A stretch of 34,103 nt of DNA from positions 1 to 34,103 of the forward strand of contig JBCCUP010000049.1 in NCBI GenBank assembly GCA_039196715.1, written 5' to 3'. Position numbers and translations under genes: made by a program. The stretch is from Pseudomonadota bacterium. Lineage in GTDB: Bacteria; Pseudomonadota; Gammaproteobacteria; CALCKW01. Numbering within the stretch: position 1 is the first letter of the stretch; every line of letters starts with the position of its first letter. The notes beneath the pieces were generated by a model. The model was given only the letters and a program-made list of their open reading frames with translations, was not told where the DNA came from and searched no databases. Positions 1 through 34,103 of the stretch are shown here, piece after piece.

Positions 1-405
1 CACGTCGGGTGCGTCCAGCCACGAGAGGGTGGGCAGCGCAGTGTCGCCCGTCGTGCCGAGCGCAGCGCTGATCGACGTGGCGGCCTGGAAGGCCCTGAGT
101 GTCTTGAGGTTGGCAAAGGCCGCCGCCGCGATCGGGTCGGATGCGATCACCCACTCGAGTGTGGCAATGGCGCCGTCGACGTCGCCCTGTTGGGCTTTGA
201 TGACAGCGAGGTTCTGGTTGGCTACGCGCACCGGCACGGCGCTGGCCTCGGTCGAGGCCAACACGGCGTCGAGTGCCGCACGTGCGGCGGCGAGCTCGCC
301 ACGGGTGTGTGCGTTCTTTGCTTCGGTGAGCGTCTCGGCCGCCACCGGGCCGAGCAGACAGAGCGCGATGAGCGCGGGCAACAGCGGTGTTCGGAGCCTG
401 TGCAT
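1..405 (-). CDS. Secreted helical-repeat (TPR-like) protein, 3' end cut by the window edge
   Basis: An open frame of 135 codons runs from an ATG at 403-405 on the minus strand to the window edge, so only the N-terminal part is present. The first 22 or so residues (MHRLRTPLLPALIALCLLGP, then VAA) form a typical signal peptide, so the product is probably periplasmic. The mature part is Ala-rich and helical. It has alternating segments such as AKNAHTRGELAAARAALDAV and NLAVIKAQQGDVDGAIATLE that read like tetratricopeptide (TPR) helices. TPR proteins are scaffolds, but no partner can be named here. No strong ribosome-binding site precedes the ATG. The gene diverges from metZ across about 400 bases. 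I recognise the fold type only, not the family. Confidence 0.6.
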   Translation of the reverse strand, partial: MHRLRTPLLPALIALCLLGPVAAETLTEAKNAHTRGELAAARAALDAVLASTEASAVPVRVANQNLAVIKAQQGDVDGAIATLEWVIASDPIAAAAFANLKTLRAFQAATSISAALGTTGDTALPTLSWLDAPDV

Positions 406-593
406 GTGTGACCAGTTGACCGGGGGCAGTGACGCCGTCGCAAGAACCGAACCTGCGCGGTCCCCGGCACGCGAGGCTCTCGACACGGCGCCCGCGGCGG
501 CGTCGAGCGCCGTGGGCAGCACACGTGGCCGACGACGGTGGGTGACCGAGCAGGGTGGCGCAGCAGGCGCGGAGCCGAACACACGCTGCTCGC

Positions 594-625
594 CCGGTGC
601 TGCCTCGCTAATCGTAGCAGCCCGG
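594..625. other. Stem-loop in the spacer between the TPR-like gene and metZ
   Basis: The spacer 406-700 carries no convincing gene. The one clear structure is a hairpin with arms CCGG-T-GCTGC (594-603) and GCAGC-CCGG (617-625) and a 13-base loop. It has no T-run on either side, so it is not a standard terminator. I cannot tell whether it belongs to the leader of the minus-strand gene or to the metZ leader. No convincing -35/-10 pair for metZ could be picked by eye upstream of the riboswitch. Confidence 0.3.
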
Positions 626-700
626 CGGGGACGTCGTCGCCGGTGTCGTGTGGCGGTCCGAGTTGTCAGACGGGCGGGTTTTTGCCAATCTTGTGGGGTG

Positions 701-757
701 TCGGCGCCGATTTGACCCCTCAGCTTGCGGGCGCTTGATAAATACCGCTAAAGCGAC
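701..757 (+). promoter_or_regulatory. SAM-II (SAM-alpha) riboswitch aptamer upstream of metZ
   Basis: The stretch matches the SAM-II consensus in order. A P1 stem is formed by GCGCC at 704-708 and GGCGC at 730-734. The P1 loop begins GATTTGACC (709-717). The conserved block TTGATAAAT lies at 735-743 and GCTAAAG at 747-753. The AGC at 722-724 in the loop can pair with GCT at 747-749, giving the H-type pseudoknot typical of this class. SAM-II binds S-adenosylmethionine and turns down methionine biosynthesis genes, which fits metZ directly downstream. Most known examples are alphaproteobacterial. The match is from memory of the family consensus, not from a covariance-model search. Confidence 0.87.
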
Positions 758-812
758 GCGGGCCCGGACCGGTCCTCCTGCAGTCGCCCCGCCGTTTTGA
801 CTGGAGAGACCG
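758..812 (+). promoter_or_regulatory. metZ: Likely expression platform and ribosome-binding site of the metZ riboswitch
   Basis: Between the aptamer and the start codon, GCGGG (758-762) can pair with CCCGC (788-792), and the 10-base palindrome GGACCGGTCC (765-774) lies inside. TTTT follows at 795-798. Alternatively GCGAC at 753-757, at the 3' edge of the aptamer, can pair with GTCGC at 783-787. The two foldings compete, as expected for a switch. The Shine-Dalgarno GGAGAG is at 803-808, four bases before the ATG. Whether control is by termination or by hiding the ribosome-binding site is my inference. Confidence 0.4.
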
Positions 813-2018
813 ATGAGCCCATCCGACCACGACCCTGACCGCCCACTGAGGCCCGAGACGGTGGCCCTGCGCCACGCGCAGCACCGCACCAACGAGCGTG
901 AACACAGCGAGGCGATCTTCGCGACGTCGAGTTTCGTGTTCGACGACGCGGCGCACGCCGCTGCGCTGTTCTCCGGCGGAGACGTCGAAGACAACGTCTA
1001 CTCGCGGTTCACCAACCCCACGGTGCGGGCATTTCAAGACCGCCTTGCCGCACTCGAGGGTGGCGACGCCTGTCTGGCCACCGCCTCGGGTATGGCGGCG
1101 ATCATGGTGCTGTGCCTCGGCACCTTGAAGCAGGGCGACCACGTGCTCGCGGCCAAGGGGCTGTTCGGCTCGACGACGACACTGCTGATGCGTTACCTGC
1201 CGCGCTGGGGAATCGAGGTCGACCTGGTACCGCTCGCCGACGCCGAGGCCTGGGCGCGTGCGGTGCAACCCAACACGCGGTTGCTGTTTGTCGAAACGCC
1301 CACCAACCCGCGCATGGAAGCAGCCGACATCGCTGCGCTCAGTGCGATCGCGCGCGGTGCCGACGCCCTGCTCGCTGTGGACAACTGTTTCTGTACACCG
1401 ATCCTGCAACGCCCGCTCGAACTCGGTGCCGACGTTGTGATGCACTCGGCGACGAAGTACCTCGATGGCCAGGGCCGGTGTGTCGGCGGGGCGTTGGTCG
1501 GCGGCCATGAGCTGATCGACGAGACGCTGTTCGGTTTCATGCGCTGCATCGGCGCGAGCATGAGCCCGTTCAACGCCTGGGTGTTCCTCAAAGGGCTGGA
1601 AACCCTGGCCGTGCGCATGCGTCAGCACTGTGAGAATGCGCACCACCTGGCGACGTGGCTCGAGGCCCAGGATGGGGTCAGGGAAGTCATCTACCCGGGA
1701 TTGGCCTCGCACCCGCAGCACGCCCTGATCACGCGGCAACAATCCGCGGCAGGGGGCATGGTGTCCTTCGTCGTCGACGGTGGCCAGGCGGCGGCGTGGC
1801 GGCTGATCGACGGTGTCAGGCTGCTGTCAGTCACCGGCAACCTTGGCGACGCGCGCACCACCATCACGCACCCGGCGACCACCACCCACGCGCGGCTCAG
1901 TGACGCTCAGCGGGCCGACGCGGGCATCGAGCCCGGTTTGATTCGACTCTCCGTCGGGCTCGAGCACGTCGACGACATCCAGGCAGATCTGTCGCAGGCA
2001 CTCGGCGCGGTCAGCTGA
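813..2018 (+). CDS. metZ: O-succinylhomoserine sulfhydrylase
   Basis: This PLP enzyme of the Cys/Met metabolism family joins O-succinylhomoserine and sulfide to make homocysteine, the direct-sulfhydrylation route to methionine. The 401-residue length is typical. YSRFTNPT (63-70) is the family's phosphate/PLP-contact motif. SGMAA (92-96) is the PLP-binding segment. VDNCFCTP (189-196) holds the aspartate that contacts the PLP pyridine nitrogen. HSATKYLDGQGR contains the PLP lysine, K215. The C-terminal region around RLSVGLEHVDDIQADL is typical of the family. MetB (cystathionine gamma-synthase) is the closest alternative. The SAM-II riboswitch, commonly found with metZ, and overall similarity to MetZ favour this call. 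The start is fixed by GGAGAG four bases upstream. Confidence 0.92.
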   Translation: MSPSDHDPDRPLRPETVALRHAQHRTNEREHSEAIFATSSFVFDDAAHAAALFSGGDVEDNVYSRFTNPTVRAFQDRLAALEGGDACLATASGMAAIMVLCLGTLKQGDHVLAAKGLFGSTTTLLMRYLPRWGIEVDLVPLADAEAWARAVQPNTRLLFVETPTNPRMEAADIAALSAIARGADALLAVDNCFCTPILQRPLELGADVVMHSATKYLDGQGRCVGGALVGGHELIDETLFGFMRCIGASMSPFNAWVFLKGLETLAVRMRQHCENAHHLATWLEAQDGVREVIYPGLASHPQHALITRQQSAAGGMVSFVVDGGQAAAWRLIDGVRLLSVTGNLGDARTTITHPATTTHARLSDAQRADAGIEPGLIRLSVGLEHVDDIQADLSQALGAVS

Positions 2019-2023
2019 CCGCG

Positions 2024-2045
2024 TCGCGCCGTGCGGCCGGCGCGA
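2024..2045 (+). terminator. Stem-loop just after metZ, possible terminator
   Basis: A perfect 8-bp stem, TCGCGCCG (2024-2031) with CGGCGCGA (2038-2045), encloses a 6-base loop six bases after the metZ stop. No T-run follows, so it may only stabilise the transcript end or act with Rho. Confidence 0.35.
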
Positions 2046-2063
2046 GTGTCGGAACCCGCGGTC

Positions 2064-2069
2064 TATAAT
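2064..2069 (+). promoter_or_regulatory. Consensus -10 box upstream of the GT-C-like gene
   Basis: A perfect TATAAT lies between metZ and the next gene. No good -35 hexamer is visible 16-18 bases upstream. If active, transcription would start near 2076, giving a leader of about 13 bases to the ATG at 2089 or 25 bases to the ATG at 2101. Confidence 0.45.
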
Positions 2070-2100
2070 CGCCACAACCACTCCTGGGATGTGTCGGTCG

Positions 2101-3489
2101 ATGCAGCCGAAGCCGGACACGCACCTGCTCTTCAAAGTGTTCTTTCGCACCGTCGTGTTTGTCTTCACGTGCGGCTTGCTGATGTACCTCATTCCCACGC
2201 TGTATTTCGGCGTGAACGTGGAGTTCACCGGGCCGCGCCACGACGGCTACGTCGAACTCGCCACCATGCTGGTGTCGGGCGAGGGCTTTCGTTTCGAGTC
2301 GGGCGGTGCGCCGGTCATGCACCGTCCGCCGCTGTACCCGATCCTGCTGATGCCGAGTGCACTGCTGCCCACCGGGTGGCAGGAAGTGTCGGTGATCGCG
2401 CTCAACAGCGTGTTCGCCGGTGCCACTGCAATCATGTTGATGGTGCTTGCGCTGCGGTTCTTCGGGTCGCGACGCGTGGGGTACACGGCGATCCTGTTCT
2501 ACCTGATCAGCCCCTGGCTCTACCGCCTGGTGTCGCTGCCGCACACGGCTCTGCTGCAGTCGACCTTGTACCTCGCGTCGTCATTGTTGGTGTTGTCGAT
2601 GGTGTTCGGAAACCGCCACGGTGACCCGCTGTCAGCCCGGCGCTTCCGGCGTGTCGCACTGATGTTTGGCGCAGTTGGCGGCTTGTTGACGCTCACACAC
2701 GGCGTCGGCTTTCTGGTTTTCGGCGCCACGCTGGGCGCGCTCATGGCGTACATGGCGTTCTCCGAGGTGCACCGTGACATCAGCGGTCGGGTGTCGTCTC
2801 TGGTGTTGGCCGCGCTGGTCGCCGGCTGCCTTGCAGCACCCTGGGTGGTCCGCAACGCGGTGGTGCTGCCGATCACTGTGCCGGTGACAACGGGCGCGAG
2901 CTTCAACTACTTCATGGGCAACGTGTACTGGAACATCGGTGGATACGAGCACGACTACGAGGCCAGTGCACGGCAGAATGCGCTGACTGCCGGTGGCGTC
3001 GAAGAGCCCGCAGAGAGCGCCATGCAGTTCTGGGGTGTGATGGATCCGGCGAACGAAAAGCAGCTTGCCGAGGCCATGCGCGTGCACATGGCCGCGCACC
3101 CCCTGGATGTCCTGAAGAAATCGGCTCTCTCGCTTTCGGAAAATTTCTTTCCGGTCACCCACCTCGCGTACTGCCAGTCGCACGCCGGTGTGAGCTGCCA
3201 GCAACACAGCCTGTTCAGCACGCTACACCGGGTCGGCTTGAGCCTGTATTACTTCGTGTTGATCGGCTTGGCTGTCGCCGCGGTGATCCGGGGTCGCCAA
3301 CGCTGGCCGGCAATACTGATGTTTGCACTGGGTGGCCTGCATATCGGACCGTACCTGCCGCTCGGCCAATGGGCACCACACGGCATCTACGGGCTCAGCG
3401 CCGTGTTGCTTGTCACGGTGTTCTCCGCCGCGACTTGCGTGCGCACACCGCTACCGTCGCGGGCGGCGGCGTCACGCTCCATGCGGTAG
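2101..3489 (+). CDS. GT-C-like multi-spanning membrane protein (putative glycosyltransferase family 39/ArnT-like)
   Basis: The 462-residue product has about ten hydrophobic segments, the first at residues 10-35. The first large loop holds an acidic DGYVELA motif close to the membrane. It is followed by HRPPLYPILL, both hallmarks of GT-C lipid-linked sugar transferases (PMT/ArnT/GT39 group), which use polyprenyl-phosphate sugars at the outer face of the inner membrane. No sugar-biosynthesis genes lie nearby, so donor and acceptor cannot be inferred. The start is uncertain: ATG 2101 and the in-frame ATG 2089 both lack a clear ribosome-binding site. I chose 2101 because it leaves a more usual leader after the TATAAT at 2064. 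An undefined membrane protein of other function is the alternative. Confidence 0.6.
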   Translation: MQPKPDTHLLFKVFFRTVVFVFTCGLLMYLIPTLYFGVNVEFTGPRHDGYVELATMLVSGEGFRFESGGAPVMHRPPLYPILLMPSALLPTGWQEVSVIALNSVFAGATAIMLMVLALRFFGSRRVGYTAILFYLISPWLYRLVSLPHTALLQSTLYLASSLLVLSMVFGNRHGDPLSARRFRRVALMFGAVGGLLTLTHGVGFLVFGATLGALMAYMAFSEVHRDISGRVSSLVLAALVAGCLAAPWVVRNAVVLPITVPVTTGASFNYFMGNVYWNIGGYEHDYEASARQNALTAGGVEEPAESAMQFWGVMDPANEKQLAEAMRVHMAAHPLDVLKKSALSLSENFFPVTHLAYCQSHAGVSCQQHSLFSTLHRVGLSLYYFVLIGLAVAAVIRGRQRWPAILMFALGGLHIGPYLPLGQWAPHGIYGLSAVLLVTVFSAATCVRTPLPSRAAASRSMR

Positions 3490-3502
3490 TGCTGGGGCCG
3501 GG

Positions 3503-4186
3503 TCAGGTCGGTGCGTCGGGGGCGTCCCCGTCGTCGTCCTCGGTCTCCATGTGGCGCCCGAGGTAGACCGCCTGACCGACGATAAAGACCACGGTCAACC
3601 CCAGCAAGCCGAACAATTTGAAGTTCACCCAGAACGACTCCCGGTCTGCTGCGGTCCGGCAAAGCGTGAGCGCGTCACCGGTGAAGTCGCGCTCGCAGTC
3701 GAAGGGGTCGAGCTGCTCGGCCGTGATCTCGGGCACGGCCTGACGCAGCGCGTCCTCGGCGCTCAGGTAGTGCCGGGCGACGAACAGGTTGGCAGCGCCG
3801 CTGACCACGAAAAAGCCGACCCACATCCAGTTGAGGGTCGACCACACGGGTTTCTCCAGGGTGAGCTGACCGTCAAGCAGCCGCTGCACCAGCGGCTTGC
3901 CGAACGCCGCCGTGCCAGCGAAAACCGCCGCGAACAGCCAGTTGATCAGCGTCGGCTTCCACATCACGAAGGCCTTGTCCTGCAACCACAGGGTCAGTCC
4001 GCCCATCACGGTGATGATGACCAGCGACACCAGGTGCATGCGTTCGACCTTGCGGTGGCGCAACCAACCGATACACACCATGACGAGGGACGCGACGATC
4101 GCCACCCCGGTCGCCACGTAGATGCCGTAGAGGTTGTACGCGGCAAAAAACAGGACGATCGGCAGAAAGTCGTAGAGCAGTTTCAT
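3503..4186 (-). CDS. yciB: YciB/IspA-type inner-membrane septation protein with an extra loop
   Basis: The N-terminus MKLLYDFLPIVLFFAAYNLY and the C-terminal block FWVNFKLFGLLG are diagnostic of the YciB family. These small integral membrane proteins are linked to cell-envelope synthesis and septation and interact with divisome and elongasome proteins. Five hydrophobic segments are visible. The family is usually about 180 residues; this protein has 227. The excess is an insert at roughly residues 137-184, before the last membrane segment, plus a short acidic tail. The insert contains two cysteines (C164 and C176), which could form a disulfide if the loop is periplasmic. The gene diverges from yciO. 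No strong ribosome-binding site is visible before the ATG, but the conserved MKLLYDF start is secure. Confidence 0.9.
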   Translation of the reverse strand: MKLLYDFLPIVLFFAAYNLYGIYVATGVAIVASLVMVCIGWLRHRKVERMHLVSLVIITVMGGLTLWLQDKAFVMWKPTLINWLFAAVFAGTAAFGKPLVQRLLDGQLTLEKPVWSTLNWMWVGFFVVSGAANLFVARHYLSAEDALRQAVPEITAEQLDPFDCERDFTGDALTLCRTAADRESFWVNFKLFGLLGLTVVFIVGQAVYLGRHMETEDDDGDAPDAPT

Positions 4187-4349
4187 GCGTCAACGGGTGC
4201 GTGGGTACAGCGCGATTCTAGCCCGCTTTGCCTGCGTTCTGTGCCGGGATTTGTTGCTCGGATTGCGCACCCGTTCTCGAAATCGGGCGTGCTGGCGGTG
4301 GCGGCCGTGGGATACTGCGGGTTGTGCGCCACCATGAGCGGTACGGCAC

Positions 4350-4973
4350 GTGAGTCAGTTTTTCGCCATTCACCCGGACAACCCGCAGCGTCGCCTCGTG
4401 CGCACCGCCGTGTCGATCGTCCGCGACGGCGGTGTCATCGTCTACCCGACCGACTCCTGTTACGCACTCGGCTGTCACATCGGTGACAAAGGTGCCATGA
4501 CGCGCATGGCGCGTATCCGCGCGATTGACAAGGCCGACAACTTCACTTTGGTGTGTCGCGACCTCGGTGACCTCGCGACCTATGCGCGTGTGGACAACGC
4601 CACCTACCGCGTCTTACGCGCACACACGCCGGGACCCTACACTTTCATCCTGCGGGCCACGGCGGAAGTGCCACGCCGTCTGCAGCACCCCAAGCGCAAG
4701 ACGATCGGACTGCGTGTGCCGAAGCACAACATTGTCAGCGCCTTGCTCGAGGAACTCGGCGAACCGATCCTCAGCAGCACCTTGCGCCTGCCGGGCGAGG
4801 AACTCCCGATGACCGATCCGCACGACATGCGTGAACGGTTGCAACACCAGGTTGACCTGGTCATCGACGGTGGGCCCTGCGGTGTCGACCCGACCACGGT
4901 GGTGTCCTTCGAATCCGGACGAGCCGAGTTGATCCGACACGGGCGGGGCGACCCATCCACGTTCGTCGACTGA
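4350..4973 (+). CDS. yciO: YciO-type YrdC/Sua5 domain protein
   Basis: The 207-residue product has the YrdC double-stranded-RNA/nucleotide-binding fold. It aligns from its first residues (MSQFFAIHPDNPQ) to the E. coli YciO sequence as I recall it. Key blocks are GGVIVYPTDSCYALGC, NFTLVCRDL, GPYTFIL and KRKTIGLRVP. The related TsaC/Sua5 proteins make threonylcarbamoyl-AMP for tRNA t6A modification. YciO paralogues are distinct and their physiological substrate is not settled. The start is a GTG at 4350, supported by the family's conserved MSQFF start and by GAGCGG about eight bases upstream. The order yciO-scpA-scpB is common in gammaproteobacteria. Confidence 0.9.
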   Translation: MSQFFAIHPDNPQRRLVRTAVSIVRDGGVIVYPTDSCYALGCHIGDKGAMTRMARIRAIDKADNFTLVCRDLGDLATYARVDNATYRVLRAHTPGPYTFILRATAEVPRRLQHPKRKTIGLRVPKHNIVSALLEELGEPILSSTLRLPGEELPMTDPHDMRERLQHQVDLVIDGGPCGVDPTTVVSFESGRAELIRHGRGDPSTFVD

Positions 4974-5000
4974 CGGCTTTCGGATGGATTGACGTATAAT
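4970..5000 (+). promoter_or_regulatory. Candidate promoter for scpA-scpB
   Basis: A perfect TATAAT at 4995-5000 lies 28 bases before the scpA ATG. The best upstream hexamer is CTGACG at 4970-4975 with a long 19-base spacer, so the -10 is the main support. It lies within a frame extension that would begin at a TTG at 4989, which is one reason to place the scpA start at 5028. Confidence 0.45.
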
Positions 5001-5027
5001 TGGCGAAACACCGAAGCAGGTTTTGCC

Positions 5028-6005
5028 ATGGCCCCTGCGCCCCCTGTGAGCGCGACCGAGTCAAACGCCCCCGAGCCGTCCACACACGACGCCGACGGTG
5101 CGCCGGTCCAGGCCCAAATCCCGCTCGCCGTGGTGCGTGGCGAGCGCATCATGGAATTGCCGCGCGACCTCTACATCCCGCCGGATGCGCTGGAGGTGTT
5201 CCTCGAGGCGTTTGAAGGGCCGCTCGATCTGCTGCTCTACCTGATCCGCAAGCAAAACCTCGACATACTCGACATCCCGATCACCGTCATCACGCGCCAG
5301 TACATGGCGTACATCGAGATGATGGACACCCTCCGCCTGGAGCTGGCTGCCGAGTACCTCGTGATGGCTGCCATGCTTGCAGAAATCAAGTCGAGGATGC
5401 TGCTGCCGCGGCCGGAGGAAATCGAGGAAGAGGACGATCCCCGGGCCGAGCTGATCCGGCGACTTCAGCAGTACGAGCAGATCAAGAGCGCCGCGGTGCG
5501 GATCGACGACATGCCACGGCTCGAGCGCGACCTGTTTGTCGCCTCCGCCGAGCTGCCCGAGTTGCGCCGACGCAAGCCCGAACCTGATGTCGACATCAAG
5601 CAACTGCTGCTCGCACTGAACGACGTGTTCACACGCGCCGATCAACTCGCCAACCACCACATTTCCCGCGAAGCGCTGTCGGTGCGCGAAAAGATGACCC
5701 ACATCCTCGGCGAGCTGCGCAGCGACGAATTCACGGCCTTCGCCGACCTGTTCCAGCCCGAGGAAGGTCGGCTGGGCGTGGTGGTGAATTTTCTCGCGAT
5801 TCTGGAGTTGATCAAGGAATCCCTCATCGACATCCAGCAAACTGCCGTGTTTGCGCCCATCTACCTGCGTGCCCGCGGCAGCCTCGACCCGGGACCGAGT
5901 GACGACGGTGATGACGACGGTGACGGCGACGGTGACCACGACCCGTCCTTCGATCGAGACCCGGTCGACACGGCCGAGCCCGAGCCGCTGGCGGAAGTGG
6001 GATGA
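5028..6005 (+). CDS. scpA: Segregation and condensation protein A
   Basis: ScpA is the kleisin that bridges the heads of an SMC dimer and recruits ScpB, compacting and separating chromosomes. The product has 325 residues. The kleisin N-terminus (FEGPLDLLLYLIRKQNLDIL and following) starts near residue 60. The segment LAAEYLVMAAMLAEIKSRML follows, and the C-terminal winged helix ends near VVVNFLAILELIKESLIDIQ. The tail is unusually acidic, with repeated Asp-Gly units (residues about 293-306) encoded by a GACGGT-rich stretch at 5898-5938. The ATG at 5028 has GCAGG about eight bases upstream. The stop overlaps scpB by ATGA, so the two are translationally coupled. No smc gene is in the window. Confidence 0.95.
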   Translation: MAPAPPVSATESNAPEPSTHDADGAPVQAQIPLAVVRGERIMELPRDLYIPPDALEVFLEAFEGPLDLLLYLIRKQNLDILDIPITVITRQYMAYIEMMDTLRLELAAEYLVMAAMLAEIKSRMLLPRPEEIEEEDDPRAELIRRLQQYEQIKSAAVRIDDMPRLERDLFVASAELPELRRRKPEPDVDIKQLLLALNDVFTRADQLANHHISREALSVREKMTHILGELRSDEFTAFADLFQPEEGRLGVVVNFLAILELIKESLIDIQQTAVFAPIYLRARGSLDPGPSDDGDDDGDGDGDHDPSFDRDPVDTAEPEPLAEVG

Positions 6006-7279
6006 GCCAACACAAGACACAGCACATCATCGAAGCGGCCCTGCTGACGGCGGGCAAACCGTTGAGCGTGCAGCAGCTTCAGGCGGTGTTGTCCGAAGAC
6101 GACACACCCCTCGACAGGCAATTCGTACTCGCCGCGCTCGACGGCCTCGCCGACGACCTCGCCGGGCGCGGGGTTGAGCTTCGACAGGTGGCCAGCGGGT
6201 ACCGCCTGCAGGTCAAACAGGAGTTTGAACCCTGGGTCGCGCGTTTGTTCGAGGAGCGGCCGCCTCGGTACTCGCGAGCCCTGCTGGAAACCCTTGCGCT
6301 GATTGCCTATCGGCAGCCGATCACCCGAGCCGAGATCGAGGACGTTCGCGGCGTCAGTGTCAGCAGCACGATCGTCAAAACCCTGCTCGAGCGCGAGTGG
6401 ATCAAGGTAGTCGGCCAACGTGATGTGCCCGGGCGGCCGTCGATGTACGGCACGACCAAAGCCTTTCTCGACTACTTCAACATCAAGGCGGTTTCCGATC
6501 TGCCGCCACTCGACGCGCTGCTGGATCTCGAGACCATCGACAAGCAGCTCGACATGCTCGGCGGTGGCGCTGAGCCGTCAGCCGAGTCGGTGCCGTCGGT
6601 GGACGCTGACGACATGGAGGAGGGCGACGCGGATGCCCTGCCGGCGTCGCTCGACGGTGGCGATACCGTCAGCGCTGCCCAGGGAGACGCCACGGACCCT
6701 ACGGGCGCCACATCCACCGGCGCGTCAGTGGCCGTGGCGGGTGGTGACATCGGTGGCGATGCGACTGAGATTGACACCGACGGTGATGCCACCGAGGCCG
6801 ACATCGACGGGCTCGTCGAGATGCTCGACCAGCTCGACGCGCCTGGTGACATCAGCGACGACGTGGTCACTCTGGACGGGGTGGACGCCGACGCCAGTGT
6901 GGGCGACGTGCCGGTGGATCACAACCCTGTCACCACACCCTCGGCCCTGGCGCGCAGCGGCGACACCGTGGCCGCGGTCGAGGCCGCCCGCTCGGCGCTG
7001 GCGGAGCAGGCTGAACGCGCACTGTCGGACATTGCGTCGCGTCAGGACGGTGTCGATGCCTCGGTCCAGGAAACACCCGGCCCGGCAGATGACCCGACCC
7101 TCAACGCGCTCGGCACCGAGCCCTCGCTGGAATCGGATGTGCCCGCGGCCCCACCACACGACACGGACATTGCGGCGCTCATCGACGCCGACAACCGCAA
7201 CCATGAGGCCGCGCGTGGGGAACCCGTAACCCCGGCGGACTCACTTCGGCGAAGCGCGCCCGACACCGCAGGCGATTGA
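6002..7279 (+). CDS. scpB: Segregation and condensation protein B with a long acidic C-terminal tail
   Basis: ScpB dimerises and wraps the ScpA kleisin in the SMC complex. The two winged-helix domains occupy residues 1-185 or so; recognisable blocks are IIEAALLTAGKPLS, RALLETLALIAYRQPITRAE and GRPSMYGTTKAFLDYF. Typical ScpB is about 180-220 residues. This one has 425, because a disordered Asp/Ala/Gly-rich tail of about 240 residues follows. The ATG overlaps the scpA stop in ATGA. Reading frame 0 (positions divisible by 3) stays open from 7230 past the scpB stop into the next gene, and its translation there resembles the tail. A +1 frameshift or a sequencing error joining the two is therefore possible. 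Confidence 0.93.
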   Translation: MSQHKTQHIIEAALLTAGKPLSVQQLQAVLSEDDTPLDRQFVLAALDGLADDLAGRGVELRQVASGYRLQVKQEFEPWVARLFEERPPRYSRALLETLALIAYRQPITRAEIEDVRGVSVSSTIVKTLLEREWIKVVGQRDVPGRPSMYGTTKAFLDYFNIKAVSDLPPLDALLDLETIDKQLDMLGGGAEPSAESVPSVDADDMEEGDADALPASLDGGDTVSAAQGDATDPTGATSTGASVAVAGGDIGGDATEIDTDGDATEADIDGLVEMLDQLDAPGDISDDVVTLDGVDADASVGDVPVDHNPVTTPSALARSGDTVAAVEAARSALAEQAERALSDIASRQDGVDASVQETPGPADDPTLNALGTEPSLESDVPAAPPHDTDIAALIDADNRNHEAARGEPVTPADSLRRSAPDTAGD

Positions 7280-7322
7280 GGCCACTGCACGCCGCGACAG
7301 TGCAGATCAGGCAGTCCCTTCA

Positions 7323-8420
7323 GTGCCGATGCACGACACCGTGGCAACTGGCCCCGTAGCCGGAGCTGCGGCAGCCGAAGCTGCGGCAGCCGAGGCTGAG
7401 ACGGCAAAGGGCTCGGCGATGTTGGCGGTGTCCGCCGAGCAAGACGCCGGCGTCGGCGATGCGCTGCCCGACGACGGTGGCCCTGAAACGGTCAGCGCGG
7501 CATCGGCGCGGGCGTTGGAATCGGCGCTGGAGGCCGCGTTGGCCCAGCCCGACGCACCGGCGCCCGACGCACCGGCGCCCGACGCACCGGCGCCTGACAC
7601 GGCAGCGCCTGACACGGCAGCGCCCGCCCCCGCCACCTCAAATGCCTTGGACACGGATGCGGCATCGCCGGTCGCTCCACCCGTGCCGCCCGAGGACGAG
7701 GCCGGAGCGTCATCAACCGACGACGGCGCCGTACTCGGGCGCCGTCCGGTGCGTGGTCGAAATGCAAAGACCGAGGCCGAGGCCGAGGCAGCGGACGCGG
7801 TCAGTGACGGGTCCACGGACACGGCTGAGGCAACCGGCGCGCTCGGCTGGTTGGGGCGGGCGAGTCGGTTGGTCACACGCGCAAAGCGCGCATTGACCTC
7901 GGCTCGGGCCGCATCGTCTTCGACAGCCCACGCCTCGGGGACGGCGACGTCTGCGCCGCGCAAACGCGCAAAAACACGGCGGTCGTCGACACCGCGCGCC
8001 CCGCGTGCTTCGGCGCGCACCGAGTCGAAGCGCGCCGGCCTGTTCCACGCGTTGCTGGACCGGGTGGGGTGGGGCACCCGAGCGGCACCGACCAGGCGGC
8101 GAACGACCAGGCCCCAACGTGCACGCTCGGCACCGGCCAAACCGCGCGCCCGTCGGACTGCGAGGCCGCAACCGCAACGCGGTGTGTTGTCACGCGTCTG
8201 GGCACGGATGGGTTGGGGGCGCACCGAGGCGATGGACGACTTGGATGTGGTGGCGGAGTCGACTTCGGATACAGCCACCGCCGACACGCCGGCGAAACGC
8301 ACGCGCGCAAAACGCACAGGCACCTCGACTCGACGCAAGCCGCGCAAGACCGCTGCAAACCAAACGGAACCCACGTCGTTCTGGCGGCGTGCGGTGCGGC
8401 GGTTGCTCAGGCGAGGTTAG
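7323..8420 (+). CDS. Unrecognised bipartite acidic/basic (histone-H1-like) low-complexity protein
   Basis: I do not recognise a family. From the GTG at 7323 the product has 365 residues. Residues 1-170 are Ala/Asp/Glu/Pro-rich and acidic. Residues 170-365 are Arg/Lys/Ala/Thr/Ser-rich and strongly basic, like bacterial histone-H1-type proteins. Short hydrophobic modules punctuate the basic part: GALGWLGRASRLV (172-184), GLFHALLDRVGWG (239-251), GVLSRVWARMGWG (287-299) and SFWRRAVRRLL (352-362). The spacing suggests beads on a basic string. Five tandem PDAPA/PDTAA repeats lie at residues 76-100. The start is uncertain: GTG 7323 and ATG 7329 both lack a good ribosome-binding site, and the frame is open upstream into scpB. 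Its place after scpAB suggests a nucleoid role; that is inference. Confidence 0.65.
   Translation: MPMHDTVATGPVAGAAAAEAAAAEAETAKGSAMLAVSAEQDAGVGDALPDDGGPETVSAASARALESALEAALAQPDAPAPDAPAPDAPAPDTAAPDTAAPAPATSNALDTDAASPVAPPVPPEDEAGASSTDDGAVLGRRPVRGRNAKTEAEAEAADAVSDGSTDTAEATGALGWLGRASRLVTRAKRALTSARAASSSTAHASGTATSAPRKRAKTRRSSTPRAPRASARTESKRAGLFHALLDRVGWGTRAAPTRRRTTRPQRARSAPAKPRARRTARPQPQRGVLSRVWARMGWGRTEAMDDLDVVAESTSDTATADTPAKRTRAKRTGTSTRRKPRKTAANQTEPTSFWRRAVRRLLRRG
7548..7622 (+). repeat. Five tandem 15-bp repeats inside the acidic/basic protein gene
   Basis: Three exact copies of CCCGACGCACCGGCG (7548-7592) are followed by two exact copies of CCTGACACGGCAGCG (7593-7622). They encode PDAPA three times and PDTAA twice. 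Being in-frame multiples of 15 bp, they are prone to slippage that changes protein length without breaking the frame. Confidence 0.95.
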
Positions 8421-8430
8421 GGCGTATCGC

Positions 8431-8970
8431 TCAGATTGGTGCGACCGTCAGGGTCAGCGTGTCACTGTAGGAGCCTGCGGGCACCGCGTCGAGAGCGGCC
8501 TCCGTGATGCTCACAGCGAATCGCGCGTTCACGCCACTGAGATCTGCGCAACTCGTGCTGCTCGATCCTGCCATGGTGGTGGTGTTCACCTGCCCTGAAT
8601 TGAGTGGCACGGCAGCAGCGCCGGATTGGTCATCTATCCAGCTCAGCGTGTAGGCAAGCGCATTGTTCGAGCCGTCGGTCATCTCGAAGACGCCAGTGCC
8701 GTTGGTGCTGGTGGCCTGGATGCTGTAGCTGCCCGTTGAGCTGTATACACACGCCTGGCCGTCGGCGTTCTGGTCTCCGCCGCCAGCTGTCCATTGGGGG
8801 AAATTGACATCGGTGATGTTGGTGATCAACACCACATCGCCCTTCGAAATCGTGATCTCGGCCGTGCCGGTGGAGGATGCGCCCAGGGTGCCTTGCGTCG
8901 CCGCCTGAGCGACGCCACACAACAAGAGCCCGGCACTCAGGGCGACCGGAAAGCGGATTCTCGTGAACAT
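8431..8970 (-). CDS. Small secreted beta-rich protein, spore-coat-U/pilin-like
   Basis: The 179-residue product begins with a clear signal peptide cleaved after GVAQA near residue 23. The mature protein is rich in Ser, Thr, Gly and Asn and has two cysteines (in GQACVYSS and TSCADLSG) that could form a disulfide. The end, PAGSYSDTLTLTVAPI, resembles the last strand of spore-coat-U/Csu-type chaperone-usher pilins. The start (GTLGASSTGTAEITI) resembles a family of uncharacterised secreted proteins in gammaproteobacteria. No chaperone or usher gene is nearby, so pilus assembly is not supported by context. It converges on the preceding gene with a 10-base gap and is separated from xylA by a strong terminator. 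GAGG lies about 13 bases before the ATG. Confidence 0.6.
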   Translation of the reverse strand: MFTRIRFPVALSAGLLLCGVAQAATQGTLGASSTGTAEITISKGDVVLITNITDVNFPQWTAGGGDQNADGQACVYSSTGSYSIQATSTNGTGVFEMTDGSNNALAYTLSWIDDQSGAAAVPLNSGQVNTTTMAGSSSTSCADLSGVNARFAVSITEAALDAVPAGSYSDTLTLTVAPI

Positions 8971-9104
8971 ACCGGCAGTCAGACCTCGCTACACGCGATA
9001 CCCACCGTCGCGAAGCACCGTTGTCCAGCGTGTGCGCGGTGGTGTTGTTTTTATGGAAACCGTATCTGCCGGCGCGGGGAAATCTTTAGCACAGAGTGCA
9101 AATG

Positions 9105-9148
9105 AAAAACGGCGCACGTGGCGGCCGGACCAGGCCGCCGGCGTGCGC
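9105..9148 (-). terminator. Strong intrinsic terminator of the xylFHGA operon
   Basis: Two stacked 7-bp stems form one long hairpin: CGTGCGC (9142-9148) with GCGCACG (9112-9118), and GGCCGCC (9133-9139) with GGCGGCC (9120-9126). The loop has six bases. On the minus strand a run of five T (A-run 9105-9109 on the plus strand) follows directly. It lies about 50 bases after the xylA stop. Confidence 0.85.
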
Positions 9149-9197
9149 TGCGGCCAGGCAAGCTGCCCGACCCCGGATCTGATGGCCTGAATGGCGA

Positions 9198-10499
9198 TCA
9201 GACGAAGCGGTTGACGAGGTTCTCGAGGATCTCCTGGCGCCCCGAGCGCGGTTCCGGTCGGATGTCCTGGTCGCGCACGCGCTCGGCGAGGTCGGCGAGC
9301 GACCCGGCCAGCAACGCCTGGGCGCTGTCGTGCTCCCAGCCCGCGTAACGGGTCTGGAGTGCAGCCTCGAGCCCGCCGTCCTCGAGCATGGCCATGGCGG
9401 CTTTGAAACCGCGTGCGCAGACGTCCATGGCGCCAACGTGCGCTGCGACAAGGTCCTCGGCGTCCAGAGACTGACGCCGCAACTTGGCGTCGAAGTTGGT
9501 GCCACCGGTGGTGAAACCCCCGCCCTTGAGGATGTGGTAGTACGCCAGCGCAACCTCCGGCGTGTTGTTCGGAAACTGGTCCGTGTCCCAGCCGGATTGG
9601 TAGTCGTTGCGGTTCATGTCGATCGAACCGAACATGCCCTCGGCGACCGCCACGGCAATCTCGTGCTCGAAGCTGTGGCCCGCGAGGATCGCGTGGCCCT
9701 GTTCGATGTTGAGTTTGACCTCGTCCTCGAGCCCGTACTTGCGCAGGAAGCCGACACAGGTCGCGACGTCGAAGTCGTACTGGTGTTTGGTGGGTTCCTG
9801 GGGTTTGGGCTCGACCAGGATGGTGCCGCCGAAGCCGATCTTGTGCTTGTACTCGACCACCTGGTTCAGGAAGCGGCCCATGTGGTCCAGTTCGCGCCGA
9901 AGGTCGGTGTTCAGCAGGGTTTCGTAGCCCTCACGGCCACCCCAGAGCACGTAGTTCTCGCCGCCGAGCTTGTGCGTCGCGTCGAGACAGGCCTTGACGG
10001 TCGCGCCGGCGAAGGCGTAGACATCGGGGTCGGGGTTGCTCGCCGCGCCACCCATCCAGCGGCGGTCACTGAAGAGGTTGGCCGTGCCCCACAGACACTT
10101 CATGCCGGAAGCCGCCATCTTCTCGCCGATGTAGTCGGTGATCTCGTCCAGGGTCGACACGTTGTCGGCATAGTTGCCCTGCTCTGGACGGAGGTCGGCG
10201 TCGTGCCAGCAGAAGTAGGGCGCCTGCACCGCGTTGAACAGCTCGAAAGCCGCATCGGCCTTGAGCCGGGCATTGGCCATCGAGTCCTGCGGAAACCAGG
10301 GCCGATCAAAGGTACGGCCACCGAAGGGGTCCCCCCCTTCCCACGCAAAGCTGTGCCAGTAGGCGATGGCAAAGCGCAAGTGGTCGCGCAGGGCTTTGCC
10401 GGCGATCACCTCGTCCGGGTTGTAGTGCCTGAACGCCAGCGGGTTGCTGCTGTCCGGCCCTTCGTACTGCGTGGCCGAAAACGACTCGAACAAGGACAT
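9198..10499 (-). CDS. xylA: Xylose isomerase
   Basis: XylA converts D-xylose to D-xylulose in the cytoplasm using two divalent metal ions. The 433-residue length fits the longer class II enzymes. Visible motifs are [18 protein letters not shown] (51-68) and the catalytic His in [11 protein letters not shown] (H99). [17 protein letters not shown] holds metal-ligand glutamate positions. [17 protein letters not shown] and [20 protein letters not shown] hold further metal ligands. The start MSLFESF is preceded by GGAGAG eight bases upstream. It is the last gene of the xylF-xylH-xylG-xylA operon, 41 bases after xylG. The frame remains open further upstream, but that part is only an antisense or frame shadow of xylG. 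Confidence 0.97.
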
Positions 10500-10540
10500 G
10501 ATGGGTACTCTCCAGTGGGGGCAGACAACCGGGTGGCGGC

Positions 10541-11320
10541 TCAGGCCGCCGCTTCGCCCGGCTTCTTGCCCAGAATGATCATCGACAGCAGGTCGTCGTC
10601 GGTCACATCGGGGATGCTGACCGTGCCGACCAGCTGGCCGTTCTTCATGACGCTCGCGCGGTCGCACAGCTCCATCACCGCGTGCACGTCGTGGTCGATG
10701 AGAAAGATGCCGATGCCCTCGGCCTTGAGCTGTTGAATGAGCTCGGCGACCATCGCCGTTTCCTGGGGGCCGAGCGCCGCGGTGGGTTCGTCCATGATCA
10801 GGATGCGCGCGTTGAAGTAGACCGCACGGGCAATCGCGACCGACTGGCGCTGACCGCCTGAAAGCGCAGATACCGGTTCGGTGAACTTCTGAAAATTCGG
10901 GTTCAGCCGCGCCATGATCTTGCGGCATTCGGCTTCCATCGCCGCCTCGTCCACGAGGCCGAGGGGTGTCAGCAGCTCGCGCCCGAGGAACAGGTTGCTC
11001 GCCGCATCGAGGTTGTCTGCCAACGCAAGCGTCTGGTAGATCGTTTCGATGTTGTGCTGCCGCGCGTCACGCGGGTTGTTGATCTCGACCGATTGGCCGT
11101 TGATGCGGATGTCGCCGGTCTGCTTGGCGTACGCGCCCGAGAGCACCTTGATCAGGGTCGACTTGCCGGCGCCGTTGTGGCCGAGCAGGCCAACGACTTC
11201 GCCCGGGTACAGGTCGACGCTGACGTCGTCCACCGCTTTGATGCCGCCGAAGGACACGCTGATGTTGTTGAGCTCGACCAGGGGGCTGCCCTGGTGCGCT
11301 TGCGACGGTTGCACACTCAT
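10541..11320 (-). CDS. xylG: Xylose ABC transporter ATP-binding protein (single-ABC form)
   Basis: This subunit powers xylose uptake. All ABC motifs are present in its 259 residues: Walker [13 protein letters not shown] (44-55), signature LSGGQ (153-157), Walker B ILIMDEPT (173-180) and the switch histidine in LIDHDVH. E. coli XylG is about 510 residues with two fused ABC domains. This one has a single domain, like the FrcA type, and would have to dimerise. The ATG overlaps the xylH stop by four bases (ATGA), showing translational coupling. The downstream xylA and upstream xylH and xylF define the substrate. Confidence 0.93.
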
Positions 11321-12618
11321 TGTCGAACCCCCAGGCGCTTGCGGTAGATGATGTCGATCAACACGGCGGCGACCAGCACGCTGCCAACCACGATGTTCTG
11401 GAACGGGGCGTCGACGCCGACCATTGCCATGCCGGACTGCAGCGCTTGCATGATCAGCGCGCCGAGGATGGCGCCGTGGATGGTGCCGACACCGCCGGAG
11501 AGGGCGGTGCCGCCGATCACGGCGGCGGCGATGACCCGCAATTCGTCGAGTGTGCCAATGTCGTTGGTGTGGTTGGCCAGGCGCGAGCTTGCGACCACGG
11601 CTGAGAGCGCGCACAGAAAGCCCATCAGCGCGAACAGCTTCACGGTCAGCCACCGGGTGTTGATGCCGGAGAGCTCCGCGGCGTCCGGGTTGCCGCCAGT
11701 CGCGAAGATGTAACGCCCGAAGCGTGTGCGCCGCGCAATCAGCGTCATGATCAAGGCGACTGCAATCAGGATGAGCACCGAAATGGGCAGTCCGTAGCCG
11801 ACCTCCAGACCCTCGGGCATGGTTTCACCGCGGGCCTCGAACAGGCGCTTGAGGCGCCGTGTCGGAATGTTGTAAGCGTTCAGTGTGGCGATGAAACCGA
11901 GAATGGCCGTCACGATGACCAGACCGAGCGTGTACTCCGCCCACAACGGCTTGACGGTAAACCCGTGGCCCAGCTTCACCCGGCGGCTGCGCCACTGCAC
12001 GGCGAGTGCCGCGAGACAGGCACCGACGCCGACCACCCAACTCCAGGTGGTGCCAAGGGTGCCGTTGGTGCCACCGAACATCATGAAATTGCTGTCCAAC
12101 GGGCCGATGGTCTGCCCGCTTGTCAGATACCAGGCGACGTTCCGCCAGACGAGAAAGCCGCCGAGGGTGACGATGAAGGCCGGGATCGTGAGGTAGCCCA
12201 CCATCCAGCCGTGGAAAGCGCCGATCAGGGTGCCGGTGATCAGACCCACGGCCAGTGTCACCACCCAGATGGCCGGGTTGTCCAGGCCAAACCCGAGCAT
12301 GTGGGGCAGCACTTGCGTTTGGGTCATCGCCATGACGGCGGAGCTCGTGGCCAGCAGAGCGCCAACGCTCAGGTCGATGTGACGCGTGACGATCACGAAC
12401 ACCATGCCGGATGCCATGATCGCGACTGACACCGTCTGGATCGACAAGTTGAACAGGTTGCGCGGGGTCAGAAAACGCCCGTCGGTCAAAAGATTGAAAC
12501 CGATGCAGAGGACGATCAGCGCGCCGATCATGCCGAGCAGACGGCTGTCGACCTCGAGTTGCTGCAGCAAGCTGCGTTCGACCGTGGGCAGGTCGGGTGT
12601 GGACGGACCGGCAGCCAT
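11317..12618 (-). CDS. xylH: Xylose ABC transporter permease
   Basis: The 433-residue inner-membrane protein has about ten or more transmembrane segments and typical features of the ribose/xylose permease family. These include [36 protein letters not shown], a central [11 protein letters not shown] segment as in Xyl[20 protein letters not shown] (the coupling region that contacts the ATPase) and [15 protein letters not shown]. Its length is above that of ribose permeases (about 320) and near that of XylH. It lies 78 bases after xylF, a gap filled by stem-loops, and overlaps xylG by four bases. Confidence 0.95.
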
Positions 12619-12651
12619 CGTCGTCTCCGTTCAGTGGATAGGGGCGTGGAT

Positions 12652-12699
12652 GACGGCCCCCGGTCGGGGGCCGTCGGGTGTGATCCGCTCGGGGGATCA
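12652..12699 (-). other. Two stem-loops at the xylF stop and in the xylF-xylH gap
   Basis: On the transcript, a 6-bp hairpin formed by TGATCC (12681-12686 on the plus strand) and GGATCA (12694-12699) covers the xylF stop codon. It is followed by a perfect 10-bp hairpin, GACGGCCCCC (12652-12661) with GGGGGCCGTC (12666-12675), loop GGTC. Neither is followed by a T-run. Hairpins placed just after a binding-protein gene commonly protect its mRNA 3' end or partly stop transcription, so that the binding protein is made in excess over the permease. That role here is inference. Confidence 0.75.
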
Positions 12700-13725
12700 G
12701 TTACAGGGGGCCGGACCGTTGCTCACGCCCTGGCAGAGGGCATCCTGGGAAATCCAGCCGGCGTCGACCACGTCTGACAGGTTGTCTGCTGTAACCGGAA
12801 CCGGTGCCAGGAACATCGAGGTCATGGTGGTGCCGCCCGGTGAGGTCCAGCTGCCCGCGCCTTCCACGTCGGACATGGCTGTACCACCGGCGAGGGCGAC
12901 CGCGATCTCGCCTGCAGCGCGGCCGAGGTCACGGGCATCCTTCCACACGGACACCGTCTGAGTGCCTTTGGCAACGCGGTTCAGTGCCGCGTGGTCGCCG
13001 TCCTGGCCCGACACCGGAATGCCTTCCATGCCCTGTGCAGTGAGGGCTGCGACCACGCCGCCGGCGGTGCCGTCGTTGGATGCGACCACGGCGTCAACGC
13101 CGTTGTCGGTGGCAGTCAGAATCTGCTCCATGTTGCGCTGGGCGTTCGCGGGCAGCCAGCCGTCGGTGTAGGCCTCACCGACGATCTCGATGTCGCCGCT
13201 GTCGATCGCGGCCTGCAGCACTTCCTGCTGACCGCCGCGCAGAAAGTCGGCGTTGGGGTCTGTGGGTGACCCTTTGATCATGACGTAACGGCCTTTCGGC
13301 TGAGCGTCGAACACCGCGCGTGCCTGCATGCGGCCGACTTCGACGTTGTCAAAGGTCAGGTAGAACGCGCGATCGTCTTCGATCAGCCGGTCGTAGGCGA
13401 CCACGGGGATGCCTTCATCCGCTGCGGCCTGGACCGCCGGGCCAATCGCCTGAGCATCCTGTGCCAGGATGATCAGCGCATCGACACCCTGCGCGATCAG
13501 GCTCTCGATGTCCGAAAGCTGTTTGGATGACGACGACTGTGCGTCGGCTGACAGGTAGGTCGCGCCGCCAGCTTCCAGCGCGCCGAGCATCGCCGCTTCG
13601 TCGGTTTTCCACCGCTCTTCCTGGAAATTCGACCAGCTGACGCCGACTGTCACGTCGGCCGCGTTGACATTGACAGAGACCAATGCGGCCAGGGCCGCCG
13701 GTATAAGTGCTTTGGTGAGTTTCAA
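12697..13725 (-). CDS. xylF: D-xylose periplasmic binding protein
   Basis: XylF captures xylose in the periplasm and delivers it to XylH/XylG. The product has 342 residues. Residues 1-22 or so (KLTKALIPAALAALVSVNVNA) form the signal peptide. The mature start, VTVGVSWSNFQEERWKTDE, and ADAQSSSSKQLSDIESLIAQ, PVVAYDRLIED and VASNDGTAGGVV are characteristic of XylF in the periplasmic-binding-protein type 1 fold. The start is a TTG (13723-13725). It has an excellent GGAGG seven bases upstream and begins the signal peptide directly. Longer frames would run through the operator. It is the first gene of the operon. Confidence 0.93.
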   Translation of the reverse strand: MKLTKALIPAALAALVSVNVNAADVTVGVSWSNFQEERWKTDEAAMLGALEAGGATYLSADAQSSSSKQLSDIESLIAQGVDALIILAQDAQAIGPAVQAAADEGIPVVAYDRLIEDDRAFYLTFDNVEVGRMQARAVFDAQPKGRYVMIKGSPTDPNADFLRGGQQEVLQAAIDSGDIEIVGEAYTDGWLPANAQRNMEQILTATDNGVDAVVASNDGTAGGVVAALTAQGMEGIPVSGQDGDHAALNRVAKGTQTVSVWKDARDLGRAAGEIAVALAGGTAMSDVEGAGSWTSPGGTTMTSMFLAPVPVTADNLSDVVDAGWISQDALCQGVSNGPAPCN

Positions 13726-13798
13726 AATGTTCCCTCCCGGTGAGTGATGCACGCGCCGACACGCCCCAGGGGGCACTCGGCGGTGACATATAAGTATC

Positions 13799-13829
13799 AC
13801 TATTTATTTCGGATGGCAAATTAAATAGT
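13799..13829. promoter_or_regulatory. XylR operator-like palindrome between xylF and xylR
   Basis: Exact 8-bp arms ACTATTTA (13799-13806) and TAAATAGT (13822-13829) flank an AT-rich core. The minus-strand text TTTAATTTGC…CGAAATAAAT is similar to a segment upstream of xylB (19536-19563). The site lies in the divergent xylF/xylR spacer, 74 bases or more before the xylF start, and is markedly more AT-rich than its surroundings. A promoter reading TTGCCA, then 17 bases, then TACTTA overlaps it on the minus strand, but the -10 is weak. ROK repressors bind AT-rich palindromes of this kind. XylR binding is inferred. Confidence 0.65.
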
Positions 13830-13900
13830 ATTGTGCAGGAAAGACGCGCGCAGGCGGTTGCCATTGCAGCGTCGTGCAACGCACGGTGACACCCGAGACC

Positions 13901-15112
13901 ATGGAAAACACCACACACGCCCTTGAACAACGCCTCAGCGCCCGACGCGTGGTGCTTGACGCGATCCGTGCCGGCGACGGTCTGGCGCGCGTCGACATCG
14001 CCGAACGGGTTGGCCTGAGCCCGGCGTCGGTGACCGCGATCACCGCCGAAATGCTCAGTGCCGGGCTGATCACCACCGTGGAATCGGCCAGTCAGAGCGA
14101 GGGCGGCGACAAACCCCGCCGCGGGCGTCCGCGCGTTGCGCTCAAGGTGCGCGGCGCTGCGTGTCGGGTGGCGGGGCTCAAGATCGCGCGGGAATCGATT
14201 TCGGCTGTGGTCGTCGATTTCGAGGGCAAGGACACTGTCAGCCTCGTGACGCAGCTCGACTCGCCCTGTCTGCCGCCCGACGACCTGTCGGCGGCTGCGG
14301 CGGCTGTGCTCGACGACGTGTGCGCCAAGGGTGGCTTCACACGCGATGACCTGGACGGCGTCGGCATTGGCCTCGCGGGGTTGATTGATGCCCGCCGCGG
14401 CTTCGTTCACTGGTCGCCGTCGCTCGACCGCCGCAACGTCGCGTTCGGCGAGAACCTGCGCACCGAGATGCGGTGCCCCGTGTTCCTCGACAACGACGCG
14501 AACCTGATAGCCAAGGCCGAACAGCTTTTCGGTCTCGGGCGCGGCGTGGCCAACTTCGTCGTGCTGACCGTGGAGCACGGCGTCGGTATGGGCGTGGTCA
14601 TCGACCACCAGATCTACCGGGGCGTGCGCGGCTGCGGCACAGAGTTCGGCCACACCAAGGTGCAACTCGAGGGCGCCCTGTGCCAGTGCGGACAGCGCGG
14701 CTGTCTTGAAGCCTACGTTGGAGACTACGCGCTGCTGCGCGAGGCACGTATCGGGCAATCAGACGTGCAGAGCCTGCCCGACCTCTGGCAGGCGGCCCAG
14801 CGCGGTGACGCCGTTGCGCGGGCGGTCTTCACACGCGCAGGGCGCATGTTCGCGCTCGGCCTTGCCAACGTCGTCAATATCTTCGACCCGCAGCTCGTGA
14901 TCCTGGCCGGTCAGCGGGCGTCCTTCGACCACCTCGACGCGCAGAGCGCGATCGCGGAGATGCGCTCCCATGTCGTGCAGGTCGACACCGCCGACACCGA
15001 GGTCGCGGTCCACCAATGGGGTGACCTGATGTGGGCCAAGGGGGCTGCCGCCTTCGCAATCGACGGGGTGTCGGCCTTGCGGATTCAGGAGCTCGGTGCG
15101 CATGCGGAGTGA
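13901..15112 (+). CDS. xylR: ROK-family transcriptional regulator of xylose genes
   Basis: The 403-residue product has an N-terminal winged helix (residues about 8-60, with VDIAERVGLSPASVTAITAEML as recognition region). A ROK sugar-kinase-like domain follows. The zinc motif CQCGQRGCLE is intact, and GTEFGH just before it matches the family's metal or sugar-binding region. An intact N-terminal DxGxT kinase motif is not seen, as in ROK repressors. Proteins of this type repress xylose operons and release DNA on binding xylose. Divergence from xylF and matching palindromes before xylF and xylB support the assignment. I chose the ATG at 13901; a GTG at 13874 is in frame. The 3' end overlaps the next gene by 11 bases. 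Confidence 0.85.
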   Translation: MENTTHALEQRLSARRVVLDAIRAGDGLARVDIAERVGLSPASVTAITAEMLSAGLITTVESASQSEGGDKPRRGRPRVALKVRGAACRVAGLKIARESISAVVVDFEGKDTVSLVTQLDSPCLPPDDLSAAAAAVLDDVCAKGGFTRDDLDGVGIGLAGLIDARRGFVHWSPSLDRRNVAFGENLRTEMRCPVFLDNDANLIAKAEQLFGLGRGVANFVVLTVEHGVGMGVVIDHQIYRGVRGCGTEFGHTKVQLEGALCQCGQRGCLEAYVGDYALLREARIGQSDVQSLPDLWQAAQRGDAVARAVFTRAGRMFALGLANVVNIFDPQLVILAGQRASFDHLDAQSAIAEMRSHVVQVDTADTEVAVHQWGDLMWAKGAAAFAIDGVSALRIQELGAHAE

Positions 15113-16703
15113 GCAGCCAGTGCACGCAACACGGCACGCGATGCGGGTGATGTTCGGGCTCGTGGTGCTCGCCGCAGGCGGGTGTGACGTGCGGGCGCAA
15201 ACGCCTGACACGGTGCGGTTCGAGCAGCTGCCGGTGCCGGATCACCAGTACCTGGGCGGCTGGCACCATTTTGTCGGTGGTGGGGTTGCCGCCTTCGACT
15301 GCGACGGTGACGACTTGCCCGAACTCGTGGTCGCCGGCGGTGACGCGCCGGCAAAGCTGCTGCGCAACCGCACGCCTGCCGCCGGCGATACGCTGCGGTT
15401 TGCCGTCGACACGCCGGACACTGTCGCCCGAACCGGCGTGACCGGCGTCTACCCGGTGGACATCGACAGCGACGGCCACCAGGATCTGGTGCTGTTGCGG
15501 GTCGGGCCCGACACGCTGTTGCGGGGGCGCGGCGACTGCGCCTTTGACGAGGCACCAGCAGCCTGGGGCTTTCAGAGTCCGGACCTCTGGAGCACGGCGT
15601 TCTCCGCCACCTTCGAAGCCGGGGCACAGCTGCCGACCTTCGCGATCGGCACCTACGTCGATCGCCACCACCCGGACGGCCCGTTCGGCCAATGCAGCGA
15701 AACGCTGCTCTACCGACCAGAGGGGGAGCGCTACGCTGCGCCCCGGTCGCTCGCGCCCGGGCACTGTGCGCTGTCGATGCTCTTCACTGACTGGTCGCGG
15801 TCAGGCCGCGCCGACCTGCGCGTGAGCAACGACAGGCACTACTACGTCCGCGACGGGCGGGAACAGATGTGGGCCATGGAGCCCGAGCCGCGGCTGTACC
15901 GAGCGGAGGAGGGCTGGCGTGACTACGCGCTCTGGGGCATGGGCATCGCCTCGCGTGACCTCAACCAGGACGGCTACAACGACGTCATGCTGACCTCGAT
16001 CGGCGATCAGAAGCTGCAGTTTCACGAACCGGGCGCAGCGGGCCCGGTGTACCGCAACGCGCCATTCGAATTCGGTGCCAGTGCCCACCGCCCGTACACG
16101 GGCGGCGACGGCCGCCCGTCGACAGGGTGGCATGCGGCCTTCGGTGATGTGCAGAACGACGGCCTCGACGATCTCTTCATCGCCAAAGGCAATGTGGATC
16201 AGATGCCCGATGCCGCTCTCAAGGACCCGAACAACCTGCTCTTGCAGCGTGAGGACGGCCGTTTCGTCGAGGTCGGGGCGGAGGCCGGCGTGGCGTCGAC
16301 CGAGCGCGGTCGCGGCGCTGCGGTGGTCGACCTCAACCGCGACGGCTTGCTGGACATCGTGGTCAACAACCGCCGCGCGCCGCTCGAGCTCTACCAGAAC
16401 CGCTCGGCAACGCGGCACTGGCTGCGCCTGAACGTGTCCCAGCCCGGGCGAAACCCCGAGGCGCTCGGCGCCTACGTCGAGGTCCGCGGAGGCACACGGC
16501 AATGGAGCCGGGAAATCACCCGTGGCGGCGGGCACGCCGGTGGTGATGCCGTGCCGATGCACCTGGGCCTGGGCGACGCTGAGTCGGTCGAGGTGCGCGT
16601 GGTCTGGCCCGATCAGTCCGTCAGCACGTGGCACCGGGTCGACGCCAACCAGAGCCTGCGTGTGGTGCGCGACGGACCGGGGTTGCGTATCGAGCCTTAC
16701 TGA
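15102..16703 (+). CDS. CRTAC1-like secreted FG-GAP/ASPIC-UnbV repeat lipoprotein
   Basis: The 533-residue product carries a hydrophobic leader ending in LAAGGC (near residue 28 from this start), which looks like a lipobox. Integrin-like FG-GAP/VCBS repeats with Ca-binding Asp loops follow: FDCDGDDLPELVV, DIDSDGHQDLVL, DLNQDGYNDVML, DVQNDGLDDLFI and DLNRDGLLDIVV. The C-terminus (GAYVEVRGGTRQWSREI to RVVWPDQSVSTWHRV) is a recognisable ASPIC/UnbV domain. These proteins fold as beta-propellers on the cell surface or in the periplasm; their substrate is mostly unknown. Starts possible at GTG 15096, ATG 15102 and ATG 15141; AGGAG at 15087-15091 serves the first two. It overlaps xylR by 11 bases, suggesting co-transcription, and its 3' end overlaps the convergent cytochrome gene by 7 bases. 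Confidence 0.85.
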   Translation: MRSEQPVHATRHAMRVMFGLVVLAAGGCDVRAQTPDTVRFEQLPVPDHQYLGGWHHFVGGGVAAFDCDGDDLPELVVAGGDAPAKLLRNRTPAAGDTLRFAVDTPDTVARTGVTGVYPVDIDSDGHQDLVLLRVGPDTLLRGRGDCAFDEAPAAWGFQSPDLWSTAFSATFEAGAQLPTFAIGTYVDRHHPDGPFGQCSETLLYRPEGERYAAPRSLAPGHCALSMLFTDWSRSGRADLRVSNDRHYYVRDGREQMWAMEPEPRLYRAEEGWRDYALWGMGIASRDLNQDGYNDVMLTSIGDQKLQFHEPGAAGPVYRNAPFEFGASAHRPYTGGDGRPSTGWHAAFGDVQNDGLDDLFIAKGNVDQMPDAALKDPNNLLLQREDGRFVEVGAEAGVASTERGRGAAVVDLNRDGLLDIVVNNRRAPLELYQNRSATRHWLRLNVSQPGRNPEALGAYVEVRGGTRQWSREITRGGGHAGGDAVPMHLGLGDAESVEVRVVWPDQSVSTWHRVDANQSLRVVRDGPGLRIEPY

Positions 16704-18061
16704 TCCAGGGGCAAGCCGCTCGGCACCGTGTCCGGTACACCGAGGCCACGCACTCGCCAACTCGTGTCGGTGAGACTGTGAAGAAAGGCGACGAGGTCCG
16801 AGACCTCGGCTTCGCTGAGTGATACGGGCTGTATTTCGGCGCGCGCCGTGATGTCCGCGCGTTGCGCTTTGTCGGACCAGGCCTGCCAATCCCGCGATGC
16901 ACCGGCAAACGTGGGCAGTATGGCCTGTGTGGTGTCGTAGAGCGCGTTCGACTGTGGCACGTTGACATGGTGGGCGATCATGTCTTCAAGCGTGGCGAAG
17001 GCACCGGTGTGGCCGTAGGGCGCCGTCAGTGCGACGTTGCGCAGGCTCGGCGTGCGAAACCGGAACCGGTCGGCCTCGTTGCCGGTCACCCGCAAGCGTC
17101 CCTCGTCGCGCTGGTGAGACTCGAACCGGGCAGCCTTGCCCGGCCCGAACTGCGGCACGCCAATCGCGTGAAACGCCTGGTCAGTGTGCAGCCAGCCGCT
17201 GTGGCAGCTGGCACAGTTGCCCGCCCCGTAGAACACCGACAGCCCGCGTTGCGCTGCCGGTTCGAGTGGCTCACCGCCAAGCAGCGCGCGGTCGAAGGCA
17301 CTCGCGTCCGCGCGCCACTCCACGGCAATGAAATCGGCGATCAGGTTGGCGATGTCGGTGAAGTCCACCGCTGCGCCGGGGCCGTAGATCGCGTCGAGTT
17401 GCGCGCGGTAGGCCGGGATCTCGGTCACGCGCTGCGTCACACGCTCCCAGGCGCCGTCGGGCCCGGTGATGCGGCCCTGCCGGACGGCAAGTGCGATGTC
17501 GTTCTCCGCGTAGTGGCCAGCCATTTCGTCCGGTGAGAGCACCGGGAACATGGCCTGCGCCGAGAGCGCCGACGCGAAACCGCCCAGCATGTCCTCGCCG
17601 AGCGGTGTGCGAATGCCGTCGGGGTGATTCGGATCGACTTCGAGCCGGCCGTCGTGGAAGAAGGTGGTGATGCTGTCTGCGCCCAAGTTGAACAGCGCCT
17701 GTGCGTTGCGCGGGATGCGTTGCTCGGGCGGGTTGTCCGGGTCCGCAATCCGATCGGGGCCGAGGCCGATGCCGCCCTCGCCGAGTGACAGCGAGACCCC
17801 GTCACCGGTGCCGAGTGTCGGGTGGTGGCAGGTTGCACAGCTGATGTTGCGGTTGCCGGAGAGGACCGGATCGTAGAAGAGGCTGTGGCCCAGGGCGACG
17901 CGCTTGGGGTCAGGCTGGGCAAAGCCCGGGCGCGGCCCGAGCGCCTCGCGCAGCGCGTCGGTGGCGCTGTCAGACGCGGTTGAGGCGGCGGTGGCACCGA
18001 CAGCGCACGCGAGGCTGGCGATCAGCCAGACACCACGGCGGGCTCGGCTGGACAGTGTCAT
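16697..18061 (-). CDS. Di-heme cytochrome c peroxidase/MauG-family protein
   Basis: The 454-residue product has a signal peptide (VWLIASLACAVGATA) and two c-type heme sites, CATCH (75-79) and CASCH (283-287). The spacing and the segment RVALGHSLFYDPVLSGNRNI are typical of the bacterial di-heme peroxidase/MauG superfamily. RTPSLRNVALTAPYGHTGAF is the usual C-terminal block. Members either reduce hydrogen peroxide or oxidise a protein substrate in the periplasm, and sequence by eye does not decide which. The ATG overlaps the xylB stop by four bases (ATGA), so it is probably translated with xylB. A role beside a sugar kinase is unexplained. The CRTAC1-like gene ends against it, and members of these two families often sit side by side. 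Confidence 0.9.
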   Translation of the reverse strand: MTLSSRARRGVWLIASLACAVGATAASTASDSATDALREALGPRPGFAQPDPKRVALGHSLFYDPVLSGNRNISCATCHHPTLGTGDGVSLSLGEGGIGLGPDRIADPDNPPEQRIPRNAQALFNLGADSITTFFHDGRLEVDPNHPDGIRTPLGEDMLGGFASALSAQAMFPVLSPDEMAGHYAENDIALAVRQGRITGPDGAWERVTQRVTEIPAYRAQLDAIYGPGAAVDFTDIANLIADFIAVEWRADASAFDRALLGGEPLEPAAQRGLSVFYGAGNCASCHSGWLHTDQAFHAIGVPQFGPGKAARFESHQRDEGRLRVTGNEADRFRFRTPSLRNVALTAPYGHTGAFATLEDMIAHHVNVPQSNALYDTTQAILPTFAGASRDWQAWSDKAQRADITARAEIQPVSLSEAEVSDLVAFLHSLTDTSWRVRGLGVPDTVPSGLPLDQ

Positions 18062-19512
18062 GCCAGGGCCGACTTCAGTGCCGGGTACACGGCCTTGAAC
18101 CGGGCGTGCGCTGCGGCATAGTCTTCGAGCAACTCAGCGCGCGGCTCGACGGTGTACGCGAGCGGCGGTGACGTCAGCACCGCGTCGACGGCGCGTGTGT
18201 TGTCGCACAGCATCGCCAGGCGCGCCGCGCCCAGCGCCGCGCCGAATTCGCCGCCCTCCGGCACGTCGAGCGGTACACCCAGCACGGTCGCGAGGGTCTC
18301 GAGCCAGAAACGGGAGCGTGCGCCGCCGCCGATGGCGAGCAGACGTGACGGCGTGGCGCCGGTGCTGTGCAGGGCGTCGAGGCTGTCGCGCAAACCCATG
18401 GCCACGCCCTGCATGACCGCGCGGGTGAGGTCCGCGGGATCGTCGGCGATGGCGAGCCCGGCGAATGCGCCGCGCGCCGCGCTGTCGTTGTGAGGCGTGC
18501 GCTCGCCCGAGAGGTAGGGCAGAAACACCGTGTCGGACGGTCCCGTTATGGGCTGTTCGACTTCGGCTGCGAGGTCGGCCGGTGCGCGACCGAGCAGGCG
18601 CGCGAGCCAGTTCAGGCAATCGGTGGCGGCCAGCATGACCCCCATCTGGTACCAGGTGTCCGGCAGCGCGTGGCAGAAGGTGTGAACCGCGCTCTCGGGC
18701 GCGGGTGCGTAGCCGGCGCGCGCGGCGAGCAGCACCCCGGAAGTGCCGAGCGAGACAAAGCCATCGCCCTCGCGCGCGCAACCAGCGCCGACGGCCGCCG
18801 CGGCATTGTCGCCGCCACCCCCGGCAACCCGCACCGGGCCGCTGAGGCCCCATTCACCCAGCAGCTCGGCACGCAACTCGCCGGATACCGCGGCCCCTTC
18901 GACCAGGCGTGGCATCTGGTCTGCGCGCATGTGGCCCGCGTCGAGCAAGGCGTCGGACCAGTCGCGTGCGCCCACGTCCAGCCAGCTGGTGCCCGCACTG
19001 TCCGAGCAGTCGCTGACCGCTTCACCGGTCAGCCAGAGTCGGAGGTAGTCCTTTGGCAGCAGCACGGTGGCCACACGGTCGAACACGTCGCGCTCGTGGT
19101 TTTCCACCCAGCGCAGCTTGGGTGCAGTGAATCCCGGAAACACGATGTTGCCGCTGCGGTCGCGTACCCCGGCCACGGCGTCGAGCGCCGCCGCCTCAGC
19201 GGCCGAGCGCGTGTCGTTCCAGAGAATGCACGGGCGCAGCACGGTGTCGCTGCCATCGAGCAGGGTGGCCCCGTGCATGTGGCCGCTGAGGCCGATCGCG
19301 CGCACCGCGGTGAAGGCCGCGCCGTGCGCGCTGCGCAGGGCCGCCACGGCCTCACGGCACGCGGTGATCCAGTCGGCGGGGTCCTGCTCGCTCCAGCCCG
19401 GGTGCGGGTGGTCTACGCCGTAGTGGGTATCCGCCGACCCGATCACGGTGCTGCTGTCGTCCACCAAGACGGCCCGCAGGCCGGATGTGCCGAGGTCAAT
19501 TCCGAGGTACAT
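18058..19512 (-). CDS. xylB: Xylulokinase
   Basis: XylB phosphorylates D-xylulose to xylulose 5-phosphate, feeding the pentose phosphate pathway. The 484-residue length equals that of the E. coli enzyme. FGGY-kinase landmarks are GIDLGTSGLRAVLVD (4-18), SGHMHGATLLD, LWNDTRSAAEA, FTAPKLRWVENHE, the catalytic-Asp region VAGGGGDNAAAAVGAG, SLGTSGVLL, FLPYLSGERTPHND and IGGGARSRFW. The ATG has a perfect GGAGG six bases upstream. It is a separate unit from xylFHGA, with its own promoter and operator, and is coupled to the di-heme protein gene downstream. Confidence 0.96.
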   Translation of the reverse strand: MYLGIDLGTSGLRAVLVDDSSTVIGSADTHYGVDHPHPGWSEQDPADWITACREAVAALRSAHGAAFTAVRAIGLSGHMHGATLLDGSDTVLRPCILWNDTRSAAEAAALDAVAGVRDRSGNIVFPGFTAPKLRWVENHERDVFDRVATVLLPKDYLRLWLTGEAVSDCSDSAGTSWLDVGARDWSDALLDAGHMRADQMPRLVEGAAVSGELRAELLGEWGLSGPVRVAGGGGDNAAAAVGAGCAREGDGFVSLGTSGVLLAARAGYAPAPESAVHTFCHALPDTWYQMGVMLAATDCLNWLARLLGRAPADLAAEVEQPITGPSDTVFLPYLSGERTPHNDSAARGAFAGLAIADDPADLTRAVMQGVAMGLRDSLDALHSTGATPSRLLAIGGGARSRFWLETLATVLGVPLDVPEGGEFGAALGAARLAMLCDNTRAVDAVLTSPPLAYTVEPRAELLEDYAAAHARFKAVYPALKSALA

Positions 19513-19535
19513 GGGTGTCCTCCGCGGTCCGGGTG

Positions 19536-19582
19536 ATATTAAATTCGAAAAGTAAATTAAACAGACCGGATACCGCTGTCAA
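19536..19582 (-). promoter_or_regulatory. xylB promoter with overlapping XylR operator-like sequence
   Basis: On the minus strand a perfect -35 TTGACA (19577-19582) is followed after 17 bases by TAATTT (19554-19559) as the -10. The -10 sits inside TTTAATTTAC…TTCGAATTTAATA (19536-19563), which resembles the palindrome upstream of xylF: the two share TTTAATTT, then a purine and C, then CGAA with AAT soon after. A repressor bound here would block polymerase. The expected transcript starts near 19547 and runs about 35 bases to the ATG. Binding by XylR is inferred. Confidence 0.65.
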
Positions 19583-19615
19583 ACCGGCGTCGGTCGGTGG
19601 CGAGCCGGCGACCGC

Positions 19616-20197
19616 TCAACGGGCCTCGGTGCGGCGCTTGAGCAGCACGTAGAGCGCGCCGGTGCCGCCGTCGGCGGCCCGCGCGGAACACAATGCCAGC
19701 ACCTCGGGGCGCGACGGCAGCCAGCGTGTGAGCAACTGCTTGAGTTTCGGTGCCTGATCGATCTGGCGCCGGCCCTTGCCATGGATGACGCGTACGCAAC
19801 GCAGGTCGCGGTCGCGGGCCGCTGCAATGAATTCGGCGGTCTCGCGCCGAGCGGCCTCGACCGTGAAGCCGTGCAGGTCCAACTCGGCCTGGACGGCGAT
19901 GGCGCCGCGGCGCAGTTTGCGCAGCACGTGTTGCTGGATACCCGGCGCCGCGTAGGACACGTGCTCGCCATCGAGTTCGGCCTCGTCGTCGAGCGGGTGG
20001 TTCAGCAGCTCGTCGATGACCGCGCGATCGTCCAGTTCCTGCTGGCGTGGGCGCGGTGCGGGGCGAGGCTTGTCGAGAGACGCATTGCGGTTGGCCACCG
20101 GGCGCACGTCGCCGACGGCCTTGCGGAACAGCGCGGCGTCGTCGTCTGCGTCGTCGGCGTCGGTCGGGGGGATGTCGGGTTTGCGGGGAAAGCGCAC
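19616..20197 (-). CDS. Smr-domain protein
   Basis: The 193-residue product has a charged N-terminus (residues 1-60) and a C-terminal Smr domain starting with AELDLHG, followed by VRVIHGKG and ending GTGALYVLLKRR. Smr domains act as RNA or DNA endonucleases or binders. SmrB-type proteins cleave mRNA at collided ribosomes, while the small YdaL/SmrA type is less well defined. Length and architecture match the bacterial YdaL/SmrA/SmrB group, but I cannot choose between them. The start is GTG (20195-20197), seven bases after the stop of the GNAT gene, making it the last gene of the roxA-GNAT-smr operon. Confidence 0.85.
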   Translation of the reverse strand: MRFPRKPDIPPTDADDADDDAALFRKAVGDVRPVANRNASLDKPRPAPRPRQQELDDRAVIDELLNHPLDDEAELDGEHVSYAAPGIQQHVLRKLRRGAIAVQAELDLHGFTVEAARRETAEFIAAARDRDLRCVRVIHGKGRRQIDQAPKLKQLLTRWLPSRPEVLALCSARAADGGTGALYVLLKRRTEAR

Positions 20198-20204
20198 GGG
20201 TCAC

Positions 20205-20648
20205 TCACACGAGCCGTTTGAGCATGCTCTGGTGCTCGATGCCCGCTTCCATGAAACGTTCACCGAAAGCCTCGAAACCGGCGTGCACGTAAAACGCCAT
20301 GGCGTGTATCTGCGCATTGAGCACCACCTCGCGGGAACCGCGCTCGCGGGCAATCGCAATCAGGTGGTCCAGCACCGCGCGTCCCGCGCCCTGGCCGCGC
20401 GCTTCGCGGGCAACGGCCATGCGGCCGATGTGGTCATCCGAATCGAGCCGACCGGTTCCGACCACGGCACCGCTTGCGTCCAGCGCGATCACGTGTCGAC
20501 AGGCGCTGTCACTGCCGTCCCACTCGAGCTCCTCGGGGACGTCCTGTTCAACGACGAAAACGGCGTGGCGCACGCGCCGCACCGCCTCGACGGTCTCGCT
20601 GTCGCGCCAGTCGACTTCGCGGGTGTCCCAATCAGTCGTTGTCGTCAT
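20205..20648 (-). CDS. GNAT-family N-acetyltransferase
   Basis: The 147-residue product is a single GNAT domain. The N-terminal block RRVRHAVFVVEQDVPEELEWD is typical of the YjcF/ElaA-like subgroup. The acetyl-CoA-binding signature is RMAVAREARGQGAGRAVLDH. The end, NAQIHAMAFYVHAGFEAFGE, is the usual last strand and helix. It transfers an acetyl group from acetyl-CoA to an unknown amine. The start overlaps the end of roxA by 17 bases, and smr begins seven bases after its stop, so all three are likely one transcript. This context hints at, but does not prove, a ribosome-related substrate. Confidence 0.88.
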   Translation of the reverse strand: MTTTTDWDTREVDWRDSETVEAVRRVRHAVFVVEQDVPEELEWDGSDSACRHVIALDASGAVVGTGRLDSDDHIGRMAVAREARGQGAGRAVLDHLIAIARERGSREVVLNAQIHAMAFYVHAGFEAFGERFMEAGIEHQSMLKRLV

Positions 20649-21828
20649 CGATTACCACAAACCCCAGCGCGCCCAACGCTATTAGAAGCTCAGTGGCACC
20701 GCCCACGTCAAGCAGTGCGGCGAGGGCGTCACCCTGCCACCGTGTGTGTGCGCACACTGCTCTGGCGGCTTCGACGTGGGTGGTCAGCGGGACACCGCCG
20801 GCGAATAACATGGCGTGGTCGGCATAGGCGACATAGGCGAAGCGGATCGCCGTGTGGCGTTCCAGGCGCTGATCGTCGCGTGCCGCAAGTTCGCGCAGTG
20901 CCGCCGGGTCGAGGGGAGTGCGGTTCAGGACCGTGTCGGCGGCACGGTCGGTGAGGTGCTGACCGAGAAACAGATCAAACGCCGCACTGTCGCCGTCGAG
21001 CGCCTCGCGCACCCGGGTGCGCAGCGCGTCTGCGGCTGCCCGCGTCAGCTCCCCCGGGTTGTCCTGTGGCGCAAAGCCGGCGTCGGTGTAGAGCGCATCG
21101 CCGGGCAGGTCGTTCGCCACGCTGTCGCCCCACGCCGCCGCCAGCTCGCCGATGGCCGGGGCGCGGAAACCGATGGACCAGGTGATGCACGGGTCGAGTG
21201 CCACGCCGTGGTGTGCGTAGCGGGGTGGCAGGTAGAGCATGTCGCCCGGCTCGAGCAGGAAGCTCTCCGTGAACTGCGGCTGATCGATGATCTTGAGGTC
21301 GGTGTCGGCCCGCAGGGTATAGCCCGCCTCGGGTTCCGGTCCGATGTCCCACCGCCGACGACCCTCGAGTTGGATGAGGAAGACGTCGTAGGCGTCGAAG
21401 TGCGGTCCCACCGAGCCACCCGGGGGGGCGAAGGACGCCATGAGGTCGTCGATACGCCAGTCCGGGATGAAACGGAAGGGCGTCAGCGCGTCGCGAAAAT
21501 CCGGCAGCAGCTTGTCGAGGTCGGTGACCATCAGCGACCAGCCCTCGGTGCCGAGCCAGTCGAAGGTGTCGGGTTCGAGCGGGCCCGTGCGCAATTCCCA
21601 GGGCCGCTCGCCACGCGATTCGATCACCAGCCGACTCGGGACCTCGGGCTCGCAGGCGAGCCCGGCGAGCTCGTCGGCCGGCAGCGGGTTGTCAAGCCCT
21701 GGGAACGCGTTGCGGAACAGCAGCGGCCGTTGTTGCCAATAGTCGCTGATGAAGCGTTCGGCATTGAGGCCGCTGGGCCAGTGGAGGGGCGGCAGCATGG
21801 GGGCGATCGGGTGGATGTCAGCGCGCAT
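20632..21828 (-). CDS. roxA: RoxA/YcfD-type JmjC ribosomal protein arginine hydroxylase
   Basis: The 398-residue product matches the ribosomal oxygenase family, Fe(II)/2-oxoglutarate enzymes that in E. coli hydroxylate an arginine of ribosomal protein uL16. The N-terminal FISDYWQQRPLLFRNAFPGL is characteristic. The JmjC core shows the metal triad in HFDAYDVF (H143, D145) and LYLPPRYAHHGVA (H206). The C-terminal part is the dimerisation and winged-helix region. Family length is about 370-400. I placed the start at the ATG at 21826-21828. Another ATG eight codons upstream (21850-21852) is in frame, and neither has a clear ribosome-binding site. Further open frame upstream is an antisense shadow of tamA. 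Confidence 0.9.
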   Translation of the reverse strand: MRADIHPIAPMLPPLHWPSGLNAERFISDYWQQRPLLFRNAFPGLDNPLPADELAGLACEPEVPSRLVIESRGERPWELRTGPLEPDTFDWLGTEGWSLMVTDLDKLLPDFRDALTPFRFIPDWRIDDLMASFAPPGGSVGPHFDAYDVFLIQLEGRRRWDIGPEPEAGYTLRADTDLKIIDQPQFTESFLLEPGDMLYLPPRYAHHGVALDPCITWSIGFRAPAIGELAAAWGDSVANDLPGDALYTDAGFAPQDNPGELTRAAADALRTRVREALDGDSAAFDLFLGQHLTDRAADTVLNRTPLDPAALRELAARDDQRLERHTAIRFAYVAYADHAMLFAGGVPLTTHVEAARAVCAHTRWQGDALAALLDVGGATELLIALGALGFVVIDDDND

Positions 21829-22001
21829 TATGACAGCTATCGGGGCCGTCATTCGGTGACGCCAATCGCGTCGCGACGCCGTGTGAGCGCAGCACGTCAG
21901 CCGCTGACCCCGTCGACCGGGAACCGCATCGGTGCACCGCCATGCTGTTCGTTGGCACTGTCGCTGCACCGGCTTGGGTATCGCACGGTATGCTTTCGTC
22001 C

Positions 22002-23774
22002 ATGGCCTTTCTCGCACGCCACCGCCTCGTCCACCGCACCGCACGGTGGGTGCTTGTGTCGGTCGCCCTCGGTGCCCTCGTGGGACCGGTGCGCGCGGAC
22101 GATGTGCCGACCGACTCGGCGTCGGTCGACCAGGCAAATCAGGTGCGTGTCGAGCCTGCGGACTCGCCGCTGGCCGAGCGCATCGCCGAATGGGCCGGCC
22201 AACCCCGCGGCGACCGCCCGCGGGATCGCCGCTACTGGATCCGAGAATTGCCGTCTCGCGTGCAGCTCGCACTGCAGAGCGAGGGCTACTACGGGGTGCC
22301 CGTCGACGTGCGAGACGCGGACGCTGGTGTCACGATTGCCCTTGGCACCGGGACAGAAGTGCGGTTGAACGAGGTCGCTGTATCCGTGCCTGGCGCGCGC
22401 AGCGACGCCCCCACCTTGCTCGACTGGCTCGACGACAACAGCCCGGTGCTCGGGGCACGGCTGCAACACGCGACCTACGAATCCCTGCGCGACGGTCTGC
22501 TCAACCGCGCCATTTCACTCGGCTTCCTCGAGGCGGCCTACACGCGACAGCAACTCTCCGTGTCACTCGGCGCCGCCTCCGCGGCGATCGAGCTCGAACT
22601 CGCGCTCGGGCCCGCCTACCGCATCGGCACGGTGACCATTGACGACAGCCCGATCCGCGAGGACATCGTGCGCAACCTCGCGCCCTTCGACGAGGGCGGG
22701 CGCTACTCGGCAGACGTGCTCGCCGAGTACGCACGCCGACTCCGGGACAACCGCTTCTTTGCCCGTGCCCGCGTGCTGCCTGAATTCGACAAGGTGGCCG
22801 ACGGTGCGGTGCCGCTGCGGGTTGAACTCGAGGCGCGCAAGCCCAACCGCGTGCGACTCGGCGCCGGCTATGCAACCGACGTGGGCGTGCGGCTGCGCGG
22901 TGGCTGGGACCGGTACCTGATCGACGATCGGGGTCACAGCGCGGCCTTGGACCTCGAACTGTCCGAACCCCGGCGCAGCGCCAATGTCGAATACCGCGTG
23001 CCTGACAGTGACCGACCCGCCACACGCGCCTGGCTGTTTTCCGCCGGGGCCCTGAGAGAAACCGTCGACGGCGCGTCCGCGACCCAACAGAACGCGCGCG
23101 TCGCGCGTGAGCGGCGGCACAGCGCGGACCTGGTCGACACACGCTATCTGCGGTACCAACGCGACCGCGGCTTGCCTGGCGACTCCGGCGTCGAGTTCCG
23201 TGCGTTGATGGCGGGTTACGACGTGCGCTTTGCCCATGTACTGTCGTGGCGCGACGTGCCAGACATCCCGCTCGATGGCTCGGTCCAACTGCTCGCGGCC
23301 CACGAGGACCTCGGCGCCGACTTCGGCTTCATTCGCGCCTACAGCCGCACAGCTGCGCGTTTTGAAATGCAGCCGCGGCACTGGCTCCGGGGCCGGCTCG
23401 AACTCGGCCGGCTTTGGCAGGCCGACGTCGCCAGCATGCCGACCTCGCTGCGGTTTTTCGCCGGTGGCGACGGCAGCATTCGGGGTTTCGGGCCGCGCGA
23501 TGCGTCGCCGCAGAACGCCGAGGGCACCGCGACGGGTGGCAACCGGCTGTTGGTCGCTTCACTGGAGTACGAGTATCGGTTTCGCGAGAGCTGGGGGGCG
23601 GCGGTGTTCGCTGACCGCGGCCGCGCCTGGGTCGATTCCGGGGAGCCGGTGCGCACGGGTGCGGGCCTCGGCGTGCGCTGGTACTCGCCGGTGGGTCCCG
23701 TGATGTTCGATGTCGCGCGTCCGGTCACGGCGGGTGACGGCGACTGGCGCATCCACCTGACGATCGGGCTCTGA
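22002..23774 (+). CDS. tamA: Translocation and assembly module protein TamA (Omp85/BamA family)
   Basis: TamA is an outer-membrane Omp85 protein that works with TamB in assembling or supplying outer-membrane components. From this start it has 590 residues, the usual size. A signal peptide (VLVSVALGALVGPVRA) is followed by three POTRA-like domains (roughly residues 45-290, e.g. RIAEWAGQPRGDRPRDRRYW, PAYRIGTVTIDD and RYSADVLAEYARRLRDNRFF). A 16-strand barrel ends in VMFDVARPVTAGDGDWRIHL. The loop-6 motif is SIRGFG. ATG 21990 is an alternative start. TATGCT at 21989-21994 could be a -10, which would make the transcript almost leaderless. tamB follows after two bases. Confidence 0.93.
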   Translation: MAFLARHRLVHRTARWVLVSVALGALVGPVRADDVPTDSASVDQANQVRVEPADSPLAERIAEWAGQPRGDRPRDRRYWIRELPSRVQLALQSEGYYGVPVDVRDADAGVTIALGTGTEVRLNEVAVSVPGARSDAPTLLDWLDDNSPVLGARLQHATYESLRDGLLNRAISLGFLEAAYTRQQLSVSLGAASAAIELELALGPAYRIGTVTIDDSPIREDIVRNLAPFDEGGRYSADVLAEYARRLRDNRFFARARVLPEFDKVADGAVPLRVELEARKPNRVRLGAGYATDVGVRLRGGWDRYLIDDRGHSAALDLELSEPRRSANVEYRVPDSDRPATRAWLFSAGALRETVDGASATQQNARVARERRHSADLVDTRYLRYQRDRGLPGDSGVEFRALMAGYDVRFAHVLSWRDVPDIPLDGSVQLLAAHEDLGADFGFIRAYSRTAARFEMQPRHWLRGRLELGRLWQADVASMPTSLRFFAGGDGSIRGFGPRDASPQNAEGTATGGNRLLVASLEYEYRFRESWGAAVFADRGRAWVDSGEPVRTGAGLGVRWYSPVGPVMFDVARPVTAGDGDWRIHLTIGL

Positions 23775-23776
23775 CC

Positions 23777-26700
23777 GTGCGCCGCGTCCTCACGTCTCTG
23801 GTGCGGATCGGGCTGCTGCTGTCGCTGGTGGCCGTGGTCGCGCTGGGCGCGCTGATCGCAACCGAGACCGGCACGCGCGCGTTGCTTCGGGTCGTCGACG
23901 GCCGCGTGTCGGCGCTCACACTGGGTGACGCGCGTGGGCGATTGTGGTCGGGGTTGACGGTCGATCAGGTCGACTACCAAGAAGGTGATACGGTCTTTTC
24001 CGCACGCGAGCTCGACCTGCGCTGGCGTTTGAGCTGCCTGCTCGAGCGCGTGCTGTGCCTGGATCTGGCGCGTGCGAGCCGGCTCAGCCTGCGCCTGCCT
24101 GCGGCGTCACCCGAGGCGGACGACACCGCACCACAGCCGGTGTCTCTGCCGACGGTTTCCCTGCCGATCGGGGTGCGCCTGGGTCGCCTCGACCTCGCGC
24201 AGTTCACGTACGAGCAGGGTGCGACGGCGGTGGCGCTTCGCGATATCGATCTTGCCGGTGCGGCGCGTGCGTCGCAGCTCCGCGTCGACACCCTGGCACT
24301 CGACTGGACGGTCGGGCCCCTCGACGGTGCCCTGTCGGTGTCCGGCGACGTCGAGTTGCGCGATGCCTATCCGCTGGCCCTGGACATTGTGCTGCGCCAC
24401 AACGCGGCTGACGTTGGCGGTCAGCAGTTGCCCGCAGGCGCCCTGACGGTCACCCTGGGGAACACGCTCGAGGACCTCGACGTCGCGGCGTCGCTCGACG
24501 GCGCCGCAACCGCCTCTCTGGTCGCCAAGGTGCACCCCGTGCGCACACCGTTGTGGCTCGATGCCAGCCTGGCCATCGCGCACGCGCAGTGGCCCGTGTC
24601 GGGCCCGGCAGACGTGGTCGCGACGTCAACCGACCTCCGGGCCGCGGGGCATCTCGACGCGCTGGCCTGGTCGCTGACAACGGCCGTTGCACACCCGGCG
24701 TGGCCGACGGCGGCGATCGAGGCCGGCGGTGAACTGGACACTGGCGGCGCTGTGCGCGATGGCGCGCTGTCGGTGTCGACCGCGGCGGGTGATGCGGAGC
24801 TCGAGTGGCACGCCAACTGGGGCGACTCGCCGGCTTTCGCGTTCGATGCTGTGATCACCGACGTCAACCCCGGGGTGGTTGCCGAGGAGGCCGAGGGCCG
24901 TATCGGTGGCACATTGGCAGTCTCCGCGCGTGGAGGCGATGCCTGGGTCGTTGATCGCGCCGACGCCGCGCTGACCGGCACGCTGCGCGAGCGGCCGGTT
25001 CGGCTCGACGGCACCGTGTCGGTAGATAACGACACGGTCCGCATCGGCGACACCGGTCTCTCGCTCGAGGTCGGTGCCAACCGCGTGTTGATCTCGGGCT
25101 CGGCCGGCGACACGGTCGACCTCGCGGCGACGCTCGACCTGCCCGAGCTCTCGCATGTCTTGCCCGACCTCGGCGGTGTGGTGCGTGGCACCGTGAACGC
25201 GTCCGGCGAGCGCTTGAGTCCAACGGCCGACGTTGCGCTCACCGTCGATGGCCTGCGCTACACCGGCGTCGCGGTGGACCGATTGACCGTGGATGGCGCA
25301 TGGGTGTCGGGCGGTCAGTTGGCGTCGAACGCCACTGTGCGCTGGCAGGGGCTGGCGCTCGAGGGTGGCGTGACCAATGACGGCAGCGTGGCACTGCGGG
25401 GCACCGAGGTGGCGCACACCGTCGACATCACGGTGCGCGGTGAACCCGCGTCTGCGACGGTGTCGGGCTCGGGCGCATTTGACGGCGCCGTCTGGGCGGG
25501 TGAGGTCAGCACCGGGTCGGTCACCGCCGGGGGGCGCCAGTGGCGCAGCGACACGACGATCGCGCTGCGGGTGGCGGACGGGGCGGTGACGGTGGGGGCG
25601 CACTGTTGGGGCGCGTCACCTGCGCGGCTCTGCCTGGACGACGCTGCCCGCCTGGCAGCGCAGGGGCACCTGGACCTGCGTGTCGAGCGCGTGCCCGTTG
25701 ACTGGGCCACCGCGGCTCTGGCGGACGCCATCGCACTCGAAGGCTGGATCAACGGTGCCCTGCAGAGCGCCTGGACGGCGTCGTCTGCGCCGAGCGTACA
25801 AGGCGCTGTGTCGATCGATGCCCTGGAGGCTCGCGTGCCCTCGACCGATGGCGAGACGGTGGCGCTCGCCCTCGGCCGTGTGTCAGTGGATGCGACCACA
25901 GGCGCGGACGCCGCGCAATCGGATCACCTGCAACTGTCACTGCGCACGGCCGGTGGCGCACTGGGCGATGGCCGAGTGGACGCCCGTGTGCCGCTCGGCG
26001 CGGCGAGCGACTACGACGCCACGGTCCGCTGGTCGGCACTGGATCTGGCGTCCGTACACGCCTTGGTGCCCGAGCTCGATCAACTTGCCGGTGTGCTTGG
26101 CCTGGACGCGCGCGTCCGCGGGACAGACACGGGGCCGCGTGTCGATGGGCAACTCGTGCTGTCGGGCGGTGACGTGCGTGGGCTCGACCTGCCAACCGAA
26201 CTCGCCGATGCCGAGCTTACCGTGACGCTCGACGGCGATTCGGCGCGCTTCGACGGTGGCTGGCGGTCGCCCGACGGCGGGGACGGAACCGTTCGGCTAC
26301 AGGGTGATGCAGCCTGGACTGGTGGGCTCCGGGCCGACCTGCGGGTCGACGGGACAGGCGTGCCGGTTGATGTGCGACCCTGGGTTGTCGCCGCCGTGAG
26401 TCCGGCGCTCTCGCTCTCGGTGTCGGACGACCGCGTGCGTGTGCGCGGTGCCGTCGTGGTCGACGAGGCGGACATCGAGATCGTGGCACCGGAAGCGCAA
26501 GCCCCGACGCCGTCGCGTGATGCCGTCATTGTCGACGTGCCTGAAGACGACGGAGCGCCGCGATCCGGTGGGCAGGTGCTCGATGTGGACGTCGACGTCC
26601 AACTCGGCGACGCGGTGTATTTGCGCGGATTCGGCTTTGACAGCCGACTGGGCGGCTTGTTCGAGGTGCGGCTGAACGCCGCCCAGCCGGTGCAGCTTTT

Positions 26701-27274
26701 TGGCGACCTTCAGATACTCGACGGTCGCTACAAGGCCTGGGGGCAGGACTTGTCGATTCAACGCGGTGAAATCGTGTTCGCCGGCTTGCCCGGCGACGCG
26801 GTCGTCGATGCCACAGCCTGGCGTGAGCTCACCGAGGTACGAGCCGGGCTTGATATTTCCGGCAAGGTGACATCACCGACCGTGGCCGTGATCTCCGAAC
26901 CGGCCATGCCGGACCAGGAGGCCCTGAGCTACCTGGTGCTCGGCCGCGCCTGGGACGAAGCGGGTGATCAACAGGCCGCGATCACGCGGGCGGCCCTGTC
27001 ACTTGGTCTCAAGCGCAGCGGCGGCTTGACGGACCGGGTCGCCTCCGGGCTCGGTATTCAGAGCCTGAGTGTCGAGGCACAGGGTAGCGGTGATGACACT
27101 GCAGCCGTGGTCAACGCCCAATTGAATGACAAGCTCAGCGTCCAGTACGGCGTGGGCGTGTTCACACCGATTCGCACCTTGACCGCGCGGTACCAGTTGG
27201 GTCGTCAGTTGTATGTCGAAGCCGTGCAGGGCGTCGAGTCCGCGCTCGACTTCATGTACAGCTTCGAGTTTTGA
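23777..27274 (+). CDS. tamB: Translocation and assembly module protein TamB
   Basis: The 1165-residue product has an N-terminal membrane anchor (LLLSLVAVVALGALIA). A very long beta-rich periplasmic region follows, of the AsmA-like/TamB type now thought to form a hydrophobic groove for lipid movement between membranes. The conserved C-terminal DUF490 region is clear: YLRGFGFDSRLGG, GRYKAWGQDLSIQRGEIVF, PALPDQEALSYLVLGR-like text (here PAMPDQEALSYLVLGRA) and a final barrel-like end SALDFMYSFEF. The start is a GTG two bases after the tamA stop, and the pair is coupled. The gene converges on purB with a 7-base gap and no visible terminator. Confidence 0.94.
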   Translation: MRRVLTSLVRIGLLLSLVAVVALGALIATETGTRALLRVVDGRVSALTLGDARGRLWSGLTVDQVDYQEGDTVFSARELDLRWRLSCLLERVLCLDLARASRLSLRLPAASPEADDTAPQPVSLPTVSLPIGVRLGRLDLAQFTYEQGATAVALRDIDLAGAARASQLRVDTLALDWTVGPLDGALSVSGDVELRDAYPLALDIVLRHNAADVGGQQLPAGALTVTLGNTLEDLDVAASLDGAATASLVAKVHPVRTPLWLDASLAIAHAQWPVSGPADVVATSTDLRAAGHLDALAWSLTTAVAHPAWPTAAIEAGGELDTGGAVRDGALSVSTAAGDAELEWHANWGDSPAFAFDAVITDVNPGVVAEEAEGRIGGTLAVSARGGDAWVVDRADAALTGTLRERPVRLDGTVSVDNDTVRIGDTGLSLEVGANRVLISGSAGDTVDLAATLDLPELSHVLPDLGGVVRGTVNASGERLSPTADVALTVDGLRYTGVAVDRLTVDGAWVSGGQLASNATVRWQGLALEGGVTNDGSVALRGTEVAHTVDITVRGEPASATVSGSGAFDGAVWAGEVSTGSVTAGGRQWRSDTTIALRVADGAVTVGAHCWGASPARLCLDDAARLAAQGHLDLRVERVPVDWATAALADAIALEGWINGALQSAWTASSAPSVQGAVSIDALEARVPSTDGETVALALGRVSVDATTGADAAQSDHLQLSLRTAGGALGDGRVDARVPLGAASDYDATVRWSALDLASVHALVPELDQLAGVLGLDARVRGTDTGPRVDGQLVLSGGDVRGLDLPTELADAELTVTLDGDSARFDGGWRSPDGGDGTVRLQGDAAWTGGLRADLRVDGTGVPVDVRPWVVAAVSPALSLSVSDDRVRVRGAVVVDEADIEIVAPEAQAPTPSRDAVIVDVPEDDGAPRSGGQVLDVDVDVQLGDAVYLRGFGFDSRLGGLFEVRLNAAQPVQLFGDLQILDGRYKAWGQDLSIQRGEIVFAGLPGDAVVDATAWRELTEVRAGLDISGKVTSPTVAVISEPAMPDQEALSYLVLGRAWDEAGDQQAAITRAALSLGLKRSGGLTDRVASGLGIQSLSVEAQGSGDDTAAVVNAQLNDKLSVQYGVGVFTPIRTLTARYQLGRQLYVEAVQGVESALDFMYSFEF

Positions 27275-27281
27275 CCCGGGG

Positions 27282-28866
<1,585 letters not shown>

Positions 28867-28878
28867 AACACTTCCCGG

Positions 28879-28904
28879 AAACCCGCTCCCATGCGGGTTT
28901 TTTT
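28879..28904 (+). terminator. Intrinsic terminator after tRNA-Val
   Basis: AAACCCGC (28879-28886) pairs with GCGGGTTT (28893-28900) around a 6-base loop, and four further T follow (a T-run of seven in all, 28898-28904). It ends the tRNA transcript twelve bases after the CCA. Confidence 0.9.
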
Positions 28905-29043
28905 GTGGCCGTGATCTGCGCCCGGGTGGTCGCAAACGCTGCGCGTTGGCGGCGCGACCCGAGCACCTTTTCGCGATGCAACAGCAGCGGCGGTGGCACG
29001 AACCTCTTATGTCGAGGTGAGGTACTACACGGACCGTCGAGCC

Positions 29044-30273
29044 ATGCACGCATCGTTGCCCAACGCTTTCCTGTCACCCAGCGCGAGCCCGGCCCGGGGA
29101 TCGGAGGGTCGATCCCCTGACCAGGTCACCGTTGTGTTTGTTGATGACGAAACGTCGGTGCTCAACGGCATCACCCGCAACCTGAGTCGATCGAGAAAGG
29201 CATGGGATGTCCACGGTTTCGACGATCCGAACGCGGCGCTCGACTTCATCGCCACCAACCCGGTCGACGTCGTGGTGTCAGACATGCGCATGCCAAAGAT
29301 GAACGGCATCGACTTTCTGACGAACGTGATCGGAGTCAACTCGGACACGGTGCGCATTGCCCTGTCGGGCTTCGCGAGCTTCGAATCGACGCTTGAATCG
29401 CTGAAGATGGTGCACCGCTTCATCGCCAAGCCGGTGAAGCTGCCGGCGTTGGTGGACCACATCGAGCGCTCGATGGCGTTGCAGGGTGACTTGCGCGACC
29501 GGGATCTCTACACGTTGCTGCTCAACCTCGACACCTTGCCGTCCAACCCGCGTCATCAGGGCGAGTTGCGGCGTCTGGCTGCGAGCACCTCGCCGAACGC
29601 GGACGAACTGTGTCGGCTCATCGAAAACGACGTCGGTCTGACCGCGAACCTGATTCGCGTGGTGAATTCGGAGTGTTTCGGGCACTGCCAGGGCATCGAG
29701 TCGGTCGCACAGGCGGTCGACCTGCTCGGTCTGCAAACCATCAAGAACCTCGTGCTTTCCAACGCGCTGTACAGTCAGGTCCAGTCGGCGGACGGTGAGG
29801 CTTTCGAGGCACTGACGCGGACCTCCAACGGCGTGAGCACGCTGTCGCGCAAGATGGCAGCGGCCTGCGGCCTCGACCCGGCCGAGATCGACCGTTGCGA
29901 ACTGGCCGGGATGCTGAGCACACTCGGTGACATTGTGTTGCTGGCCAACCGGCGCACCTTCGACCAGGCGGCGGCGGTTCGGCCCGAGCGCGTCGGCGGC
30001 GCGATCCTCAAGATGTGGATGTTCAGCGACCCGATCGTCGAGGCCGTGGTGGGTCACCGCGCGCCGATATCGATGGACCGCACCACGCCGTTGCAGCCGA
30101 TCACGCTGCGCTGCGTGTCCGGTGCGTGGCTGGGCTGGCAGCACCTCACGGCAAACGGCGACGCGCCGGGTGAGCGCAGCAGCGATGCGCTGCAGGCCCT
30201 CTTTCTGCAGTTGACCGGCGACGCCGACGTGGCGGCGCGTTGGTCGGAAGCCCTGGCCTCGCACCCGCGTTGA
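29044..30273 (+). CDS. Response regulator with HDOD output domain
   Basis: The 409-residue product has a CheY-like receiver at about residues 26-142. Its acidic pair is DD34-35, the phospho-acceptor is D80 in VVVSDMRMPKMNG, the conserved S/T position is S108 in ALSGF, and the lysine is K129 in AKPVKL. An HDOD domain follows (about 165-370, e.g. ENDVGLTANLIRVVNSECFG and AVDLLGLQTIKNLVLSNALY). REC-HDOD proteins are signalling regulators related to HD-GYP proteins, but without the catalytic HD residues and with unknown output. No histidine kinase is adjacent, so this is an orphan regulator. The start is a choice: ATG 29044 begins a 25-residue lead before the receiver, and upstream in-frame alternatives exist. 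No strong ribosome-binding site is seen. Confidence 0.87.
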   Translation: MHASLPNAFLSPSASPARGSEGRSPDQVTVVFVDDETSVLNGITRNLSRSRKAWDVHGFDDPNAALDFIATNPVDVVVSDMRMPKMNGIDFLTNVIGVNSDTVRIALSGFASFESTLESLKMVHRFIAKPVKLPALVDHIERSMALQGDLRDRDLYTLLLNLDTLPSNPRHQGELRRLAASTSPNADELCRLIENDVGLTANLIRVVNSECFGHCQGIESVAQAVDLLGLQTIKNLVLSNALYSQVQSADGEAFEALTRTSNGVSTLSRKMAAACGLDPAEIDRCELAGMLSTLGDIVLLANRRTFDQAAAVRPERVGGAILKMWMFSDPIVEAVVGHRAPISMDRTTPLQPITLRCVSGAWLGWQHLTANGDAPGERSSDALQALFLQLTGDADVAARWSEALASHPR

Positions 30274-30303
30274 GTGCGGACCCTCGGCCAGGCTAGCGGC
30301 AGG

Positions 30304-30588
30304 TCAGACGCCCTCGACGATGATGTACTCGCGCGTGGACGCCGGCAGGCCGTGCGTCAGGGCTTCCTGGTAGGTCGGCGAGTTGTAGAACGCCTCTGCA
30401 GTGGCCATGTCGGCGAACTTCACAACCACGTTGCGAGCGCGTGCGTCGCCCTCTTTGACCACGGTTTTGCCGCCGCGAACCAGAAACTCGGCCCCGAATT
30501 CAGCAGCCGCCTGGCCAGCCAGCTCGGCATAGCGTTGGTAGGCTTCGGCATCGTGTACGTCGACGCGGACAATGGAATAGGCGGCCAT
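30304..30588 (-). CDS. DUF1330-family small protein
   Basis: The 94-residue product is a single DUF1330 domain, a dimeric ferredoxin-like alpha/beta fold. Typical features are the AYSIVRVDVHDAEAYQRYAE start, FLVRGGK in the middle and ATAEAFYNSPTYQEAL near the end, with the usual length of about 95. The family has no established reaction, though the fold is related to small heme- or polyketide-modifying monooxygenases. It lies between the convergent REC-HDOD gene and the SGNH lipoprotein gene, on the same strand as the latter with a 101-base gap containing a hairpin. Confidence 0.88.
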   Translation of the reverse strand: MAAYSIVRVDVHDAEAYQRYAELAGQAAAEFGAEFLVRGGKTVVKEGDARARNVVVKFADMATAEAFYNSPTYQEALTHGLPASTREYIIVEGV

Positions 30589-30636
30589 GGGGTCAATCTC
30601 GGTTGGGAGTCACACCATTCTGCGGTGCGGCGAAGA

Positions 30637-30659
30637 CCCGGGCAAGCGCGGCGCCCGGG
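30637..30659 (-). terminator. Stem-loop between the SGNH lipoprotein and DUF1330 genes
   Basis: A perfect 7-bp stem, CCCGGGC (30637-30643) with GCCCGGG (30653-30659), has a 9-base loop and no T-run. It may mark the 3' end of the SGNH hydrolase transcript, but it could equally be read through. Confidence 0.35.
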
Positions 30660-30689
30660 CCACGGTGACACCGGGGAGGCGCAGCCTTG

Positions 30690-31799
30690 TCAGTTGCCGG
30701 TCGGGCAATCCGCAACGCTGGCCGATGCCACCAGGGCATCGAACCAGGTGTCGGCCATCTTGGTGTAGCCGCTGGCGGAGGGGTGCAAGCCGACGCTGTC
30801 CACCGACAACGGCGACATGTCGGCGACGTTGTCGAGGGCACCGTACTGGTCGACCACGGTGACCTCGGGCCAGTTTGTTTCCAAGCGTTGGCGAAGATCC
30901 GCATTGAAATCTTCTACGACGTCTTCCCAAAAGACGTCAGCGTGGTGGTCGATGATGGTGGCCACCAGCACGTCCACGGTGTGGTTGCGCAGCTCCCAGT
31001 TTCGGATTTCCTGGAGCAGCAACTCTACGGGCAAGGCGCTGCGACTTATGTCGTTTGTGCCCACGTGAATCAACATCACGTCGGCCGGGTTCCGATCGAG
31101 CCACCGTGACACGTTGTCGGCCAGCAGGCTCGTGCGAAACCCTGGGTGACCCTGGTGGTCGGCGTCAGAAATCCCACTTGCTGCGCCGGCCTGTTGGCTA
31201 CCGACGAAGTCCACAGAGAAGCCTTCGGCGGTCAGGCGGTCGAGCAGCCGCTTCCGGTAGCCTACCCGGGACGGTACCTCGGGTTGGTCACCGGTCACGC
31301 CAGTGAAATGGGTGACGCCTGCCGTGATTGAGTCGCCGAACGGCATGATGCGGCGCTCGCCGACCACCACCGACAGCGTGGCCTCGTCGCTCAAGCCGTC
31401 AGCGTCGGTCACGCGGTAGCTGAAGCGATCGAGGTGTCCGCGCTCACCGGTCGTCGACGTGTAGGTGTATTGGCCTGTGGCCAGGTCGATCTCGACATGC
31501 CCTTTCGTGGCGTCGCCTGTGAGTTCGTAGCGCAGCGCCACGCTGTCAGTGTCGGTCACGTGGTCGGACAGCTGGCCGACCAGCGAACCGGTCGCCGCAC
31601 CGTTGGCAATACACGCGTTGCGGGCGACAGGCGCAGCGAGCGCCGTGTCGGCTGCGGGCGGATCACTCGGCGTCGCGCTGGGCGCGGGTGCCGGGTCATC
31701 GGCAGCGGATGTGACGGTGGAGCCGCTGTTGCAGCTGATGAGCAGGCCGGACACCGCTGCGGCGAGCAGGGTGCGGGTGACGGTGTTTTGACGATTCAT
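30690..31799 (-). CDS. Lipoprotein with cadherin-like and SGNH hydrolase domains
   Basis: The 369-residue product starts with a lipoprotein signal (TLLAAAVSGLLISC, lipid on C23) and a Pro/Ala-rich linker. A bacterial cadherin-like/VCBS-type segment follows (about 70-146, DATKGHVEIDLATGQYTYTS to RVTDADGLSDEATLSVVVG). An SGNH/GDSL hydrolase domain completes it. The hydrolase has GDSI (S157 as nucleophile), HVGTNDI for the oxyanion Gly and Asn, and DSVGLHPSASGYTKMA with the catalytic Asp and His. Such enzymes deacylate carbohydrates or lipids at the cell surface; the substrate is unknown. The ATG at 31797-31799 begins the signal directly. The long 5' region holds a hairpin and a duplicated element. 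Confidence 0.85.
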   Translation of the reverse strand: MNRQNTVTRTLLAAAVSGLLISCNSGSTVTSAADDPAPAPSATPSDPPAADTALAAPVARNACIANGAATGSLVGQLSDHVTDTDSVALRYELTGDATKGHVEIDLATGQYTYTSTTGERGHLDRFSYRVTDADGLSDEATLSVVVGERRIMPFGDSITAGVTHFTGVTGDQPEVPSRVGYRKRLLDRLTAEGFSVDFVGSQQAGAASGISDADHQGHPGFRTSLLADNVSRWLDRNPADVMLIHVGTNDISRSALPVELLLQEIRNWELRNHTVDVLVATIIDHHADVFWEDVVEDFNADLRQRLETNWPEVTVVDQYGALDNVADMSPLSVDSVGLHPSASGYTKMADTWFDALVASASVADCPTGN

Positions 31800-31862
31800 G
31801 CCCTCGCTCTGCAAGGGCAAGGCCAAAGGCGAGGCCGCGAGTGGGGTGGTGACCCCCGATGT

Positions 31863-31881
31863 GACGGCCCGGTGGGCCGTC
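31863..31881. other. Perfect hairpin in the leader region of the SGNH lipoprotein gene
   Basis: GACGGCCC (31863-31870) pairs with GGGCCGTC (31874-31881) around GGT. It has no T-run. The arms repeat the core of the xylF-xylH hairpin (GACGGCCCCC and GGGGGCCGTC at 12652-12675). Confidence 0.6.
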
Positions 31882-31914
31882 AGCCTGGCTGGTGGGGAGG
31901 GGTGGGGCGGCGCA

Positions 31915-31998
31915 AACCTGGAGCGTCCCTGCTCTGTGTCCGACGTCCTGCCGTATTCCCAGGTTTTAAAACAATAGTAGAGTTTGCACTAATTTGAG
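31915..31998. repeat. Degenerate direct repeat, copy A
   Basis: This element shows CCTGG (31917-31921), GCGTCC and TGCTC, a TCC-N-AC-N-TCCTG block, CCAGGTT (31959-31965), AAT-N-GTAG and TAATT, and it is matched in order by copy B. The CCTGG and CCAGG arms are inverted, so each copy can form a hairpin with an internal region of about 40 bases. In copy A the arms extend to AACCTGG and CCAGGTT. No gene is seen in this spacer. Confidence 0.55.
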
Positions 31999-32027
31999 AA
32001 ATTTCTGAAACTGGTTACAAATAAATT

Positions 32028-32172
32028 TAACTCCACCGGTGCGCCACGGGGGCCGAATCACGTGGCGCGGTGTCAGGGGCCTGGGGCGCGTCCTTGCTCA
32101 GGTTCCAACATCCTGTTGGTGTACCAGGTTAATTGAATGGTAGTTCATTAATTCAGGATGCACGGTTTTTTT
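32028..32172 (+). ncRNA. Candidate small RNA
   Basis: A possible promoter (TTGAGA 31994-31999, 16-base spacer, TACAAA 32016-32021) would start a transcript near 32028. That transcript contains an 8-bp hairpin, GCGCCACG (32041-32048) with CGTGGCGC (32061-32068), and a CCAACA/TGTTGG hairpin (32105-32119). It ends with CATCCTG (32109-32115) able to pair with CAGGATG (32154-32160), followed by seven T at 32166-32172. The last two foldings exclude each other. No open frame of note lies within. This is a proposal from structure only. Confidence 0.35.
32080..32160. repeat. Degenerate direct repeat, copy B
   Basis: This is the second copy of the element at 31915-31998, offset by about 165 bases. CCTGG (32080-32084) and CCAGG (32124-32128) are the inverted arms, 44 bases apart against 42 in copy A. 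GCGTCC, TGCTC, TCC-N-AC-N-TCCTG, CCAGGTT, AAT-N-GTAG and TAATT recur in the same order. By my hand alignment about 33 of 46 positions agree in the ungapped core. Confidence 0.55.
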
Positions 32173-32215
32173 CACAATAAGTGCAGCTTTGCGTTCACCG
32201 ACGACGGCGGTCCGC

Positions 32216-32452
32216 TCAGCGGTCACGTGATGAGTCGGAAGGCGGGGCGATGTAGCCCACGCCACCGTCCTGCTGTGTCGTGTTGACCACGATCTGAAGG
32301 CGAACCTCGGCGCGCCGTCCGTCCGCCAGACGCCGCTGTCCGAGTCTGAAGTACAGCTCCTTGGCTTCTCGTCGCTCGTTCGCTGTGGTGAGCAGGGCGC
32401 TCAATCGGGCTGGAATGATTTCCAGCCACTGGCGTTGCAGGGGGGTCAACAT
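32216..32452 (-). CDS. Small hypothetical protein, second gene of a two-gene unit
   Basis: The 78-residue product is not recognised. It is soluble, without signal peptide or membrane segment. The first half is helical (LQRQWLEIIPARLSALLTTA) and the second looks beta-rich (AEVRLQIVVNTTQQDGGVGY), ending in a charged tail. GGAGAG four bases before the ATG is a strong ribosome-binding site, and the gene starts 15 bases after the stop of the repeat-protein gene. The two are therefore probably co-transcribed. Strong translation signals support a real gene despite its size. Confidence 0.65.
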   Translation of the reverse strand: MLTPLQRQWLEIIPARLSALLTTANERREAKELYFRLGQRRLADGRRAEVRLQIVVNTTQQDGGVGYIAPPSDSSRDR

Positions 32453-32467
32453 GGCGCTCTCCTCGAA

Positions 32468-34069
32468 CTACTCAAACCGGTTTGCCCAGACGCGCATCTG
32501 GCCGTGGGCATCCTGCCGCTGGCCGATCGCGAGCGCACGACCACCCGGGTCGACCACCAACGCGGCGAGCATCGCGGAGCGCGGCGTGATGGCGTGGGCG
32601 TGCGACCAGCCACTCCGGGCACTGTAACGCCGCGCCCAGACACTGGCGCCGCCGTCGTCAACACGGCTCCAGGCGACCAGCGCGTTGCCGTTGCTGTCGA
32701 TTGCCGCCCGCGGGTAGCCGCCCTCACCGTCGCGTGCGAGCGGTGCTGGCGTGCCCCACCGTTGCGCTCGGAACTGGCTTGCGTGCACCTGCCAGGCGGC
32801 CTGGCTCGACGCGCGGCGTTGCATCCAGACCGCGATGGCGTCGCCGTGTGGGCCGAGCGCCAGCGAGGGCAGTGCCGACTCCGTGTCGGGGTCGCGCTGT
32901 ACCGCCACCGGTGCCCGCCACCCGAGACCGGGTGTGTGTCTGCTGGCGTACACGTGGCCGGTGTTGCCAGCACCCTGAACCCACAGGGACACGGCAGTGC
33001 CGTCGTCGGTCACGGCCAGACGGTGATCGCGCACCTGGCCGTCGAGGCTGTCGGTGATTTTCTGCGGGTATTGCCAGCCACTTCCGGGTTGGTATTGGCG
33101 TACCCACAGCGATGTGTCCGCCTTGCGGTACCGACGCCAGCTCAAGGTGAAGCGGCCCCGTGCGTCGGCGCCCACCCGGGGGGCATCGACCAGGTCCGGT
33201 CCACCCTGGTCGAGTGGTTTGGCGCCTTGCCAGCCCGTCTGCGGCCGGTAGAGGTTGCCCCAGACGGTGTCTGCTGTGTGTGTTTCCCACACGGCCAGCG
33301 CCGACCCGTCAGCCGAGAGCGCGATGCGGGGCAGGTGGCTGCTCGCTGCACCCGGGCGGTCGATCTGGGTGGGTTCCGACCAGCCGCTGTCGGGTGCGAA
33401 ACGGGCCGCCCAGACCGACTCGCTGATCAACCGGGCCCGGTCTTCGGCAGCGCTGCGTGTCCACACGGCGATCGCGTCGCCCCGCGGTGTGCTGGCCATG
33501 GCGGCGCGCCCGGCGATGTCCGAGGCGAGCTTGCGCGCGCTGCTCCAGCCGCTGAGCGGGTTGAATCGGTTCCACCAGAGGCTGCTCTCGCCGTCGCTGG
33601 AGTGCTGCCACAGCGCCAACACCGTACCGTCGGCCTGGGTGGCGAGTTGGGGGTCGTGGGCGTTGCGCAGCGAACCCATCGCGAGGTTCTCGCTGCCGCG
33701 CCACTGCCCGTCGGCGGTGGTGAAGGTCCAGTGCCGGTGGTCGACACGTTCACGCTGCGTGTCGGCGTCGCGGTGCACGACGCGGCTGGTCGCGGTGTAG
33801 TCGGCGGCGAGCGCCAACGGGTGCTCGGGCACGAACCACGGCCGGTTGTCGCTCAAGCCGTACAACGCCGCGCGCGCATTCCCGCCGCGGTGGTTGAGTG
33901 TCAGCGGCACTGCGTCTCCGCCCAGGTCGAACAGCGGCTTGTCCGCGTGGTGGAGGGCCACCGCGCCCGGCAGCGGCAGGGCGGGCACGTGTCGCGGGTT
34001 GACCGCATCGTGTTGGTAGGCGAGTACGGCAGTGGCAGACAGGGCGCTCAGGGCAAGGGCGGCTTTCAT
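32468..34069 (-). CDS. Secreted repeat protein, probable seven- or eight-bladed beta-propeller
   Basis: The 533-residue product has a short signal peptide (MKAALALSALSATAVLA). After about 140 residues a repeat of roughly 50-55 residues recurs. Each unit reads like DGTVLALW then a short loop, SLWWNRF or SVWAARF, and then a P-SGW turn (FNPLSGW, FAPDSGW, YRPQTGW, YQPGSGW, HTPGLGW, YSARSGW, plus one divergent QFRAQRWG). An eighth partial unit ends the chain as RVWANRF. Such closure is typical of beta-propellers. No catalytic motif is recognised; ligand binding at the surface or in the periplasm is a guess. GGAGA lies five bases before the ATG. It is followed by the 78-residue gene. Confidence 0.75.
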   Translation of the reverse strand: MKAALALSALSATAVLAYQHDAVNPRHVPALPLPGAVALHHADKPLFDLGGDAVPLTLNHRGGNARAALYGLSDNRPWFVPEHPLALAADYTATSRVVHRDADTQRERVDHRHWTFTTADGQWRGSENLAMGSLRNAHDPQLATQADGTVLALWQHSSDGESSLWWNRFNPLSGWSSARKLASDIAGRAAMASTPRGDAIAVWTRSAAEDRARLISESVWAARFAPDSGWSEPTQIDRPGAASSHLPRIALSADGSALAVWETHTADTVWGNLYRPQTGWQGAKPLDQGGPDLVDAPRVGADARGRFTLSWRRYRKADTSLWVRQYQPGSGWQYPQKITDSLDGQVRDHRLAVTDDGTAVSLWVQGAGNTGHVYASRHTPGLGWRAPVAVQRDPDTESALPSLALGPHGDAIAVWMQRRASSQAAWQVHASQFRAQRWGTPAPLARDGEGGYPRAAIDSNGNALVAWSRVDDGGASVWARRYSARSGWSHAHAITPRSAMLAALVVDPGGRALAIGQRQDAHGQMRVWANRFE

Positions 34070-34103
34070 GGCGGTCTCCGGTACAGGACGTTGATTACTG
34101 ATG

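Follow-up and report, generated by a model that had tools for sequence, protein, structure and literature searches.

Possible recoding of scpB into a C-terminal extension carrying membrane-targeting-type helices in two gammaproteobacterial lineages

Directly after scpA and scpB in a 34,103-nucleotide contig of a gammaproteobacterium (JBCCUP010000049.1; the whole of this stretch is referred to as the window), a long open reading frame, ORF X, follows. It was previously read, from the sequence alone, as a free-standing gene for an H1-like protein. The question is what X is, either a gene of its own with a DNA-coating product or a part of ScpB made by recoding. The comparison of relatives suggests a recoded C-terminal extension of ScpB, and the sequence-only reading is thus partly supported, the feature being real and its nature apparently misread.

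ORF X and its conservation beside scpB

The genes and the parts of X were located as follows.

4989-6005, + strand: scpA, kleisin subunit (PF02616, E 1.1e-29)
6002-7279, + strand: scpB (PF04079, E 1e-53; TIGR00281)
about 6002-6559, + strand: scpB core, followed by a 239-residue acidic tail of net charge -47 (tail alignment and charge count)
7230-8420, + strand: open stretch of the +1 frame containing X, 396 codons, open already upstream of the scpB stop
7323-8420, + strand: ORF X, 365 residues from GTG, stop-free in translation
7845-7904, + strand: X module 1, residues 175-194, GWLGRASRLVTRAKRALTSA, amphipathic basic helix
8037-8075, + strand: X module 2, residues 239-251, GLFHALLDRVGWG
8181-8219, + strand: X module 3, residues 287-299, GVLSRVWARMGWG, with the full GΦΦxRΦΦxRΦ signature
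8376-8417, + strand: X module 4, C-terminal residues 352-365, SFWRRAVRRLLRRG, strongly amphipathic basic helix

Translation, charge counts and Pfam bore out the earlier description of a 365-residue frame after scpA-scpB with an acidic half (residues 1-172, net -24) and a basic half (residues 173-365, net +40 over 193 residues). The GTG at 7323, located 43 nt past the scpB stop, is poorly supported as a start, the frame being open back to 7230. The four short modules described for the basic half are present and are kept in all four genomes compared. Disorder is predominant in the AlphaFold2 model of X (mean pLDDT 51), and the helices in the C-terminal half of the model (176-201, 240-247, 288-295 and 350-364) coincide with the four module sites; an additional helix was modelled at 55-73. 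Searches of X against Pfam, NCBIfam and PDB matched no family and nothing relevant. An antisense frame running through X (7307-8374, - strand, 355 codons) is open in the window genome only and contains stops in the other three, and was rejected as an artefact of chance or composition. Convergent with X, a small ORF of 179 residues (8431-8970, - strand) appears to start with a signal sequence at its N terminus and matches DUF7941 below threshold.

The four genomes, including that of the window, represent a single genus (g1) of the window's order, and three of them are labelled uncultured Granulosicoccaceae MAGs. A homologue of X lies directly 3' of scpB in all four. The homologues share only 22-36% identity, yet their modules align, as GW(R/L)G.A.RL(L/V).RAKR(A/V)L, GL(F/W)G(R)LL..VG, GLFARTLARFGFG and S.WRRALRRVLGR, and the homologue in G002 holds two near-perfect copies of a module, KKGLFGRVLARIGFGDDEP and KKGLFGRVMARFGLGEEEP. 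For X, pN was lower than pS in all six pairs of genomes (for example 0.33 against 0.70 in the basic half of G001 and G003). No credible relative was found when a profile of the four homologues was searched against 365 other gammaproteobacterial genomes; two marginal matches (E of about 0.002) were judged to be chance, their frames containing stops. The gene is therefore restricted to its order rather than spread over the gammaproteobacteria, across which the sequence-only reading had proposed to look for it. Homologues in unrelated contexts with unconserved repeats, which would have spoken against the feature, were looked for; the homologues found stand beside scpB with their modules kept. Judged by these comparisons, X is a genuine, undescribed, order-restricted protein conserved beside scpB, and its link to ScpB is likely.

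As had been pointed out, rluB is missing after scpB here, although it follows most of the gammaproteobacterial scpB genes examined with sufficient flank; members of PF00849 were found on other contigs. Identification of X as RluB was rejected, X having no Pfam match and hence no PF00849 catalytic domain. X was also rejected as a displaced tail of RluB, since the tails of adjacent RluB proteins are without modules and rluB is intact elsewhere.

The acidic tail of ScpB closes with a conserved peptide, NHEAARGE(S/P)(I/V)TPADSLRRS. Short conserved motifs within the tail (6560-7279), DI(D/E)SLV.ML, PSALAR.GDTAAAVEAAR.ALA and IA.LIDAD.RNHEAARGE, may be docking sites.

The scpB stop codon and in-frame tails in the sister lineage

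In what is here called the sister lineage, scpB loci were drawn from a family of 48 genomes, and 18 Granulosicoccaceae genomes were found to carry a conserved element at the scpB stop codon. In all 18, scpB has a long acidic tail, a TGA stop and an in-frame continuation past it. The continuation is complete on one record in 11 of the 18, with a length of 229-760 amino acids, and is cut by contig ends in the other seven; for G372, in which the element occurs on two contigs, a tail of 565 amino acids was supplied by the second contig. Assembly error does not explain the arrangement, since for G394, one of the genomes with the element, the assembly is a single contig of 7.8 Mb. Among seven element-free ScpB genes of the same family, six have 0-40 in-frame codons past their TAG, TAA or TGA stops, and in the seventh (G413) the contig ends ahead of the stop. 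The loci concerned are as follows.

L070, 7306-9588: in-frame ORF after the scpB UGA, with the element
L077, 7027-9006: in-frame ORF after the scpB UGA, with the element
L207-L219, L259 and L260: scpB loci with the element and in-frame ORFs after the UGA

Very long low-complexity repeats (VPE, EGA and AEEARQ among them) occur in ScpB tails or extensions at L207-L221, L259 and L260; several MAG assemblies appear to be interrupted at scpB by such repeats.

The sequence of the element is UGA-(A/C)U(A/G)GC(U/A)AG..., with a hairpin, CGCG-AAGGAU-CGCG, 22 nt past the stop. Its conservation in 15-nt bins is 0.64-0.90, against 0.2-0.4 in the flanks. The stem is paired in 98.5% of cases and shows seven compensatory cells, a value reached in none of 500 shuffles; the changes, C-G to A-U and G-C to A-U, correspond to about three independent events. 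A covariance model gave one strong match per genome, at scpB only (E 1e-13 to 3e-19; the next match at 0.007). Searched over 369 gammaproteobacteria, the element gave one real match, at the contig coordinates of G401, and one spurious match. An Rfam scan of the window matched a tRNA alone.

Two other ways of making the sister tail were considered. Decoding of UGA as selenocysteine was excluded since SelB (PF09107) was found neither in any of the 16 genomes with the element that were tested nor in the window genus, with the E. coli control positive. The other is a start at the non-standard AUA or CUA just past the scpB stop, with no readthrough. The codon after UGA is AUA in 11 of the 18 genomes, and AUA is a nominal start of translation table 11; the remaining seven, however, have CUA (as UGA-CUAG, six genomes) or CUG (one) at this position. 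Neither a conserved start nor Shine-Dalgarno spacing was found, and in every case the stop is UGA with the tail in frame, which makes such a start very improbable. As for the standard starts, ATG, GTG and TTG are all missing for 16-59 codons past the TGA in the 16 genomes measured, and the first such codon is not homologous among them.

Substitution patterns past the stop differ with the group and the region. In one sister group, codons 9-25 past the stop gave pS 0.41 and pN 0.16 in frame 0, a sign of purifying selection in that frame, the other frames holding stops, whereas codons 1-28 of group B showed no synonymous bias (0.24 against 0.26). Within the 42-nt post-stop element frame 0 was the best by pS/pN (rank 0.03), and constraint at the RNA level dominates.

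The conserved TGA, the long in-frame ORF, the lack of an alternative start and the covarying 3' structure together make programmed UGA readthrough in the sister lineage highly probable. This is the strongest and most surprising part of the account, and by these comparisons it is well supported.

SelB is present in the three element-free family members (G378, G383 and G390). Its distribution relative to the scpB element (0 of 16 with the element, 3 of 3 without; genomes within G369-G415) may reflect an incompatibility or shared ancestry.

The conserved block at the scpB 3' end and the +1 frame

In the window genus X lies in a reading frame different from that of scpB, so that frameshifting instead of readthrough would be needed to join the two. 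The relevant features lie at the 3' end of scpB.

7203-7252, + strand: ultraconserved RNA/DNA block, candidate +1 frameshift signal
7204-7243, + strand: 13-bp hairpin, directly abutting CUU-CGG-CGA (7244-7252)
7244-7246, + strand: CUU codon, proposed P-site slip codon (CUU to UUC/UUU/UUA) by analogy with the CUU of prfB (PMC5009743)
7203-7229, + strand: +1-frame mini-ORF, ATG..TAA, MRPRVGNP*, overlapping the block

All 14 codons for conserved residues in the block are invariant when the four genomes are compared; in the scpB core this holds for 13 of 120 (Fisher 6e-12). The block is present once per genome in all four, and a genome-wide repeat was thereby dismissed. The hairpin is the minimum-free-energy fold in 4 of 4; a single G-C to G-U is the sole change in its stem, and all other changes up to the end of the stem fall in the loop. 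Among the four genomes no compensatory change was observed, and the folding z-scores are modest (-1.2 to -2.0). The hairpin is followed by CUU-(C/U/A)GG-CGA, with CGG, UGG or AGG as the A-site codon. CUU, invariant in the four genomes, accounts for 5.6% of the Leu codons in the window genes sampled; CGG, at 25% of the Arg codons of the window genome, is not rare, and AGG is rare. Upstream of the CUU, GGCGGA is a poor match to a Shine-Dalgarno sequence.

Relative to scpB, X occupies the +1 frame in each of the four genomes, and this frame runs on without a stop from the block, past the end of scpB, into X. The joint probability that it stays open by chance as far as the first start is about 5%, which is non-negligible and was calculated with the CUU misplaced in G002. 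The constant +1 frame of X and the ultraconserved block at the end of scpB make +1 frameshifting into a ScpB-X fusion plausible in the window genus.

For comparison, CUU is the slip codon of the +1 frameshift in prfB, and in the bypassing of T4 gene 60 the ribosome is believed to be pushed forward by 5' stem-loops that zip up behind it (PMC5009743). The block resembles prfB in its CUU, in the +1 direction and in having a conserved candidate stimulator upstream. It differs in having neither a stop codon in the A site nor a clear Shine-Dalgarno sequence 3 nt upstream, an upstream hairpin being found instead; the purpose would also differ, since the prfB frameshift serves autoregulation, while two isoforms would be made in the window genus (PMC5009743).

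The same region can be read in another way, with X as an independent small gene coupled to scpB by reinitiation, the block as a regulatory hairpin or leader mini-ORF, and the product as a free scaffold binding membrane, nucleic acid or ScpB. GTG or TTG codons are found 7-61 nt past the scpB stop in all four genomes, and coupled genes in different frames are ordinary in bacterial operons. The mini-ORF overlapping the block fits this reading as well. It varies at two bases, where the changes are silent in the +1 frame but alter the residue in scpB. Both bases also lie within the hairpin loop, and the mini-ORF is possibly a leader peptide or a coincidental by-product of the loop. Against an independent gene, neither a start codon nor a ribosome-binding site of X aligns among the four genomes, the +1 frame is open before the scpB stop in each of them, and the equivalent sister tail is without a usable start codon. 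An independent X is a possibility to be taken seriously, though we lean against it. The comparison of relatives speaks for X as a recoded extension of ScpB and against the free-standing gene that had been assumed.

Membrane-targeting-type helices and a tethered form of ScpB

The sister tails vary greatly in length and content, including coiled-coil and acidic repeats, and are mostly not H1-like. Complete sister tails end in a basic amphipathic helix, such as PKGFVKRWAGRFVSWLKRFVGFE or PAGLFRRVFSRLMRLVKSLPRRIFNRRRK. A common signature, GΦΦxRΦΦx(R/K)Φ, was found in all four X proteins and in 6 of 12 complete sister tails, the other six being without the strict form. The expected background is 0.0075 matches in total, and other long ORFs, 137,702 residues together, contained none; for the X homologues, shuffles gave about 0.001 expected matches per protein.

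The hydrophobic moment (muH over 11 residues) is 0.53-0.80 for the modules of the window and its relatives in the genus, except for module 1 of G002 (0.39). The reference membrane-targeting peptides, those of FtsA, FtsY, MinD and RNase E (the last from PMC12594526), gave 0.48-0.84, so that the moments of the helices match those of the references. With their positive charge and high hydrophobic moment the modules appear to be amphipathic helices of the membrane-targeting type, and they would be expected to bind membrane. Of the earlier idea that the modules are knobs for protein contact, the amphipathic repeats themselves stand; their interpretation as contact sites is equalled at least by the resemblance to membrane-targeting helices.

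This bears on the view of X as an H1-like DNA-coating protein whose hydrophobic knobs touch ScpA, ScpB or SMC at several points. Its basic linkers are rich in Ala, Pro, Lys and Arg and account for the charge of +40, the scpB neighbourhood is kept, and the linker RSAPxKPRxxRT is partly conserved among the homologues. The Lys/Arg/Ala-rich composition is also shared with HC2 (PF07382). Family membership, however, is lacking for both H1 and HC2: the window X itself gave no match, and only one of the homologues reaches HC2 at all, with E 0.063 and 13.8 bits, far below the cut-off of 40. Unlike HC2, X has interspersed amphipathic modules and an acidic half. The modules are not simply hydrophobic knobs but amphipathic, and the sister tails, while keeping the helix at their end, consist mostly of acidic or coiled-coil sequence. 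The H1-like identity proposed earlier is thus improbable.

With X taken as a recoded C-terminal extension of ScpB, the following scheme is proposed. The majority of ribosomes would terminate at the scpB stop and give soluble ScpB. In the window genus, a minority would slip +1 at CUU-NGG, beside the conserved hairpin, and produce ScpB-X; in the Granulosicoccaceae, a fraction of ribosomes would read the UGA, probably as Trp, and produce ScpB with its tail. In its extended form ScpB would carry a long acidic, disordered chain and, after it, a basic one bearing amphipathic helices. These helices, of the type known from RNase E, FtsA and MinD, would most likely hold part of the SMC-ScpAB at the inner membrane; in the window genus the +40 linkers may bind DNA or RNA as well, so that the complex is anchored or positioned. 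Recoding would suit a cell that needs a constant small share of its complexes anchored. That X is such an extension, forming a minor isoform with a membrane- or nucleic-acid-tethering tail, is a reading to which we give, mechanism included, slightly less than even credence. A wider proposal, in which the two lineages independently recode scpB, by UGA readthrough and by a +1 frameshift adjacent to a hairpin, to hold a fixed fraction of SMC-kleisin at an anchor as a dual-localised condensin, is put forward as tentative and somewhat doubtful. In the ScpB tree the window genus and the readthrough lineage are not sisters, with weak backbone support, and the window gene therefore need not work like the sister tails; the tail arrangement may be either convergent or anciently shared.

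The nearest functional parallels appear to be the readthrough-targeted enzymes MDH1 and LDHB and the protein RocS (PMC13042908). UGA-CUA(G) is the readthrough motif that gives dual-localised enzymes in fungi and animals (PMC4207609). The sister scpB resembles MDH1 and LDHB in this motif (6 of 18 genomes), in the conserved 3' sequence with a small structure, and in an in-frame tail with a localisation signal, the membrane role of the scpB tail being presumed. It differs in that the protein is a bacterial condensin subunit, the tail has hundreds of residues, and the codon after UGA is AUA in eleven genomes and CUG in one. RocS of Streptococcus pneumoniae links the chromosome to the membrane by a C-terminal amphipathic anchor (PMC13042908, PMC11500499), as proposed for X; no sequence relation was recognised between the two, and RocS differs in having a DNA-binding domain of its own and in its interaction with ParB. 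The membrane-targeting sequence of E. coli RNase E is QPGLLSRFFGALKALFS (PMC12594526). RNase E shares with X a short amphipathic helix of the form GLLSRFFGALKALF beside arginine-rich disordered RNA-binding stretches; X differs in having no RNase domain, in its three or four helices, and in being attached to, or encoded after, ScpB.

Our literature search found no description of programmed stop-codon readthrough for a bacterial condensin subunit. If the proposal is true, it would be a rare case of chromosomal readthrough in bacteria with a covarying RNA element, and would show a route to a tethered minority form of SMC-ScpAB at a set ratio. It would also explain the disordered 'orphan' that gene finders place after scpB, and ORFs beginning right past a conserved UGA may be tails rather than genes.
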